A stretch of DNA of 64,000 nucleotides from Lentisphaerae bacterium WC36 (lineage in GTDB: Bacteria; Verrucomicrobiota; Lentisphaeria; Victivallales; SZUA-371). A model generated the notes under the pieces. The model had not been told where the DNA came from, did not search any database, and was given only the letters and a program-made list of their open reading frames with translations. How positions within the stretch are numbered: position 1 is the stretch's first letter; each line of letters begins with the position of its first letter. Where the stretch lies: the NCBI GenBank assembly GCA_020683205.1, contig CP085689.1, positions 744,001-808,000 of the forward strand, given 5' to 3'. The position numbers were made by a program, and so were the translations under genes. Shown here in pieces: positions 1 to 64,000 of this stretch.

Positions 1-104
1 TTAATTATCTTATATCAATAACTATTTTAAAATTGTTCTCCTGTACAAATTAAAAACTTTTTACAATACATTCATCAATTTTGTTTGTCAAATTATCCGT
101 TTAA

Positions 105-1328
105 TTATTTAGTTGTGATTGAAAAATTCAAGCTCAAAAGCAGTGTGGTTAGTCTAGTAAATAATTGTTTGTTTTCAATGTTTTTGTTGTTTATGAATTC
201 GACTTTAAAACAGTGAAATTCACGGCGTAGCTGATAGTTGCCACGCAATTTTTCGAATTTAGAATGATTGGCTTTTAGTAGGCTGCTATCAGAGTTGATG
301 TCATAGCTTAAGTTAATAATTTGACATAAAATCTTATTAAAATCCTCTATTTTTGATAATTTAGTTTGTGCAAAATCAAAACTAATTTCAATTTCTTCTG
401 GAACTGGAATATTATCAGGGTACCATGTTTTTAATTCCCTTGGTAATTCATTGAAAAAATTAGCGATGTTATTGATTGTTTGCGCAGTGCCGTTTGCTTT
501 TCCATCAAGAGAATACCCTGCAATGTGAGCGGTGCCGTAGCGTGTTAGTTTTAATAATTCTTCGTCAATATTTGGTTCGTTTTCCCACACATCGAGAATC
601 GCATCTTTAATTAGTTTATTTTTCAGGGCATTTTTTAATGCAATTGTATTAGAAACTTCACCTCGACCTGAGTTAATAAAGTATGCCGTTTGTTTCATTT
701 TATTAAAAAATTTTTCATCTGCTAAATGAAACGTTGGATGTTCGCTTTGATTCGTATAGGTTAGGGGAGTGTGTATTGTGATTATGTCTGAATTTTCTAA
801 TACATAATTCAGATCATTGTACTTTAAATTTGTTGAATTTTCTAATTCTTTTGGAGGGTCGTTTAATATAACCTTTAATCCTAGATTTTGTGCCATTTTT
901 TTGATTTTTGAGCCAACGTTGCCAACTCCAACAATTCCCAATGTCAAGTCTCTTAAATCTAAATTATCTTCCGTAGCAATATTAATAATTACTGATGCAA
1001 TGTATTGAGCTACTGAACTAGCATTGCAGCCTGGGGCGTTTTCCCAAATAATATTATTTTGTAAACAAAATTCTTTGTCAATATGGTCATGCCCAATTGT
1101 TGCAGTGCCGATAAACTTAACGTTGCTATTTATCAGTAATTTTTCGTCACATTTTGTTCTTGTGCGTGTTATTAATGCGTCGCTACTAAAATTTTTAATA
1201 ACTTCAGCCGTTGTTTTTGAGCCTGCCAAATACTTAACGTTTGCATATGAATCTAACACGCCATTTAAGAATGGAATTTTATCATCAGCAATAATATTAA
1301 TTTTTTTTATATATTTTTCTTTTTTCAT
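105..1328 (-). CDS. pdxB: 4-phosphoerythronate dehydrogenase (PdxB)
   Basis: This enzyme oxidises 4-phospho-D-erythronate, the second step of the DXP-dependent pyridoxal phosphate pathway in the cytosol. The protein is 407 residues, slightly longer than the usual roughly 380. I see the D-2-hydroxyacid dehydrogenase layout: GTATIGHDHID (74-84), APGCNAS (98-104), the Rossmann motif GIVGVGNVGS (131-140), the catalytic Arg in NSGRGE (R222), DVWENEP (246-252) and His268 in GTAHIAGYS. APGCNA and the spacing are typical of PdxB rather than of other members such as SerA. The C-terminal 100 residues would be the PdxB dimerisation domain. It stands alone, divergent from the aminotransferase gene, and has no clear Shine-Dalgarno sequence before the ATG at 1328. 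Confidence 0.9.
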   Translation of the reverse strand: MKKEKYIKKINIIADDKIPFLNGVLDSYANVKYLAGSKTTAEVIKNFSSDALITRTRTKCDEKLLINSNVKFIGTATIGHDHIDKEFCLQNNIIWENAPGCNASSVAQYIASVIINIATEDNLDLRDLTLGIVGVGNVGSKIKKMAQNLGLKVILNDPPKELENSTNLKYNDLNYVLENSDIITIHTPLTYTNQSEHPTFHLADEKFFNKMKQTAYFINSGRGEVSNTIALKNALKNKLIKDAILDVWENEPNIDEELLKLTRYGTAHIAGYSLDGKANGTAQTINNIANFFNELPRELKTWYPDNIPVPEEIEISFDFAQTKLSKIEDFNKILCQIINLSYDINSDSSLLKANHSKFEKLRGNYQLRREFHCFKVEFINNKNIENKQLFTRLTTLLLSLNFSITTK

Positions 1329-1408
1329 AATTACGTAAAAAAATTGCGCATTTAATTAATTTTTAATTATTATCGACTATTAATTTGCATTAAGATAACT
1401 CTAAAAGT

Positions 1409-1424
1409 AAGTTAGTGCTAACTT
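1409..1424. promoter_or_regulatory. Inverted repeat in the pdxB / aminotransferase divergent spacer
   Basis: The sequence AAGTTAG-TG-CTAACTT is a perfect 7-bp inverted repeat with a 2-bp centre. It lies between two divergent genes and about 45 bp before the aminotransferase start. That size and place suit a regulator operator, but no regulator can be named. Confidence 0.3.
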
Positions 1425-1469
1425 TATTAAGAAAATATTAAAAAATGATATAATTATAAGGATATGAAA

Positions 1470-2708
1470 ATGGCTGAAAGTTTTTTACAAGAAAATTTTG
1501 CTGAACGTATTGGTGGAAATATGTTCGGAAAAGATACTACAATTTATAAATTTGAAAAAATTAAACGTGCAAAACGTGCAGCAATGGATGCAAACCCTGG
1601 TGAAATGCTTATCGATATGGGGGTTGGAGAGCCTGATGATAAAGCATTTCCAGAAGTGATTGAAACCTTAGCGAAAGAGGCAGATGTTTGGGAAAATCGT
1701 ACATACGCTGATAATGGAATTGCAGCATATCAACAAGCAGTTGCAGACTATATGGATGAGTTATATGGCGTAAAATTAGATGCGGCAACAGAAGTTGTTC
1801 ATGCAATTGGTAGCAAAAGTGCTTTAACTTTAATGCCGGCAGCTTACATTAATCCTGGCGATATTACTATTATGACTACTCCTGGTTATCCTGTAATGGG
1901 AACTTGGACAAAGTATTTAGGTGGTGAAGTTGTTAATTTGCCTTTATTAGAGGAAAATGGTTTTTTCCCAGATTTAGATTCTTTAACTGATGATCAAAAG
2001 AAGCGCGCTAAATTATTGTACTTAAATTACCCAAATAACCCAACGGGTGCTTCTGCAACAGTTGAGCAGTTTGAAAAAGCAGTTAAATTTGCTAAGGAAA
2101 ATAATATTTTAATCGTTTCTGATGCGGCTTATGCTCCATTAAATTTCACTGGTAAACCATTAAGCATTTTATCGATTGATGGCGCGATGGATTGTGCTGT
2201 TGAATTACACAGTATGTCAAAAGGATTTAACATGACTGGTTGGAGAATTAGCTGGGTTTGTGGTAATCCTTTAGCTGTAAAGGCGTTTGCATCAGTTAAA
2301 GATAATGCTGATAGTGGTCAGTTTGCTGCGATTCAAAAAGCTGCAATTGCTGCACTTGAGAACCAAAGCGAAATTACACCTGCAATCGGTGCAAAATACG
2401 AGCGTCGCTTGAAGAGTATGACTGAATCGTTAAAGAAAATTGGCTTTGATGCAAAAATGCCAGAAGGTTCATTCTACTTATATGTGAAAGCGCCTAAAGG
2501 TATTGTTGGTGGTGAAAAATTTGCTACTGGTGAAGATTTTAGCCAATGGTTAATTAAAGAAAAATTAATCAGCAGTGTTCCATGGGATGATGCTGGCAAC
2601 TATGTACGTTTTAGTGCTACATTTGTTGCTCGTGGTGGAGCAGAAGAGGAAAAATTAGTTCTAGACGAATTTGAAAAACGCTTCAGCGATTGCAAATTTG
2701 AATTTTAA
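1470..2708 (+). CDS. dapL: Class I/II aminotransferase, probable LL-diaminopimelate aminotransferase (DapL type)
   Basis: A PLP-dependent fold-type I aminotransferase of about 412 residues. Counting from the upstream ATG at 1464, I see LNYPNNPTGA (187-196), the PLP-contacting Asp220 and Tyr223 in SDAAYAPL, the Schiff-base Lys253 in SMSKGFNMTGWR and a late Arg in NYVRFSATF. The N-terminal MGVGEPDDKAFP and the overall length resemble LL-diaminopimelate aminotransferases, which make lysine and peptidoglycan precursors in one step from tetrahydrodipicolinate. Closely related aminotransferases with other substrates cannot be excluded. I prefer the second ATG at 1470 because AAGGA at 1458-1462 is then 7 nt upstream, against 1 nt for the ATG at 1464. 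Confidence 0.75.
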   Translation: MAESFLQENFAERIGGNMFGKDTTIYKFEKIKRAKRAAMDANPGEMLIDMGVGEPDDKAFPEVIETLAKEADVWENRTYADNGIAAYQQAVADYMDELYGVKLDAATEVVHAIGSKSALTLMPAAYINPGDITIMTTPGYPVMGTWTKYLGGEVVNLPLLEENGFFPDLDSLTDDQKKRAKLLYLNYPNNPTGASATVEQFEKAVKFAKENNILIVSDAAYAPLNFTGKPLSILSIDGAMDCAVELHSMSKGFNMTGWRISWVCGNPLAVKAFASVKDNADSGQFAAIQKAAIAALENQSEITPAIGAKYERRLKSMTESLKKIGFDAKMPEGSFYLYVKAPKGIVGGEKFATGEDFSQWLIKEKLISSVPWDDAGNYVRFSATFVARGGAEEEKLVLDEFEKRFSDCKFEF

Positions 2709-2771
2709 ACTATATTTATAATAATAAAATATTTTAATGTTAGGGAAAAATCCCGTTAAGGAGCGTCTAAA

Positions 2772-2993
2772 ATGGAAGACAAAATTAGAGAAAGATTAAA
2801 TGAATTACGCGTTCATTTACAAGCAGATGGTGGCGATTTAGAGGTAGTTGAAGTTATTGGTAAAACTGTTAAATTACGTTTGCAGGGTGCTTGTGGGACT
2901 TGCCCTCATGCAACAATCACTATCAAAGATGGTTTAGAGCGTATTTTGCGTGAAGAAATCGATCCAGAAATCGTTATCGAGCGTGTTGCTTAA
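2772..2993 (+). CDS. NifU-like C-terminal domain protein (Nfu, Fe-S cluster carrier)
   Basis: A 73-residue protein made only of the NifU C-terminal domain. The conserved LQADGGDLE segment (17-25) and the cluster-binding CxxC (C41 and C44 in ACGTCPHA) are intact. Proteins of this family hold and transfer [4Fe-4S] clusters to apo-enzymes. That would suit the several Fe-S proteins nearby, such as the polyferredoxin at 5.1 kb and HydF at 9.7 kb, though no physical partner is shown. AAGGAG at 2758-2763 sits 8 nt before the ATG. It follows the aminotransferase by 63 nt and could be cotranscribed with it. Confidence 0.9.
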   Translation: MEDKIRERLNELRVHLQADGGDLEVVEVIGKTVKLRLQGACGTCPHATITIKDGLERILREEIDPEIVIERVA

Positions 2994-3024
2994 TATTTTA
3001 AATACAGTTAATTTTTAACTGAAT

Positions 3025-3070
3025 TTGACAAATAATATGGTATGGTTATGATTTAGTATAATCATACCAT
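3025..3070 (+). promoter_or_regulatory. Promoter overlapping a 13-bp palindromic arm, upstream of hslO
   Basis: TTGACA (3025-3030), a 16-bp spacer and TATGAT (3047-3052) make a good sigma-70-like promoter. An inverted repeat of 13 bp with one G-T pair overlaps the -10 box and the expected start site. Its arms are ATGGTATGGTTAT at 3037-3049 and ATAATCATACCAT at 3058-3070. It could be an operator. It could also be the end of the upstream nfu transcript, because GTTTTATT follows the second arm. Confidence 0.5.
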
Positions 3071-3097
3071 GTTTTATTATGCAAAGAGGATATAAAA

Positions 3098-4000
3098 ATG
3101 AAAAATTTTGATATTACAATTCGTGGAGTTATTAATAGCTTAGCAATTCGTTTTGCATATACTGAGGTTACGACTGCTGTAACTCAGGCTATTTTAATTC
3201 ATGATACTGATCCTGTTTCATCACATATTTTGGGACAGGGTATAGTGAATGCTGCACTTTTAAACCCATTGTTAGGAGAAAATGAAAAATATTCACTTAA
3301 ATGGGAATATAGTGGTGAAATTCAATCTGTTTTGGTTGATGTTGATTGCAATAATTATATTCGTGGTATTCCAAAGAATCCATATTTAATGGAGAGTGCA
3401 AAAAATGAAGATGATTTATACGGTGGAGGCGATGGCAAAACATCAGTAATAAAGTTTTGCATGGAGGATTCTAAGATTTTAAATAGTGGTTGTGCGCAAG
3501 CGCCATTGCATGATTTAGGCAATGATTTAGGTTTTTACTTTTCAACAAGTGATCAGATCGAAACTGAATTTGCTAATATTATTGGTTTACAACCTGATGT
3601 TGAAAAGCCAGTCAAAATTGCTACAGGGGTAATGTTACAGGCATTACCAGATTGTGATTTGATTAAATTTGAAGCAATTAGGAATCGTCTTCATGATGAA
3701 AAAGTAATACAAATTTTACAAAAGAATGATAGTTCTGAGAAAAAATTACGTGCAGTGCTTCGTTATATTACCAATTCGAATGAAAAAGATTTAGATTTTG
3801 GTAAAAACACTGTGTATAGTTATACGGAAAATAGTCCGCTATTTAAGTGTAGTTGTTCTGAAGAAAAAATGGCGCAAGCGCTAAAAACTCTGTCAAAAAA
3901 TGATTTGGATGAAATTTTTGCTGACAATCAAATGCCACGTATTAAGTGTGAATTTTGTAAGACTGAATATACATTTAGCCGTGAAGATTTAGAAAAATAG
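3098..4000 (+). CDS. hslO: Hsp33 redox-regulated chaperone
   Basis: A 300-residue protein with the length and layout of Hsp33, a cytosolic holdase switched on by oxidation. The diagnostic feature is the C-terminal zinc site, here CSC (C251, C253) followed after about 30 residues by CEFC (C284, C287). In known Hsp33 proteins these four cysteines bind Zn(II) and form disulfides under oxidative stress. The N-terminal domain has the usual SSHILGQGIVNAALL-like segment. Its own promoter with a palindrome lies upstream and a hairpin terminator downstream, so it looks monocistronic. In an apparent anaerobe it would serve as protection against oxygen exposure; that role is inference. Confidence 0.93.
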   Translation: MKNFDITIRGVINSLAIRFAYTEVTTAVTQAILIHDTDPVSSHILGQGIVNAALLNPLLGENEKYSLKWEYSGEIQSVLVDVDCNNYIRGIPKNPYLMESAKNEDDLYGGGDGKTSVIKFCMEDSKILNSGCAQAPLHDLGNDLGFYFSTSDQIETEFANIIGLQPDVEKPVKIATGVMLQALPDCDLIKFEAIRNRLHDEKVIQILQKNDSSEKKLRAVLRYITNSNEKDLDFGKNTVYSYTENSPLFKCSCSEEKMAQALKTLSKNDLDEIFADNQMPRIKCEFCKTEYTFSREDLEK

Positions 4001-4065
4001 TTTCATAGTAATGTTAAGGTTGTTTATAGAAGTAATTTGACATTTGCTATTAAAAGTTTTAAATT

Positions 4066-4114
4066 TAGCTAGTTATATCATATTAAAAGAGATATGTTAT
4101 GATTAGCTATTTTT
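4066..4114 (+). terminator. Hairpin terminator after hslO
   Basis: TAGCTA arms at 4066-4071 and 4104-4109 close an imperfect long AT-rich stem, followed by a short T run at 4110-4114. Its place 65 nt after hslO and 65 nt before the next gene fits an intrinsic terminator. Confidence 0.5.
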
Positions 4115-4179
4115 ATATGAAGCAAAACAGAGTAGAGTGATATTATTAAAGATAAAACTTAAAAAAAAGGAAGCTGTTT

Positions 4180-5082
4180 ATGGAACGTCGTGATTTTTTA
4201 AAATTAAGTGCAACTGCGTCAATTTTTGGATCTTTAGCTTGGGATGCTGTTGCTGAAACTGTAACAAAGAAAAGTTCAACTCCGGATTTGGTTGCAGTTC
4301 GTAATGGGTCAATTAAATCGATGTTTGAGGCAGGGCTGAAAGAGATTGGTGGTTTGCCAGTAAAGGGAAAAAAGGTTTTGGTTAAACCAAATATTGGTTG
4401 GAACAAGAAACCTGAATTAGCGGCAAATACGAACCCAGAATTGGTGGCTTTAATTGTTGAAGCAGTACTAAAAGCTGGAGCTAAAGAGGTTGTTGTTTTT
4501 GATCATACGTGTCAACAAGCGAGAGCTTGTTATAAAAATAGTGGCATTAAAGAAGCGGTTGAAAAAGCGGGTGGAAAAATAATTGATGGCAATGATAAAC
4601 GCAATTATATTGAAAAAACAAACAAAAAAGCGGTAACATTAAAATCGGCAAAATTCCATAAGTATGTTTATGAATGTGATTATTTTATTAATGTACCAGT
4701 TTTAAAGAATCATGGCGGAGCGACATTAACGTGTGCAATGAAAAACTTGATGGGTATTGTGCTTGATCGTCGTTATTTCCATCGTAATGGACTTCATCAG
4801 TGTATTGCTGATTCAGTGCTGTATCGAAAACCTGATTTAAATATTGTTGATGCATATAGGGTTATGTTTCGTAATGGACCTGCTGGGCGTAGTGTTAAAG
4901 ATGTTCAGAAAATGAAGTTTCAATTGTTTTCTAAGGATATTGTCGCTGTTGATGTTGTGGCTGCTAAATTATTAAAATTAGATATGAAAAAAATTGAACA
5001 TATCCCTAAGGCAGTGGCATTAGGATTAGGTAACGATGATTTGAAAAAAGTAAAAATTAAAAAAATTTCATTGAAGGCATAG
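4180..5082 (+). CDS. DUF362 protein with twin-arginine signal
   Basis: A 300-residue exported protein. The N-terminus MERRDFLKLSATAS is a classic Tat signal (RRDFLK at residues 3-8) followed by a hydrophobic stretch to about residue 25. The mature part is a DUF362 domain: KKVLVKPNIGWNK near 64-76 and a conserved NVPVLKNHGGATLTCAMKNL segment near 171-190. DUF362 proteins are widespread beside ferredoxins and have no settled function. Tat export suggests folding or a cofactor before transport. AAGGAAG lies 6 nt before the ATG. Only 10 nt separate it from the polyferredoxin gene, so the two almost certainly form one operon and act in one redox path. Confidence 0.85.
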   Translation: MERRDFLKLSATASIFGSLAWDAVAETVTKKSSTPDLVAVRNGSIKSMFEAGLKEIGGLPVKGKKVLVKPNIGWNKKPELAANTNPELVALIVEAVLKAGAKEVVVFDHTCQQARACYKNSGIKEAVEKAGGKIIDGNDKRNYIEKTNKKAVTLKSAKFHKYVYECDYFINVPVLKNHGGATLTCAMKNLMGIVLDRRYFHRNGLHQCIADSVLYRKPDLNIVDAYRVMFRNGPAGRSVKDVQKMKFQLFSKDIVAVDVVAAKLLKLDMKKIEHIPKAVALGLGNDDLKKVKIKKISLKA

Positions 5083-5092
5083 AGCGAATTAC

Positions 5093-6712
5093 ATGGCAAA
5101 TAAATTTAAAGCGTTACGTATAGCGTTGTCATTTGTGGTAATGGTCTTAATTATTGGCGCATTTGGTTTTTATAACGTATTTTTGAAAAATAGTAGTGAT
5201 GAAACGCTAAATTCATTACACAAATTATTTTTATCAATCACCAGAATGCAATTTACGGTGACATTAGCAAGTTTGCATTCGGGGATGATTTATGGTTTGT
5301 TTGGAACATTGTTAATTTTGGTTTTGACATTGTTATTTGGGCGAGTTTATTGTGCAGTGATGTGTCCAATGGGGATTTTTCAAGATTTTGTTGCGTTTGT
5401 TCGAACTAAAGTTTTACGTCGTAAAAAAACAGTTGAGGCGGTACAGAGCTCAAAGTTGAAGTTTGTAAGGATTGTGCTGTTTATTTTATACAGTGCATTT
5501 TTGGTGACTGGATTAACTGTTTCAGTGTCGTTGTTAGATCCATACGCAATATTTGGTCGTTTTCTGAATGTTTTAAACCCTAATTATTATAATTATTATG
5601 CCACTGGTCAAGTCGAATATGATGCTAGTGGAGCAGGGGTCAATATCCAAAGTTTTGATACCAGTAAATTATATGCTATTACTGTGATTACAGTGGTAGT
5701 CATGTTATTGATTACTATTGCAAGCTTAATTAGCCGTCGCTTTTTTTGCCATAATATTTGTCCTGTCGGGACAATTTTAGGATTTTTTGCAAAAAAGCCA
5801 ATTTTTGGTTTATATATTGATAGCGAAAAATGTCGTCAATGTGGCAAGTGTACAATTAATTGTGCAGGGGACAATTGTTTGGATATTGAACATAAAAAAT
5901 TAGATAATAGCACGTGTGTGATGTGTATGAATTGCCTTGATTTATGTTCATTTAATGCAATTAAAATCAATAGTTTTAAACAACAAACAAAAGAAAATCA
6001 ACGAGTTACTGATATTGGTGAAAAATATCATGATTTGAGCCGTCGACAGTTTTTATCAGCATTAAGCTGTGGAATTGTTGCTGGAACAACTTCGTCGTTA
6101 TTGGCAAAAAATAATGATAAAAAACGAGTTGAGCAGTTGGTTGAAAAGGATATTATGCCAGTGATGCCGCCTGGTTCAATGAATTTAGAAGAGTTTAAGA
6201 GTAAATGTATTGGTTGTCACAAATGTGTGCGCGCGTGCCCAAGTAATGTGTTACAAGTTTCAACATTTAATTATGGCGGTTTTAGCAATATGTTTTTGCC
6301 GTACCTTGATTTTGATGCTGGGATGTGCAATGACTTTTGCTTTGAATGTATTAAGGCATGTCCGACTGGCGCGTTGAAAATTTTGCGAGAAGAGCAGCGT
6401 AAATTGTGGAAAATTGGTAAAGTTGAGTATATGCAAAATATTTGTGTAGTTGAAACCAACCGTGAAGCGTGTGGAGCATGTGGCGAACATTGTCCAACAG
6501 GGGCGATTCAGATGGAGGATTTTGGTGATGGTTTGACAATTCCAGTTGTTGACGATACGTATTGCATTGGCTGCGGTAGTTGTCAAAATATTTGTCCAGT
6601 GTTGCCTATGAAAGCGATTTTGGTAACTGGAGTAGCTGAACAAAAATTAATTAAAGCTAAACCAGAAAGTGAAATTGAAAAAGTTGTTCATGAGGAAGAG
6701 TTTCCTTTTTAA
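5093..6712 (+). CDS. Membrane polyferredoxin, NapH-like domain joined to a NapG/NapF-like 4Fe-4S domain
   Basis: A 539-residue protein in two parts. The first roughly 250 residues have membrane helices and the paired cytoplasmic motifs CAVMCPMG and CHNICPVG of NapH/CcoG-type proteins, followed by ferredoxin motifs CRQCGKCTINC and CVMCMNCLDLC. Then an internal SRRQFLSAL at about 315-323 followed by a hydrophobic stretch looks like a second, internal Tat-type segment. It leads into a domain with CIGCHKCVRACP, CNDFCFECIKACP, CGACGEHCP and CIGCGSCQNICP. The protein could therefore carry electrons across the membrane through about six [4Fe-4S] clusters. It is cotranscribed with the Tat-exported DUF362 protein. 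Donor and acceptor are unknown. Confidence 0.85.
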   Translation: MANKFKALRIALSFVVMVLIIGAFGFYNVFLKNSSDETLNSLHKLFLSITRMQFTVTLASLHSGMIYGLFGTLLILVLTLLFGRVYCAVMCPMGIFQDFVAFVRTKVLRRKKTVEAVQSSKLKFVRIVLFILYSAFLVTGLTVSVSLLDPYAIFGRFLNVLNPNYYNYYATGQVEYDASGAGVNIQSFDTSKLYAITVITVVVMLLITIASLISRRFFCHNICPVGTILGFFAKKPIFGLYIDSEKCRQCGKCTINCAGDNCLDIEHKKLDNSTCVMCMNCLDLCSFNAIKINSFKQQTKENQRVTDIGEKYHDLSRRQFLSALSCGIVAGTTSSLLAKNNDKKRVEQLVEKDIMPVMPPGSMNLEEFKSKCIGCHKCVRACPSNVLQVSTFNYGGFSNMFLPYLDFDAGMCNDFCFECIKACPTGALKILREEQRKLWKIGKVEYMQNICVVETNREACGACGEHCPTGAIQMEDFGDGLTIPVVDDTYCIGCGSCQNICPVLPMKAILVTGVAEQKLIKAKPESEIEKVVHEEEFPF

Positions 6713-6776
6713 ATTATTCCAAACCTTTAATGTTATTTTTGAAGACATTAAATTTAAAAAAATCAGGGGGAAGATT

Positions 6777-7163
6777 ATGACTAAAGATAAAAAAGTAATT
6801 GACGAGGATTTTTTACTCAAAAAGCAGTATTACTTGAAGAGATTGTTAATTGAACATTTGCTGATTTTTGGAGCAATGATTGCGGTATTTGTATTTTGTG
6901 AATTTATTTATAGCGTTTTTAATCCAATTTGCCATAAAGGATGTATGGGTGGATCTTATGTTATTGCAAAATATAAAATGCTGAAATTATATTTTTATTG
7001 CTATGGGTTTATTGGATTATTATCATTGAGTTCAATTATTAAAGAACTCAAAAACTTTGAATATTTTATGAAACCACTTTTAATTAAATCAATTTTTATT
7101 CACCTTGTGATTTTATTTTTATGTGTCTTTATAATTGCAGAAGGTTATGGTGGAGTTATTTAA
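6777..7163 (+). CDS. Small membrane protein A
   Basis: I do not recognise the family. The start at 6777 is chosen because AGGGGGAAG lies directly upstream; an upstream in-frame ATG at 6669 would sit inside the polyferredoxin gene. The 128-residue product has a charged N-terminus ending in DFLLKK, then three hydrophobic helices. The same DFLLKK segment opens the protein at 7519, so the two are probably paralogues. The stop codon overlaps the next start (TAATG). It lies 64 nt after the polyferredoxin gene on the same strand, so it may be part of that operon. Confidence 0.7.
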   Translation: MTKDKKVIDEDFLLKKQYYLKRLLIEHLLIFGAMIAVFVFCEFIYSVFNPICHKGCMGGSYVIAKYKMLKLYFYCYGFIGLLSLSSIIKELKNFEYFMKPLLIKSIFIHLVILFLCVFIIAEGYGGVI

Positions 7164-7498
7164 TGGTCAATAAAAGAAAACTAGAGCATTCGGTTAAAGT
7201 TTACGAAATCGCTTTGAATAAACTATTTAATGTTCCAACGATATTTTTAGGTTGGATTGCATTTATGCTAGTAATGGTAAATTTATTTTTTATGAATAAC
7301 TTAATTGGTTCTTTATGTGTATTCTCTTTGTTATTTAGTTTTGCATTGTATATTTTATCTTTCGCAAAAATGTACCGTTTTACGAAGAAAAAAAGCAAGT
7401 TTTTGTCAACTATAATTAAAGTTACGCAATTTTTGTTTGCATTATTTATAGGTTTTATTTATTTGTTTTTATTTTTTATTTTAATCAAGCAGTTATAA
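7163..7498 (+). CDS. Small membrane protein B
   Basis: Unrecognised 111-residue membrane protein. The ATG at 7163 overlaps the stop of the preceding gene by one base, and GGAG at 7152-7155 gives a suitable ribosome site, which rules out the longer frame from 7121. It has a short amphipathic N-terminus and three hydrophobic segments, with a basic cytoplasmic loop (KMYRFTKKKSK) after the second. The protein encoded at 7923 has the same size, helix layout and a similar motif (AMTVYRINRFRN) in the same place. This supports a duplicated A-B gene pair. Confidence 0.65.
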   Translation: MVNKRKLEHSVKVYEIALNKLFNVPTIFLGWIAFMLVMVNLFFMNNLIGSLCVFSLLFSFALYILSFAKMYRFTKKKSKFLSTIIKVTQFLFALFIGFIYLFLFFILIKQL

Positions 7499-7518
7499 AT
7501 CACTGAAGTAGAAATTAT

Positions 7519-7926
7519 ATGTCTGAAAAAGAAAATCAACAGTCAAAAGATTTTTTACTCAAAAAACGACGAATTTTATTCAATGTCTTTGTACGGCATT
7601 TTGTATTATTTTTTGTATCACTTATATCTTTATATATAATGTTCAAATATAATAATTTTCCTACTTGGAGATATTTTGACTTAATTTATCAAAAGATGAG
7701 TATTAAATTATATTTATGCTTTTTTAGTTTTGTAATAATAATATTGGGATTACTGTCTTTGGTTAGGTTGAAACAATGGAGAAAATTTTTGCTAAAAGAA
7801 ATGTTAAATTATAGTTTAATATTATTTTCAGCTCTAATTGCTATAAATTTTTTTATTATTGTTGAATCACTAATGTATTTGCATAAAATAAAGCTAGTAC
7901 AGTTAAAATTATTGGTGGAACTGTGA
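7519..7926 (+). CDS. Small membrane protein A' (paralogue of the protein at 6777)
   Basis: Unrecognised protein of 135 residues. Its N-terminus MSEKENQQSKDFLLKKRRILF parallels the N-terminus of the protein at 6777, with DFLLKK, a basic patch and a HFVLFF versus HLLIFG segment. Three membrane helices follow. Its last codons overlap the next gene by 4 nt (GTGA), the mark of translational coupling. Low sequence identity outside the N-terminus suggests an old duplication or rapid divergence. Confidence 0.65.
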   Translation: MSEKENQQSKDFLLKKRRILFNVFVRHFVLFFVSLISLYIMFKYNNFPTWRYFDLIYQKMSIKLYLCFFSFVIIILGLLSLVRLKQWRKFLLKEMLNYSLILFSALIAINFFIIVESLMYLHKIKLVQLKLLVEL

Positions 7927-8252
7927 ACGCTAGAGCTTTAAAATATTTTGAGAAATTTTTAATTCGCTTTACAGTTCTTTTTATAGCATTTTTAATTTTC
8001 TTTTTTTTATATTCAAGTGGAAACTCTTTAAGGTTTAATGTTTTTTTTAATGTATTAACTTTTGTTGTGAACCTAAGTCTTTTTTGCTTTTCAACTTTTT
8101 ATGAAGCTATGACGGTTTATCGTATTAATAGATTTAGAAATATTCTTGGTGAAAAATATTACTATTTGCTATTAGCTTTTAATTTATCTATAGTTATCTG
8201 TTATTTATATATTTTGGGTGCTCTTTTTTTTGAGTCAATGAAAGCTTATTGA
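7923..8252 (+). CDS. Small membrane protein B' (paralogue of the protein at 7163)
   Basis: Unrecognised 109-residue membrane protein that starts with GTG at 7923, overlapping the TGA of the previous gene. The overlap makes translational coupling likely. Three hydrophobic segments are separated by a basic loop (VYRINRFRN) like that of the protein at 7163. No domain suggests an enzyme. It is the last gene of the run: 112 nt without a gene follow before lpxK, with a TATAAT box at 8335-8340 that probably belongs to the lpxK promoter. Confidence 0.6.
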   Translation: MNARALKYFEKFLIRFTVLFIAFLIFFFLYSSGNSLRFNVFFNVLTFVVNLSLFCFSTFYEAMTVYRINRFRNILGEKYYYLLLAFNLSIVICYLYILGALFFESMKAY

Positions 8253-8364
8253 TTTCAAAATAGCATAAAATTTTCAGTATATTTTAATAGCAATTTTGCT
8301 TTATTAGTGTATAGTAAAAATCTAATTGTTTTAGTATAATGATAAAAAATGGATTTCCTTAACA

Positions 8365-9531
8365 ATGTCACAATTTACCGAAGCTGTTGAACAGTATTTT
8401 TTGGAATTAATTCATGGGCGACGCCACACTAGGAAGGATAAACTTCTATTGGGGGCGCTTTTTGTGGCATCACGTTTTTATCGTTTGGCGATTCAGTTTC
8501 GAATTTGGAGTTATGATAAGCGTATCATTCGCAACCGTTCAATTGGCTGTTTAGTTGTAAGTATTGGTAACTTAACCTGTGGAGGAACTGGTAAAACTCC
8601 TGTTGTGGAAGTCTTTGCTAAAACTTTAAGTCACAAAGGACGAAAAGTTGCTATTTTAAGCCGTGGTTATCGTAGTAAAGAGCGTTCTTTTTGGACAAAA
8701 ATGAAGCAGCGTTTTTCTTCTAAGCGCAATGCTATTCCTCCAAAAATTGTTTCAGATGGCAAAAATTTATTGCTTGATAGTGAATTCGCTGGGGATGAAC
8801 CATATATGCTTGCATCAAATTTAAAAAATGTTGCGGTATTGGTTGGTAAGGATCGAGTTAATTCAGGGCTTTATGCTATTGATGAGTATGAAACTGATAC
8901 TTTAATTCTTGATGACGGCTTTCAATATTTGAATTTAAAGCCGCATATTAATATTATGTTAGTGGATTCGACTGCGCCATTTGGTAATCATTATGTGTTG
9001 CCTCGAGGTCTTCTTAGAGAACCTATCAAGAATTTACGTCGTGCTGATTATATTTTCTTAACAAAATCGAATGGTGGAAATCATTTACGTCACTTAAGAA
9101 CGTTTTTGAAGAAACACAATCGTCGAGCTGAAATTATTGAATGTTGCCATAAACCACAGTATCTTGAAGATGTATACAATCGTGGAGTTAAGAAGCCTCT
9201 CGAATATTTAAAAGGTAAAAAAATTGCCTCAGTTAGTGCGATTGCTTTTCCTGAAAGTTTTGAAAACTTTTTGAAAAAACTTGGTGGTGATTTAGTTCAT
9301 CGTCAAGCGTTTGCTGACCATCATCGCTACTTACAACAGGAGATTATTGATTTTATTAATGATGCAAAAGATGCTGGTGCAGAATTGATTGTAACAACTG
9401 AAAAAGATGCCGTGCGTTTTCCTCAATTAAAGCGTTTGGATATTCCGATTGTTTTTTTACGTATTGAAATCGATATTCTTAGCGGGCATGAAAATTTTGA
9501 GCAGTGTATTTCGCGGATTTGCTTCTTTTAG
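8365..9531 (+). CDS. lpxK: Tetraacyldisaccharide 4'-kinase (LpxK)
   Basis: LpxK phosphorylates the 4' position of the lipid A disaccharide at the inner membrane, so the gene implies an outer membrane with lipopolysaccharide. The protein is 388 residues, somewhat longer than the roughly 330 of Escherichia coli. I see the P-loop [12 protein letters not shown] (about 68-79), the family segment GDEPYMLA, the DDGFQ motif and LLREP. These are diagnostic. The extra residues include a basic insert ([15 protein letters not shown]) near 110-125. There is no lpx neighbour in the window, so it appears to stand alone. Confidence 0.93.
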
Positions 9532-9667
9532 TTTTTTGCCAATAAATCTTTAATTATTTTAGTAATTGTTACTAGATTTATCTTTTATTGATGTTAATTT
9601 TATACTACTGATTGTTATATAACATGTCACTTTGGTCTAGATATTGTTAAAATAAAGGAAGTAACAA

Positions 9668-10897
9668 ATGCAAAATACCCCAAAATCAATGCGCTTACAA
9701 ATTGCTTTGTTTGGACGCACTAACGTTGGAAAATCTAGTTTTTTAAATTTAATGGCTGGACAGGATATAGCTATAACGAGTAGCGTGCCAGGTACGACAA
9801 CTGATGTTGTTGAAAAACCAATGGAAATGATTGGAGTTGGTCCTGCTGTTTTTTTAGATACTGCTGGTCTTGATGATAAGTCCGTCTTAGGTGAAGAACG
9901 AATCAAACGCACAATTAAAACGCTAGATCGTGCTGATATTATCACATTGGTGTGTGAAGCTGAAGTTTGGACTGATGCTGAAGAAATGATTTTAGCTGAA
10001 GCGAAAAAATTGAACCGCATGACGATTGTGATAATTAATAAAATTGACTTGCAAGCTCCTACAGAAGAATTCATTAATCGTATTAAAAATGATTATAAAG
10101 TTACGGTTGTTTGTGTTGATAGTAGTTCATTAGATAATCGTGATAAATATTTAAATGTTTTCAAACAAGCTGTTATTGCTAATTGTCCAGAGGATTATTT
10201 AACGCCTCCGCCATTGTTAGCTGATTTGGTGCCAAAGCATGGTTTAGTTGTGTTATTAATTCCAATTGATGTTCAAGCTCCAAAAGGAAGAATAATTTTA
10301 CCGCAGGTACAAGCTGTGCGTGATTGCTTGGATACTGATTGTGCGTGTTTGATTGTAAAAGAAAATGACTATGTGAAAACTTTAGAAAAATTAAATGTTG
10401 CGCCTGACTTGGTGGTGTGTGATTCTCAGGTGGTTGATTTTATGGTTGAAAATACTCCTGAAAATGTTCAATGTACTACATTTTCAATAATTTTTAGCCG
10501 TTTAAAAGGTGATATGGCTACTTTTGATGCTGGACTCAAAGCAATTGATACTTTACAAGATGGTGATAAAATTTTAATTGCCGAAACTTGCACACATCAC
10601 GCTACATGTGACGATATTGGTAGAGTTAAAATACCACGTTGGTTAAAGAGATATACTCAAAAAGAGTTAAGTTATGATGTTTGTGCGGGGCGTGACTATC
10701 CAGATAATTTAAGAGATTATAAGTTAATTATACACTGCGGTAGTTGTATGATTAACCGTCAGGAAACATTATCACGTATTGCAAAGGCTGTTGACGTAAA
10801 TGTGCCGATCACAAATTATGGAATGTGTATATCATACTGCAATAAGGTTTATGATAGAGTTGTCGAACCATTTAAAAAAAGTGGTGCACTGCAATAA
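9668..10897 (+). CDS. hydF: [FeFe]-hydrogenase maturation GTPase HydF
   Basis: HydF is the scaffold GTPase on which the 2Fe subcluster of [FeFe]-hydrogenase is built before transfer to HydA. The N-terminal G domain shows GRTNVGKSS (G1), DTAGLDD (G3) and NKID (G4). The C-terminal part holds the cluster-ligand pattern CxH (C308, H310) and HCxxC (H356, C357, C360), which separates HydF from TrmE/Era GTPases. The length of 409 is normal. AAGGAAG at 9655-9661 gives a good ribosome site. hydE, hydG and hydA are not in this window, so they must lie elsewhere if the pathway works. Confidence 0.95.
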   Translation: MQNTPKSMRLQIALFGRTNVGKSSFLNLMAGQDIAITSSVPGTTTDVVEKPMEMIGVGPAVFLDTAGLDDKSVLGEERIKRTIKTLDRADIITLVCEAEVWTDAEEMILAEAKKLNRMTIVIINKIDLQAPTEEFINRIKNDYKVTVVCVDSSSLDNRDKYLNVFKQAVIANCPEDYLTPPPLLADLVPKHGLVVLLIPIDVQAPKGRIILPQVQAVRDCLDTDCACLIVKENDYVKTLEKLNVAPDLVVCDSQVVDFMVENTPENVQCTTFSIIFSRLKGDMATFDAGLKAIDTLQDGDKILIAETCTHHATCDDIGRVKIPRWLKRYTQKELSYDVCAGRDYPDNLRDYKLIIHCGSCMINRQETLSRIAKAVDVNVPITNYGMCISYCNKVYDRVVEPFKKSGALQ

Positions 10898-11101
10898 ACT
10901 GTGTACTTTAATGGGGTCAAGGAAATTTATGTTGTTAGGATTTGATAAAATTTCCATTAAGAAATCTTTAGTAACAAATTGCAATTTACTATAGTTAATG
11001 CTAAAGTTAGATGTTAATTTTAACCAAGTAATGCAATTAAAAATTTTTAATTTAATTTTTGATGTTTTACTGAAAAGCAAACCAAGGAGTAGATTGAATT
11101 T

Positions 11102-12259
11102 ATGAGTAATATTAAGGATTTATTTGTTGAATTTTATGGTGTTGAACCAACTGTAATCGCAAAAGCGCCTGGACGTTTAGAAATTTTAGGTAACCATACT
11201 GATTATAATGAAGGTATTACCTTGAGTGCCGCTGTTGATCAAGCTACAGAATTTGCATTAGTTCCTGTTGAAGGGCGTGAATGCCGTTTGCATGATTTCC
11301 GTGATGGTAGTACAAAAGAGTTTTCTTTAGATAATATTGATGACCCTACTGGTGGCGGTTGGGCCAACTATGTAAAAGGAGTTATTTCTCAGCTTAATAA
11401 ACGTGGGATTGAAATAGGCGCTTTTAACGGTGCGATTTTAAGTACAGTGCCATTGTCAGCAGGTATGAGCAGTAGTGCCGCATTAGAAATGAGTGCTGGT
11501 TTTGCTTTTAAAGAGCAGTTTAATATTGATATTCCAAAAGCTGATTGGGCAAGAATTGGTCAAGGCGTTGAAAATGAATATATGGGTGCAAATACAGGCC
11601 TTCTAGATCAATTTAGTTCGTTATTTGGTGAAAAAGATGCGTTAATTTATTCAGATTTTAGAACTGTTGAAGTTGTTAGAACAGTACCTCTAGCTCATGG
11701 TTATAGTATTGTAGTTGTCAACTCAATGGTTAAACATAATTTTACAGGTGAGTCTGATTATAATATTCGCCGCCGTTTATGTGAAGGCGCATGTGCAAAA
11801 ATTCAGACAAAATTTCCAGAAGTGAAAGCTCTTCGTGATGTTTCAAGTGAAATGTTAGAGACCTCTAAAGAGCTTTTAGATCAAGAAGAATATTTGAAAG
11901 CAAAACACGTCGTTGAAGAGTGTGAGCGTGTAGTTTTAGGTACTGAGTTATTAGATAAAGGTGACGTGAAAGCATTTGGCCAATTATTGTTTGATTCTCA
12001 TGAAAGTAGTCGTGTTAATTTTGATAATAGTTGTCCTGAATTAGATTTTTTAATTGAGCAAGCAAAAAGTATTCCAGGATGTATTGGTGCTCGTTTAAGT
12101 GGAGGTGGTTTTGGTGGTATTTCAATTCATTTAGTTGAAGAAGATAAAGCTGAAGATTACTGTAAGCAAATCATTACTGCTTTTAAATTGCAAACAGGTG
12201 TTGATACTGAAACTTTTATTTGTAAAGTTGGAGCAGGAGCAACTGTAGAAAATATTTAA
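11102..12259 (+). CDS. galK: Galactokinase (GHMP kinase family)
   Basis: Phosphorylates galactose at C1, the entry to the Leloir pathway. The 385-residue protein shows the galactokinase signature near the N-terminus, PGRLEILGNHTDYNEG (20-35), and the glycine-rich ATP motif LSAGMSSSAALE. The late GARLSGGGFGG segment is the third GHMP motif. The signature is slightly off the common GRVNLIGEHTDYN form, with Asn in place of Glu before HTDY, so another sugar is possible. AAGGAG at 11085-11090 lies 11 nt before the ATG. Two terminators follow directly, so it is monocistronic. The secreted glycosidases of this window could supply its substrate. Confidence 0.88.
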   Translation: MSNIKDLFVEFYGVEPTVIAKAPGRLEILGNHTDYNEGITLSAAVDQATEFALVPVEGRECRLHDFRDGSTKEFSLDNIDDPTGGGWANYVKGVISQLNKRGIEIGAFNGAILSTVPLSAGMSSSAALEMSAGFAFKEQFNIDIPKADWARIGQGVENEYMGANTGLLDQFSSLFGEKDALIYSDFRTVEVVRTVPLAHGYSIVVVNSMVKHNFTGESDYNIRRRLCEGACAKIQTKFPEVKALRDVSSEMLETSKELLDQEEYLKAKHVVEECERVVLGTELLDKGDVKAFGQLLFDSHESSRVNFDNSCPELDFLIEQAKSIPGCIGARLSGGGFGGISIHLVEEDKAEDYCKQIITAFKLQTGVDTETFICKVGAGATVENI

Positions 12260-12274
12260 ATTATACTAAAAAAA

Positions 12275-12306
12275 GTTGTATTTTTTATTGAAAATACAAC
12301 CTTTTT
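12275..12306 (+). terminator. galK terminator
   Basis: A perfect 10-bp stem (GTTGTATTTT at 12275-12284 and AAAATACAAC at 12291-12300) with a 6-nt loop is followed by CTTTTT. It lies 15 nt after the galK stop codon. Confidence 0.88.
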
Positions 12307-12326
12307 GATATTTTCAATTAGAAAGA

Positions 12327-12368
12327 AAAAAACACTAATAGTTTTAGGTAATTTTTAGTGTTTTTTTT
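12327..12368. terminator. Second, A/T-flanked terminator hairpin
   Basis: CACTAA (12333-12338) pairs with TTAGTG (12355-12360); the A run before and T8 run after extend the stem and give a T tail on either strand. It acts as a back-up terminator between galK and the kinase promoter. Confidence 0.75.
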
Positions 12369-12379
12369 GTGTTTATTGA

Positions 12380-12408
12380 TTGCATAACTAGCTAACTATA
12401 TTTATATT
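12380..12408 (+). promoter_or_regulatory. Promoter of the hybrid histidine kinase gene
   Basis: TTGCAT (12380-12385), 17 bp, TATATT (12403-12408). The predicted transcript start near 12415 lies almost at the GTG codon at 12420, which supports translation from the ATG at 12450 instead. Confidence 0.6.
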
Positions 12409-12449
12409 AAAATACGCTAGTGATAAATGAAGTTAATAGGTTTGCAATA

Positions 12450-14753
12450 ATGAAATATCTTAATGACAGTATAAACGATTTAATTAATTATTTATCTGTT
12501 CCTACATTTGTAATTTCACTAAGTAACAATCGTATTGTTGCTACAAATTCCCGCCTAGATCGAAAATATCCAAACTTATTTAATTATGGGACAAAAGTTG
12601 AATTAATAGAAGATTCAAAAAATTTGCCAAGAACAAGGTTTGTTAGCTATAATTTTGATGGAAAAAAATTAATTTTAAATTTTCAGCATAAAGAAAATGC
12701 ATTTTTTGTTCTAAATTATATTAATGAAAATACGATTATTGTTTCTGAGTTAAATTCTGGTATTACCGCGACACGAAGTTTTAAAGTAAAAGATTTTGAT
12801 GAAAATGATAATTTTTTTCATTATGAATCGACTCCTTTTCATTTTAACTATACATATGATTTCGCTTTTAATAAATGGCAACTTTCAAACCCTGAACAGT
12901 TGCTAGAAAATGGTATTATTCATAGTTTGAAGGATTTAGAAAATTTTTCTTGGAGAGAACATATTTGTGAAGAAGATCGCTCTGGATACGATCAAGCAAT
13001 GAAAAAAATCAATATTACTGGTGGTAATCATGAAATTCATTATCGGATTATTACTCCTCACGGTAGCTTAGTGCAGGTTTGTGATTATTGTGGAGTTATT
13101 CAGAATAATGATGGTTGGCCAATGATTGTTGGTAGCATTGTAAGTGGAGAACGCGCCTTTGAAGAAATTTATGAAGCTCAACAGTATGCTATGACTGGGA
13201 AATTAATAGGTGGAATGGTACATGATTTTAAGAATTTATTAAGTGGTATTCATAATGTTATAGAATGGGCAAGCACTGTGTCTAATGAAGAAAAAATTGT
13301 TGACGCTTTACATAAAACATTGGATTATACAAATCAAGCTAATTACTTAATATCTAATACATTAAAGCTTAGTACTCAAAAAAATAATTTAAATGTCGGA
13401 AGCGTATTTTCGGAGAGTGCAAATATTAACGATGAAGGCTTAGTTTTTAATGAAAGTAATTTAGATAGTAATAGCTTTACTATAGAAAATGAAGGATTGA
13501 GTAAAAATAAATTTCGTCATAAAGTTAGTGATGATAAAAATATTAAAATTAATGATGTTTTACCGCAAAGCTTAAAAAATGACCTCTCAATTGGTCAAGA
13601 TAGAAAAAATTCTAATTATAGTATTTTTAAAAATGAAAAACTAATAAGTAGTAGGGAAGAATTTAGCACTCGAACGCGTGCATTGGCACTTGAGCCATTG
13701 AGTGATAAGGTGCATTTTAATTTAGGTTCATTAATAATAAATTTAAGCGATTTAATAGTGCGAATGGTTCCAGAATCTATAGTTGTCATGGTAGAAGTTG
13801 AAGAGGACTTACCTTATATTTATGGGACAAGGCGTGAGTTGCAAAATGTACTATTAAATTTATGTTTAAATGCTCGAGATGCAATGAGTGAGCATGGAGG
13901 TGAACTTACAATTCAGCTAGGTTCAGAGCAACTTGTAGACACCTTGAATGGTGAAATCAAAAATAATGTGGTTTTGACTGTTAAAGATACTGGTTGCGGA
14001 ATGGCTCGAAAACAATATGAAAAGGTTCTTCAACCATATTATTCAAATAAAAAATCAGGCTCAGGATTAGGTTTATGGATGGTTAAAAATACTGTTGATT
14101 CACTAGATGGAAAATTGATTATAAAAAGTAAGCTAGGCTTAGGGTCAACATTTATTATTAAAATTCCAGCATTAAATAAAGGTTCAGTTGAAGATCAAAA
14201 ATTTTTCAATTCACTAAGTCCAATTAATACTTCGGGTAATGATATTAAAAATCCTTCAATCACATCGTCACAGCGAGCAAGAAAATTAAATGTAAAGAAA
14301 TTTAAGGATGGTTTTAATGCTGTAGATGTCAATAAACAACAAAAAAATGTTGTTGATGAAGTTTTAAGTATTGTTAAAAAATCGCCAAAGAAAATTCTTT
14401 ATATTGAAGATAACGAGTTGATTCGTTGCTCAACAGCTAATTATTTGCGTTCATTAGGATTAGAAGTTTTTGAGGCGGCAGACGGTAATCAAGGCGAGCA
14501 AATTTTTAATAGTAATTGCTCTGCTATCGATTTTGTTATTCAAGACTATATTTTGCCTGGTAAGGGTGGTAGGGAGTTGTTCAAGTCCTTGAAATCAGTG
14601 AAGAGAGATGTGCCAATTTTAATTTGTAGTGCCAACCCGGATAATAATGCAATGCAAAATATTCTTGATGATGGTGCTTGCGGACTTATTAGCAAACCAT
14701 TTAAATTTGATGATCTACTGCACTGTTTAGTTAAAGAATTTAGAATTTGTTAA
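12450..14753 (+). CDS. Soluble hybrid sensor histidine kinase with PAS-like and receiver domains
   Basis: A 767-residue cytosolic signalling protein with no membrane helix. Residues 1-120 are unassigned. A PAS-like fold with a PAC-like end (YRIITPHGSLVQV) covers about 130-230. The phosphoacceptor is His258 in GGMVHDFKNLLSG. About 130 polar, low-complexity residues then separate it from the ATPase domain, which has NLCLNARDAM near 469, DTGCGM (D513) and GSGLGLWMV. A receiver domain ends the protein, with acidic residues in YIEDN, phosphorylatable Asp699 in VIQDYILPG and a late SKPF lysine. A GTG at 12420 would add ten residues, but TAGG at 12437-12440 and the promoter position favour 12450. 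The output partner is not in the window. Confidence 0.85.
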   Translation: MKYLNDSINDLINYLSVPTFVISLSNNRIVATNSRLDRKYPNLFNYGTKVELIEDSKNLPRTRFVSYNFDGKKLILNFQHKENAFFVLNYINENTIIVSELNSGITATRSFKVKDFDENDNFFHYESTPFHFNYTYDFAFNKWQLSNPEQLLENGIIHSLKDLENFSWREHICEEDRSGYDQAMKKINITGGNHEIHYRIITPHGSLVQVCDYCGVIQNNDGWPMIVGSIVSGERAFEEIYEAQQYAMTGKLIGGMVHDFKNLLSGIHNVIEWASTVSNEEKIVDALHKTLDYTNQANYLISNTLKLSTQKNNLNVGSVFSESANINDEGLVFNESNLDSNSFTIENEGLSKNKFRHKVSDDKNIKINDVLPQSLKNDLSIGQDRKNSNYSIFKNEKLISSREEFSTRTRALALEPLSDKVHFNLGSLIINLSDLIVRMVPESIVVMVEVEEDLPYIYGTRRELQNVLLNLCLNARDAMSEHGGELTIQLGSEQLVDTLNGEIKNNVVLTVKDTGCGMARKQYEKVLQPYYSNKKSGSGLGLWMVKNTVDSLDGKLIIKSKLGLGSTFIIKIPALNKGSVEDQKFFNSLSPINTSGNDIKNPSITSSQRARKLNVKKFKDGFNAVDVNKQQKNVVDEVLSIVKKSPKKILYIEDNELIRCSTANYLRSLGLEVFEAADGNQGEQIFNSNCSAIDFVIQDYILPGKGGRELFKSLKSVKRDVPILICSANPDNNAMQNILDDGACGLISKPFKFDDLLHCLVKEFRIC

Positions 14754-15096
14754 GAATCTATCTAAGAAACACTTTGTCGACATAAAAAAGGTAAATATTT
14801 TTATATTGAAACTTTGATGCAGAATATTTTTAAAGGATTATAATGATTGATATAGTTTAAATTTAATTAATCATGTATGCCAATTAATTTATTTGTTTGA
14901 AGCCAAAAACGCCTGTATTTTGCTCCATTTCCTAAAAATATATTTTAATATTATGAATGATTAATTACCTATATATTAATCATATATACTAATTGAAGCT
15001 ACAAAGCATTATTAAAAGAAATATGATAATTGAAAAAGCATCTGATTTAATATTGTAAGTTTGTAAACGGGTTATTAAAAAATAGTTAAATTTGTA

Positions 15097-15125
15097 TTGA
15101 CAGAAATTTTTATTTTAAGTATAGA
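15097..15125 (+). promoter_or_regulatory. Distal promoter upstream of the GH2 gene
   Basis: TTGACA (15097-15102), 17 bp, TATAGA (15120-15125). It would give a leader of about 290 nt, including the AT-rich hairpin near 15222-15270. Confidence 0.55.
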
Positions 15126-15273
15126 ATTAAAATTTGCAGCATATTTTTTTCTAAGTACTGTGATTATGTTATCATTCAATTTAATTTTAAAAATTATAAA
15201 AAGGCTTTGGTCAGCAAATTTCTAAAAACTAAAAAAAATCAATTTTAATAGTATTTTTTTTAGTTTTTTTGTG

Positions 15274-15301
15274 TTGACATTACATTGTAAAAAATTATAA
15301 A
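15274..15301 (+). promoter_or_regulatory. Proximal promoter of the GH2 gene
   Basis: TTGACA (15274-15279), 16 bp, TATAAA (15296-15301), 125 bp before the start codon. It is the better match of the two promoters before this gene. Confidence 0.65.
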
Positions 15302-15425
15302 CTAATAACTTAATTACAAATTTGTAAAAAAGAAAAAGGCTTGATTTTTTGTTTTTCGGTGCTCTTTTAAATAGAAACTATAAATATGTTTTAAAATCAT
15401 TAACCAAAAAGAAATAGGGAAAAAA

Positions 15426-18209
15426 ATGAAAAAAGGATTTAGATTATCTTCATTACTTTTAAGTTCGGCTTTTTTAACGAGCATTGCTTCTTATGCAGCT
15501 GTTCCGCATTCATTTAGTGGTACTCCTGAAAGTGAGATTGACACTTCTAGTGTTAAGCGTGAATTCTCTACTGCAAACTTTTTTGCATTGAAAAATTCTC
15601 CAAGAAAAGTTTATAATTTTAACGTTGGCTGGAGATTCATTAAAAAAGATGTTCCTGGAGCTAGTGCAGTTGATTTTGATGATTCAAAATGGAATGTTGT
15701 TAATACTCCTCACGGTTTGGAATTACTGCCTCTTGAAGCAAGTGGCGGAGCTAATTATCAAGGTGTAGCGTGGTATCGTAAAAAATTTAACGTCACTAAA
15801 GAAATGGTTGACAATAAAAAATTAATTCTTTATTTTGAAAGTATTATGGGTAAAAGTGAAATTTACCTGAATGGCAAATTAATTAAAAAGCATTATGGGG
15901 GCTATTTACCAATTTCTATTGATATTAGTGAATTTGTTAAAGCTGGAGCCATTAATATTGATGATTTAAATGTGGTTGCAGTCAAAGCTGATAATAGCGA
16001 TGATACAGAGTATCCTCCAGGAAAAACACAAAAGCAATTAGACTTTTCATATTTTGGTGGCATTTATCGTGATGTGTACTTAATTAGTCACAATAAAACA
16101 TATGTAAGTGATGCTCAAACTGCTAATATTAAGGCTGGCGGTGGTGTTTTTGTTCGCAATGAAATTGCAAAAGACTGTCAAAGTGCGTCAGTGATAGCTA
16201 AAACTAACATTGTTAATGATACATCTGAAGCTAAAACGGTGATTTTAAAACAATCTTTATACTTAAAAGATGATTGTAAAAATGCGGTTGCAACAATTTC
16301 TAAAACAGTTAAGCTTTTAGCAAATTCTAATGAAACAGTTGAACAATCTTTAGATTTAAAGAATCCAAAATTATGGTCACCTGATTCGCCGTATTTATAC
16401 AACCTAATTACAGAAGTTGTCGATGTAAATAACAATGAAGTAGTTGATTCATTCCGAAATAGAGTTGGTGTTAGAACAATTGAAATTGATCCTGTTAAAG
16501 GTTTAATTTTAAATAATAAAGTATTTGAACAAAAATTAATTGGTACAAATCGTCATCAAGATTTTGCTTATATTGGTAATGCATTACCAAACAGTGGACA
16601 GTTCCGTGATGCTAAAAAATTACGTGACGCTGGTGCTCGAATTGTTCGTTCAGCACATTATCCTCAAGACCCTGCATTTATGGATGCTGCCGATGAATTA
16701 GGTATTTTTGTAATTGTTGCTACTCCAGGGTGGCAGTTTTTTAACTGGAAAAGTAAAGATAATTTTACAAATTTAGTTATTAGCGATATTCAGCAAATGA
16801 TTCGTCGCGATCGTAATTACGCAAGCGTAATCATGTGGGAGCCTATTTTAAATGAAACTAGTTATCCAGCTGATTTTGCAAAAACAGTTTATGATACAAC
16901 TCATCAAGAATATCCATATAAAGGTTGTTATGCAGCAAGTGATGGCCATGCAAAAGGCAATGAATATTTTGATTTGATTTATGCACACGGTGCAATTGAT
17001 AAATTAAAAGGCAAAAAAGCTACTTTTACTCGCGAATGGGGCGATAACGTAGATGATTGGTCAAGTCATAATTCTACAAGTCGTGTGGCAATTGATTGGG
17101 GTGAAACGCCACAATTAATTCAAGCATATCACTATATGAAACCTCCTTATGATTGGATTAGTTTTGATAAATTACATAAGAACCGTCCACAACATTTAGG
17201 TGGAACATTATGGTGTGGTTTTGACCATAACCGTGGTTATCATCCAGATCCATTTTATGGTGGAATTATGGATTTATTCCGCCGTCCAAAATATTCATAC
17301 TTTGCATTTAGAAGTCAAGTTCCAGCAACGTTTACTCATCCAGATTCAACAGTTAAACGTGGTCCATATGTGTATATTGCTAATGAATTATCACCATTTT
17401 CACCAACGGATTTAACTGTTTTTAGTAATTGTGATGAAATTGAAGTTTCAGTTTTTAATAAATCTTTAGGTCGCTTTAAGGTTAAAAATAATGAAACGGG
17501 GTTAAATTCATTAGTGACTAAAATTGAAAATGTTATGAAGTTTATGACAATTAAAGGTAAACATCGTGGTCGTAAATCTGCTGAGGCTAATGTAACAATT
17601 AAAGGTTTTGTTAATGGCAAAGAAGTTATTGTCGATAGTCGTTTACCTTCAACTAGAGCAGCACGCTTGGTATTAATTCCAGATTTCTCTGGTACTCCTT
17701 TATTAGCTGATGGTAGTGATATTGTAACGGTGGTTGCATATTTAGTTGATAAAAACAACCAAATTAAACGTTTGAATGATAGCGAAGTAAAATTCACTGT
17801 GACTGGTGAAGGGCAAGTGCTTGGCGATGCTTCAATCGCGGCAAATCCTCGTCGTTTAGAGTGGGGGTCTGCACCAGCATTGATTCGTGCAACAACAAAA
17901 CCTGGTGATATTACAATTAAAGCTGAAATTATTTCTAAAGGTACGCATGTTCCTCAGAGTGCTGAGTTAACAATTAAATCTACAAATGCTGATCAAAATT
18001 TTGTTTATAGCGAAGTTGCACCATTGCCAGTTGTGGATATTTCTCAAGCAGAAGCACAAGAAATGAGTTCAGATGCTAAGAAAGAAATTAAGAAGTTACA
18101 AAAGAAATTGCAAAAAACTGAAGCTGAATTAAATAGCTTGAAGTTAAAAGAGGTTGAGCGTCAACAAACTGAGTTTGAAAAGAGCACAACAATTCAAAAG
18201 CAAAAATAA
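15426..18209 (+). CDS. Exported glycoside hydrolase family 2 enzyme (beta-galactosidase-like)
   Basis: A 927-residue secreted enzyme. A Sec signal peptide (MKKGFRLSSLLLSSAFLTSIASYAA) ends near residue 24. A GH2 sugar-binding domain follows (WRF near 74, then VAWYRKKF near 114-121), then an Ig-like domain (WSPDSPYLYNL) and the TIM barrel with RSAHYPQDP. The predicted acid/base is Glu477 in WEPILNE and the nucleophile is Glu537 in TREWGD. After DUF4982-like Ig domains there is an unusual C-terminal coiled coil (about 875-927) rich in K, Q and E. The substrate is probably a beta-galactoside, but beta-mannosides or glucuronides are possible in GH2. The gene has its own promoters and terminator. 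Confidence 0.88.
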   Translation: MKKGFRLSSLLLSSAFLTSIASYAAVPHSFSGTPESEIDTSSVKREFSTANFFALKNSPRKVYNFNVGWRFIKKDVPGASAVDFDDSKWNVVNTPHGLELLPLEASGGANYQGVAWYRKKFNVTKEMVDNKKLILYFESIMGKSEIYLNGKLIKKHYGGYLPISIDISEFVKAGAINIDDLNVVAVKADNSDDTEYPPGKTQKQLDFSYFGGIYRDVYLISHNKTYVSDAQTANIKAGGGVFVRNEIAKDCQSASVIAKTNIVNDTSEAKTVILKQSLYLKDDCKNAVATISKTVKLLANSNETVEQSLDLKNPKLWSPDSPYLYNLITEVVDVNNNEVVDSFRNRVGVRTIEIDPVKGLILNNKVFEQKLIGTNRHQDFAYIGNALPNSGQFRDAKKLRDAGARIVRSAHYPQDPAFMDAADELGIFVIVATPGWQFFNWKSKDNFTNLVISDIQQMIRRDRNYASVIMWEPILNETSYPADFAKTVYDTTHQEYPYKGCYAASDGHAKGNEYFDLIYAHGAIDKLKGKKATFTREWGDNVDDWSSHNSTSRVAIDWGETPQLIQAYHYMKPPYDWISFDKLHKNRPQHLGGTLWCGFDHNRGYHPDPFYGGIMDLFRRPKYSYFAFRSQVPATFTHPDSTVKRGPYVYIANELSPFSPTDLTVFSNCDEIEVSVFNKSLGRFKVKNNETGLNSLVTKIENVMKFMTIKGKHRGRKSAEANVTIKGFVNGKEVIVDSRLPSTRAARLVLIPDFSGTPLLADGSDIVTVVAYLVDKNNQIKRLNDSEVKFTVTGEGQVLGDASIAANPRRLEWGSAPALIRATTKPGDITIKAEIISKGTHVPQSAELTIKSTNADQNFVYSEVAPLPVVDISQAEAQEMSSDAKKEIKKLQKKLQKTEAELNSLKLKEVERQQTEFEKSTTIQKQK

Positions 18210-18237
18210 TTTATGATTCTTAATTTTTGAATAAAAG

Positions 18238-18266
18238 AGCACCGTTAAACAGCGGTGCTTTTTTTT
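18238..18266 (+). terminator. GH2 gene terminator
   Basis: AGCACCG (18238-18244), 8-nt loop, CGGTGCT (18253-18259) and a T8 run. This is the most GC-rich hairpin of the region and a textbook intrinsic terminator 28 nt after the stop codon. Confidence 0.93.
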
Positions 18267-18622
18267 ATTAGTAATCATATAAAATTTTAGTTTACATTTT
18301 GAATATTTATATAGAATTTTTTATAAATATAAATTTTGTTTTTGGAGTATTTTTAGAATTTTAATCAATATAAACTGAAACAGAATCGCTGTATGCAGCA
18401 CCTAAAGTCCATAATTTTTTATTTTATAGGCCCTAATCACCAAGTGTTGCGCTCCTTTTTGAAATTAAGTCTTATTAAATTAATTCCTCCATAATAAACA
18501 AAATAACCAATAACATTAATGGATTCAAGTTTGTCGTGGAATTGGATATGTAGGATTTAGAGTAGTAAAGTTGATGTCTGTATAAATATGAAGAATACAA
18601 AATAATTAAGAGAGAAGTAAAA
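18267..18622. other. Gene-free spacer between the GH2 gene and the convergent prenyl synthase gene
   Basis: No convincing gene. A slightly more GC-rich patch at 18370-18480 encodes on the minus strand a run ending LGAAYSDSVSVYID before a stop. It could be the tail of a decayed gene but is too short to assign. Confidence 0.5.
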
Positions 18623-18659
18623 AGAGCAACAATTAAATATTTTTTTTATATTGCTCTTC
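18619..18659 (-). terminator. Terminator of the pyr-prenyl synthase operon
   Basis: On the minus strand AAGAGCAA (18659-18652) pairs with TTGCTCTT (18630-18623) across a 21-nt loop and a T run follows. It lies just after the stop of the prenyl synthase gene. Confidence 0.8.
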
Positions 18660-18663
18660 TTTT

Positions 18664-19743
18664 TTATACATCACGTTCGATGAAGTAATTCAAACATTTA
18701 TGTAGGTAGTTGCGATATTTATTATTAGGACACTCTTTTAAAATGTTTAATGCGTCAGTTTTTAGATTGGTCATTAAATCAATTAAATATTGTTCAGCGC
18801 CTGAATCTCGAACAATATTTTGAATTTCAGTTATTTCATCATGTGTGTAACGTGCTTGACCACTTAATTCTAGTAATCGATGGTGATCTGTTTCTGAACT
18901 ATTTTTTAGCGCATAAGATAATAAAATTGTTGGTTTATTTTCACTTAAATCTGAGCAAATTGGTTTACCAAATTTTTCAAAGTCGCCAAAAATTCCTAAC
19001 CAATCATCTCGGTATTGAAATGCCAACCCAGCACAGTAAACAAACTCGCTAATCTTATTAATTGATTCATTATTTTTAAAATCAGCACAATTCAGGGCGA
19101 TTGCAACTCCCGTTTCGGCAGCAAATTGCAATAAAACTGCAGTTTTCAAATAAATCATATGGTTAATTTGTTCAGTTGAAATTTCTAACCAATTACAGTA
19201 TGAAAAATCAATGTCAAATGCTTCACCACTAATTAGTTTACAGTTAACAATTTCATTTAAACGCTGTGCGATGGCAATCGTTAATTTAGCATCAACATTT
19301 TGCTGTGATGCTAAATTTAAAATTTCATTCATAGCCCATGCTTGCTGAACATCACCTGCTAAAATTGCAAATTCAAGACCAAAACGTTCACTACGTTCAC
19401 GGTGTAGAGGGCGATTTTTTTGAGCATATTCATTTAATAATGCGTGACAACTTTTTTGGTTGCGGCGTACCTCATCATTGTCAATAATGTCATCATGAAC
19501 TAATGTCCAGTTATGGTAAATTTCAATTGCTGCTGCTGCTGGTAATAATTTTTCAATAGCAATATTTTCATCGAAAAGACGAGCGCTCCAAATTAGTAGA
19601 GCAGGGCGTAAACGCTTTCCGCCCCTCAAAGGATAATCCTTAATTGCATCTTTTAAAAAATCTAATTCGATATTATCATAAAAATTGCTTTTTGTTAAAT
19701 ATTCTGTAACTTTATCGGCAATTTTATTTAAACTTTCACGCAT
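18664..19743 (-). CDS. Polyprenyl (isoprenyl) diphosphate synthase
   Basis: Condenses isopentenyl diphosphate with an allylic diphosphate to make a prenyl chain for quinones, undecaprenyl carriers or other isoprenoids. The 359-residue protein has GGKRLRPA (41-48), the first aspartate-rich motif DDIID (84-88) and the second Asp pair in YRDDWLG (D246, D247). The pattern fits the all-trans polyprenyl synthase superfamily. Chain length cannot be read with confidence: residues before the first motif are bulky (Y76, H77), which would favour a short (C15-C20) product. AAAGG stands about 9 nt before the ATG. It is the last gene of the run with pyrR, pyrB and pyrC, 25 nt after pyrC. Confidence 0.9.
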   Translation of the reverse strand: MRESLNKIADKVTEYLTKSNFYDNIELDFLKDAIKDYPLRGGKRLRPALLIWSARLFDENIAIEKLLPAAAAIEIYHNWTLVHDDIIDNDEVRRNQKSCHALLNEYAQKNRPLHRERSERFGLEFAILAGDVQQAWAMNEILNLASQQNVDAKLTIAIAQRLNEIVNCKLISGEAFDIDFSYCNWLEISTEQINHMIYLKTAVLLQFAAETGVAIALNCADFKNNESINKISEFVYCAGLAFQYRDDWLGIFGDFEKFGKPICSDLSENKPTILLSYALKNSSETDHHRLLELSGQARYTHDEITEIQNIVRDSGAEQYLIDLMTNLKTDALNILKECPNNKYRNYLHKCLNYFIERDV

Positions 19744-19768
19744 TTATAAAAACCTTTTATTGCCAAAA

Positions 19769-21070
19769 TTACATATTTTCATAAACAAATTTACCATCAA
19801 CAATAGTTGCAACTACAGCACCTTGACATTCCTTGCCGTGAAATGGTGTATTACGTGATTTTGACTTCATGTTATGTTTATCAATTGTTACTGCTTTATT
19901 AACATCCATAATAGTAATATCAGCCGCTTGACCAACTTCTAATGACCCAATATTCAATCCTAACAATTCAGCCGGTCCAGTTGTAAATTTTGCAACCAAT
20001 TGGCTTAATGTTAAATGTTCTTTATGGTATAACTCAGTCAAACAAACGCTGACTGCAGTTTCAAGCCCAATAATACCAAATGGTGCATAGTCAAACTCAA
20101 CTAATTTTGCCGTTTCAGTGTGTGGAGCATGGTCAGTTGCAATAATTGTGATTGTATTATCTTGTAAACCTTTAATCAAAGCCATACGATCATTTTCAGA
20201 ACGTAATGGGGGGTTCATTTTATAATTGGTATCGAATTTTTTGATATTTTCATCGGTTAATGAAATATGATGAGGTGTTACTTCGGCACTTATTTTAATA
20301 TTTTTTTGACGTGCGAAACGTAATAGATCAACTGAGTTTGCACTGCTAATATGTTGGCAGTGAATTTTCCAATCCACATCACGGCTAATCATAATATCAC
20401 GGGCAATAATAATTTCTTCGCTTATGCCAGGAATACCTTTCATGCCAAGTAAAACAGACCATTTACCTTCGTTCATAACTCCACCATTCGCGAATGTTTC
20501 TTCTTCGCAATGGTCCATCACTGGCAATGAAAATTGTTTTGAATATTCAACAATATTTTTCATTAAACTATGATTTTGGATACATCTGCCATCATCAGTA
20601 ACTGCGACTATACCCGATTTTTTGAGTCCGCCTATTCCAGCCATTTCTTTCCCAGCAATATTTTTTGTCATTGCTCCTGAAGGTAAAACCTTTACAATTG
20701 CATGTTCTTCTACATTACGCAAAATATATTCAATTGTTCCTGGATTATCTGCGACAGGACTGCTGTTTGGCATACTAACAACAGTTGTAAATCCACCTGC
20801 AGCGGCCGCCATTGTTGCAGTTTTGATTGTTTCAGCAGCAGTGTTTCCAGGTTGACGTAAATGCACATGTACATCAATTAACCCTGGAGTAATAACTTTG
20901 CCACTCATGTCAAATTCAGTACAATCACTTGCAACATTGTCAATATTAATAATTTTGCCATCTTTTACAGCAATATCACAAACTTTATCGATATTATTTT
21001 TAGGGTCAATAACATGACCATTACGTAAAATATATTCATTTTTATTTAAAAAATCATTATTTTTAATCAT
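19769..21070 (-). CDS. pyrC: Dihydroorotase (PyrC, class I)
   Basis: Closes the dihydroorotate ring in pyrimidine synthesis. The 433-residue length and the motif DVHVHLRQPG near residue 63 mark the class I enzyme of the amidohydrolase superfamily, with zinc-binding His-x-His. IATDHAPHT supplies the catalytic Asp and conserved His. A perfect AGGAGG lies 8 nt before the ATG, inside the end of pyrB: the two genes overlap by 8 nt, so translation is probably coupled. Class I dihydroorotases often work in a complex with aspartate carbamoyltransferase, which is consistent with the adjacent gene. Confidence 0.94.
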   Translation of the reverse strand: MIKNNDFLNKNEYILRNGHVIDPKNNIDKVCDIAVKDGKIINIDNVASDCTEFDMSGKVITPGLIDVHVHLRQPGNTAAETIKTATMAAAAGGFTTVVSMPNSSPVADNPGTIEYILRNVEEHAIVKVLPSGAMTKNIAGKEMAGIGGLKKSGIVAVTDDGRCIQNHSLMKNIVEYSKQFSLPVMDHCEEETFANGGVMNEGKWSVLLGMKGIPGISEEIIIARDIMISRDVDWKIHCQHISSANSVDLLRFARQKNIKISAEVTPHHISLTDENIKKFDTNYKMNPPLRSENDRMALIKGLQDNTITIIATDHAPHTETAKLVEFDYAPFGIIGLETAVSVCLTELYHKEHLTLSQLVAKFTTGPAELLGLNIGSLEVGQAADITIMDVNKAVTIDKHNMKSKSRNTPFHGKECQGAVVATIVDGKFVYENM

Positions 21071-22001
21071 TATTCAAACCTCCTGAAACTAAAAATAATA
21101 CAGCCATTCTAATTGCTAATCCATTTGTAACTTGTTCTAAAATAACACTTTGATCTCCGTCTGCTACAGACGAGTCTAACTCAACTCCACGGTTAATTGG
21201 ACCAGGGTGCATGATTAAGGCATCTTTTTTAATGTATTTTTCTACAACTTCATCGTTTACGCCAAATACGCTTGCATATTCTCCAACACTTGGGAAAAAT
21301 CCACTGTTTTGACGTTCGTGTTGAATACGCAATAAATTAATGACATCGGCATCTTTAATCGCTTCTTTTAAATCGTAACAAACTTGCACACCACATTCTT
21401 CAAATTCTTTTGGTACAATTGTAGCTGGACCTGTAATTGTTACATTAGCACCTAATTTTAAAAGACCCCAAATATTGCTTCTTGCCACGCGACTATGTAA
21501 AATATCACCAATAATTGTGACATTTAAACCTTCAATCGCACCTTTTTTCTCACGCATTGTAAAGATGTCTAAAAGAGCTTGTGTTGGATGGCTATGAGCC
21601 CCATCTCCTGCATTAACAATTGCACAATTAGTATGTTTTGAAATAAAATCATGTGCTCCAGGAGTTGAGTGACGCATAACAATAATATCTGCTTGAAGTG
21701 CTTCAATATTTTTAATTGTATCTAATAATGTTTCACCTTTTTTCAAACTGCTACTACTTGCTGCCATATTAATAATATCGGCACTCAAACGTTGTTCTGC
21801 TAATTCAAATGACACTCGAGTTCTTGTGCTAGGTTCAACAAAAAAATTAACTACGGTTTTACCACGTAATGCTGGAACTTTTTTCACTTTTCGTTCCGAA
21901 ACTTTTTTAAACTCTGCTGCAGTATCAAGAATCATGTTGATCTCTTCTGCACTTAGGTCATAAATGCTTAATAAATCTTTTTTATTCCAAGTTCCTCGCA
22001 T
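21063..22001 (-). CDS. pyrB: Aspartate carbamoyltransferase catalytic subunit (PyrB)
   Basis: Joins carbamoyl phosphate and aspartate, the committed step of pyrimidine synthesis. The protein has 312 residues, the normal size. The carbamoyl phosphate motif EPSTRTRVSFE (about 56-66), RHSTPGA and HPTQALLD are all present. No pyrI regulatory subunit is next to it, so control is likely at the transcript level through the adjacent pyrR. GAGGAAAAA stands before the ATG. The gene lies 97 nt after pyrR, and a small hairpin with GGGTA / TACCC arms sits in that gap. Confidence 0.95.
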   Translation of the reverse strand: MRGTWNKKDLLSIYDLSAEEINMILDTAAEFKKVSERKVKKVPALRGKTVVNFFVEPSTRTRVSFELAEQRLSADIINMAASSSSLKKGETLLDTIKNIEALQADIIVMRHSTPGAHDFISKHTNCAIVNAGDGAHSHPTQALLDIFTMREKKGAIEGLNVTIIGDILHSRVARSNIWGLLKLGANVTITGPATIVPKEFEECGVQVCYDLKEAIKDADVINLLRIQHERQNSGFFPSVGEYASVFGVNDEVVEKYIKKDALIMHPGPINRGVELDSSVADGDQSVILEQVTNGLAIRMAVLFLVSGGLNND

Positions 22002-22098
22002 GAATTTTTCCTCATATATAGGGTAACTAAAAAATACCCATAAATTATATTTTTAATTATTTTTATTGTATAAAAAAATGAAGTTATTATTGAATTTT

Positions 22099-22653
22099 TT
22101 AGTCAAAAACAACTTCAATTACTTCCTCTTTACTATCGATAGAATCCCATTTGACTTTGATATGATTTTGTGGGTCGGCTTGATGAACTAACCCTACATA
22201 GTCTGCGCAAATTGGAAACTCTCTTCCTCCACGATTAATAACAGTTGCTAATCTAATAACTTTTGGACGACCATAATCTGTTATCGCGTCTAATGCAGCA
22301 CGTATTGTTCTTCCTGAATGAAGAACATCGTCTGCTAAAATAACAATTTTATCATTCACGTCAAATGGAATTTTTGTTTCATTAATAACAGGTAAACCGT
22401 TTTTATGTGAATGAATATCATCACGGTACATTGTAATATCTAATTTTGCTAAAGGTAACTCAATATTAACTTTATCCAAAATTGCTTGGCGTAATTTTGT
22501 TACGAATGGAACTCCACGACGTTGAATTCCAACAAAAACAACATCGGCAAATCTGTTGCCATTATTATAAAATTCCTCTAAAATTTGATCGGCAATTTTA
22601 TTTACAATTTCTGCTAATTCTTGACGATTTAAAATTATTTTTTCTGATGACAT
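22099..22653 (-). CDS. pyrR: PyrR, pyrimidine operon regulator / uracil phosphoribosyltransferase
   Basis: PyrR binds pyr leader RNA when UMP is high and also has uracil phosphoribosyltransferase activity. The 184-residue protein carries the PRPP loop VILADDVLHSGRTIRAA (about 104-120) and the PyrR-specific GIQRRGVPF (about 46-54) and RPKVIRLA segments. AGGTGA precedes the ATG. It is the first gene of the pyrR-pyrB-pyrC operon, and a terminator-like hairpin sits directly upstream. That suits attenuation of the operon, including pyrR itself. Confidence 0.94.
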   Translation of the reverse strand: MSSEKIILNRQELAEIVNKIADQILEEFYNNGNRFADVVFVGIQRRGVPFVTKLRQAILDKVNIELPLAKLDITMYRDDIHSHKNGLPVINETKIPFDVNDKIVILADDVLHSGRTIRAALDAITDYGRPKVIRLATVINRGGREFPICADYVGLVHQADPQNHIKVKWDSIDSKEEVIEVVFD

Positions 22654-22667
22654 TTTTTCACCTATTC

Positions 22668-22698
22668 AAAAAAAATGACCGCGTAAAAGGGGTCATTT
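22668..22698 (-). promoter_or_regulatory. Terminator-type attenuator hairpin immediately before pyrR
   Basis: On the minus strand AAATGACC (22698-22691) pairs with GGTCATTT (22680-22673) around a 10-nt loop, followed by a T8 run (22675-22668). The T run ends only 14 nt before the pyrR ATG. A terminator in this position would stop all pyr genes, which is what PyrR-controlled attenuators do. I do not see a standard PyrR binding loop or a long antiterminator upstream. Confidence 0.65.
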
Positions 22699-22723
22699 CT
22701 GATATTAAATAAATTTATTATTT

Positions 22724-22792
22724 AAAAAAGACAACATTAAAAAAACATCATGTTGAAAAAAAGAATCATTGTGTTTTAATTTAAATGTTGTC
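22724..22792 (-). terminator. guaB terminator
   Basis: On the minus strand GACAACATT (22792-22784) pairs with AATGTTGTC (22738-22730), then TTTTTT. The loop is long (45 nt) and contains a small AACATGATGTT palindrome. It begins 11 nt after the guaB stop. Confidence 0.7.
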
Positions 22793-22803
22793 ATTTTTTT
22801 TGC

Positions 22804-24294
22804 TTATCCTTGATAATTTGGTGCATCTTTAAGCATTGTAACATCATGAGGATGTGCTTCTTTTAATCCAGCATTGGTTACTCGAACTAATTTTGCTTTG
22901 GTATGTAATTCAGCAATTGTTCTAGCTCCACAATAACCTAAAGAATATTTTAGACCTCCAACAAACTGATGAACAACATCTCCAACAGGGCCACGGAATG
23001 GTACTAATCCTTCGATGCCTTGTGGTACCAATTTTTTCGCATCTTCAACGTCACTTTGACCATAGCGCTCTCTGCTTGCCTTTCCACCTTTCATTGCTTC
23101 TAAGCTACCCATGCCACGGTAAATAACAAAACGACGACCTTGGTGTAATGTAACTTCACCAGTACTTTCAGAAGTTCCTGCTAACGCAGATCCCATCATT
23201 ACTGAAGAAGCTCCAACTGAAATAGCTTTAGCAACATCTCCTGATTGCTTAATACCACCATCAGCGATAACTGGAATATTCCCTACAGCTTTTTTGACAT
23301 TGTACACCGCTGTTAACTGAGGAACTCCTACACCTGCTACAACACGAGTTGTGCAAATAGAGCCTGGCCCAATACCAACTTTAATACCATCTGCGCCTGC
23401 ATCCATTAGGGCTTTAGCAGCTTCTGCTGTAGCAATATTTCCACCAATTACATCCACTCTATCACCATATTGATTTTTTACCATGCGAACTGTTTCGATT
23501 ACTCCAGTAGAGTGCCCATGAGCAGTATCAACAACAAGGACGTCAACATCTTCGTTGATTAAAGCTTCAATACGTTCTTCATCATAAGGACCAATGCCAG
23601 CCGCAACACGTAATCTATGAGATGCGTCACGGTTGAAGTCGGGTTCAATATTTTCTAATAAAGTTTTTGCATCTAAATAGCTATATAACCCAACCAACTT
23701 GTTGTCATTAGTAATAATAGGTAATTTACCAACTTTATTTTCATTCATAAGGTTGAATGCTTTTTCCATTGGCGTGTTAACCGGAGCTGTGACGATATTT
23801 TTTGTCATAACATCGGCTAGTTTTACACTTGTATCTTTTAGGAATTTAATGTCACGAGCAGTAACAATACCAACTAGATTTTGGTTGTCGTCAATAATTG
23901 GGAAGCCACTAAATGAATAGTTTTGCAAATATTGTTCATGTAACATTTCTTCAACTGTTTGAGCAGCATTAAATGTTACAGGTTTTTTGATTAATCCATT
24001 TAAATAATGTTTCACTTTATGAACTTCTTCGGCTTGGCGTTTTACATTTAAGTTTTTGTGAATTACGCCGATACCACCGAGGCGAGCCATTGCAATAGCC
24101 ATTTTACCTTCAGTTACCGTATCCATTGCCGCACTTACAAATGGAATGTTTAATTTAACATTACGTGAAAAATACGATTCAGTATTTGTCTCGTCTGGCA
24201 AAAAGTCAGCAAACTGAGTAATTAATGAAACATCGTCAAAAGTCAATCCTTCAAATTTAAAATTACTCATGAATTCGTCAATATATGTATTCAT
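22804..24294 (-). CDS. guaB: IMP dehydrogenase (GuaB)
   Basis: Oxidises IMP to XMP with NAD+, the rate-limiting step of guanine nucleotide synthesis. The 496-residue protein has the TIM barrel interrupted by a CBS pair (about 95-210). The active-site loop [20 protein letters not shown] carries the catalytic cysteine, and the flap motif shows SRERYGQ. All key residues are present. AGAAGG sits 4-5 nt before the ATG. It is followed by its own terminator, so it is separate from the pyr operon although it lies directly upstream of it. Confidence 0.96.
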
Positions 24295-24511
24295 AGTACC
24301 TTCTAGATTTTTTATTAATTATATGTTTAATTTATTAGTATAATTTATTATATTTTATGATAAAACCACTGTTAAATTTGCAGTGATGATATTTCTAAAT
24401 TAGTATATAGGCTGTCTTAAAAAAATTCATTAATACCTTTGAAAATTAAAAAATAGCCCAAATATCTATTTAAAATGATTAAATATACACTATTGCGTAC
24501 TCTTGTAAAGT

Positions 24512-24928
24512 CTAATCACCAATTATTTTTACTAAAACTCGCTTTTTTCTACCACCATCGAACTCACCATAGAATATTTGTTCCCATGGTCCGAAGTCTA
24601 AACGTCCTTCAGAAACTGCAACGACAACTTCGCGCCCCATAATAGTTCGTTTGAGATGAGCGTCGCCATTATTCTCAAAGCCATTGTGTTGATATTGACT
24701 GTATGGTTTTTCAGGAGCTAATTTTTCAAGCCATTTTTCAAAATCATGGTGTAACCCACTTTCATCGTCATTAATAAAAACACTCGCTGTAATGTGCATG
24801 GCATTTACTAGCACAAGACCTTCGGTAATTCCTGAATCACGTAAACAATCTTCAACTGTTGGAGTGATATTTAAAAAATAACGCCTTTGTGGTTCATTGA
24901 ACCATAATTCTTTGCGGTAACTTTTCAT
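24512..24928 (-). CDS. YjbQ family protein (UPF0047)
   Basis: A 138-residue protein that matches the YjbQ/UPF0047 family: [22 protein letters not shown] in the middle and the C-terminal [22 protein letters not shown]. The family is annotated as secondary thiamine-phosphate synthase on the basis of genetic suppression in E. coli; the true role is unsettled. The conserved His in MHITAS and in AHLKRT are kept. AAGGA lies upstream of the ATG. Its gene follows the SNF2 helicase gene by 27 nt on the same strand and they may share a transcript, though the functional link is unclear. Confidence 0.88.
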
Positions 24929-24955
24929 TTTTATCCTTAAAATTTTTATTTAGAC

Positions 24956-27900
24956 TTATCTTAAGAAAATATCTTCTAAATCCGAAAGTGAAAGTTTGTC
25001 ACTGACTTCACTTGGATTTTCAATTAAGTTATCAAATAGTTTTTGCTTTTTATCTTGTAATTCAAGAATTTTTTCTTCAATAGAATCTTTTACAACTAAT
25101 TTCATATTGGTAACAGATTTTGTTTGACCAATACGGTGTGTTCTGTCCATAGCTTGTGCTTCAACTGCTGGGTTCCACCATGGATCATAAATAATAACTG
25201 TGTCAGCCGAAGTTAAGTTCAATCCCGTACCACCAGCTTTTAAGCTTAATAAGAATAGCTTTGTGCTTTTGCTTTTGTTAAAATTATCAACACGTTTTTG
25301 GCGATCTTTAGTTGAACCATCAAGGTATTCGTATTTAATTTTTTCCTCATCAAGCCATTCTCGAATGAAACTTAGTAACGAGGTAAATTGGCTAAACAAT
25401 AACATTTTGTGGTCTGAATCTAAATTCTCCAAAATTAACTCTTTTAATAGATCCATTTTTGCCGAAGAAACATCAAGAACTTGTGGTCCTTCTGATTCTT
25501 GCAATAATCCTGGATGGCAACAAATTTGACGTAATCTTAATAAAATAGTTAACATTTCAAAACTAGGCTTAGTTTGTTTTTCATTTAATAATGCTGTAAA
25601 TTTCTCTTTACCACGAGCAAAAACTTCATCATATAGTTTTCGTTGTTCATCACTCATGTCGCAATAGATAACCTGAGTCTGTTTTGGAGGTAGTTCTGTG
25701 CACACGTCTGCTTTTTTACGGCGCAGGATAAATGGATTAACTCGTTGAACAAGTTCTTCTTGTAGATCTTTGTTTTTGCTAATACCAGTGTAATGTTTCT
25801 TGAAACTATTGTAACTTCCCAATATATTTGGGTGTAAAAAGTCAAAAATACTCCATAAGTCATCAGGGCTATTTTCTAGCGGTGTACCAGTTAAAACAAT
25901 GCGATTGCGTGCTTTGAATTCTTTACAAGCTTTTGAGTTTGCTGTAGTTGGATTTTTGATGTGTTGTGCCTCATCAAGAATAACGTAGCTAAAATTCATC
26001 TTTTTATAGAAAGAAATATCACGCTTAGCAATTGAATATGAAACAATTAGTAAATGGTAATCTTTGGCTACTGTCCACATTCTGTTACGATTTGAGCCTT
26101 TAATGTTTAAAACTTTAAGATCAGGCACAAATTTTTGAGCCTCTAAATACCAGTTTTCAGCTAAACTTGTTGGACACACAATAATTGCAGGTTCGTTATC
26201 ATCAGATAAATTATCTGCTAGTAATGCTAATGTTTGAATTGTTTTACCCAGACCCATTTCATCGGCTAATACTACATTGAAACCACGATTAGTCATTGAG
26301 TCTAACCAATCGACACCTTGTGCTTGGTAATTACGTAAGTCTCCATTAAATGGTAGTAGACTTTGACGCAATGCCAGATGATTACTTTCATTTTCTTTAG
26401 TTGAAATTAATACGCCCTTAAGCTCAAGGAATTCTTCTGGAACCGCATTAGGGAAATCTTTTGCTGCATTAGCCCAGAAAGGTGCAGAATGACGCGGAAT
26501 TTGAATCATATAATTTTCACCGCTAACATGGCTGACAATGTCGTTAACTGCATTCATAAAACGTTTTAATTCGTTGGAAATTTTTAAAATTCTGCCACTA
26601 GCAATATAGTAATTTTTACCCTTTTTGATTTCTTTGTGGAGATCCTTCCAAACAATTTTTAATTTTTCAAAACCAAGTTGATATAGTAATTTAAAGTTGC
26701 TGTCACTACTTTTTGCAATATAACAGTTGAAATCGATAGTAGGAACGCCACGTCCACCAGATGATAATTTAGCAAACCTTCCACTCATTAGGAAATTTTT
26801 AAATTGATTTTGCCATTGCATTACAACTTCATCCATAAAAATTCCAGCAGCCTCATTATTCTCCATTATAAAAATTGAGCGTTTGCCAATAGTTTTAATA
26901 TGTTTAAAGCCAAAAATTTCTAATTCATCAATTGTAGCACTTTCTTTAACTTCGTCACGAAGCCAGTATTCGCCATCAGAGCAACCTAAACGCATTCCGT
27001 TTCCTGGAACGTAAGTGCCATCGTATGAAAATGCTAATTCAAGCTCAAGGTGTTTTTCTTGGTTGAAGTAACAATTATAAATTGGCAAGCATTCGCGTGC
27101 TTCAACATCTTCTTTTTCACAATTAACAATTTCAAATGGGAATGGAATGGAACTTTGATGTAGTTTTTTGAAGCCAACGCTATCGCAGCGTTGCTCACTT
27201 GTTCTCAAAAAACCTCTTAGCCATGAAACATTTACTGTTGCTGGAATCCACCAATACTCACCATTGAATCCAACCCAACATCCAGCACGACCTGTAATTA
27301 CTTTAGCAGTTTTCAATGGCAAAATGCCACTATTTACTCTTAATGCAGGTCGCAGTAAATATTCTGAACCTTTGCGCTTATATAGTAATATTGCTTCAGC
27401 CGTTTCTCGGTGAATAATGACTTTTTTACCATTTTTATAAAAATGCTCAAATCCATTTAAACAATGAAAAAATTCTGCAGTTTGTTCAGAATCAAGCTGT
27501 AAGCTTGCTCCTTCTGGCTCTGCATTAATAGCTAAAAAACGAATAATTTGACGATCTTGTTGTGAAAAATGACTCATTTTAAGCGCAGCTGCCATAGTTT
27601 TTCCAAATTGCAACTGGCGAATGTTGCTGATGTTACCAGCGTAATCCTTACCATTATAAATAATTCTAACTTTTAAAACCGCATGTTCAAACTTACTTGG
27701 AACGTGAGGAAATGATGACTCAGCATTAATTGTTACATATGCCTCAGGTTCAACTAAAGCTTGGTTTGATAATTCATCGAAGCTTTTAAACTTAAGCCCC
27801 GCAAATTTTGGAGGTTCATCAAAATATGGTGTATTGTCATCTTTAAACCTTGATAAATATAAAATTGTCGCAATTGCATGTTCGCATAACTTATTTTTAG

Positions 27901-28117
27901 TTGAATGGTTACAATCACAGGCTGCATTTGTACTATCGTCTGATTTTACAATGCAGTGGTTGACATTTTCTTTGGCGTCTGCAAATACGGCGTGCATTCC
28001 GCCTTTGTGATCTCGGTAAGCGCATAGTAAGTGATTTGCCTTGAGAATCTTCTTTCCTCGCTTAAAAATCTCAGGACTTGACGCCACGATCAATTTTTGT
28101 TCAAAGTTTTCTTTCAT
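24956..28117 (-). CDS. SWIM zinc-finger SNF2-type helicase
   Basis: A 1053-residue DNA translocase of the bacterial SNF2/Rad54-like group (HepA-like). An N-terminal SWIM finger has C67-x-C69 and C78-x-H80. A long middle region is followed by the helicase core: LADEMGLGKTIQTLA (Walker A, near 622), VILDEAQHIKN (motif II, near 710), VLTGTPLENS (motif III), FSQFTSLL (IV), LSLKAGGTGLNL (V) and DRTHRIGQTKSV (VI). All are intact. Proteins of this layout are thought to remodel nucleoprotein or help RNA polymerase recycling; no specific role can be given. No good Shine-Dalgarno sequence is visible before the ATG at 28117. Confidence 0.92.
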   Translation of the reverse strand: MKENFEQKLIVASSPEIFKRGKKILKANHLLCAYRDHKGGMHAVFADAKENVNHCIVKSDDSTNAACDCNHSTKNKLCEHAIATILYLSRFKDDNTPYFDEPPKFAGLKFKSFDELSNQALVEPEAYVTINAESSFPHVPSKFEHAVLKVRIIYNGKDYAGNISNIRQLQFGKTMAAALKMSHFSQQDRQIIRFLAINAEPEGASLQLDSEQTAEFFHCLNGFEHFYKNGKKVIIHRETAEAILLYKRKGSEYLLRPALRVNSGILPLKTAKVITGRAGCWVGFNGEYWWIPATVNVSWLRGFLRTSEQRCDSVGFKKLHQSSIPFPFEIVNCEKEDVEARECLPIYNCYFNQEKHLELELAFSYDGTYVPGNGMRLGCSDGEYWLRDEVKESATIDELEIFGFKHIKTIGKRSIFIMENNEAAGIFMDEVVMQWQNQFKNFLMSGRFAKLSSGGRGVPTIDFNCYIAKSSDSNFKLLYQLGFEKLKIVWKDLHKEIKKGKNYYIASGRILKISNELKRFMNAVNDIVSHVSGENYMIQIPRHSAPFWANAAKDFPNAVPEEFLELKGVLISTKENESNHLALRQSLLPFNGDLRNYQAQGVDWLDSMTNRGFNVVLADEMGLGKTIQTLALLADNLSDDNEPAIIVCPTSLAENWYLEAQKFVPDLKVLNIKGSNRNRMWTVAKDYHLLIVSYSIAKRDISFYKKMNFSYVILDEAQHIKNPTTANSKACKEFKARNRIVLTGTPLENSPDDLWSIFDFLHPNILGSYNSFKKHYTGISKNKDLQEELVQRVNPFILRRKKADVCTELPPKQTQVIYCDMSDEQRKLYDEVFARGKEKFTALLNEKQTKPSFEMLTILLRLRQICCHPGLLQESEGPQVLDVSSAKMDLLKELILENLDSDHKMLLFSQFTSLLSFIREWLDEEKIKYEYLDGSTKDRQKRVDNFNKSKSTKLFLLSLKAGGTGLNLTSADTVIIYDPWWNPAVEAQAMDRTHRIGQTKSVTNMKLVVKDSIEEKILELQDKKQKLFDNLIENPSEVSDKLSLSDLEDIFLR

Positions 28118-28284
28118 AAGATTGAGTCATTTTTCTATTTTTTATAATTTATAAATTTGGATTTTAACTACTATAGCACTATTTTGTTGCAAATAAAAGT
28201 GAGAATAAAATAAAAAGTACACTTTTTGATTATTGTTTTATAATAAAGTGAATTCGGCTCTTGGTAGTTATTTTTTTGGGATAA

Positions 28285-29613
28285 TTACTTCTTAAAACAA
28301 CCATAATTTTCAAGAATTATTGCGTAAGTCTTGTGTTTTGATAGTCTTTCTTCAGTGAATTTCATGCCAGAAAATTTAAAAACATCTGATGCGCTAAAAG
28401 TTCGATCAATGACTGATAATGATTTGCGCAATGCTTTTTTACTAATAATATTGTTGTCTTCGTTTTTTGTAGCATTGTTAAATATTGCTGCAAGTATATT
28501 AATAATTACAGTACTTAATAAAAAATGCTTTATGCCTTGTATGAAATTTAAATTTAAACATGGTTGACTAAAAAAGTGTCCGCTAATTAAGCGAGAGTTT
28601 AAATAGTTAAATAGTAGTTCTTCTGCTTTTTCACTTAGTGTGCAGTTTAGAGCTGTTTTTAAGTAATCTTTGGAATTTGTTTGTGGATATTCGCTTGATA
28701 AATCATGCAGCGTTGCTAATCCAGCCGAAAATTTAAAATGTAAAAAACTATTTGCTATACGTTGACGAGCGCTTTTTTCAGTAACATTTTCGTCTGTTCT
28801 TGCATAATTACACAGCATGAAGCGTAATCGAATGCGATTATTAACATCAACAGTTTCATTTTTGGTGATTTTATTATATTCTTCTGTCAGTTCGCTGTGT
28901 GCTTTTTTTATAAAATTAAATGCATCATCGATAAAAAGTTCGTTGGCATTTTCAATTGCCGTTGCCATTTTTTTACTATCATGAAAGTCGATAATCTTAG
29001 CAATCGAATATAAACGAATTTTTAACGGTAATTTTTGGTAGTTTAAGATTTTTAAGACGGCTTGCTGAATAAAACGGATTTTTTCAAGAGAAGCTGGAAC
29101 TTTTTCACTATAAATTCCATCAGCGCTAGAATTTACCTCTTTAGCAAAGCTTAGTATTTTCTTTTTTTGCTTATGTAGTGCTACTTTGTCGTTGTTATTG
29201 TCGTTTTGTGTGCACTTAACGCTTTGACAGCGAAATTTTAAAGTCGCACTTACAGTATTGTCTTTCCATTCAAAAATATCTAAAGGGTAGAGACGACAGG
29301 CTAGAGATTTATATTCTTCGCCATATAAAGAATGGATAATACATAAATTTTTATCATCTAAAAAAACACAACTACCATCACTTTTTTTATTAATAGTATA
29401 TAACGATTTAGTTAGTTTTGTAAAATATTCTTCTGGCGCTGAGTTTTCGAAATCATAATTTGGTAAATCTAAGGATTCAATACGTTCTTTCTCTGCTAAT
29501 GTAACAGGTACTAACCAATGTCGACAGCATGCCCCGCAACTACTGCATGAAAATTTCAAATTTTTGTCAACATCAATTTTTATGTTTTTCATATTATGTT
29601 TCTTTGTTACCAT
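28285..29613 (-). CDS. YkgJ-family cysteine cluster protein with a long helical C-terminus
   Basis: The first roughly 100 residues hold the YkgJ-type (CxxCxxCC) cluster: CSSCGACCRHW at 19-29, then GSCVFLDDKNLCIIH and SLACRLYPLDI. Proteins of this family bind a metal, probably zinc or an Fe-S centre, and are of unknown function. The remaining 340 residues are helix-rich, have no motif I know and include a hydrophobic stretch (STVIINILAAIF) near 370. AAAGGA stands 6 nt before the ATG at 29613, so I keep this start rather than the Met at 29592. It lies 57 nt downstream of the GYF-RDD gene. Confidence 0.75.
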   Translation of the reverse strand: MVTKKHNMKNIKIDVDKNLKFSCSSCGACCRHWLVPVTLAEKERIESLDLPNYDFENSAPEEYFTKLTKSLYTINKKSDGSCVFLDDKNLCIIHSLYGEEYKSLACRLYPLDIFEWKDNTVSATLKFRCQSVKCTQNDNNNDKVALHKQKKKILSFAKEVNSSADGIYSEKVPASLEKIRFIQQAVLKILNYQKLPLKIRLYSIAKIIDFHDSKKMATAIENANELFIDDAFNFIKKAHSELTEEYNKITKNETVDVNNRIRLRFMLCNYARTDENVTEKSARQRIANSFLHFKFSAGLATLHDLSSEYPQTNSKDYLKTALNCTLSEKAEELLFNYLNSRLISGHFFSQPCLNLNFIQGIKHFLLSTVIINILAAIFNNATKNEDNNIISKKALRKSLSVIDRTFSASDVFKFSGMKFTEERLSKHKTYAIILENYGCFKK

Positions 29614-29670
29614 TGAAGTCCTTTACTAAAACTAACTTATTATTTTAAATATTACTTTTCAACAAAAAAC

Positions 29671-30585
29671 TTAATCAACTACTTTTGAACGAACTCTAAT
29701 TAACCATGTGTCAGTAAGTTGTTCTTGAAGTGAACGGCGTTTTGGCTCAAATAATGAAACAATTAGAGTTGTAAAACCAAGACCTAAGCTTAACATGTAA
29801 TATTTAAAAGCAATATCTGCAGTTATTGGTTCGAGAGTTTCTTCTTCATCATATTTTACAAGAGTTAATCCAAAAAACCACATCCCAATCGTTTGCGACC
29901 TGACTCCAAATAAAAATAACGAAGCAATAAAGTAACCAGAAAATATGATACAACTAAAAAATGTCAATAAACTATTAACCTTATCAATTGGCGCCCAGCG
30001 AGCATCTCCATCAAAAACGCTGATGGCAATATATTTTTCACTTTCACTTGAGCTTTTTTTGTACTCCCAAACTGCTCCACGTTTAAATTCAGCACTTTTA
30101 TCATCGCTTTTATTTGGTTTTCTAGTTGAGCTTGTAATATAGTTTTTTTTGATCATTTCAGCTGGAATTTTTTCAGCAATTTTAAGATCATTTTTTTCAA
30201 GATAAATTTTTAATGTCGGCGTTGAGCTAGCGCCAATACCTGAGGCATATATATAGGTGAACCATAGAAAAATAGTTGAAATTAGTAAAATAAATACTAT
30301 ATCACTAATTACAGCCATAGTGCGCAAAAAACCACCTGCAGGTAAAGGTATTAATTTGTTTTGGTAAGCAGTGTTTTCTTCAACATATTCTTCGCCACTG
30401 GCACTCATTTTTGCTTTAATTGCATCCTTTAAGAAGGCAAAACTGCTTGCCTTTTTCCAATCATTGAGCATTTGGCTTCGCACTTTACTATTCATCGTGA
30501 TCAAGCCTTCATCTACCATTTTAAGCATCTTAATTTTGGTATATGGGCCAAATTCTTTGCTTTTACCTTTTAAAAAATATTCCAT
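29671..30585 (-). CDS. Membrane protein with GYF_2-like and RDD domains
   Basis: A 304-residue protein. Residues 1-50 fit the GYF_2 fold (YFLKGKSKEFGPYT, then a Trp-Lys near 43), a domain used for protein-protein contact in bacteria. An RDD domain follows, with GGFLRTMAVISDIVF (about 84-98) supplying the R and D residues. A polar loop of about 90 residues is next, then further helices including SQTIGMWFFGLTLVK. Some RDD proteins act in cation transport or membrane-protein assembly, but none of these roles can be read here. AGGT stands before the ATG at 30585. The polar loop is longer than in most RDD proteins. Confidence 0.8.
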   Translation of the reverse strand: MEYFLKGKSKEFGPYTKIKMLKMVDEGLITMNSKVRSQMLNDWKKASSFAFLKDAIKAKMSASGEEYVEENTAYQNKLIPLPAGGFLRTMAVISDIVFILLISTIFLWFTYIYASGIGASSTPTLKIYLEKNDLKIAEKIPAEMIKKNYITSSTRKPNKSDDKSAEFKRGAVWEYKKSSSESEKYIAISVFDGDARWAPIDKVNSLLTFFSCIIFSGYFIASLFLFGVRSQTIGMWFFGLTLVKYDEEETLEPITADIAFKYYMLSLGLGFTTLIVSLFEPKRRSLQEQLTDTWLIRVRSKVVD

Positions 30586-30811
30586 ACTGACCTTTCTTGT
30601 TTTTTTGTTTTGAAAATGCTGCTGATATTCACCTAATTTCTACCTAACTACTAATAATAATCGCCATTTAGCTTTTTTTCCAATTTTAAAGTAATAAAAA
30701 TGCGTTAAAATTTAATTTAATTTAAAAAAAATATAGTAATTAAGTAAAAATCAACATATATTACCATCTCAAAGTCAAATCTTAAACCAAATTTAAGGAA
30801 TTTTAAAAAAA

Positions 30812-32101
30812 TTGATAATTGCTGAACTAATATTGTTTTTAGTTTTAATTTTTCTTTCTGGATTATTTTCTAGTAGTGAAACCGCATTGTTTGCTTTAAG
30901 TCGAGCTCGACTCCTTGAGTATAAAAATAGTGCGAATAAAGTTAAGAAAACTATCGCTATACTCATGAATAGTTATGAAACTACTTTAATTGCTATTATT
31001 TTAGGTAATACCTTTGTAAATGTTGGCTTAACCGTTCTTAGCGAATCACTGCTTGATTATTTTACTTTACCATTATGGGTCGTTACTGCGCTTTCTGCAA
31101 TTATTTCGGTTGTTGCTTTGTTGTTATTTGGAGAGGTTATTCCCAAAAGTATGGCATTGGCTAACAGTGTAAAGTTTGCTCATTTTACGGCATTTTTTAT
31201 TTACTATTTTAAATTAATTTTTACGCCAACAATTTGGTTATTAAATGTAGTTTGTAATGCTGGAGTGAATCTATTGGGGCGGATAAAAAATCAAGCCTTA
31301 AGTTATGAAGAGCATGGAGAATTTATCAGTTTTGCAGTTGAGAAGGGAGCTTTCTCATTTGAGGAGGGAAACTTTATTAAAAAATTATTATTTTTTCAGG
31401 AACAAAAAGTTAGTGGTATTATGGAAAGTAGAGTTGACATAAAAACGGTTTTTGAAGATGCTGAAATCTCTGATATTATGCCAATTATTAGTCGTTCAAA
31501 ACAGCTGTTTATTCCGATTTGTAAAAATGATATTGATGACTGCGAAAAGATTATTGTAAGTAAGAAATTTTTTCTTTTAGATAAAGTTGTTAAACTTGAT
31601 TATATTCATTCAGAGGCCGTGATTGCAGCAAAATTTTTGCCTGAAACTGTTAATTTGAGTATTGCTCTGAAATTTTTACAAGATAATAATATTGAGGTTG
31701 CTCTATTAACTGATGAATATGGTAGGGTTTCTGGAATGATTTCATTAGAAAATATTTATGAAAATATTCTTGGAGATATTGTTGATGAGCATGAAGATAG
31801 TTCAGTTTTTGTGCAAAATATTGCTGATAATAGATGGTTTATTTGCGGAATTGCACCAACAACTTTTTTATCAAGTTTATCAAAAAATGAAGTAATTTTG
31901 AATCGTATTTCGAAAGACTTAGAAGCTTATGAAGCGACCACTTTGAGTGGGCTTTTTGCTGAATATTTACAGCGTTTGCCGTTGTTGGGAGATGAAATTT
32001 ACATAGGTGAATATTTATTGCGAGTGGAACAATTAGATCATAAGAGAGTAGTTAAAATTTATGTTAAGTTTGTTGAAGAAACTAGTGAGGCTGAGTTATG
32101 A
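30812..32101 (+). CDS. CNNM / CBS / CorC-domain membrane protein (HlyC/CorC family)
   Basis: A 429-residue membrane protein. The N-terminal CNNM (DUF21) domain shows LFSSSETALFALSRARL at 20-36. It is followed by a CBS pair and a C-terminal CorC-HlyC domain (WFICGIAPTTFL to the end). This family includes magnesium/cobalt efflux proteins, and Mg2+ transport is the best guess. The start is a TTG at 30812, 12 nt after AAGGA, so the start is less certain than for neighbours. It overlaps the next gene by 4 nt (ATGA), and both encode the same type of protein. Confidence 0.85.
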   Translation: MIIAELILFLVLIFLSGLFSSSETALFALSRARLLEYKNSANKVKKTIAILMNSYETTLIAIILGNTFVNVGLTVLSESLLDYFTLPLWVVTALSAIISVVALLLFGEVIPKSMALANSVKFAHFTAFFIYYFKLIFTPTIWLLNVVCNAGVNLLGRIKNQALSYEEHGEFISFAVEKGAFSFEEGNFIKKLLFFQEQKVSGIMESRVDIKTVFEDAEISDIMPIISRSKQLFIPICKNDIDDCEKIIVSKKFFLLDKVVKLDYIHSEAVIAAKFLPETVNLSIALKFLQDNNIEVALLTDEYGRVSGMISLENIYENILGDIVDEHEDSSVFVQNIADNRWFICGIAPTTFLSSLSKNEVILNRISKDLEAYEATTLSGLFAEYLQRLPLLGDEIYIGEYLLRVEQLDHKRVVKIYVKFVEETSEAEL

Positions 32102-33069
32102 TTTATCTATTTTTACTATGCTTGTTTAATGCCTTGCAGAGTTTTTTTGGTGGAATTGAATGTTCATTTGTTTCAATTCAAATACCTAGAGTGCGTAATG
32201 GAGTACGTAATGGCTGTAAGCGCGCTGCAATTATATTTGATAAAATGGATAATGTGCAATTGGTACTCTCAAGCACTTTAGTTGGTACTAATATTAGTAT
32301 TGTTTTTGCCTCGTTGATGGCAGTGCGTTTTATTCAAGATTTTTTAGGTTTTCAAGGACGGTATGTGGGAATTTTAACCACAGTTGGTATGACTTTTTTA
32401 ATTTTAATTTTTGACATTGTACCCAAAAATTGGGCTCGTCAAGCACCGTATCGTCGCTTATTAGTGTTGATTTACCCATATTGCTTCTTTGCCTGGTTGC
32501 TTTATATTCCTGGAAAACTGATGTGTAATTTTGCTAATTGGTTTGTTAATTTAGTGTCAAAAAGTAACTCGAATTCATCACAGTTATTTTTAAGAAATGA
32601 TTTTCGTTTTTTGTTGAGGGACTCAGAAGCTGCTAATATTATGAGTAAAAATGAAGTAGCAACACTTGATAATGCTATTGATTTTTTTAAATTTGAAGCA
32701 AAAGATATTTTGATTCCAAGCTCTAAGGTTGTAACGATTAAAGCAATGTGTTCAGTTGCAGATGCGCTAAAATTATGTCGTGAAAAGGAGTATAGTAGGT
32801 TGGTTGTGATTGATGACACTGGTTTATATATTGGTGTGTTTTCTTTATATGAGGTAATGGATATTGTTGAAACGGCATATATCCAAACATTGTTAGTAAA
32901 AGATGTTATGCGCCATGCTACAACTATTAAAAGTAAATTAAAAATTCATCAAATTATAGGCGCTGCACGAGAAAATAATTCGCCATTGCTTTTTGTTGAA
33001 AATAGCAGAGGTAAAATTTTAGGGGTTGTTACCGCTGAAGATGTTATTAAAAGTGTGTTTTGTAATTAG
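32098..33069 (+). CDS. CNNM / CBS-domain membrane protein, shorter partner
   Basis: A 323-residue protein with a CNNM domain (FFGGIECSFVSIQIPRVR near 16-33) and a CBS pair, but without the C-terminal CorC domain of its neighbour. The two genes overlap by ATGA. Tandem CNNM genes are known in several phyla, and the pair may form a heteromeric transporter; that is inference. Polar residues equivalent to those forming the ion site in CNNM proteins (Ser-Ser-Glu in the upstream protein) are replaced by Gly-Gly-Ile-Glu here, with only the Glu kept. Confidence 0.82.
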   Translation: MIYLFLLCLFNALQSFFGGIECSFVSIQIPRVRNGVRNGCKRAAIIFDKMDNVQLVLSSTLVGTNISIVFASLMAVRFIQDFLGFQGRYVGILTTVGMTFLILIFDIVPKNWARQAPYRRLLVLIYPYCFFAWLLYIPGKLMCNFANWFVNLVSKSNSNSSQLFLRNDFRFLLRDSEAANIMSKNEVATLDNAIDFFKFEAKDILIPSSKVVTIKAMCSVADALKLCREKEYSRLVVIDDTGLYIGVFSLYEVMDIVETAYIQTLLVKDVMRHATTIKSKLKIHQIIGAARENNSPLLFVENSRGKILGVVTAEDVIKSVFCN

Positions 33070-33268
33070 TTGCTTTAATTTTTTTTGAAAATTTTCTAAT
33101 TTCTATCTTGCTTATATTTTGTTACTTACGCATCAAAAAAATCCTTGTTAAATTGAGTTGAAAGTAAATATTGTTGTTTTTAGTCAAGTAAAAAATAGTA
33201 AAAAAAGGCAAAATCTAGCAAATATTACATTTTTTTTGATAAATAAAACTAATAAAATGCTATATTAT

Positions 33269-33296
33269 TTGCAAAAATAAAAAAAATGCTTATAAT
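33269..33296 (+). promoter_or_regulatory. Promoter of the ECF sigma factor-kinase pair
   Basis: TTGCAA (33269-33274), 16 bp, TATAAT (33291-33296). A second, extended -10 element (TGCTATATT, 33258-33266) lies just upstream. The 308-bp gap before the sigma factor gene holds nothing else that I can name. Confidence 0.55.
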
Positions 33297-33378
33297 TATA
33301 CAATGTACGTACTAGTGTTCTGGTATGTTATTTGTAGAGAAATAGTTTTTTTAAAATGAAGTGCAAAGGAAATTAGTT

Positions 33379-34014
33379 GTGAAAACAAAGGAAATTAATG
33401 CTGAGCATGGAAATGATAAGTGCATGACGCGTATAACTTTAATTGAACGTGTGCGCGATAAAAATGATGAAGAATCTTGGCAAGAATTTGTCGAGTATTA
33501 TAAAAATTTTATATTTATTCTTCTCAAACATTTTAGTGTCGGCGATAATGATATTGATGATTTAATGCAGATAGTTCAATTGAAATTATGGAATGGTATC
33601 AGCAATTATCAACAACATAAAAATAATGCTAAGTTTCGGACATGGTTAGGAACTGTGGTTCGAAATGTAGTGTTTACATACAATAAATCCCAATCTAAGC
33701 ACTATAATCAACGTGTCGGAGACGATCTTAATGATCTTGAATTTTTATTAGAACACAAAAATGAAGATCAGTTTGAGCAAATTATTGAACATGAGTGGAA
33801 AAATTATATAACTACTTTGGCGATGGAAAATATCAAGGAATTTTTTAGCGGCAAAGCTATTGATGTTTTTACTATGACTGTGAAAGGTCTCTCTGCTGAC
33901 GAAATAGCTCAGAAGTTGCAAATGAAAGTTGAAAGTGTCTATGTTTTGCGCAACAGAGTAAAAGAAAGATTATTTCAAGAAGTTAAGTATTTGCGTCGAG
34001 AACTTGAATTTTAA
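33379..34014 (+). CDS. ECF-type RNA polymerase sigma factor
   Basis: About 211 residues with region 2 (SWQEFVEYYKNFIFILLKHF, then DDLMQIVQLKLWN and the promoter-melting part KFRTWLGTVVRNV) and a C-terminal region 4 helix-turn-helix (KGLSADEIAQKLQMKVESVY). It resembles PVC-type ECF factors that open with TRITLIERVR. I take the GTG at 33379, with AAAGGA 8 nt upstream; a GTG at 33361 would be longer, and an ATG at 33424 would begin exactly at the conserved TRITLIERVR, so that shorter start remains possible. The gene is followed after 42 nt by a transmembrane Ser/Thr kinase, an arrangement seen in Planctomycetes and Lentisphaerae where the kinase controls the sigma factor. Confidence 0.85.
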   Translation: MKTKEINAEHGNDKCMTRITLIERVRDKNDEESWQEFVEYYKNFIFILLKHFSVGDNDIDDLMQIVQLKLWNGISNYQQHKNNAKFRTWLGTVVRNVVFTYNKSQSKHYNQRVGDDLNDLEFLLEHKNEDQFEQIIEHEWKNYITTLAMENIKEFFSGKAIDVFTMTVKGLSADEIAQKLQMKVESVYVLRNRVKERLFQEVKYLRRELEF

Positions 34015-34056
34015 AATCATTAAAAAATTCTTTTTGCATTTGAAGGTGAGTTGTTT

Positions 34057-36918
34057 ATGAACAATCTTAGTTCAAAATTTAAGAAACTTGATATGATAAA
34101 TGATGATTTTAGCTCATTTTATAATTTTGATCAAGATTTTAAAGATGCGATAACCCAAGAACTTGAGGTTATCAGTGAATTTTATTCACAAAAAGAGCTG
34201 ATTGCTGAAGGGGGAATGAAAAAAGTTCTTAAAGTTTTTGATAATCGTTGTCATCGTTTTATTGCCTTAGCTCAAAGTAAAGATGACTTAGGTAGTGATT
34301 ATCAAGGACAGCTACTTCGTGAAGCTCGTCTAACTGCTTCATTAAACCATCCAAATATAATTAAAGTTTTTGATATCTATCTTGATGAAAATGGTCGAGC
34401 CTATTTTACTATGGATTTAAAAGATGGTTTATCATTAGCTGAATTAATTGAATTTTGCTACCATAAGCAACAGCCAAAAGACAATAAAAGTGTAGATTTA
34501 GAATATTTTGCAAATTTTCCTCAAGATCGTTTTTTGGAAATTTTTTTAAAGATTTGTGATGCTGTCGCATATGCACATAGCCAAGGTATTGTACATTTAG
34601 ATTTAAAACCTAGTAATGTGCAGGTTGGATATCATGGTGAAGTTATGGTCTGTGACTGGGGGTTAGCAAAAGTTATTGACCCAAGCTTGGCTGGAGATGA
34701 TATTGAAAGCGTTGTTATTAATAGTAACGTTGAGCAGGTTGAAAAAATTACTAATTTAAATCGTAGTGATATTTTGAATAATTTTACATATTTTGGTGAA
34801 ATTAAGGGGACGCCAGGATATATGTCTTTTGAGCAGGCTAATCGAAATAAAACAGTTACTAGACAAAGTGATATATATGCTCTTGGGGCGATTTTGTATT
34901 CAATGATGACAGGGATTTTACCGCAAGTTAAAGATTTTAAAGCTATTATCAATGAAACCAAAGCTGGTAATATTGCTCTAGAAAAACTTTATGGAAAAAA
35001 AGGTAAGAAAATTCCTAAAAGCTTATACGCTGTTGTTAAAAAGGCGATGTCAACAAAAAGTGATAGTTATAGTTGCGTGAATGACCTTAAGGATGATATT
35101 GAAAAATATCGCACTGGTTTTGCTACTGGAGCTGAAAATGCTAACTTTTACCGTGAGGCTCGGCTTTTTTATACTAGAAATCGTCACCTTTGTTTAATTA
35201 TTTTAGCTGCTTTGATTTTGATTTTCTCTAGTTTGGTGTTCTTTTTACTTTTTTTAAACACTAGCCGATTGCAATTAATCCAACAAGAACAGCAGACAAA
35301 AAGTGCCTTAACTTTATATCAAAGAGAGAGTGCATGGTTTGATAATTTGTATGAAGTTAATTTAGACAGTTTAACACGTCTTTGCTATATTAACCCATCA
35401 GAGGGAGTGCTAATTGTTTTAAAAAGATTGGATAAAATGTTGTCTAAAAATTCAGATGATAAAACATTATTAGGTGCAAAAGGAACCATTTTATTTATCA
35501 TGCAAGATTTTGATAATGCTGTAAAATTTTTAAAAAATAGTAACTATTATCAAGCTTCATTTACGCAATTAGCAGAAAAATACTCAAGAAAGCAAAAAAA
35601 TCAGCAAGAAAATCTTTTATCTGCTGATGATATGGTGAGTTTAATAAAAGAACTAAGCAAAGATCCTAATAACTTAGAAATTACCACGAAATTGGTAGTT
35701 TATTATGTTTCTATGGTTGATAATTTTGCCAAAACTGCGCCAGTTGTTAAACAGTTGTTACAAAATGTTAATAAAAACTGGAATGCTGACAATGGCTTTT
35801 ATTTTGATAGTAAAAATAATATTTTATATCTAAAAGGAAATGGTTTAGAAAAGCTTGGTATTGGTTCTGATCAGGTGTTTACAATCAGTTATTTAGCATA
35901 TTGTAATATCAGAAAATTGGTGATTGATTCAGCAGATTTTAATAAATTAGACCAATTAAAAGGTGCTAACTTTGATGTTTTAGATATTAGTAATTGTGCT
36001 GTAAACAGCGCAGGAGCTTTGTTTGCATATAAAAATATAACTAAAAAATTAATTATTAGAAAGCGTCAAATAAGTAAGACTGATATTAAGCGTTTAAAAT
36101 CTGACTTAGGCTATAACGTTTCAGTAAATACAAAAGCGACATTCAATAGTAATAATGTTTATGATATTGCATTATGGTTACAAGAGAGTTTGCTCAATAT
36201 TAATACGGAAATAAATAATATTGATGGTGAAGTGTATGTACAGCGCGTTAGAAAAGTTCTCCGGGTTGCTAGGTCACGAATTTATTTTATTCGTCAAGAT
36301 TTTGGTGGGGCATTGTTTTTTATTAGACGGCATAGTGTTAATGCCCCTAAGTTGAAAAAACTCAGTGAAAAATATAAGAATTTACCGACAAATACTAAAG
36401 GTGTTTTGAAAGGACAGTATTTTATAGAATTTATTAAAGATATTAAAAAAGAGAATTTTACCGACGATACATTTGAACGAGTAATTGCTTTTCATTTGTA
36501 CCGACTCAATAATTTTGGCAAATCAATGAATATTTTAAGAGAAATTTTAAAACTTAAAAATCCTGAGTGGGATAGTTCTAAATTTAAATATGATAATAGT
36601 AAAAATTCACTGGTTGTTAGTGGAGACAACTTAAATATTTTGGGTGTATCTAAGGATAAATGGAGTTATTTACAGTATTGTAATATTAATACTTTGGTCA
36701 TCGATGTGCCTAGTTTTGGCGACCTAAGACAGCTTGGTGGTGCAAATTTAGATGTTTTAGATATTAGTAAAACGAATGTAAGTAATGTTTCAGCATTTTT
36801 TGATAATTGTCAGATAACTAAAAAATTATTAGTACGTGAAGGGCAGTTACCAGATTTTATTATTACGCGTTTAACCAATATGTATAATATACAAGTACAA
36901 ATTATCAATCCTAATTGA
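34057..36918 (+). CDS. Transmembrane Ser/Thr protein kinase with duplicated C-terminal sensor region
   Basis: A 953-residue protein: cytoplasmic kinase (about 45-345), one membrane helix (about 376-400) and a large outer part. Catalytic elements seen are EGGMKKV (glycine loop, 51-57), H180-x-D182 in HLDLKPSN, D200 in CDWG (a DFG variant) and GTPGYMSFEQ. The canonical VAxK lysine aligns with Ala72 in IALAQSK, so ATP binding must use another lysine or be weak. The outer part has two copies of a roughly 190-residue unit; each contains LDVLDIS, ITKKL and a similar run before them, suggesting a leucine-rich-repeat-like fold. AGGTGAG gives the ATG at 34057 rather than the TTG at 34051. It pairs with the ECF factor just upstream. 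Confidence 0.85.
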   Translation: MNNLSSKFKKLDMINDDFSSFYNFDQDFKDAITQELEVISEFYSQKELIAEGGMKKVLKVFDNRCHRFIALAQSKDDLGSDYQGQLLREARLTASLNHPNIIKVFDIYLDENGRAYFTMDLKDGLSLAELIEFCYHKQQPKDNKSVDLEYFANFPQDRFLEIFLKICDAVAYAHSQGIVHLDLKPSNVQVGYHGEVMVCDWGLAKVIDPSLAGDDIESVVINSNVEQVEKITNLNRSDILNNFTYFGEIKGTPGYMSFEQANRNKTVTRQSDIYALGAILYSMMTGILPQVKDFKAIINETKAGNIALEKLYGKKGKKIPKSLYAVVKKAMSTKSDSYSCVNDLKDDIEKYRTGFATGAENANFYREARLFYTRNRHLCLIILAALILIFSSLVFFLLFLNTSRLQLIQQEQQTKSALTLYQRESAWFDNLYEVNLDSLTRLCYINPSEGVLIVLKRLDKMLSKNSDDKTLLGAKGTILFIMQDFDNAVKFLKNSNYYQASFTQLAEKYSRKQKNQQENLLSADDMVSLIKELSKDPNNLEITTKLVVYYVSMVDNFAKTAPVVKQLLQNVNKNWNADNGFYFDSKNNILYLKGNGLEKLGIGSDQVFTISYLAYCNIRKLVIDSADFNKLDQLKGANFDVLDISNCAVNSAGALFAYKNITKKLIIRKRQISKTDIKRLKSDLGYNVSVNTKATFNSNNVYDIALWLQESLLNINTEINNIDGEVYVQRVRKVLRVARSRIYFIRQDFGGALFFIRRHSVNAPKLKKLSEKYKNLPTNTKGVLKGQYFIEFIKDIKKENFTDDTFERVIAFHLYRLNNFGKSMNILREILKLKNPEWDSSKFKYDNSKNSLVVSGDNLNILGVSKDKWSYLQYCNINTLVIDVPSFGDLRQLGGANLDVLDISKTNVSNVSAFFDNCQITKKLLVREGQLPDFIITRLTNMYNIQVQIINPN

Positions 36919-36941
36919 TAACCTGCAGTGATTAGAAATTT

Positions 36942-37829
36942 TTAAAAGTTATTATTAGAAATACCACGTAATATATTACGATACTCTTTTGGTGAATATT
37001 TTAAGCGTTTTTTAAATTGACGGCAAAAATAATTGCTATCTTTAAAGCCGCATTTTAACGCAATTTCGCTTATGCTGAAATCTTTTTTATTTAATAATCC
37101 ACACGCTTTTTGTAGCCGTAATCTTAATAAATATTCAATTGGAGAGCAATTAACTATTTCTTGAAATGTGCGGTTTAAGCTACTTATCGACATGCCTGCA
37201 AAATTTGCTAATTCTTGACGCGTCCAAGGTTTTGAACAGTCGTTAGCTAAAGCTGAAAAAACGGTCGCCAAACGCATCATTTGATTATTTTTTGATTCAA
37301 TATTTAAGTTGCTATAAAAACGAACCAATAGTGCGATTACTTGCATAAAAAGAGCTGTAATCATCATTTGATAACCATCTTTTTTTTCTACTTGCTCTTG
37401 CTCCATACAATCAATTAAATTCATAACTTGAGCTAATTGTTCTGAATTTAAATTTAGAGAAGTGTTATTTTTTCCTTTATTGGGGAAATGGGGATGAAGT
37501 AAAAATAATGCTTGGAATGCTGGAAAACGCGTTAATTCTAATAATGAATTATCAATTAGTGACATATCAAAAATTAAGTTAATTAAATGTAAATTTGCCA
37601 CATTTCGATAGCCATGTGGAATGTTATCATTAATAACATAAACATCCCCTGTTTTAACAATGTTTGAATCATAATCTAAATAATGTTCACCACTGCCATT
37701 GTAAACGATAACTAGTTCACAAAATTCATGTGTATGCAATGGGTAAGGTATTTGTGGCTCTCGGCGCAAAACCTTTATCGGTATTTTTTTATCATGAATA
37801 AATTCAGCTGTTTTTAATAAATTTTCCAT
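36942..37829 (-). CDS. AraC-family transcription regulator with cupin domain
   Basis: A 295-residue regulator. The N-terminal cupin (PLHTHEFCELVIVYNGSGEHYL near 31-52) binds the effector and the C-terminal double helix-turn-helix spans about 195-290, with SISEIALKCGFKDSNYFCRQFKK as the second HTH. This layout is typical of regulators of sugar catabolism. GGAGAG stands 5 nt before the ATG at 37829, so the longer frame to 37877 is unlikely. It is divergent from the HzsA-RpiB gene and 24 nt from the end of the kinase gene. It probably controls the divergent gene and perhaps the rhamnosidase. Confidence 0.88.
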   Translation of the reverse strand: MENLLKTAEFIHDKKIPIKVLRREPQIPYPLHTHEFCELVIVYNGSGEHYLDYDSNIVKTGDVYVINDNIPHGYRNVANLHLINLIFDMSLIDNSLLELTRFPAFQALFLLHPHFPNKGKNNTSLNLNSEQLAQVMNLIDCMEQEQVEKKDGYQMMITALFMQVIALLVRFYSNLNIESKNNQMMRLATVFSALANDCSKPWTRQELANFAGMSISSLNRTFQEIVNCSPIEYLLRLRLQKACGLLNKKDFSISEIALKCGFKDSNYFCRQFKKRLKYSPKEYRNILRGISNNNF

Positions 37830-38043
37830 AACGACTCTCCATTTTTTTATAATAGATAAAACTAGCATATTTGACACGATAGTGCAAGTTTTTGAATCAA
37901 TAATTAAGGTTTAGTTTATATTTCATAGTTATATTTAATACTAGAAAAAATAATTATGCAATAATTTATTAACGAAGTCATTAAAAAAATTTATTAAGTT
38001 AAGAATAGACTTTGGAGTATTTAAAAAATGAGGAAAGTAAACA

Positions 38044-41000
38044 ATGATTAAGAAATTTCAAGGTAAAGCTGTAACGTTCTTGATGGCCAGTTGTGGGTTG
38101 TTTCTTTGTACTTCTCAACAATTGTCAGCTAAAAATCAGCTAACGCAGAAAGGCAGAGAAATTTTACAAAATGATTGGTTGTTTCAAGCAGGAAATAACG
38201 TGAGTAAAAAAACGTTATTAAAAGAGTATAACCAAACAAAAAGTATGATTGAGCGCTTGAGTACAAGTTATTCAAAGTTAGATTTTATCACACAAAAGGA
38301 GAAGTTAAAAAATTTAAAAGCAAAAATTGATAGTGCATTTATTAATGAAAAAGAATTATACTTTGAACTTAGAAAATTGAAACGTGAAGTCATGATGGCT
38401 AATCCTGCGATTAATTTTGATAAATTACTATTCATTGATCAGCCATATCCATTAAATAATAAGTATGGGGCTTGGGCTGGAGGTCCGCGTGAATGGGCAC
38501 ATGAAGCTCGTCATCGTAACGGCTTATCGGCTCTTTCTGGAGGTAAATTATTAGTTTTAAATGGTTTAAATCCAGATGGAAAAGTTACTAATTTAATTCC
38601 AAATGAATACGGTGCTTTATATCGTCCCGACATTTCATATGATGGAAAGAAAATTATTTTTTGTTTTAAGCCTGAAAATGATAAAGCGTATCACATTTAT
38701 GAAGTTAATGCTGATGGTACAAATTTAAAACAATTAACATTTGGTGATTATGATGATTTAGATCCGATTTACCTTCCAGATGGGAAATTAATGTTTTCAA
38801 CAACTCGTGCAAATTCATATATTCGTTGCATGCCGCAAACAGCATCATTTCAGTTAGCACGGTGTGACTCTGATGGTAAAAATATTTATGTTATTAGTCG
38901 TAATAATGAATGTGATTTTACTCCTGCAGTAATGAATGATGGTCGTATTTTATATACTCGCTGGGAGTACACAGACAAAGCTTTATGGCGTGTGCAAAGC
39001 TTGTGGGCAACTAACCCTGATGGTACAAATACGGTACACGTATGGGGAAATCAAAGTATTTGGCCCGATATGTTAACTGAAGCACGTCAAATTCCAAATT
39101 CGACACGTTTAATTTTTACCGCTAACGGTCATCACGGTTGGTTTGATGGCTCAATTGGTATTCTCGATCCAGAAAAGGGGATGAATTACCCTAAAGGTTT
39201 AACGCAAGTTACAACTGAGGTTGTTTGGCCAGAAACTGGCAAAGGACCACATGATGTTCCTGAGAAAGAAGAATATTTAAAAGCAGGAAAGCATTATGCC
39301 TACAAAACGCCATATCCGTTGAGTGAAGAGTTATTTTTGGTTTCGGCGCGTATTGGGGGGCATTTATATAATCAAAACCATGATCCAAAAACATATTTTA
39401 GTTTATACCTAATGGATACATATGGTAATAAAGAGTTAATTTACAAAGGCGAAAAAAATGTTTATCATGCAGTACCATTAATGGCACGTCAAAAGCCGCC
39501 GATAATCCCTGATCGTGTGGTATGGCCAAAAATTGATAATAATAAAAAAGATATTGATGTTGCTGATGGGATTTTATATAGTCAAAATATTTTTGAAAAT
39601 GCTGATGATATTCCAAGAGATAAAGCAAAATATTTACGTGTTATTGAAATGGATCCAAAAACATATACCTCATGGCGTAAGCAAGCACAACATGATGGTC
39701 CATCGGTTGGGATAACTCAAGCTGAAACGGTAAAAAGAATTCTTGGGACAGTGCCAATTGAAAAAGATGGCTCAGTTTATTTTAGGCTACCAGCGGGTAA
39801 GGCGGTATATTTTCAAGTTCTTGATAAAGATTATCAATGTATTAAGAATATGCGTTCATTCACTGGAGTTATGCCTGGAGAAATTCGCGGTTGTGTAGGA
39901 TGCCATGAAGGTCAAACAAATGCGCCAAGTGTTGCATTGACACAAGGCAAAAAGGGATTCGGTTTGGCGTTTAGAAAAGCGCCTGTCACATTGATTCCAC
40001 CACCATGGGGTGATATAGAAACAATTGGTTACGAACGTTTTGTTCAGCCGCTGTTAGATAAATATTGCATTAGTTGTCATGATGGCAGTGATAATAAAGC
40101 GTCAAAGAAAATTAATCTTAAATTTAGAGATTCAAATCGTCGAGTTCGTTATGATGTTAAGTTAAGCGATAAACCCTTATTTGCACAACCATATGTTGAT
40201 TTAGTTGGTGGTGGTGTAGGCTGGGGACGCGCGAAAAATAGAAAAAATATTGCTGGAGTTTTAGTTGTTGAAGGTTATGCAATTCAGGATCCAGAAAGCT
40301 TAAAAACATTACCAGCATATTCACATTTTTCTGCCGTTAGCCAATTAGTAAAGATTGCTTCAAGTGGCATGCATCATAAAGTTAAGATGAGTGATGATGA
40401 ATTAAGAAGGTTAAGAGCATGGGTTGACTGTAATGGTCCATATTTAGGTTTAGAAGAGATTCGTCAAATGAATGACCCATTATTGCCTGATGTTGAAAGA
40501 GTTGCAGTTCGCCCACGTGTGGGAACAGCACCAATAATTAATCGTTTTAATATTCGTCAAGATGGAGATTCATTTAAAGTTGCCGGTTGCGAAGCTTCAA
40601 CAATTTTTGATAAATTAAAAGTTAATAATTGGGCAAAAAATGCAAATATTGAAGTAATTTCAGCTACTTATGGCGCAAATAATAAAACTAAAGATGTGAC
40701 TAAGTATCTTAAGAATAGTTTCAAAAAACAACCATATGCACTTATTGGTAATTTTAATAAATTTTTTGGTGGGGATCCAGCTCCTCAAGTTATGAAAAAC
40801 TTAAAAATAATTTATCGAGTAAATGGTGTAGTTGGAGAGATTACCGTAAAAGAAAACGGCTTCATTATGTTAAAAAAATTAAAAAATAACAGTAAAAAAC
40901 AACAGGAAAAAATAATTATGAACCAACAAACAGTTATTATTTTAGGTGCAGATGATTGGGGTAAAGGTTTAAAAAATGCTGTTGAAAAGCATTTAAAAAA

Positions 41001-41412
41001 CTTAAACTATACAATTATTGACGCTAATGAATTGCATTCAGAAAATAGTAATTACTATGAAATCGCTGAAGTTGCTGTAAAAAAAATTCAAGATCAAAAA
41101 GCTAAATTTGGCATTCTATTTTGTGGTACAGGCATGGGAATGAGCGTGGTTGCTAATAAACACAATGGTATTGTGGCAGCTGTAGTAGAAAGCCCTTTTG
41201 GAGCAAGAATGGCACGTGCGGTCAACAATGCTAATGTTTTAGCGATGGGCGGAATGATATTATCTGAACATCAAGCAATTTTGGCAACTGATAATTTTTT
41301 AAATACTAATTTAGCTGATGGTCTTGAACAATTCAAAGATTTCCTAAGTGATGCAATTGAGAAAGTTGACAAAATTGATGATGAAAATAGAAAATTAATA
41401 TATAAAAAATAA
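38044..41412 (+). CDS. Exported HzsA-like di-heme protein joined in frame to a RpiB/LacA-type isomerase
   Basis: One reading frame of 1122 codons. Residues 1-30 are a signal peptide. Residues about 130-480 form a TolB/WD40-like propeller (SYDGKKIIF, NADGTNLKQLTFGDYDD, LPDGKLMFST). A hydrazine-synthase-alpha-like region holds two heme c motifs, CVGCH (617-621) and CISCH (675-679), then a C-terminal module with ATYGANNKTKDVTKYLK. From Met959 (40918) on there is a complete RpiB-type domain: VIILGADDWG, GILFCGTGMGMSVVANK and NANVLAMGG. The RpiB cysteine is kept, but the His residues of E. coli RpiB (H9, H99) appear as Asp and Val. AGGA at 40904-40907 could start a separate cytosolic RpiB at 40918. 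Usually these are separate proteins in separate compartments. Either a stop codon was lost, or two products are made. Confidence 0.85.
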   Translation: MIKKFQGKAVTFLMASCGLFLCTSQQLSAKNQLTQKGREILQNDWLFQAGNNVSKKTLLKEYNQTKSMIERLSTSYSKLDFITQKEKLKNLKAKIDSAFINEKELYFELRKLKREVMMANPAINFDKLLFIDQPYPLNNKYGAWAGGPREWAHEARHRNGLSALSGGKLLVLNGLNPDGKVTNLIPNEYGALYRPDISYDGKKIIFCFKPENDKAYHIYEVNADGTNLKQLTFGDYDDLDPIYLPDGKLMFSTTRANSYIRCMPQTASFQLARCDSDGKNIYVISRNNECDFTPAVMNDGRILYTRWEYTDKALWRVQSLWATNPDGTNTVHVWGNQSIWPDMLTEARQIPNSTRLIFTANGHHGWFDGSIGILDPEKGMNYPKGLTQVTTEVVWPETGKGPHDVPEKEEYLKAGKHYAYKTPYPLSEELFLVSARIGGHLYNQNHDPKTYFSLYLMDTYGNKELIYKGEKNVYHAVPLMARQKPPIIPDRVVWPKIDNNKKDIDVADGILYSQNIFENADDIPRDKAKYLRVIEMDPKTYTSWRKQAQHDGPSVGITQAETVKRILGTVPIEKDGSVYFRLPAGKAVYFQVLDKDYQCIKNMRSFTGVMPGEIRGCVGCHEGQTNAPSVALTQGKKGFGLAFRKAPVTLIPPPWGDIETIGYERFVQPLLDKYCISCHDGSDNKASKKINLKFRDSNRRVRYDVKLSDKPLFAQPYVDLVGGGVGWGRAKNRKNIAGVLVVEGYAIQDPESLKTLPAYSHFSAVSQLVKIASSGMHHKVKMSDDELRRLRAWVDCNGPYLGLEEIRQMNDPLLPDVERVAVRPRVGTAPIINRFNIRQDGDSFKVAGCEASTIFDKLKVNNWAKNANIEVISATYGANNKTKDVTKYLKNSFKKQPYALIGNFNKFFGGDPAPQVMKNLKIIYRVNGVVGEITVKENGFIMLKKLKNNSKKQQEKIIMNQQTVIILGADDWGKGLKNAVEKHLKNLNYTIIDANELHSENSNYYEIAEVAVKKIQDQKAKFGILFCGTGMGMSVVANKHNGIVAAVVESPFGARMARAVNNANVLAMGGMILSEHQAILATDNFLNTNLADGLEQFKDFLSDAIEKVDKIDDENRKLIYKK

Positions 41413-41527
41413 TAACATCCTTAACCAATTAAATAATTAAAGATGTTGAGTTAACTTATTTCTTAATGTTTTTAATTATTTGCTTTTAGGGTTTTTCTAA
41501 AAATAATATTTAGAAGAGCTCTATATG

Positions 41528-41580
41528 AAATTCTAAACTATGCACATTAACTTTCTCTTACTGTGTGTAGTTTAGAATTT
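41528..41580. terminator. 19-bp hairpin after the HzsA-RpiB gene
   Basis: Arms at 41528-41546 and 41562-41580 pair over 19 bp with two wobble pairs around a 15-nt loop. TTTCTTCTT follows. It is probably the terminator of the HzsA-RpiB transcript, 115 nt after the stop codon, though the stem is much longer than needed. Confidence 0.6.
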
Positions 41581-41611
41581 CTTCTTGATTATGTAGGGAA
41601 ATATAATCTAA

Positions 41612-41650
41612 AATATTTTAATAAAAAAATATTTTAATAAAAAAATATTA
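41612..41650. repeat. Tandem 16-bp AT-rich repeat
   Basis: AATATTTTAATAAAAA occurs twice in a row (41612-41627, 41628-41643) and begins a third time (AATATTA). It lies about 110 bp before the rhamnosidase start and could bend DNA at the promoter. Confidence 0.7.
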
Positions 41651-41762
41651 AAGAATGTATATTATTAGTAAATATAATAAATTATAATTAACTTTGAGAA
41701 TATTTTATATAGATGAGTTTTTAGTAATATTCTTGAGGTCAAGTAAAAAAAGGGTTAAACTT

Positions 41763-44144
41763 ATGAAATTAAAAGAAACATTAAAAAATTTAAGTTATTC
41801 AATTATTAGCTTAATTGCATTTGATTGTGGTGCTTCGTCTGCGGTCAAAGTTCAACTTGTAGAAGATAAAACAACAATGAGTTATTCGCTAGCAGGTGAT
41901 TTTGACTATAATTGGGGAAGTGCCAAATGGATTGGCGTTGCAGACTCTAAACAGCTTATTAAGCCAAATACTTGGTATAATTATCGTTATGATTTTATGC
42001 TTAATAATATTGCTAAAAGTGCAGTTGCTCGCATTTCGTGCGATAGTAAATATTGGTTATGGATAAATGAAAAATTAGTTGTGGTTGAAGGAACTCTTCG
42101 TCGAGGTCCAACCCCAAAAGATACGTATTATGATGTGGTTGATTTGGAGCGTTATTTGAGTAAGGGTAAAAATAAAATTGAAATACTGCAAAATTATTGG
42201 GGGCGTCATGGTTTTAGTCACAATTCGAGTGGTAAAGCAGGGCTTATTTTTAGCTTAGATCTTAATAATGGTGAAGCTTTTGTCAATTCAAATAAAGAGT
42301 GGCTTGGAGCTGTTGACTATCGCTATGGGAATTATAAAAATGATCATAAAAATTTCCGTTTGCCAGAGCGAAGTATTGATTACGACCCTACTAAAAGTTG
42401 CAAGATGGCACTTGTTCAGGAATTAGGGGCGGCAAATAGTGCTCCTTGGGGTAAGTTAGTAAAACGTCCAATTCCTTTATTGAAGGATTTTGGGTTAAAA
42501 AATTATGTACGTATTGAAACTGAAACAAAAGATAATAAAAAAATTATTAAAGCATATTTGCCTCATAATATGACAGTTAATCCATATTTTGAACTGCAAA
42601 ATAGTACTGATAAAGGTTCAGTAACCATTGGTACAGACAATAAATTTAATGCTATTGAATATAACTTTCACCTACAAACAGGTTTGAATAAATTTGAAGG
42701 ATTGAATTACATTAGTGGACATTATGTGGTTTATGAAATGCCAAAAAGTGTAGAAGTTAAAGCGTTGAAATTCCGTCAGGTTGGTTATGATAATAAGTTG
42801 GTTGGCTTTTTTAAGTGTGATGATTCGGTAATTAACTCGTTGTGGGACAAAGCTGAAAAAAGTTTATATATTAATATGCGCGACTCCTATACAGACTGCC
42901 CTGATCGTGAAAAGGCGCAATGGTGGGGTGATTTAGTTAATGAAATGACTGAATCATTTTATGTTTATGATTTTAAAAATACCCCACAGTTAGCTAAAAA
43001 AGGAATTTATGAATTAGCAAACTGGCAGCGTTTTGATAATGTTCTTTATAGTCCAATTCCCGCTGGATTACCTGAGCAAATTAAAAATAAAACTGGAGTG
43101 AAATGTAATCAAAATAATGGAGAGTGGTCACGTGAATTGCCTCATCAAATGCTAACAAGCATCGGCTATTATGGTTTTTACACCTATTATTTGTATAGCG
43201 GAGATAAAAAAACTATTAAAAATATTTATGACAATGTTAAACGTTATTTATCAATCTGGAAAATTGATACCCAAACAGGTTTAGTTGTTAAGCGCAAAGG
43301 AGGCTGGTATTGGGCTGATTGGGGTTCAAATAAAGATGATTACGTGCAATTAAATGCATTTTATTATGCGGCTTTAGATGGTGCGATTCGCATGGCCAAA
43401 GTTGTTGGTGCTAATGCTGATATTGCTAATTATCAAGCTCAACGTGCCAGTATTAAGAAAAATTTTGATAAATATTTTTGGAATGGTAGAGAATATCGCA
43501 GTAAAGATTATCAAGGTAAAACAGATGATCGTGCTAATGCAATTGCAGTTGATGTTGGTTTAGCTAAAAAAGAAAATTATGATAAAATTACCAAAGTTTT
43601 AACAACTCAATTTAATGCTAGCCCATACATGGAAAAATATGTACTTGAGGCATTGTTTAAAATGCATCGTTCCAAGGAGGCCATTGTGCGTATGAAAAAG
43701 CGCTGGATGCCTCAAATTAACAGCAAATTTACTACACTATCAGAATTTTGGGAAGTGGGAGCAAAGGGAGGAACTTATAATCACGGTTGGAGTGGCGGTG
43801 GATTGTTAATGATGTATCAATATATTGCAGGAATTCGTCCTTTAGAAGCTGGATTTGAAAAGTTTATTGTACAGCCTCAAATTGGCAATTTAAAGAAAAT
43901 TGAAGCAGGTTTTCAAACTAAATATGGCATGATTTATTTTGTATTAGATAAAGAAAATAAGCAGCTAAAGCTTGTAGTTCCAGCTAATACCAGTGCTGAA
44001 TTAGATTTAAGCTTAATAGGCTTTGATAATAGTTCAAAAGTGACAGCCGTATTGCACGAGAAGAAAAAAACAAAAAATATTAATTTTCTAGTTAAAGAAA
44101 AACAAGTTTTAACATCTGGATCATGGATTATAGCTGTGAAATAA
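41763..44144 (+). CDS. Exported alpha-L-rhamnosidase-like enzyme (GH78)
   Basis: About 794 residues. The N-terminus MKLKETLKNLSYSIISLIAFDCGASSA is a signal peptide. A carbohydrate-binding beta region (GSAKWIGVAD near 38-47 and a jelly-roll part with WLWINEKLVV) is followed by the (alpha/alpha)6 barrel. The GH78-type motif DCPDREKAQWWGD is at about 378-390; a downstream WSHP-like segment appears as NHGWSGG. A small beta domain ends the protein. I chose the ATG at 41763, preceded by AGGG 8-9 nt upstream; the frame continues to 41694 without another good start. Its place after the AraC gene and the HzsA-RpiB gene suggests use of rhamnose-containing glycans. Confidence 0.82.
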   Translation: MKLKETLKNLSYSIISLIAFDCGASSAVKVQLVEDKTTMSYSLAGDFDYNWGSAKWIGVADSKQLIKPNTWYNYRYDFMLNNIAKSAVARISCDSKYWLWINEKLVVVEGTLRRGPTPKDTYYDVVDLERYLSKGKNKIEILQNYWGRHGFSHNSSGKAGLIFSLDLNNGEAFVNSNKEWLGAVDYRYGNYKNDHKNFRLPERSIDYDPTKSCKMALVQELGAANSAPWGKLVKRPIPLLKDFGLKNYVRIETETKDNKKIIKAYLPHNMTVNPYFELQNSTDKGSVTIGTDNKFNAIEYNFHLQTGLNKFEGLNYISGHYVVYEMPKSVEVKALKFRQVGYDNKLVGFFKCDDSVINSLWDKAEKSLYINMRDSYTDCPDREKAQWWGDLVNEMTESFYVYDFKNTPQLAKKGIYELANWQRFDNVLYSPIPAGLPEQIKNKTGVKCNQNNGEWSRELPHQMLTSIGYYGFYTYYLYSGDKKTIKNIYDNVKRYLSIWKIDTQTGLVVKRKGGWYWADWGSNKDDYVQLNAFYYAALDGAIRMAKVVGANADIANYQAQRASIKKNFDKYFWNGREYRSKDYQGKTDDRANAIAVDVGLAKKENYDKITKVLTTQFNASPYMEKYVLEALFKMHRSKEAIVRMKKRWMPQINSKFTTLSEFWEVGAKGGTYNHGWSGGGLLMMYQYIAGIRPLEAGFEKFIVQPQIGNLKKIEAGFQTKYGMIYFVLDKENKQLKLVVPANTSAELDLSLIGFDNSSKVTAVLHEKKKTKNINFLVKEKQVLTSGSWIIAVK

Positions 44145-44169
44145 AATTAGTAAAATAATAATTTTAGGA

Positions 44170-44205
44170 GTCATCATTAATTAATGTTTATGGTGGCTTT
44201 TTTTT
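44170..44205 (+). terminator. Rhamnosidase gene terminator
   Basis: GTCATCAT (44170-44177) pairs with ATGGTGGC (44190-44197) with two wobble pairs, followed by a T8 run (44198-44205). It begins 26 nt after the stop codon. Confidence 0.88.
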
Positions 44206-44220
44206 GCAGAATATAAAAAA

Positions 44221-44290
44221 TGATCGATGGTTGAATTGTAATCATCGGGGGGGGAAGGAGAAACCTGAAAACAATTCATTCCATCGATCA
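44221..44290 (+). ncRNA. Candidate structured RNA: long hairpin with G8 and Shine-Dalgarno-like loop
   Basis: TGATCGATGG (44221-44230) is exactly complementary to CCATCGATCA (44281-44290). The pairing continues with TTGAATTGT against ACAATTCATT with one bulge, giving about 19 bp. The 31-nt loop holds G8 (44247-44254) followed by AAGGAG and AAACCT. In DNA this AT-rich a G8 run is very unusual. The strand is a guess. It could be a small RNA, an attenuator or a transposon end. Confidence 0.4.
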
Positions 44291-44597
44291 ATATTAATAT
44301 AATTAAAAATGTTTATAATTCAATACTAAAAAAGCAAAAAAAGTAAAAAAAAATATATGTTTTTAAAATTGCTTTTATAACTTGTTGATAATAAAATGGT
44401 TTAATGAAATGACATTTTTAAGCTATTTTTCACTTATATTTTTTAGTTATTGAAAGAAAGTTGCATTTTGGTCATTTTTTTTATATCATATTCACATTTG
44501 TTTTTAATGAAAGTAAAATATATTAGCTATCAATTAGAAAAAAATTTGCTTGCTATAAGCAAATTTTTAAAAATCTATAGATAAAAGAAAAAAGGAA

Positions 44598-44642
44598 AAT
44601 ATTATTACTTTAGTGAGAAATTTTCACTAAAGTAATAATATT
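44598..44642. repeat. 19-bp perfect inverted repeat
   Basis: Arms at 44598-44616 and 44624-44642 pair perfectly over 19 bp around a 7-nt centre. No gene ends nearby and there is no T run outside the stem, so it is not an ordinary terminator. Confidence 0.8.
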
Positions 44643-45246
44643 AACGAAGCTTCATAAGAAACTCCAAGTGTTAATGAAAGCCAGTTTGAAAAGTAGCAAG
44701 GAAAAAAAGAAAGTTCTTTTTCTCTAAATAATATAGTTAAAACTTTCACCAACAAGACCCTGAAATTGATTAGACCTATTACAAAATATATTTATAATCC
44801 CAAAAATATACTTTAGTCATAATCCCTTTTTCTATAAAATTTATTGTAAAAGAACAAGTTAAAGAGCCTTAGCTTTTTTAACATAGTTTTATTATAGTTG
44901 GAAAATATTGATATACAATTGACGAAAAATAATAAAAATTAACAAAAAATAATATTTTAGTAAAAAATATTGATAAATTCAATTTTTTTATGGATAATTT
45001 CTTATTGGGTATACCTGGTAATATAAATGGGAAAAAATATTAGAAATCGTCAGAAAAAACATTTATTAAATAATGATTACTTAGTTTAAAACTTTTTAAT
45101 ATTTTTATAACCTAAGAAAAATAACCTCAAAAAAATAGATTTATAAATATGCTAATTGTTTGGTTTTAAAAAAAATTAAATGTTTAATTAACCAGTAGAA
45201 GAATCTATAATGCCGATGTGTTGTTTTTAGCATTGCTTTAATAAAA

Positions 45247-45301
45247 TCAATTGACGAAAAGTAATATTTTGTTGATAGAGATGTTATTTTTCGTCAATTG
45301 A
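45247..45301 (-). terminator. CYTH gene terminator
   Basis: On the minus strand an 18-bp stem (45301-45284 with 45264-45247, one wobble pair, 19-nt loop) is followed by TTTTAT. It begins directly after the CYTH stop codon. Confidence 0.85.
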
Positions 45302-45772
45302 TTATTGCCATTTGCAAAATGGATTCTGAATTAAATTTGAATTTAGGTATTTTGTTTCTTGTGAAACTTCACGACCTAAATATGAAGGCTTTTCAAAATT
45401 TTCATCAATATGGCTTAGTTCAATTTCAGCGACTATTAATGGGGCATTGTCACCAAGAAATTCATCAATTACCCATTCGTGATTTTTATAAAATAAATGA
45501 TGCCTTTTTTTATGGATTAATACTTTTTGACAAAAAATTTCAAGCATTTGGTTGGCGTCTTTTAAAGGAATTTTATACTCGAATTCATTTCTTACACCAT
45601 TTTTATCACTGCTTTTTATTGTTAGTAGCGCGCATTCTTTGTTTATAATACGAATTCTAAAAACTCCAGAATCCAAAAAGCTATAACCTTGAATTATTTC
45701 GACACTTTTTGTGACAGAATTTCTCCATGAATCATCTTTTATTAAAAATTTTTTTTCAATTTCTTTTGCCAT
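45302..45772 (-). CDS. CYTH domain protein
   Basis: A 156-residue CYTH (triphosphate tunnel) protein. The signature EIEKKFLI is at residues 4-11, and the alternating charged residues of the tunnel appear through RIRIINKECALLTIK, NEFEYKIPL and VAEIELSH. Family members hydrolyse tripolyphosphate, thiamine triphosphate or nucleotide triphosphates, or make cyclic AMP; short bacterial ones of this size are usually tripolyphosphatases. The substrate here cannot be told. AGGAG stands 13 nt before the ATG, further than usual. It is divergent from the UMF1 transporter gene. Confidence 0.9.
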   Translation of the reverse strand: MAKEIEKKFLIKDDSWRNSVTKSVEIIQGYSFLDSGVFRIRIINKECALLTIKSSDKNGVRNEFEYKIPLKDANQMLEIFCQKVLIHKKRHHLFYKNHEWVIDEFLGDNAPLIVAEIELSHIDENFEKPSYLGREVSQETKYLNSNLIQNPFCKWQ

Positions 45773-45859
45773 GAGTGTAATTTGCTCCTATATTTAATTT
45801 TAAGATAAATACAAATTTGATAAAAATCAACTAACCAATCAATTATATATGGGTAAATC

Positions 45860-47149
45860 GTGAGTGCAATAAAAAATAGAATTTTTACGAAAAAAGAATT
45901 TAGTTGGGTGCTTTATGATGTTGCAAATTCAGCATTTGCTTTAATTGTTATGACAGCAGTTTTTGCATTGTTTTTTGAAGAGTCAATTAAGACAGGATTT
46001 GTGATTGGTGATGTTGAAAACCCTGAACAATTTCTAAAAAGTAAATCAACGAGTTATTTAATGTATGCAAACAGTATTGCTACATTTTTATTGGCGATTA
46101 GCGCACCAATTCTTGGAGGAATTGCTGATTTACAGTTTTGGAAGAAACGTTTATTAATGTTTTTTACATTAATTGGAGTAGGGGCTACTTTAGGGCTTTA
46201 TTTTATTGGCGTTAGTGACTGGCTATTGGCATTTATTCTTTATATTTTAGGGCGCTATTCATTTGCAGGAAGTAATATTTTTTATGATGCGTTCTTAGTC
46301 GATGTAGTGAAAGATGATACAAGAATTGATTGGGTGTCAAGCTGTGGGTACGCGTTTGGATATATTGGTGGGGTTGCGCCATTTTTAGGGTTTGTTGGTT
46401 TAAGGTTATGCTTTAATGTCGATGTACAGTTAAGCTTTTTGATTGCGGCATTATGGTGGGGGATTTTTTCAATTCCAATATTTTTAAATGTGAAGCAACA
46501 ATATTATGTGAAATTAGCTGATAATGAAAGTTTAGTAAAGAACAGTTTTTATCGACTTTTGTCAGCACTAAAAAAAATTGTTAAAGATCGTAATTTATTC
46601 CTTTTTTTGATTGCTTATTTTTGTTATATTGATGGGGTTGACACGATTTTTATTGTTGCAACTAAATATGGTAGGGATTTAGGATTAAGTGCTGATTATC
46701 TGTTATTTTTGTTAGTAGTTGTACAACTTGTGGCATTTCCGTGTGCTATTTTTTATGGCTTTTTAGCTAATAAATTTGGTGAAAAAACTTTAATTTATGC
46801 TGCGATTAGTGTTTTTATGTTATCAACAATTGGAGGTTTTTTTATTGCTTATATTGATAATGTTGTATATGTGAAAAGAGCTTTTTTTATGCTCGGCATG
46901 GCAATTGCGAGCAGTCAGGGAGGAGTTCAAGCATTGAGTCGTTCATATTTTTGTCGTATGGTGCCAAAAGAAAATGCTACAGAATTTTTTGGATTTTATA
47001 ATATTTTTGGTAAATTTGCTGTTTTTTTAGGCCCTTTAATTGTTGGATTTATTGTTCAACTTACTCACCAAACTAACTTAGGGCTATTAGGGTTGATTCC
47101 ATTATTTATTGCTGGCATAGTGTGTTTGTCACTAGTTAAAGAAAAATAA
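45860..47149 (+). CDS. UMF1/Atg22-type major facilitator transporter
   Basis: A 429-residue membrane protein with about twelve helices. The N-terminal WVLYDVANSAFALIVMTAVF (13-32) is diagnostic of the UMF1 (Atg22-like) family, whose yeast member exports amino acids from the vacuole. Bacterial members have unknown substrates. The C-terminal half has GVQALSRSYFCRMVPKE, also typical. The start is a GTG at 45860 with GGGTAA a few bases upstream. No linked catabolic gene indicates a substrate; the divergent gene encodes the CYTH protein and the downstream genes feoA-feoB. Confidence 0.9.
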   Translation: MSAIKNRIFTKKEFSWVLYDVANSAFALIVMTAVFALFFEESIKTGFVIGDVENPEQFLKSKSTSYLMYANSIATFLLAISAPILGGIADLQFWKKRLLMFFTLIGVGATLGLYFIGVSDWLLAFILYILGRYSFAGSNIFYDAFLVDVVKDDTRIDWVSSCGYAFGYIGGVAPFLGFVGLRLCFNVDVQLSFLIAALWWGIFSIPIFLNVKQQYYVKLADNESLVKNSFYRLLSALKKIVKDRNLFLFLIAYFCYIDGVDTIFIVATKYGRDLGLSADYLLFLLVVVQLVAFPCAIFYGFLANKFGEKTLIYAAISVFMLSTIGGFFIAYIDNVVYVKRAFFMLGMAIASSQGGVQALSRSYFCRMVPKENATEFFGFYNIFGKFAVFLGPLIVGFIVQLTHQTNLGLLGLIPLFIAGIVCLSLVKEK

Positions 47150-47172
47150 TATTGCTTTTTTTTATAAATAAG

Positions 47173-47200
47173 TTGAAATTTTTTAGTTTGTTTATATATT
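47173..47200 (+). promoter_or_regulatory. feoAB promoter
   Basis: TTGAAA (47173-47178), 16 bp, TATATT (47195-47200). The expected transcript start falls about ten bases before the palindrome at 47216-47229. Confidence 0.5.
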
Positions 47201-47215
47201 ATAACTTATATATTG

Positions 47216-47229
47216 TTAGGATATCCTAA
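47216..47229. promoter_or_regulatory. Perfect palindrome TTAGGATATCCTAA, possible DtxR-family operator
   Basis: A perfect 14-bp palindrome between the feo promoter and feoA. The TTAGG and CCTAA half-sites match those of DtxR/IdeR/MntR-type iron or manganese repressors, although the centre is shorter than the 19-bp DtxR consensus. A repressor bound here would block early transcription of the iron transporter genes. Confidence 0.5.
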
Positions 47230-47257
47230 TTGTTAATTTAATTTATAAGGTTTGATT

Positions 47258-47500
47258 ATGATTATACCAATGCGAGAAATGGCAGTAAATCAAAAAGGAA
47301 AAGTTGCAACTATTAATGCGGCTGGAGTTTTAGGTAGAAGAATTAGAGATTTAGGACTAGTTCCTGGTGTAGAATTTGAAATTATTGGGCGTGCGCCATT
47401 GTATGACCCAGTTGCAGTTCGTTTAAAAGGCTTTACTTTAACGCTACGTAATAGTGAGGCAGATTATATTACCTGTGAAGTAGAAGAAGAGATTTCTTAA
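47258..47500 (+). CDS. feoA: FeoA, ferrous iron transport accessory protein
   Basis: An 80-residue SH3-like FeoA protein that supports FeoB. The family pattern is clear: IRDLGLVPGVEFEIIGRAPLYDPVAVRLKGFTL with the typical LGLVPG and DPVAV motifs. The ATG at 47258 is preceded by AAGG 7 nt upstream; a TTG at 47252 would be a worse start. It is upstream of feoB with a 131-nt gap that contains two hairpins, TTGGGTG / CGCCCAA and AAAAAGATT / AATCTTTTT (47580-47600). These may lower the amount of feoB transcript relative to feoA. Confidence 0.92.
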   Translation: MIIPMREMAVNQKGKVATINAAGVLGRRIRDLGLVPGVEFEIIGRAPLYDPVAVRLKGFTLTLRNSEADYITCEVEEEIS

Positions 47501-47579
47501 CGAAATATTGGGTGTTTTTTATAAAGTGCTTGATTAAAATTTAAGAAGCGCCCAAAAAAATGAATATATAAAAATGTGT

Positions 47580-47600
47580 AAAAAGATTTTCAATCTTTTT
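47580..47600 (+). terminator. Weak hairpin between feoA and feoB
   Basis: AAAAAGATT and AATCTTTTT pair over 9 bp with a 3-nt loop and the stem itself ends in T5. It could act as a partial terminator that tunes the feoA:feoB ratio. Confidence 0.4.
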
Positions 47601-47631
47601 ATTTAAAATGATAGTTAGGTGGAACTAATTT

Positions 47632-50052
47632 ATGAAAAATAAACAGATTTTTGTTGGAATAACAGGACAGCCAAACTGTGGTAAAAGTAGTATGTTTAAT
47701 GCTTTAACTGGTTCAGTTGGTCGTGTAGGTAATTATCCTGGTATTACTGTTGAATGTATGGAAGGGCATTATAAATTTAAGAATAGTGATGATAAATTGC
47801 GTATTGTTGATTTGCCAGGAACGTATTCATTAACTTCATACTCCGCGGATGAATCCGTTGCAACAAAATTAATTTTAGAGCAACAGCCTGATGTATTAGT
47901 TTGTATGCTTGACGCTACAACCTTAGAGCGTAGTTTATATTTAGCTATTCAGTTAATGGAGCTTGGTGTGCCAATTGTTATCGGCTTGAACATGATGGAT
48001 GAGGTTGAACGCAAAGGAATCACTATTGATGTTGAAAAGTTGAAGGCAGTTTTAGGAGTTCCTGTTGTAAAATGTATTGCTAGAAAAGGTGAGGGTAAGC
48101 AACAATTAGCCGATGCAGTTTTAGCTCAATATAAAAAATATAATGCAGATTCAGATGTGAATAGAGTTAGTCGTTGGAGTGGCATTAATATTGGTTATGG
48201 TTCAGACTTGGATCCTGTTATTAAAGACATTGCTCAAATTTTAAAAGATGATAATTTTGATGAAAGCATTTATAGTGCTCATTGGGCGGCAATTAAATAT
48301 GCTGAAGACGATAAAGAATTTGTAGCTAGTATTAAAGAAAACCATCCTGCTGCTGATGCAAAAATTTCTAAAATTATTGGAGATTTAACAAGTCATTTGG
48401 AAAAAACGCTACATACATATCCAGAGGCCGTCATTGCAGATTATCGTTATGGTTACATTAGTAGTATCTTAAAAAATAATGAAGTTATTCATTACCCTAG
48501 TGATATGCGTTTTGATTTTACTGATAAAGTGGATTTAATTTTAACAAATCGTGTTCTAGGTCCAATTATTATGTGTGTTGTCTTATATTTATTGTTTTAT
48601 ATTACAATTAATATTGGCGCAATTCCGCAAGGTTGGTGTGAAGCTGGTTTTGGATATTTAAAAGATATTGCAGAAAATAATATGACCGAGGGATTGTTTA
48701 AATCTTTGGTAACTAATGGTATTATTGATGGTGTTGGTAGCGTATTAAGTTTCACTCCATTAATTTTTGTAATGTTTATTCAATTATGTTTTTTAGAAGA
48801 TTTAGGATATATGTCACGTGTGGCTTATATGCTTGACAGATTGTTTAGAATTTGTGGTCTTCACGGCGCTTCGGTGATGCCATTTATTATTTCAGGAGGT
48901 ATTCCTGGAGGGTGTGCAGTTCCTGGAGTGATGGCGACACGTACGTTACGTTGTCCACGTGAACGCTTGGCGACTATTTTAGTAGCGCCATTTACTATTT
49001 GTGGTGCTAAATTAACACCATTAGTTATTTTAGTTGCGGCATTTTTTGACCCAAAAAATCAGCATGAAAATAAACAAGTATGGATTTTATTTTTAATTAC
49101 TATTGGTTGTTGGATTGCGGCATTATCAGTTGCTAGAGTGTTGCGTTGGACAATTATTAAAGGGGAGCCAACACCATTTGTTATGGAGTTGCCACCATAT
49201 CGCATGCCAACTTTTTATGGAGTAATGTTACACTCGGGAGAACGCGCATGGCAGTATGCGAAAAAAGCTGGAACAGTTATTTTAGCAATTAGTATTATTA
49301 TTTGGGCAATGATGACATTTCCACAATTGGATCCAAGCGAATACGCAGATCATTCTAGTGAAAAAGAAAAATTAGAAAGTGAATTAGTAATTGCTGAAAC
49401 GGCATTTGCGCCAATTGCTGAGCAACATAAAAGTGTTAGTGATAAAATTTCTGGTCTTGAAAAAGAGATTGAAAGTCATAAAATGGGTAAAAAGTTAATT
49501 GAACAAACTAAAGCTGAAGCTCAATTAGCATTATTGAACACAAAATTGACAATCATTAATAAGACTTATGAACCAAAATATGAAAATATTGCCTTAATTA
49601 AGCACAAAATTAGTAATATTGATAATCATATTAGTGAAGAGAGGTTGCGTCATTCATATGCCGGACAGATTGGTATTAAATTAGAATCTGTTAGTCAATA
49701 TGCGGGTTTTCCGTGGCAAGTAAATATTGCCTTGGTTGGTGGTTTTACTGCGAAAGAAGTTGTGGTTTCAGTATTAAATCAAGCATATGGTATGGGTGCT
49801 GAGTTTGATGAAGAAAGTGAGGATAATAAACGAGCAATTGTGAATCGTTTAGCAGTTGAGCCTGCATTTAAAAGTATGCCTGCAAAATTATCAATAATTT
49901 TATTCGTGATGTTATATGCGCCATGTTTCGTTACAATTGTTGTTATTGGGCGTGAGACAAAATGGCGTTGGGCTCTGTTTTCTTTAGTTGGAAGCACAAC
50001 TTTGGCATTTATTATTTCAGTTATAGTATTCCAAGTAGGAAAATTATTTTAG
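47632..50052 (+). CDS. feoB: FeoB, ferrous iron transporter with extra coiled-coil insert
   Basis: An 806-residue Fe(II) permease with a cytosolic G domain: GQPNCGKSS (G1, 10-18), GNYPGITVE (G2), DLPGTYSL (G3) and LNMMDE (G4). The membrane part has the two Gate motifs and SGGIPGGCAVPGVMATR. FeoB is usually about 750-780 residues. Here an additional polar segment of roughly 100 residues (about 565-670) rich in K, E, Q and with heptad-like spacing lies between two membrane helices (after WAMMTFPQLDPS and before YAGQIG). It reads as a coiled coil, possibly outside the membrane. AGGTGG precedes the ATG by 9 nt. Confidence 0.95.
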   Translation: MKNKQIFVGITGQPNCGKSSMFNALTGSVGRVGNYPGITVECMEGHYKFKNSDDKLRIVDLPGTYSLTSYSADESVATKLILEQQPDVLVCMLDATTLERSLYLAIQLMELGVPIVIGLNMMDEVERKGITIDVEKLKAVLGVPVVKCIARKGEGKQQLADAVLAQYKKYNADSDVNRVSRWSGINIGYGSDLDPVIKDIAQILKDDNFDESIYSAHWAAIKYAEDDKEFVASIKENHPAADAKISKIIGDLTSHLEKTLHTYPEAVIADYRYGYISSILKNNEVIHYPSDMRFDFTDKVDLILTNRVLGPIIMCVVLYLLFYITINIGAIPQGWCEAGFGYLKDIAENNMTEGLFKSLVTNGIIDGVGSVLSFTPLIFVMFIQLCFLEDLGYMSRVAYMLDRLFRICGLHGASVMPFIISGGIPGGCAVPGVMATRTLRCPRERLATILVAPFTICGAKLTPLVILVAAFFDPKNQHENKQVWILFLITIGCWIAALSVARVLRWTIIKGEPTPFVMELPPYRMPTFYGVMLHSGERAWQYAKKAGTVILAISIIIWAMMTFPQLDPSEYADHSSEKEKLESELVIAETAFAPIAEQHKSVSDKISGLEKEIESHKMGKKLIEQTKAEAQLALLNTKLTIINKTYEPKYENIALIKHKISNIDNHISEERLRHSYAGQIGIKLESVSQYAGFPWQVNIALVGGFTAKEVVVSVLNQAYGMGAEFDEESEDNKRAIVNRLAVEPAFKSMPAKLSIILFVMLYAPCFVTIVVIGRETKWRWALFSLVGSTTLAFIISVIVFQVGKLF

Positions 50053-50207
50053 AATATCCTTAATTAATTGTTTTATATAATCTAAACCTTCAAATATTGG
50101 TAATTTGCTTGAAAAATTCCAGTTTGAGGGTTTATTTTTATTATAAACAATTTTAAAAATAGTAAAATATCCACAAATAGAAGATTTGAAATAGATTAAG
50201 GTATTAG

Positions 50208-50426
50208 ATGACAGATAAAGAAAAATTAATTGAAGCTGAAGGACGTATTGTTGAGCTTGAAACGATGATTACCTATCAAGAGGAGTTATTGGGGCAGTTA
50301 AATGATGTTATGTATAAGCAACAAAAAGATATTGACATATTAAAGGATAAAGTTGAATCAATAATGAGCCAGTTAGCAGATTCAATTCAACCAATTGGCA
50401 AAGAGCCTCCTCCTCCTCATTATTAA
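50208..50426 (+). CDS. slyX: SlyX family protein
   Basis: A 72-residue acidic coiled-coil protein. Residues 1-58 are a continuous helix with heptad Leu/Ile (IVELETMITYQEELLGQLNDV), and the end PPPPHY is the SlyX signature. The function is unknown; in E. coli the gene lies near slyD but has no clear phenotype. AAGG stands 6 nt before the ATG. It is the first of a run with mnmA and panD on the same strand but the gaps of about 100-170 nt leave the operon uncertain. Confidence 0.88.
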   Translation: MTDKEKLIEAEGRIVELETMITYQEELLGQLNDVMYKQQKDIDILKDKVESIMSQLADSIQPIGKEPPPPHY

Positions 50427-50526
50427 TTTTAATTTTTTTTGTGAAAAGTGTGGCGAAAATTAAAACATATTATTATAGTATGATATTTAAATGTCAAAGT
50501 GAAAATATATCAATAAATTGAGAAAT

Positions 50527-51618
50527 ATGATGAAAAAACAAAAATTTATTGCCGCAATGAGCGGAGGAGTTGATTCAACTGTTGCGGCAGCATTATATCA
50601 TAAAATAGGGCATGAAGTAATTGGTGTTACTTTACGCATGAAACCACAAATTCTAGATGATAAAGTTAGCCAATCATGTTGTAGCACTGATGATGAGATA
50701 CAGGCAAAAATGGCTGCTGATAAACTTGGAATTGAGCATCGTATAATTGAGTCGCGTGAGGACTTCTATGAAAAGGTTTTACGTAAGTCATGGAATGAAT
50801 ATCGTGTAGGAAGAACGCCAAACCCTTGTACAGTGTGTAACTATTTGGTTAAATTTGCCCAATTAATAGAGTATGCTAAAGAAATTGGTGCAGATGGTGT
50901 TATCACAGGGCATTATGCGAAGATTGTAAAAAATGATGATGGATTGTATGCTATTGAACGCGGAGATGATTCTAATAAAGACCAAACCTATTTTCTTTAT
51001 AACTTACGACAAGAGCAAATTGCGATGGTGCGTTTTCCTGTTGGTGATATTTCAAAGAATGAAGTGCGTGAAATTGCGCGTGATTTCGAGTTTGCAAACT
51101 CAGAAAAAAAAGATAGTCAGGATGCCTGTTTTCTTTACGAAGGGCATTCATTTCCTGAATCATTGCGTTTATTATTTCGTCAAAACCCTGCTAAAGGCAG
51201 TTTTGTTGACGAAAACGGTAAAGTGTTAGGGCGTCATGAAGGAATTCATAACTACACCATTGGTCAAAGAAAAGGACTAAAAATTGCGCTGGGAAAACCA
51301 GCATATGTTAAAGAAATTGATGGAAAAAGCCGTGCGGTGACGTTAACAACTGATTCTGATCAACTTTTAAAGAAAAGTTTTTTTGTCCATAATATTAATT
51401 ATCAAAGTGGAATTGTTAGAACTAAGCCATTTGAATGTTTAATTCAGGTCAGATATCGCTCAAAAGCGGTGGCAGGAAAAGTTGTTCCAATTGGAGATGG
51501 TGCGATTGCTAATGTTGTTTTAGATGCTCCAGTTAGAGCCATAACAGCTGGACAGAGCGCTGTTTTTTATGATGGTAATACTTTACTCGGTGGTGGCGTA
51601 ATTAGTTTTGACAGCTAA
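50527..51618 (+). CDS. mnmA: tRNA-specific 2-thiouridylase (MnmA)
   Basis: Puts sulfur on U34 of tRNAs for Lys, Glu and Gln. The PP-loop SGGVDSTVAA is at the N-terminus, the first catalytic Cys is in NPCTVCN, and the second in DSQDACFLY; KDQTYFLY and NYTIGQRKGL are also typical. The length of about 363 is normal. The start is ATG 50527 or 50530; no strong Shine-Dalgarno sequence is seen and a TTG at 50518 is possible. Besides the catalytic residues there is an early CC pair (SCCSTDD), seen in a subgroup of MnmA proteins. Confidence 0.95.
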   Translation: MMKKQKFIAAMSGGVDSTVAAALYHKIGHEVIGVTLRMKPQILDDKVSQSCCSTDDEIQAKMAADKLGIEHRIIESREDFYEKVLRKSWNEYRVGRTPNPCTVCNYLVKFAQLIEYAKEIGADGVITGHYAKIVKNDDGLYAIERGDDSNKDQTYFLYNLRQEQIAMVRFPVGDISKNEVREIARDFEFANSEKKDSQDACFLYEGHSFPESLRLLFRQNPAKGSFVDENGKVLGRHEGIHNYTIGQRKGLKIALGKPAYVKEIDGKSRAVTLTTDSDQLLKKSFFVHNINYQSGIVRTKPFECLIQVRYRSKAVAGKVVPIGDGAIANVVLDAPVRAITAGQSAVFYDGNTLLGGGVISFDS

Positions 51619-51679
51619 CTGTAAACAATAGAATAATTTTGGGAAAATATAAAAAGTTTTGATATTTAATTATCTAGTA

Positions 51680-51723
51680 GGTTTAAATCCTGTGCTATTG
51701 CAGAGATTTACCTTGATTTTTTT
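51680..51723 (+). terminator. mnmA terminator
   Basis: GGT-AAATC-CTG pairs with CAG-GATTT-ACC (51680-51712, with small bulges), followed by TTGA and a T7 run. It is 60 nt after the mnmA stop codon. Confidence 0.75.
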
Positions 51724-51790
51724 CTGTTTTGGGATAATATTTATAGAAAGTATTATAATGTTATAAAAATAAGGATTTTTAAGTAATAGT

Positions 51791-52165
51791 ATGCAGAAAT
51801 TAATGTTGAGTGGTAAAATTCATACTGCTCGTTTGACATCATGTGAATTAGATTACGAAGGTAGCTTGGAGATTGACCCTTTACTTCTTGAAGAAGGTGG
51901 AATTTTGCCTTATGAGAAAATTTTGGTTGTGAATAGAAACAATGGTGAACGTTTAGAAACATATGCGATTCCTGGAAAAGCAGGAAGTAAAGTTTTTTGT
52001 CTGAATGGTCCAGCAGCTCACCGTGGTAATGTCGGTGATGTTGTGACAATTATGAGTTTTTCTCTTTATAATGAAGAGGAAGCAAAAAGTTATGAACCAA
52101 AAGTAATTGTTTTAGACGAAGATAATGAAATTATTGAAAGAAAAGGGCGTCGTGAAGCTCTTTAG
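51791..52165 (+). CDS. panD: Aspartate 1-decarboxylase (PanD)
   Basis: Makes beta-alanine for pantothenate and CoA. The 124-residue protomer has GKIHTARLTSCELDYEGSLEID; the Gly-Ser in YEGS is the self-cleavage site that creates the pyruvoyl cofactor. GERLETYAIPG and LNGPAAHRGNVGDVVTI complete the family pattern. A second ATG at 51803 (MLSGKIH) matches the usual N-terminus better than the ATG at 51791, and neither has a well-placed Shine-Dalgarno sequence, so the exact start is open. Thirty nucleotides separate it from the first pilin-like gene. Confidence 0.93.
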   Translation: MQKLMLSGKIHTARLTSCELDYEGSLEIDPLLLEEGGILPYEKILVVNRNNGERLETYAIPGKAGSKVFCLNGPAAHRGNVGDVVTIMSFSLYNEEEAKSYEPKVIVLDEDNEIIERKGRREAL

Positions 52166-52195
52166 TTAAAAGAAATTTTGCTCTGAGGAATAAAA

Positions 52196-52393
52196 ATGGC
52201 ACTAAGAGAAACAATTGAAAAAATATTAAGTTGGTTTTTGGTGCGTTTTTTTTCTGAAAGAGGACAAAGTATGGTTGAATACGCAATAATGGCTTTTATG
52301 CTAGTATTATGCAGTTTAACACTTTACTTTGTATTAGATGCGTTGTTGGGGTATGGCTTCAATACAATATCATTATTATCGTATGATTTGTAA
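52196..52393 (+). CDS. Flp-like small pilin
   Basis: A 65-residue protein with a charged N-terminus and one hydrophobic helix starting at about residue 23. The motif RGQSMVEYA looks like a type IVb prepilin site: cleavage after Gly with Glu at +5 of the mature chain. Flp/TadE-type pilins have this form. GAGGAA stands 6 nt before the ATG. It is the first of four genes that share the GQxxVE motif at the same place. Confidence 0.75.
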   Translation: MALRETIEKILSWFLVRFFSERGQSMVEYAIMAFMLVLCSLTLYFVLDALLGYGFNTISLLSYDL

Positions 52394-52559
52394 CTTTTTT
52401 AATTGAAAAGCAATATAATTAATATTAAATTCGTTTTTTATATTAAACATTAGCAAGTTAGCTGATATTAGGAAGTGGTTAATAGAGGCTAATTAAATGA
52501 AAATAAATAATAAATATTACTAAACTAAATTGTAAAAATAAATTTTTAGGAGAAACGTG

Positions 52560-52787
52560 ATGAAATCTTTGCATCGAAAAAAACGTGGTCAAGGAACAGT
52601 TGAGTACATTATTATTGTTGTTTTAGTAGCAGTTGCTGCTATAGCTGTAATTGGTGCATTTAGTGACCGTATCAGAGTAATGTTTGCAGGAGCTGCAACT
52701 GCTATGGGGTCTGATGATGCTAGTGATGCTATTGGCGAAAGCTCAGTTGAAACAATGCAAAATCTTAATGAAGATGGGATTGAATAA
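52560..52787 (+). CDS. Flp/TadE-like pilin with acidic tail
   Basis: A 75-residue pilin-like protein. After KKRGQGTVEYIIIVVLVAVA (Glu at +5 after the presumed Gly cleavage site) the chain ends in a soluble acidic tail (SDDASDAIGESS). It is the best match to Flp pilins in the group. The ATG at 52560 has AGGAG 7 nt upstream; a GTG at 52557 is less likely. There is a 167-nt gap after the previous gene. Confidence 0.8.
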   Translation: MKSLHRKKRGQGTVEYIIIVVLVAVAAIAVIGAFSDRIRVMFAGAATAMGSDDASDAIGESSVETMQNLNEDGIE

Positions 52788-52900
52788 ATTTCTATTCAAA
52801 CATTAAATAAATTCTTAAAAAGTTATGGAATGTTATTTCTTATAAATTTAAAATAAGGTGTAATTTTATTCTGTAATTATCGAGCTATAGGAGGTGTGTA

Positions 52901-53473
52901 ATGCTAAAAAAAATTGCAAAGCAAGAACAAGGACAAGTTGTTGTTGAAAATTTAATTTGTATTTTGTTGATTTGTTTGATTTTTTTTGGAATATTGCAGC
53001 TCTTTTTTATGTTTATAGCTGACTCTGTCGTTTCATATGGCTCTTTTACGACTGCGCGCTCAATTAGCGTTGGATTTAAGCCTAAAAGAGCTCATGTTGC
53101 TGCTGAAATTTCAACAATTCCTGCTGCTGGTAAACGCTTAAAACCAATCAATTTATATGATAGCTATGCTAATCAGAGTGCACTTCTTTTGATGGTCGAG
53201 GAGTATATTAGAGGAGATCGTACAATCTCTTATGAATATTGGAGAGGTGATAATGAATTTTCAGATTCTACTGCACCATTTAACGAAGAGAGAAGAACAT
53301 ATTTATTCATGAATGAAAGTGAAAAACATGGCGATGGTGTTGAAGCAGAGGTTGGCTTTGACAACTATCCACTTGCAATGCCGATGAGAATGATAAATTT
53401 TGGAACAGAGTATACAGATATAGAATCAAAAGCTGTCTTGCCTAAGTATTACAATAAATTTATGGACCGTTAA
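52901..53473 (+). CDS. TadE-like pseudopilin
   Basis: A 190-residue protein with an N-terminal QEQGQVVVENLICILLICLIF segment: cleavage after Gly, Glu at +5, then a hydrophobic helix. It is longer than Flp and has a soluble C-terminal domain of about 140 residues with no motif I know. TadE-type pseudopilins have this form and act in assembly of Flp pili. A perfect AGGAGGTG ribosome site lies 4 nt before the ATG. The gene ends 21 nt before the TadG-like gene. Confidence 0.78.
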   Translation: MLKKIAKQEQGQVVVENLICILLICLIFFGILQLFFMFIADSVVSYGSFTTARSISVGFKPKRAHVAAEISTIPAAGKRLKPINLYDSYANQSALLLMVEEYIRGDRTISYEYWRGDNEFSDSTAPFNEERRTYLFMNESEKHGDGVEAEVGFDNYPLAMPMRMINFGTEYTDIESKAVLPKYYNKFMDR

Positions 53474-53494
53474 TGTGTAAATGGGGTAAAAATC

Positions 53495-55258
53495 ATGGAA
53501 AAAAAATTTAAAATAATTCACAGTACCATAAAAAATAAATTACTTAAAAATGAAAAAGGGCAGGTTTTAGTTTTTATATTGGTCATGGTTATAATTGTAG
53601 TTTTCATGACGCTTATAGTTTTTGATGTAGGCCACATTATTAAGGGAAAGATGAAGTCGCGGACAGGAGTTGATTCTGCTGCATTGGTTGCTGCGCAGTG
53701 GCAACGCAACTCATTGAACTTAATTGGTGAGATTAATTTAATAAAAGTAAGCTCTACAATGTGGGATTTTACTGATAGTCAATATGAAGATTTGAGTGAA
53801 GACAAGCCTCCAGAAGTTCGCTATAACGCACGTGATGATGCAGTAGCAGCTGGGCGTGAAATGACTGAATTACAGCTTAGAATTGCTTTTGTTGGACCGT
53901 TGATTGGTTTTGCTGCAGCACAACAAGCTGCTAAAAATAATGGAGTTCATAGTGATCCAGATGCTCATACTGCACTAAGCCGTCATTGCAATATGATTGA
54001 AAACGGTGATGTGTATGCCTCGGGTGTAATTCCTGAAGAAGTTTATGGGTTTAGATGGGGTGAGCCGTATGCAAAAATGCTTCGCGATATTCTTTTTTCT
54101 TCTAATGGAAAAGCAACTATTGCAGTTGCAGCCAATATGGAAACTTATAATACTCCATATATTTACAGTCAAGGAGGTATTCCTGTTAATGCGTATGCCA
54201 ACAAGAGAGTACTGCGAGCATTATTATCAACTCCACCAGTTGGTTATTGTGCAATAAAAAATTTAATTGAAAATTATGAAAATGATTTTGCTAGAAATAA
54301 GTGGTGGGGCGAAATTATCGTAAAAGAAAACAGTGTAACGCCAACAGGTTCCGAAATTTTACCATTAAATATTGAGTTTAGTCGAGGGACTCATGGACCA
54401 TACAATGCAGCATCGTATATAACTCAAAATGGAACTAGCTCAAATTATTTGGACAATAGCAAGCGTAACCCAAGTTCAGACTTATTATTTGATGTTGATG
54501 TTAGTGGAAATAATTCTGCTAAATTTGTTTTTGAATATGCAGAAGCTATTAAATATTTACAAGCCAGTGATTTTGCAATTTATGACTCAGATTGGACAGA
54601 TTATTCCTTTGATAAAATAAATTATTGGGAATCATATTTAGTTGGTAACTTCAGACCTGAAGCAGCTTATAATTCCGGTGCAGTTGCCTATATGTCTACT
54701 AGAGTTGACAATAAAACATTGTTAGTAAATTATTTTCAAGAAGGTGGAAAGTTGCCAACAATCCGAAATAGTAAAAGAAAATATTATTATTTTGATGAAA
54801 TTATTACATCATCTTTGGCTAAACCATTAGGTTCTTTGGAGTTGGACGGAACTAAGTTTCCGCCACATTTATCAAGTATGGTTTTACCAGTTTTTAATGA
54901 TGTGACAATGTTGCCTGTTGCATTAGAGTTCCCTGGTTACTCTATGTTACATGATCCAGCTTATTTTGCGTTTAGAACAAAGTATTTGCCTGAATTAGGT
55001 AAACGCAATTCAATTGAGGAAATGGAAGGTTGGATTGCTCAACAAGATAATCCTGAATATTATACACATTACCATGAGGCCTTACTTAAATTGGATGACC
55101 CCGCATATCGGCAAGGAGTTTTAGATTGGCTTAATACAGAGTTTAAAGTTGGTGAAGATGAATTAGGACGTCCGATTTACAAAACAAATCGCGATCTGTG
55201 TGGATGCTATAATGAAGGATCAGGATCAGGACCGGGACCAAGTCCGCCATTGCATTAA
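53495..55258 (+). CDS. TadG-like Flp pilus assembly protein
   Basis: A 587-residue protein: cytoplasmic N-terminus, then EKGQVLVFILVMVIIVVF with a single helix and no Glu at +5, then DVGHIIKGKMKSRTGVDSAALVAAQ. This is the TadG-type start, and such proteins anchor or stabilise Tad pili. The 500-residue outer part has no domain I recognise. The C-terminus is unusual: CGCYNEGSGSGPGPSPPLH, a Cys pair and a Gly/Pro-rich tail. GGGG stands before the ATG at 53495. The next features downstream are a 216-nt gap and a pseudogene. Confidence 0.75.
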   Translation: MEKKFKIIHSTIKNKLLKNEKGQVLVFILVMVIIVVFMTLIVFDVGHIIKGKMKSRTGVDSAALVAAQWQRNSLNLIGEINLIKVSSTMWDFTDSQYEDLSEDKPPEVRYNARDDAVAAGREMTELQLRIAFVGPLIGFAAAQQAAKNNGVHSDPDAHTALSRHCNMIENGDVYASGVIPEEVYGFRWGEPYAKMLRDILFSSNGKATIAVAANMETYNTPYIYSQGGIPVNAYANKRVLRALLSTPPVGYCAIKNLIENYENDFARNKWWGEIIVKENSVTPTGSEILPLNIEFSRGTHGPYNAASYITQNGTSSNYLDNSKRNPSSDLLFDVDVSGNNSAKFVFEYAEAIKYLQASDFAIYDSDWTDYSFDKINYWESYLVGNFRPEAAYNSGAVAYMSTRVDNKTLLVNYFQEGGKLPTIRNSKRKYYYFDEIITSSLAKPLGSLELDGTKFPPHLSSMVLPVFNDVTMLPVALEFPGYSMLHDPAYFAFRTKYLPELGKRNSIEEMEGWIAQQDNPEYYTHYHEALLKLDDPAYRQGVLDWLNTEFKVGEDELGRPIYKTNRDLCGCYNEGSGSGPGPSPPLH

Positions 55259-55474
55259 ATGATATTTTTGACATAGCAAAAAATTTTTTAGTATTTGCTT
55301 CATTTATCTACAGAATAGATATTTGAAGCAATTTATTATTTATTTATGATAATTTGTATTCAATCATTAACATAGTTATTTTTTTTGTAAATTTATCTTA
55401 AAATTTTATCATTATGTTTATCTATAAATTGAATTCAAATTAGTATCAAAAGAAAATTATTAAGGTAGAAAAAG

Positions 55475-56429
55475 ATGAAGAGAAAAATGTTAGGCCCGAC
55501 ATTGTCGAGCGCTGGTTTGTTATCGCTAGTATTTATTAATGGTTGTGTTAATTCAGAGGATTACGCACAAAAATGTGAATTAGGATGCCCTCAAATTTAT
55601 AGTGATATTCCCAAAAGAAAGTTATTAGGCATGATTTTATTGGTGTTGATAATGGCAAGAAACAATTGTTTAGGGTAAACCAATTTCATCCTGAACAAAA
55701 CTGGCGAATTAAAACTGATAAAAAATCACGTGATATTCAAGTTTTACCATGTGGAAATAAAATTTTAGTCAGCAATTCCAAAGGTGGAACAATTTATTCA
55801 ATAAAAGATGGTAAAAAAATCAAGGATATAATAACAAGTTTGCGTGGTGTTGAGAGCGCTGTTTTTAAAGATAAAAATTTTTATTTTTTAGGTAGTGGTA
55901 ATGATATAACTGTTACTGACTGTAGTGGGAAAATTTTAAATAAGATTATTATTAAAGAAAAATTAAAAGCATATCGTTTAATGCGTTTTGATAGTGATAA
56001 CAATATTATGATTGCAGCTCAGAATGTAATTTTAAAAGTTGATAGGAAAGGTGAAGAAGTTGAGCGAATTAACTTGCAAGGGAAAATGTATGTTGCAAAG
56101 CGTAATTCTGATGCCGATTTATTGACCTCTTTTGGCTATAAAGGGATAGTCGCTGTGCTGTGATAGATAAAGATACTAAGCGAGTTAAACGTATGTATGG
56201 AGGCAAAATAAAACATCCTACGATGGGTATTGACTTCGCTTCTGGTTTTGTTATTTTAAAAAATTCCGAGGATGAAGCTGAAACTGTGGTATTATGTAAT
56301 TGGTTAGGACACGGAAAACAGGGGAAAGGTACTCCATTGATTGAGTTTAATCACGGAAATAAAGTAATTTGGACATGGTCAGATCATAAAAATATTAAGC
56401 AAGTTACGAATGCAGTATTTTTAAGATAA
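55475..56429 (+). pseudogene. Frameshifted beta-propeller protein gene
   Basis: Three consecutive reading frames give one protein. The first (55475-55678) starts with a lipoprotein-like MKRKMLGPTLSSAGLL...GC; the true protein switches frame near 55600-55633 to give HDFIGVDNGKKQLFRVNQF and the propeller-like part to 56151. A second break at 56152-56161 is a tandem duplication of GCTGT. Removing one copy restores GIVAVIDKDTKRVKRMYGGK and a C-terminus with NWLGHGKQGKGTPLIEF. The repeated blades resemble the PQQ/WD40-like proteins common in planctomycete relatives. With two lesions it is probably not functional unless the sequence has errors. Confidence 0.8.
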
Positions 56430-56446
56430 TGTGAAGAAAAAATAGT

Positions 56447-56481
56447 GTTGGTACTTTTAAACTAAGTGCCAACATTTTTTT
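56447..56481. terminator. Bidirectional terminator between the pseudogene and tatC
   Basis: GTTGGTACTT (56447-56456) pairs with AAGTGCCAAC (56464-56473) with one wobble pair; T runs lie on both sides (plus: T7 from 56475; minus: TATTTTTTC). It separates two convergent units. Confidence 0.85.
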
Positions 56482-57553
56482 AATCAAAAAAACCTTTATC
56501 ATTTTTATCTTTAAAGATATTTTTATTAAAAATATCAGGAAGTTTTTCGAGCTCCATAGACCCTTTTTTTAGCTGTTTTGGAACAATAAATTCATCATAG
56601 TTATCATCAATATCATCCGCATAGACGGTATTATAAAAATCGTCATTTTCATTATAAAAGTCCTCGTAACCGGCGTCGCTGTCATGTTCTGTAAAATAAT
56701 CAATTTCATTTTCATCATGGCTATCAATTTCATTGGCATGTTCTATTGAGATTAATTGTTCAGTTTGGTTATTTTGAACTTCAATCTCTTTTAAAATTTT
56801 ATTCTCTTTTTCTTCAATAGATTGAGTTAATTTTAGTTTTTTTGCCAATTTTTTTTCTATGAAATATCCACAAATTACACCAATTTCATACAATATTAGC
56901 AGAGGAAGCAGTAATATAACCATTGATATTGCATCTGGAGGAGTCATTACTGCTGAAAAAAAAGCTCCAATTAACAACGCGTATTTACGATTTTTTTTTA
57001 GCGTTGCAACTTTGATGAATTGCATCTTTACAAGCATGGAAACTATTAATGGTAATTCAAATACTATTCCAAATGCTAAAATCATTGATAGTAAAAAACT
57101 AATGTATTTTGCATAATCCCAAAAATTTTCCACACCCAAAGGGCTGTAGCCAATTATTGCTTTAACAACAAAAGGGGTTGCAATATATGCCAAATAAACT
57201 CCAGCTGCAAAAAGAATTGAGGCAACAAAAACCATAAATATAATGATTGTGCGTTCTTTTTTTCTTAGCCCCGGCGCAATAAAATTCCAAATAAAATAAA
57301 ATGTCACAGGAAATGTAAAAATTAGTGCTAGGTAAATTGCCATCTTGAATTGAACAACAACAACCTCCATAGGCGATGAATTTCGTAGTTTGATTCCTTC
57401 AGGCACTGTATCAATAATTAAACCTTGAAAAAATTTTAACGTCAAAGTTCCAACAATCAAAGCTGGCACCATACATATCAAAATTTTGATGATGGTCCAG
57501 CGTAACTCTTCTAGATGGTCTAGAATGTGCATTTTTTTTGAATTTTTAGTCAT
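56480..57553 (-). CDS. tatC: TatC with long acidic C-terminal extension
   Basis: Twin-arginine translocase core subunit. The first roughly 245 residues fit TatC: HLEELRWTI (near 12-20), six helices, FELPL and MTPPDAISM. After the last helix comes an added tail of about 110 residues rich in Asp and Glu (for example DSHDENEIDYFTEHDSDAGY), a feature absent from typical 250-residue TatC. It would be cytoplasmic. The ATG at 57553 is preceded by an in-frame TTG at 57559; neither has a Shine-Dalgarno sequence. tatA lies 21 nt upstream, so they are cotranscribed. Candidate Tat clients in the window are the DUF362 protein and the polyferredoxin. Confidence 0.93.
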   Translation of the reverse strand: MTKNSKKMHILDHLEELRWTIIKILICMVPALIVGTLTLKFFQGLIIDTVPEGIKLRNSSPMEVVVVQFKMAIYLALIFTFPVTFYFIWNFIAPGLRKKERTIIIFMVFVASILFAAGVYLAYIATPFVVKAIIGYSPLGVENFWDYAKYISFLLSMILAFGIVFELPLIVSMLVKMQFIKVATLKKNRKYALLIGAFFSAVMTPPDAISMVILLLPLLILYEIGVICGYFIEKKLAKKLKLTQSIEEKENKILKEIEVQNNQTEQLISIEHANEIDSHDENEIDYFTEHDSDAGYEDFYNENDDFYNTVYADDIDDNYDEFIVPKQLKKGSMELEKLPDIFNKNIFKDKNDKGFFD

Positions 57554-57580
57554 TGTCAAAACTATAGAAAAAAACTATAA

Positions 57581-57835
57581 CTAAGCTTTTTTATCAGTAT
57601 CCTGATCTGGAGTACGGTCATACTTATCAGCAACTTTTGTATTTGATTTAGATTTTTCATCGTCTTCAGCAGTAATTTCAGTATGTACATCATGAAGACC
57701 TTTTTTGAATTCTCTAATACCTTTGCCGATACCACGCGCTAATTCAGGAATTTTCTTAGCACCAAAAAATATTAAAATTATTAAAACTATAACTATAAGT
57801 TCCTGGTTACCAGGCATTGAAATTGCTGTAATCAT
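57581..57835 (-). CDS. tatA: TatA/E twin-arginine translocase subunit
   Basis: An 84-residue protein with the TatA plan: one N-terminal helix (LIVIVLIILIFFGAKKIPEL, residues 13-32), FGAKKIPELARGIGKGIREFKKG as the amphipathic helix and an acidic tail. The conserved Phe-Gly hinge is present. AAGGA lies 9-10 nt before the ATG at 57835. The gene is followed by tatC. No tatB-like second copy is seen, so this is a minimal TatAC system. Confidence 0.92.
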   Translation of the reverse strand: MITAISMPGNQELIVIVLIILIFFGAKKIPELARGIGKGIREFKKGLHDVHTEITAEDDEKSKSNTKVADKYDRTPDQDTDKKA

Positions 57836-57938
57836 AATTCGATATCCTTTTTTTTAATTTCTTTTATCCATTAATGTAGTACTTCATTGCAATAATGTCT
57901 AATACAAAAAATATAGTTATCATAAAAATTATACATTA

Positions 57939-60833
57939 TTAATGAATTTTTCTAAAAATTATTTTTGAATACCACTTTTTTGTTATAAAAAATGCTAAAA
58001 TAATAACTATTAATATCCATATTTTAGGTTCAGACATTGGCTCTATTTCTTGATTAGCATCTAAATTTTTATTGGCTTTTAATGTCTCTTTTTGTTTACG
58101 TTGTAGTGCAATTTTTTGTTGATCATTTTCTAAGGCAATAAAAGAGGTGAATGGATTCATTATTTGCGATTTAAAACTGTCCTGAACTAATTCTAAAAAC
58201 TTTGTTTTCCCATATACTGGTTTTAATTGCATTGCTTGATATTTTGCTTGCATTAATAGAGCACTTTCGTAGTTGTGACTAATTGCTTTTTCATCTGCAA
58301 ATTTAGTGGTTGGGAATTGATCATTTGTTAAAATTATTGATGCTTGATCATCATTTTTCAAATAACCAACAATTTTATTATGGTAATTAAAAACTCTAAC
58401 TTCATTATTTAGAGATATTTTTTTAGTTTTTGCTATTGGATGTTTTGAATTATTTTTTAAAGAAAAGGAAATTAATTCGCCTTTGTTATTATTTAGACAG
58501 TAAAACTTCTCATTATCTGGATAACAAAAGTTTAAATCGGCAAAATTTTTGTTAATTATCGCATTATTTAAGTTTTTGCTTACGACAATAAAAACTGGAT
58601 AATTTGAGTTTTTATTTAAATAATTAAAAACTAAGTTTTTACGAATCGTTTGGTCGAGAAAAAAACCGCCATTGTTAGAAATTTTATCAAATTCATTTTC
58701 ATATTTTGGTCCTGTTGCAATAATTTTTGATGATGAGCTAACTAAGCTAAATTTTGCCGTTGCTACTTGCTTTGGGTATTGTTTTAAAAAATTTTTTATG
58801 TAGCTTTTGAAATTTGTTTTTGAACTTTTAGAATGAATTGAATTGTCAATCAAAAAATGAAAATACGGTTTACGCTTGACCAATGGTAGTTTATTTTTTG
58901 CATTAGCACTGATATAAAAATAGTTATCAGCAGTAATAATTTCTTCAACTCTATTTGCAAAATTACTATTTTTATCATTTAGTTTTAAAGTATAATTTTG
59001 CACTTTAATCGTAATTGGATCTTTGTGAATTAATTCAATTTCAGTTTCTCTTAATTCTTTGGCTAGAAATGGGAAAACTCTAAACTTAATTTTATTGCCG
59101 CTAATATAGTTCAAGATACCTGGATCTTGGCGACGTTTTTTAATTTGAGAATAAATCCAGGTCGCAGCTCTTTTTTCTGCTAAAATGCCTCTCTCTTTAC
59201 GCCCTTCAATATAAAGGTAATAATCGCTAATATAGCAACCGTTTGGTAGATTGAAGGTTGTTTTAAACTCTATATTATCGCGGTTATAGGAATTTTTCAG
59301 TTTAAATTTCAAAGTACTTTTATAAAATTTATTTTTTGTATCATAAAACGTAGTTGAATTTAAGTTTTGAATATGAGCCTCTGGAGTATCTTCGATGATA
59401 AAGTTAACATTAGAAGTATTATTGTCCTGATGATCAATTCTTGCTAGGAAAATTCGCTGTAAATACTCTTTTTTTTGTCGCGATAAGGTCAAATTATCTA
59501 AAACAATATAACGGTATAATCCTGAAATAAATGGTAGTTTACCATTGCTTGAAAGTCCTTCTCTTGAAGTTGTTGTGTGCGCTGTAATGTTGGCTATTAC
59601 TTGTTTTAAATTTTTATATGTTCTTTCCGAATTTAAAAATTTGTAGTTCTTCTGGTAATCGCAGCTAAATGTATATTCAAGAGCTTCATGGAGTAGTTGG
59701 CGATCATTATTAAATTTTATGTATAAATAACTTGGTATAGATAAAAATGATACAATAAAGATAATGCCTATAAATGGTTTATTTTTTGCATTTTTAGCTA
59801 ATGATGAAATATCAGAAATTATTACTTGAGAATGAATTAAGAACAATAAAATTGGTACCATCATTAAAAAACCAGCTCCAAATACTAACAATGCTAAAAT
59901 CGCCAAAGGGAATAATGGTAAAAATATCGCAAAAAAGTATAATGTATAGCTAAATGTGACACAGGATCCAATAAATAATATTAAATTAATAAAATTATTT
60001 TTAACTCGAGGCATTGATACAAAAAATGCGGTTGTAATTACTAAAATATATAGACTTATACCATCAAATTCTCCAAAAATAAAATGCATATTGTAATTTA
60101 ATACTAACCCCGCAGTTGGTAAAAATAGTGAAACTACTACTTTGAAAACTGTATTTATTTTGTTCTGTATGATATTTTCATGATCTTTTTTATCTTTGCG
60201 CTTTTTTAAAATTAAGCAAATAGTTCTTAACATGAAAAAAAGAAAACTTATTGCAGTCACAATAAAGATAAAAAATAGTAAAATTGAAGATAATCTAACA
60301 AATTGAAAATCAGTCAAACAAATAATTAAATAAGAGGAAAAATAAAAAGAAATTGGAATTAATATTATTAAAACAAAATTAATTAAATGGTTTTTATTTT
60401 CCTCTTTGATGTTGTCATCAGTTTTTTTTAAAGAATAATTTGCAATTATTATTAAATTATACATTAATGGGATTAATAAGAAACCAATTGGGTAATAGAA
60501 AAATGAATCGGTATCTATCACTTGAGAAATATTGCTGGTAATAGCAGACATCTGAAAATAGTAATTAGTAATATAGCATGAAAAAATTACAACATTAAAA
60601 ACTGTAAAAAATATTCCAATTTCCTTATTTTTTCTGTTGCAATACCATGCATAACCGATATTAATGGATAAAATTGCAATTAAACTATAAATTAAAATTT
60701 GATAGCTGTGATTAGCTTTTATAGGTAATGTTCTAATAATATCTTGTAAATTGATCCACAACCATAACATTAAAATCAATAATGGTGAACAACAAAATAT
60801 TAATAAAGAACTAATTTTCGACAACATTTTCAT
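57939..60833 (-). CDS. MSEP-CTERM protein, predicted target of exosortase K
   Basis: A 964-residue membrane protein. About ten N-terminal helices (to residue 390) are followed by a VIT-like domain (LAEKRAATWIYSQIKKRRQD, then FRVFPFLAKELRETEI) and a von-Willebrand-A-like region (FHFLIDNSIHS). The C-terminus holds the motif PMSEPKIW, one helix (ILIVIILAFFI) and a basic tail (KKWYSKIIFRKIH). This tripartite end is an exosortase sorting signal; the MSEP form pairs with XrtK as I recall from the defining family models. AGGAGG 5 nt before the ATG at 60833 fixes the start, which overlaps the xrtK 3' end by 23 nt. Confidence 0.88.
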   Translation of the reverse strand: MKMLSKISSLLIFCCSPLLILMLWLWINLQDIIRTLPIKANHSYQILIYSLIAILSINIGYAWYCNRKNKEIGIFFTVFNVVIFSCYITNYYFQMSAITSNISQVIDTDSFFYYPIGFLLIPLMYNLIIIANYSLKKTDDNIKEENKNHLINFVLIILIPISFYFSSYLIICLTDFQFVRLSSILLFFIFIVTAISFLFFMLRTICLILKKRKDKKDHENIIQNKINTVFKVVVSLFLPTAGLVLNYNMHFIFGEFDGISLYILVITTAFFVSMPRVKNNFINLILFIGSCVTFSYTLYFFAIFLPLFPLAILALLVFGAGFLMMVPILLFLIHSQVIISDISSLAKNAKNKPFIGIIFIVSFLSIPSYLYIKFNNDRQLLHEALEYTFSCDYQKNYKFLNSERTYKNLKQVIANITAHTTTSREGLSSNGKLPFISGLYRYIVLDNLTLSRQKKEYLQRIFLARIDHQDNNTSNVNFIIEDTPEAHIQNLNSTTFYDTKNKFYKSTLKFKLKNSYNRDNIEFKTTFNLPNGCYISDYYLYIEGRKERGILAEKRAATWIYSQIKKRRQDPGILNYISGNKIKFRVFPFLAKELRETEIELIHKDPITIKVQNYTLKLNDKNSNFANRVEEIITADNYFYISANAKNKLPLVKRKPYFHFLIDNSIHSKSSKTNFKSYIKNFLKQYPKQVATAKFSLVSSSSKIIATGPKYENEFDKISNNGGFFLDQTIRKNLVFNYLNKNSNYPVFIVVSKNLNNAIINKNFADLNFCYPDNEKFYCLNNNKGELISFSLKNNSKHPIAKTKKISLNNEVRVFNYHNKIVGYLKNDDQASIILTNDQFPTTKFADEKAISHNYESALLMQAKYQAMQLKPVYGKTKFLELVQDSFKSQIMNPFTSFIALENDQQKIALQRKQKETLKANKNLDANQEIEPMSEPKIWILIVIILAFFITKKWYSKIIFRKIH

Positions 60834-61374
60834 AATCTCCTCCTGTAATTTTTTGTTGCTTCTCAAAATAATAGTGAATTGCTAAATATAATAAAATTAA
60901 TGATGTTAAGTAAAAAATAGCCCCTAAGGATTGATGAGGAACTGGGATATTATTCATATAAAAATATTTCTGAAAATCTTTAATTTTTAAAAACATTACA
61001 ATGCGCATTGAATTAATAATTATCGTAAAAAAGTATGAAAAAATTACGAGTGCTGGGATTAGTAAAAACGACTTAAATTTATTATTAATGTTTTTAGAAA
61101 TCAAAAAAAACAATGTCCAAAATGTAATTAACATGAAATTTATTCCGGAACATGAGTTATTTATGACAAATTTTGATTTCGAAAAAAGGAATCCATATTG
61201 AAAAATAAATTGTGGGTTTTCATTAATTATTAAACCTACTATTTTACTAGTTGGAGTTGTTAATAAATGCATATAAAAAGAACGCATTAATATAATTTGA
61301 CAACTTAAAAAAAGCATAATTACAAAACTAAATCTAATAATATTTTTATTTAAAAAACTTAAAAAATTTTTCAA
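60811..61374 (-). CDS. Exosortase K (XrtK)
   Basis: A 187-residue membrane protein, the predicted protease/transpeptidase that cuts the MSEP signal. The exosortase triad is visible: C75 in NNSCSGINF, R124 in NSMRIVMF and H147 in PHQSLG. About six helices surround them. The start is TTG at 61374, supported by AAGGAG 6 nt upstream. It directly precedes the MSEP-CTERM gene and overlaps it, which makes a one-enzyme, one-substrate system. No EpsI, PEP-CTERM or glycan cluster is near. Confidence 0.88.
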   Translation of the reverse strand: MKNFLSFLNKNIIRFSFVIMLFLSCQIILMRSFYMHLLTTPTSKIVGLIINENPQFIFQYGFLFSKSKFVINNSCSGINFMLITFWTLFFLISKNINNKFKSFLLIPALVIFSYFFTIIINSMRIVMFLKIKDFQKYFYMNNIPVPHQSLGAIFYLTSLILLYLAIHYYFEKQQKITGGDYENVVEN

Positions 61375-61474
61375 ATTTATCTCCTTTATAATTAAATCAG
61401 TCTTGCGGTTTAATAAGCTAGCATATTTAAAATCAATTTAAACTCGTTTGACATAAATATTTTAAAAAATAAAA

Positions 61475-61509
61475 TGCGTAACATTTCAATATTATGAAAG
61501 TGTTACGCA
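61475..61509 (-). terminator. GH63-like gene terminator
   Basis: On the minus strand TGCGTAACA pairs with TGTTACGCA, extended by CTTTC / GAAA, and is followed by TTTTATTTTTT. A second hairpin (GTTACATT / AATGTAAC) lies between it and the stop codon and shares the GTTAC sequence. Confidence 0.85.
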
Positions 61510-61544
61510 CTTATTAAATATTAGGTTACATTAAAAATGTAACA

Positions 61545-63152
61545 TTATTTACATTTACAACAGCATTTTGTTGGTAAAGTAATTTTTGTGTTACCTTTAG
61601 TAACCTTAACTTTTTTATAGGTGTCCTTAGCTAGACGAATTTTTAGGGTATAGTCGCCATCGCTTTTGACATTTACAATGTTTCCTTCTTTAATAATATC
61701 AGTTGTGATTCCGCCAAAACGTAGTTTTTTGATTCCACTTTTTCCTTTTGGATATGGGTTGTAGCTAATAGTTTTATTAATTGCATCAATATCATAAAAG
61801 CCAAGTACATCTTCAATAAATAATGAAATCGGCCCCAATGCGCTCCAGCCGCAGAAATCTTCACGTACAATACCTTTGCCATCACCTTTTGTTGCAGGTT
61901 TATATTCATTTGGGTTATAACATTCCCAGATAGTATGTGGGCTATATTGTTGGTATGTTTTGCTCATATGATCAATAATATTTAATGATAATTTTCTTGA
62001 TAAATCATAATATCCATATTTGTCAATTGCTTTAATTGTCATATAACTAGTTGGTAACCACATTCCCCCACGCCAATATCTACCTTTCGGATCGAAATCT
62101 TGGTCATTTCTTGCAATGGTTGGAATAGGTAAAAAACCACCTAGCGTTTTAGTGCTTTTTAATTGCTTAACCATTTCAGCAACTTGTTCCTTGCTAGCCA
62201 TTTCTGCTAAAACTGGCCAAAATGAAGCTGGGGTCATAACTTTGACAAATTTATTATCTTTTAGTGAGATATCATAGTAAAATCCATCTTTTTTATCCCA
62301 ATAGTATTTATTTACAATTGATTTGATCTTGTTATATTCATCTAGCCATTTTGCCGCTTTTTGCTCATCTCCTTGGTCTTTAAACATTTTGCTAATGTAT
62401 AATGCAGATAGCCCTTGTTGAGCAATCGCATCAACCCACAATGTATTTGTATAACCAACTCCGCGACCACGTGGAGTATTGTCCATGCCGCTACTAATTC
62501 CATTCCATGAGTAGCCATTTTTATGTTTTTGGACTCTGGTAGGAGCTGATTTACGTGGCCCTTTTGTGTAACGCCAGCCGTAAGGAACTGAATTGAACCA
62601 CTTATAATGAGTTTGTAAATATTTCTTATTGTTTAATAGGTCTGAAATATGTTTTTTATTTCCAGATATTTTATAATTATCATATTCTACCCATGCAAAT
62701 AATGGCGGATTGTCTGGGTGCCATACAACTAGTGGAGTTTTACCTTTATGCTGGCCATGTAATGTATCATAAAAATTTCTCAAGCTTTCAACTCCTGGAT
62801 ATGCTTCAGGTGCATAGCGACTGAACATAACCATGAAGGCAGTATCCCAAATCCAGATAGTGTCATCCCATAAACCTTCATCAATATATGGGCTTTGTGG
62901 TAATCCTGGCTGGAATTTTACTTTTGTGTTGGCAATTTTCCATGCTTTTTTGTAAAGCTCAACATATTCTGGGTGTTCGCTAAAAATTACTTCTGGAATA
63001 AATTGTTGGTAATTTTTAACGTTTTCTGCCTTAAAAACATCAAATGTTTCTGTTGCCTTAACTTCAGTAGTTAATGTACCACTTAACATTAATGAAGTTG
63101 CAAGAACGGTTGTCGATAGTAAACTTTTTTTAAATTTACAAGTTTTTGACAT
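61545..63152 (-). CDS. Exported GH63-like glycosidase (MGH1-like)
   Basis: A 535-residue secreted (alpha/alpha)6 enzyme. The signal peptide MSKTCKFKKSLLSTTVLATSLMLSGTLTTEVKA ends near 33. The domain shows GLWDDTIWIWDTAFMV near 87-102, SGMDNTPRGRG, RYWRGGMWLPTSYM and IWECYNPN, as in trehalase/glucosidase GH63 and MGH1-like proteins. Asp in IWDT and Glu in IWECY are the likely catalytic pair. The C-terminus is odd, ending in KCCCKCK. The substrate is unknown; alpha-glucosides or mannosyl glycerate-type compounds are possible. GGGAG stands 6 nt before the ATG, right after the inverted repeat at 63168-63190. Confidence 0.82.
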   Translation of the reverse strand: MSKTCKFKKSLLSTTVLATSLMLSGTLTTEVKATETFDVFKAENVKNYQQFIPEVIFSEHPEYVELYKKAWKIANTKVKFQPGLPQSPYIDEGLWDDTIWIWDTAFMVMFSRYAPEAYPGVESLRNFYDTLHGQHKGKTPLVVWHPDNPPLFAWVEYDNYKISGNKKHISDLLNNKKYLQTHYKWFNSVPYGWRYTKGPRKSAPTRVQKHKNGYSWNGISSGMDNTPRGRGVGYTNTLWVDAIAQQGLSALYISKMFKDQGDEQKAAKWLDEYNKIKSIVNKYYWDKKDGFYYDISLKDNKFVKVMTPASFWPVLAEMASKEQVAEMVKQLKSTKTLGGFLPIPTIARNDQDFDPKGRYWRGGMWLPTSYMTIKAIDKYGYYDLSRKLSLNIIDHMSKTYQQYSPHTIWECYNPNEYKPATKGDGKGIVREDFCGWSALGPISLFIEDVLGFYDIDAINKTISYNPYPKGKSGIKKLRFGGITTDIIKEGNIVNVKSDGDYTLKIRLAKDTYKKVKVTKGNTKITLPTKCCCKCK

Positions 63153-63167
63153 AATAATCTCCCTGGT

Positions 63168-63190
63168 TTTAATAGTATTGTACTATTAAA
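63168..63190 (-). promoter_or_regulatory. Inverted repeat before the GH63-like gene
   Basis: TTTAATAGTA-TTG-TACTATTAAA is a perfect 10-bp inverted repeat with a 3-nt centre. It lies just upstream of the ribosome site. It could be an operator or an RNA hairpin; a TACAAT sequence at its centre (minus strand) might serve as a -10 box. Confidence 0.45.
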
Positions 63191-63313
63191 TTTTTTTACT
63201 AATCCTTAAATTTCTAAGAATAACGGTGTTTTCTTAAAAATAATCCTAATCATAAATTGCATTTAATATAACATTATTATTTATGTCGTACAACCTTAAT
63301 AATATAAAAAAGA

Positions 63314-63342
63314 AAATGTTTAGCAATTATTGCTAAACATTT
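63314..63342 (-). terminator. Cold-shock gene terminator
   Basis: AAATGTTTAGCAA and TTGCTAAACATTT pair perfectly over 13 bp with a 3-nt loop; on the minus strand TCTTTTTTA follows. It is about 47 nt after the cold-shock gene stop. Confidence 0.9.
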
Positions 63343-63388
63343 CTATTGTCAATAAATCACTTTAAATATTAATTATTAGTGAAAGTTT

Positions 63389-63604
63389 TTATAGAACACA
63401 GACGTTTGAAGCTTGTAACCCTTTATGGCTATCAGAAAGAATGAATTCAACTTCTTGACCTTCTTCAAGAGTACGATACCCTTCGAGATCAATTGCAGTG
63501 TAGTGTACAAAAACATCTTCCCCACCATCACGCTCAATAAAACCGTAACCTTTTGAGCCGTTAAACCATTTAACTTTTCCACGTTGTTTTTCTTCAATTG
63601 ACAT
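63389..63604 (-). CDS. Cold-shock domain protein (CspA family)
   Basis: A 71-residue single-domain RNA-binding protein with the cold-shock signature [29 protein letters not shown] (RNP1 KGYGFI, RNP2 VFVHY). Such proteins melt RNA structure. The ATG at 63604 has GAGGTG upstream; a TTG at 63613 is a worse start. A downstream terminator shows that it is monocistronic. It is transcribed toward the GH63-like gene but is separate from it. Confidence 0.95.
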
Positions 63605-64000
63605 AATCAACACCTCTATTTAAACACATTTCTACGATACAATAGTAATTCATTTCTCATATATAACTCTCAAATTTAAGTTCATAAATAAAAATAAATT
63701 ACCACAAGGGAAAACCCTTAAAAACATACACCTTGACCCCATATAACCTACAAAAATCAAAGCCTCTTATAAATACTAACACAAATTAGCTCAAAAGTCA
63801 AATACTATTATAATTAATATTTAATTTTTTTTTATAAAATATTAAATATACTAATTTTATAATAATTGAACTTAAAAACGCTAATCATATGCTACTTGTA
63901 TAATTTTATTTTTTTATAATATTTCAAAAAAAATTAAATATATGATTTTTTAATATAACTATTAATAGCTTTATTACAAATTATATGATTTAATACTTTA
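63605..64000. other. Gene-free right edge of the window
   Basis: No coding frame seen. It holds the AAGGGAAAACCCTT palindrome (63708-63721) and CCTTGACCCCAT (63731-63742), whose complement also occurs after hydF at 10911-10922. The last 200 bp are nearly pure A/T. The promoter of the cold-shock gene should lie at 63620-63700 but no clear -35/-10 pair stands out. Confidence 0.6.

Follow-up and report, generated by a model that had tools for sequence, protein, structure and literature searches.

How a putatively exported heme protein and an RpiB-type domain come to lie in a single reading frame is the question raised by positions 38044-41412 of the window, the whole stretch of 64,000 nucleotides from Lentisphaerae bacterium WC36 that was analysed here. 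Isomerases of the RpiB/LacA type are known for acting on sugar phosphates in the cytosol. At this locus, one ATG-started open reading frame on the plus strand extends over 1122 codons (1122 aa), internal stops being absent, and ORF analysis and Pfam both bore out the original prediction that it joins a signal peptide-like leader, an HzsA-like region with two CxxCH motifs and an RpiB/LacA domain. The lysine-rich linker, the AGGA motif and the in-frame ATG that had been described between the two parts were also located. The explanation favored here, which we consider rather probable, is an exported fusion of a di-heme and an isomerase-like part that is predicted to act extracytosolically, its substrate probably being an unphosphorylated carbohydrate, possibly with a minor second product. 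The features of the locus are as follows.

36942..37877, minus strand: divergent AraC-family regulator (AraC_binding and HTH_18; profile search)
38044..41412, plus strand: HzsA-like di-heme protein and RpiB-like domain in one frame (ORF, Pfam, and the same fusion in the planctomycete contig L204)
38044..38133, plus strand: signal-peptide-like N-terminal leader, MIKKFQGKAVTFLMASCGLFLCTSQQLSA-K (read off the sequence by eye; the L204 fusion is leader-bearing too)
38044..40887, plus strand: HzsA-like part (Pfam, structure model, fold matches), comprising in order a helical N-terminal region, a beta-propeller-like region, HZS_alpha (aa 528-622) and a C-terminal beta domain (aa ~869-943)
40873..40917, plus strand: lysine-rich linker KKLKNNSKKQQEKII, residues 944-958 (low-confidence/flexible in the model)
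40904..40907, plus strand: AGGA, Shine-Dalgarno-like, 10 nt 5' of the internal ATG
40918..41412, plus strand: RpiB/LacA-type domain of 164 aa, possibly a separate product from ATG 40918 (Pfam, fold)
41694..44144, plus strand: downstream alpha-L-rhamnosidase-like protein (Bac_rhamnosid6H; profile search)

Three Pfam domains were matched in the fusion protein: a PD40 repeat at aa 228-256, HZS_alpha (PF18582, E 9e-27) and LacAB_rpiB at aa 965-1093 (E 4e-34). The two CxxCH motifs are located at aa 617 and aa 675, and with HZS_alpha, a propeller and both motifs present, the front part belongs to the HzsA-like proteins. It matched HZS alpha (5c2v) in Foldseek with a TM of 0.42 (target-normalised), and it scored 48.9 bits against the hydrazine synthase alpha equivalog NF052339, far under the cut-off of 800. 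The C-terminal part matched RpiB structures with a TM of ~0.9 (target-normalised). In the whole-protein structure model, the RpiB domain reached a pLDDT of ~90, residues 948-958 of the linker were of low confidence, and the beta domain preceding them was confident. An Rfam scan of 36900-42000 gave no match. Directly upstream of the AraC gene, a sigma-70-type factor gene and then a Ser/Thr protein kinase gene occupy 33361-36918.

The same architecture is present in L204 (JAEIOG010000094.1; Phycisphaerae, Planctomycetota), a contig whose title states a coverage of 1200 and in which both parts lie in one 1122-aa frame. A protein search of that genome aligned the two fusions at 57% identity in a single, stop-free match across aa 29-1117. 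The L204 gene also adjoins an AraC-type HTH gene (L204:1812-2690); beside the other HzsA-like loci examined, none was found by the same search, which had short flanks and modest sensitivity. The two RpiB domains are sisters in the RpiB tree (SH-aLRT 96), and the HzsA tree has the topology (L204,(window, L002)) (SH-aLRT 98), where L002 is a paralog in the WC36 genome that is 73% identical through residue 948 and then meets a stop, without an RpiB part. Given this topology, a single fusion event together with loss in L002 is sufficient. Most full-length standalone HzsA-like orthologs terminate 0-3 residues from the fusion point, and a few align only to ~925-938 and carry 8-22 extra residues. Two fusions were found in all, with no further one among the matches listed from the order, from 388 phylum genomes and from 298 genomes in the class to which L204 belongs. 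A GTDB contig scan using the whole protein, with patterns that were too specific, returned no relative, and neither did a scan of viral contigs. The original prediction had considered a lost stop codon and had named a stop in related strains as evidence against a fused protein. A stop does exist in L002 and other orthologs, but this is outweighed by the in-frame fusion in a member of the Planctomycetota, which argues against a recent loss.

The internal in-frame ATG at 40918, residue 959 of the fusion, bears on how many products the frame yields. In L204, AGGA at 5972-5975 precedes an ATG at 5986 with the same spacing as in the window (10 nt), and the Met-Asn of the two proteins is aligned. 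In the WC36 genome, AGGA, GGAG or GAGG stands at start-like spacing before 42% of likely starts versus 3.5% of internal ATGs, and the same motif class in A-rich context gives 44% versus 1.9%. Moreover, leaderless standalone relatives of the RpiB-like domain start where the internal ATG lies. These sequence features make a second product from this ATG plausible, and we tentatively entertain the possibility that one frame gives two products, the long protein being exported and a cytosolic 18-kDa RpiB-like protein being translated from the Shine-Dalgarno motif and ATG 40918. On the other side, AGGA can arise by chance in lysine-rich linkers, the cases are two only, and the motif and ATG are perhaps the remnant of a formerly separate gene. 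Such dual translation is compatible with the favored explanation, an exported di-heme/isomerase-like fusion, and extends it.

The nearest relatives of the RpiB-like domain are standalone proteins, among them one in genome G002 that is 50% identical and starts at the same Met. A GTDB contig scan for this domain gave 268 relatives, 80 of which were kept; they span Planctomycetota, Verrucomicrobiota, Lentisphaerota, Kiritimatiellota, Hydrogenedentota, Bacillota and Thermotogota. According to sequence-pattern calls, not a dedicated predictor, 37 of them have Tat-type leaders, 4 have Sec-type leaders, 38 have none and 1 is a fusion. Tat-type leaders were read at the N-termini of L194, L195 and L196 and Sec-type leaders at those of L198 and L199, and some relatives scored as leaderless may have misread starts, such as L275, which lies inside the Sec clade. 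Leader patterns are thus present in 41/80 relatives; the window domain has a leader only via the fused N-terminus. Because many standalone relatives have their own leaders, predicted export is common in this subfamily. The originally predicted exported HzsA-like part and RpiB-like part were supported, and an exported RpiB part that would be inactive for that reason was not.

The closest standalone relative of the fused RpiB domain, L214, and L203 and L207 of the same family are all leaderless and have as neighbour a glycyl radical enzyme gene, whose product is of a type that works in the cytosol; this arrangement of leaderless RpiB-like genes occurs in three loci. The glycyl radical enzymes at L203:8197-10359 (minus strand) and L197:8383-10527 (minus strand) are below every NCBIfam cut-off, and the L214 locus has one too. 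Around the leader-bearing RpiB-like genes, no neighbour was conserved beyond close relatives.

For the comparison of active-site residues, we used as yardstick and for numbering what we take to be the E. coli RpiB sequence, which was cross-checked at His10, His99 and Arg110 against PDB alignments and, for the phosphate-site pattern, against L024, another RpiB-type gene of the WC36 genome. The four phosphate-anchoring residues (His10, Arg110, Arg133 and Arg137) and the two catalytic histidines (His99 and His134) are replaced in 82 of the 82 tree members, the window included. The replacement of the RpiB histidines had been noted in the original prediction and holds throughout the tree, with the correction that the first E. 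coli His is residue 10 in the sequence used, not 9. Cys66, Asp9, Asn100 and the Gly-rich loop are invariant in 82/82, position 68 being Thr or Ser, and Glu91 (window domain numbering) is a new invariant residue across the 82 members. The subfamily signature in the same numbering is Asp12, Cys69-Gly-Thr/Ser-Gly-x-Gly, Glu91, Asn103, Asn106 and Phe142-Leu143, to which the window conforms; the residue after Asp12 is Asp in the window and Pro in most members. Within an RpiB fold, the domain retains the catalytic Cys, the Asp, the Tyr/Phe, the Asn and the Gly-rich loop. In Leishmania RpiB, the equivalents His11, Arg137 and Arg141 (and Arg113) bind phosphate, with Cys69 acting as base and His102 opening the ring (PMC4783025). 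Judged by its residues, the RpiB-like half differs from an ordinary RpiB, and the earlier suggestion of a different substrate is supported by active-site replacements that are invariant across the subfamily. With both His lost, the domain might alternatively bind its ligand without catalysis. A former enzyme that now acts as a carbohydrate-binding or oligomerisation module for the heme protein would agree with the disappearance of both catalytic/ring-opening His and of every phosphate ligand, but the residues conserved in all 82 members (Cys66, Asp9, Asn100, the Gly loop and Thr/Ser at position 68) argue for retained chemistry, the new invariant Glu91 also stands against it, and we regard it as unlikely.

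A false join was suspected at first, since lengthening the A7 run (40872-40878) by one base would create a stop exactly at the stop position of L002. According to this explanation, an artefact or strain-level mutation, two neighbouring genes would have been joined by one base absent from the run; besides the matching end of L002, it is favored by what look like single-base shifts at A runs within L002 itself and a few other genes. However, the fusion is also in frame in L204, a separate assembly from a different phylum, and both halves group with their L204 counterparts in the trees. In addition, the homopolymer length spectrum of the WC36 genome, which is one 3.66 Mb contig, falls off like that of two relatives, and a survey of 224 kb of homology-covered DNA revealed only a handful of frameshift candidates. 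A base missing from the A7 run was rejected as the source of a false fusion in view of the homopolymer spectrum, the rarity of frameshifts and, as the deciding evidence, the in-frame L204 fusion; with an artefact thus very improbable, the window frame is taken as an authentic gene fusion. As for L002 (G000:C1:1011303-1014065, minus strand), its signal peptide and body lie in separate frames with the junction at an A7 run, and this break may reflect a pseudogene, an assembly slip or slippage. Other apparent one-base A-run shifts in the same genome are found in L084 at ~6505 (minus strand) and L071 at ~7191 (plus strand), one within a leader region and one in another HzsA-like gene.

That an ordinary ribose-5-phosphate isomerase B is joined to the heme protein is scarcely credible: the Pfam profile PF02502 (124 bits, cut-off 24.7), the fold and the TIGR00689 subfamily (106 bits, cut-off 88.3) are matched, but the RpiB equivalog TIGR01120 is missed (101.7 bits, cut-off 138.65), the phosphate ligands are absent, and the genome already encodes two more RpiB-type genes, L024 with phosphate-site residues present and the RpiB-serine hydroxymethyltransferase (SHMT) fusion L025.

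HzsA-like genes are found in ~20 places in the WC36 genome (G000), that of a non-anammox bacterium, and the literature searched contained nothing on the function of HzsA-like proteins in these phyla. In a sample of 50 genomes having an RpiB-like gene, HzsA-like genes (E<=1e-20) occurred in 31/31 genomes with a leader or fusion versus 12/19 leaderless ones (Fisher p 5e-4; relatedness inflates the association), and all 7 genomes that lack HzsA-like genes are also leaderless. The co-occurrence of leaders and HzsA-like genes was not significant in a tree-aware test, which had too few independent pairs. As background, an HzsA-like match at E<=1e-60 was present in 48 of 388 phylum genomes. Outside the fusion, no HzsA-like and RpiB-like genes were seen linked within 6 kb.

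The analysis establishes the single frame, its conservation as a fusion, the identity of each domain, the residue pattern, the pattern-called leaders and the co-occurrence; for the favored exported fusion, we infer the compartment, activity, substrate and electron coupling as follows. The Sec-type leader would export the di-heme, beta-propeller HzsA-like protein, with the RpiB-like domain hanging C-terminally on a flexible linker. This domain may carry out a Cys-based, isomerase-type proton transfer on an unphosphorylated carbohydrate, probably one that is extracytosolic and already open-chain or keto-type. The heme part would serve a neighbouring redox step, either by transferring electrons or through redox chemistry on a compound derived from sugar, so that the fusion would couple an isomerase-type step to a heme protein; a minor second product from ATG 40918 may be made as well. 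Several points count against this explanation: the fusions are two only, the nearest standalone relatives are leaderless and lie beside a glycyl radical enzyme, the co-occurrence is not significant given relatedness, and one added base in the A7 run would give an L002-like stop. A broader proposal, which we offer as doubtful, is that a widespread extracytoplasmic RpiB-fold family without the phosphate site and HzsA-like heme proteins together serve PVC bacteria in an isomerase-plus-redox breakdown of free or oxidised carbohydrates outside the cytosol, the fusion being the physical link and internal initiation adding a cytosolic isomerase. If the favored explanation is true, an extracytosolic isomerase step would be contributed by a conserved branch that bears leaders, lacks the phosphate site and occurs in Planctomycetota, Verrucomicrobiota/Lentisphaerota, Hydrogenedentota and further groups, and the fused partner would offer a direct handle on the role of the multiplied HzsA-like heme proteins.

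Both the putatively exported RpiB-like branch without the phosphate site and its di-heme fusion have known folds on each side; neither an exported RpiB nor this branch with its fusion was found in the literature searched, which is a part of all literature. The heme side resembles HzsA (PF18582, PDB 5c2v), the top PDB match by both sequence and fold, in its beta-propeller, HZS_alpha middle domain, CxxCH hemes and predicted export, but the identity in the fold alignment is ~17%, the window lineage is not anammox, and the window protein adds a C-terminal RpiB-like domain. The isomerase side shares with RpiB/LacA/LacB (PF02502) the fold, Cys base, Gly-rich loop, Asp and Asn, whereas the phosphate-anchoring His/Arg/Arg/Arg and both catalytic His are replaced in all 82 relatives, about half of 80 relatives are leader-bearing by pattern, and a heme protein is fused here. 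An RpiB domain is also joined to another enzyme in the RpiB-SHMT proteins of this phylum and in the RpiB-DeoC fusion of Marinimicrobia microcompartment loci (PMC4207490), but those partners are cytosolic enzymes, and the RpiB domain of the RpiB-SHMT fusion of this genome retains RpiB-like His and Arg. The latter, with RpiB in front and ~560-580 aa long, lies at L025:1477-3198 (G000:C1 ~1333083) and is apparently present in most genomes of the order (Pfam-confirmed here, read from the sequence in L185 and elsewhere presumed from open-frame length). DhuI, which is cytosolic and partnered by the reductase DhuD, is a weaker fold match (4u8f) with ~16% identity in the fold alignment and without a heme-protein fusion; as an RpiB-family enzyme acting on an unphosphorylated uronate (PMC12838403), it resembles the window domain in the non-phosphorylated substrate proposed here and provides a precedent for it.
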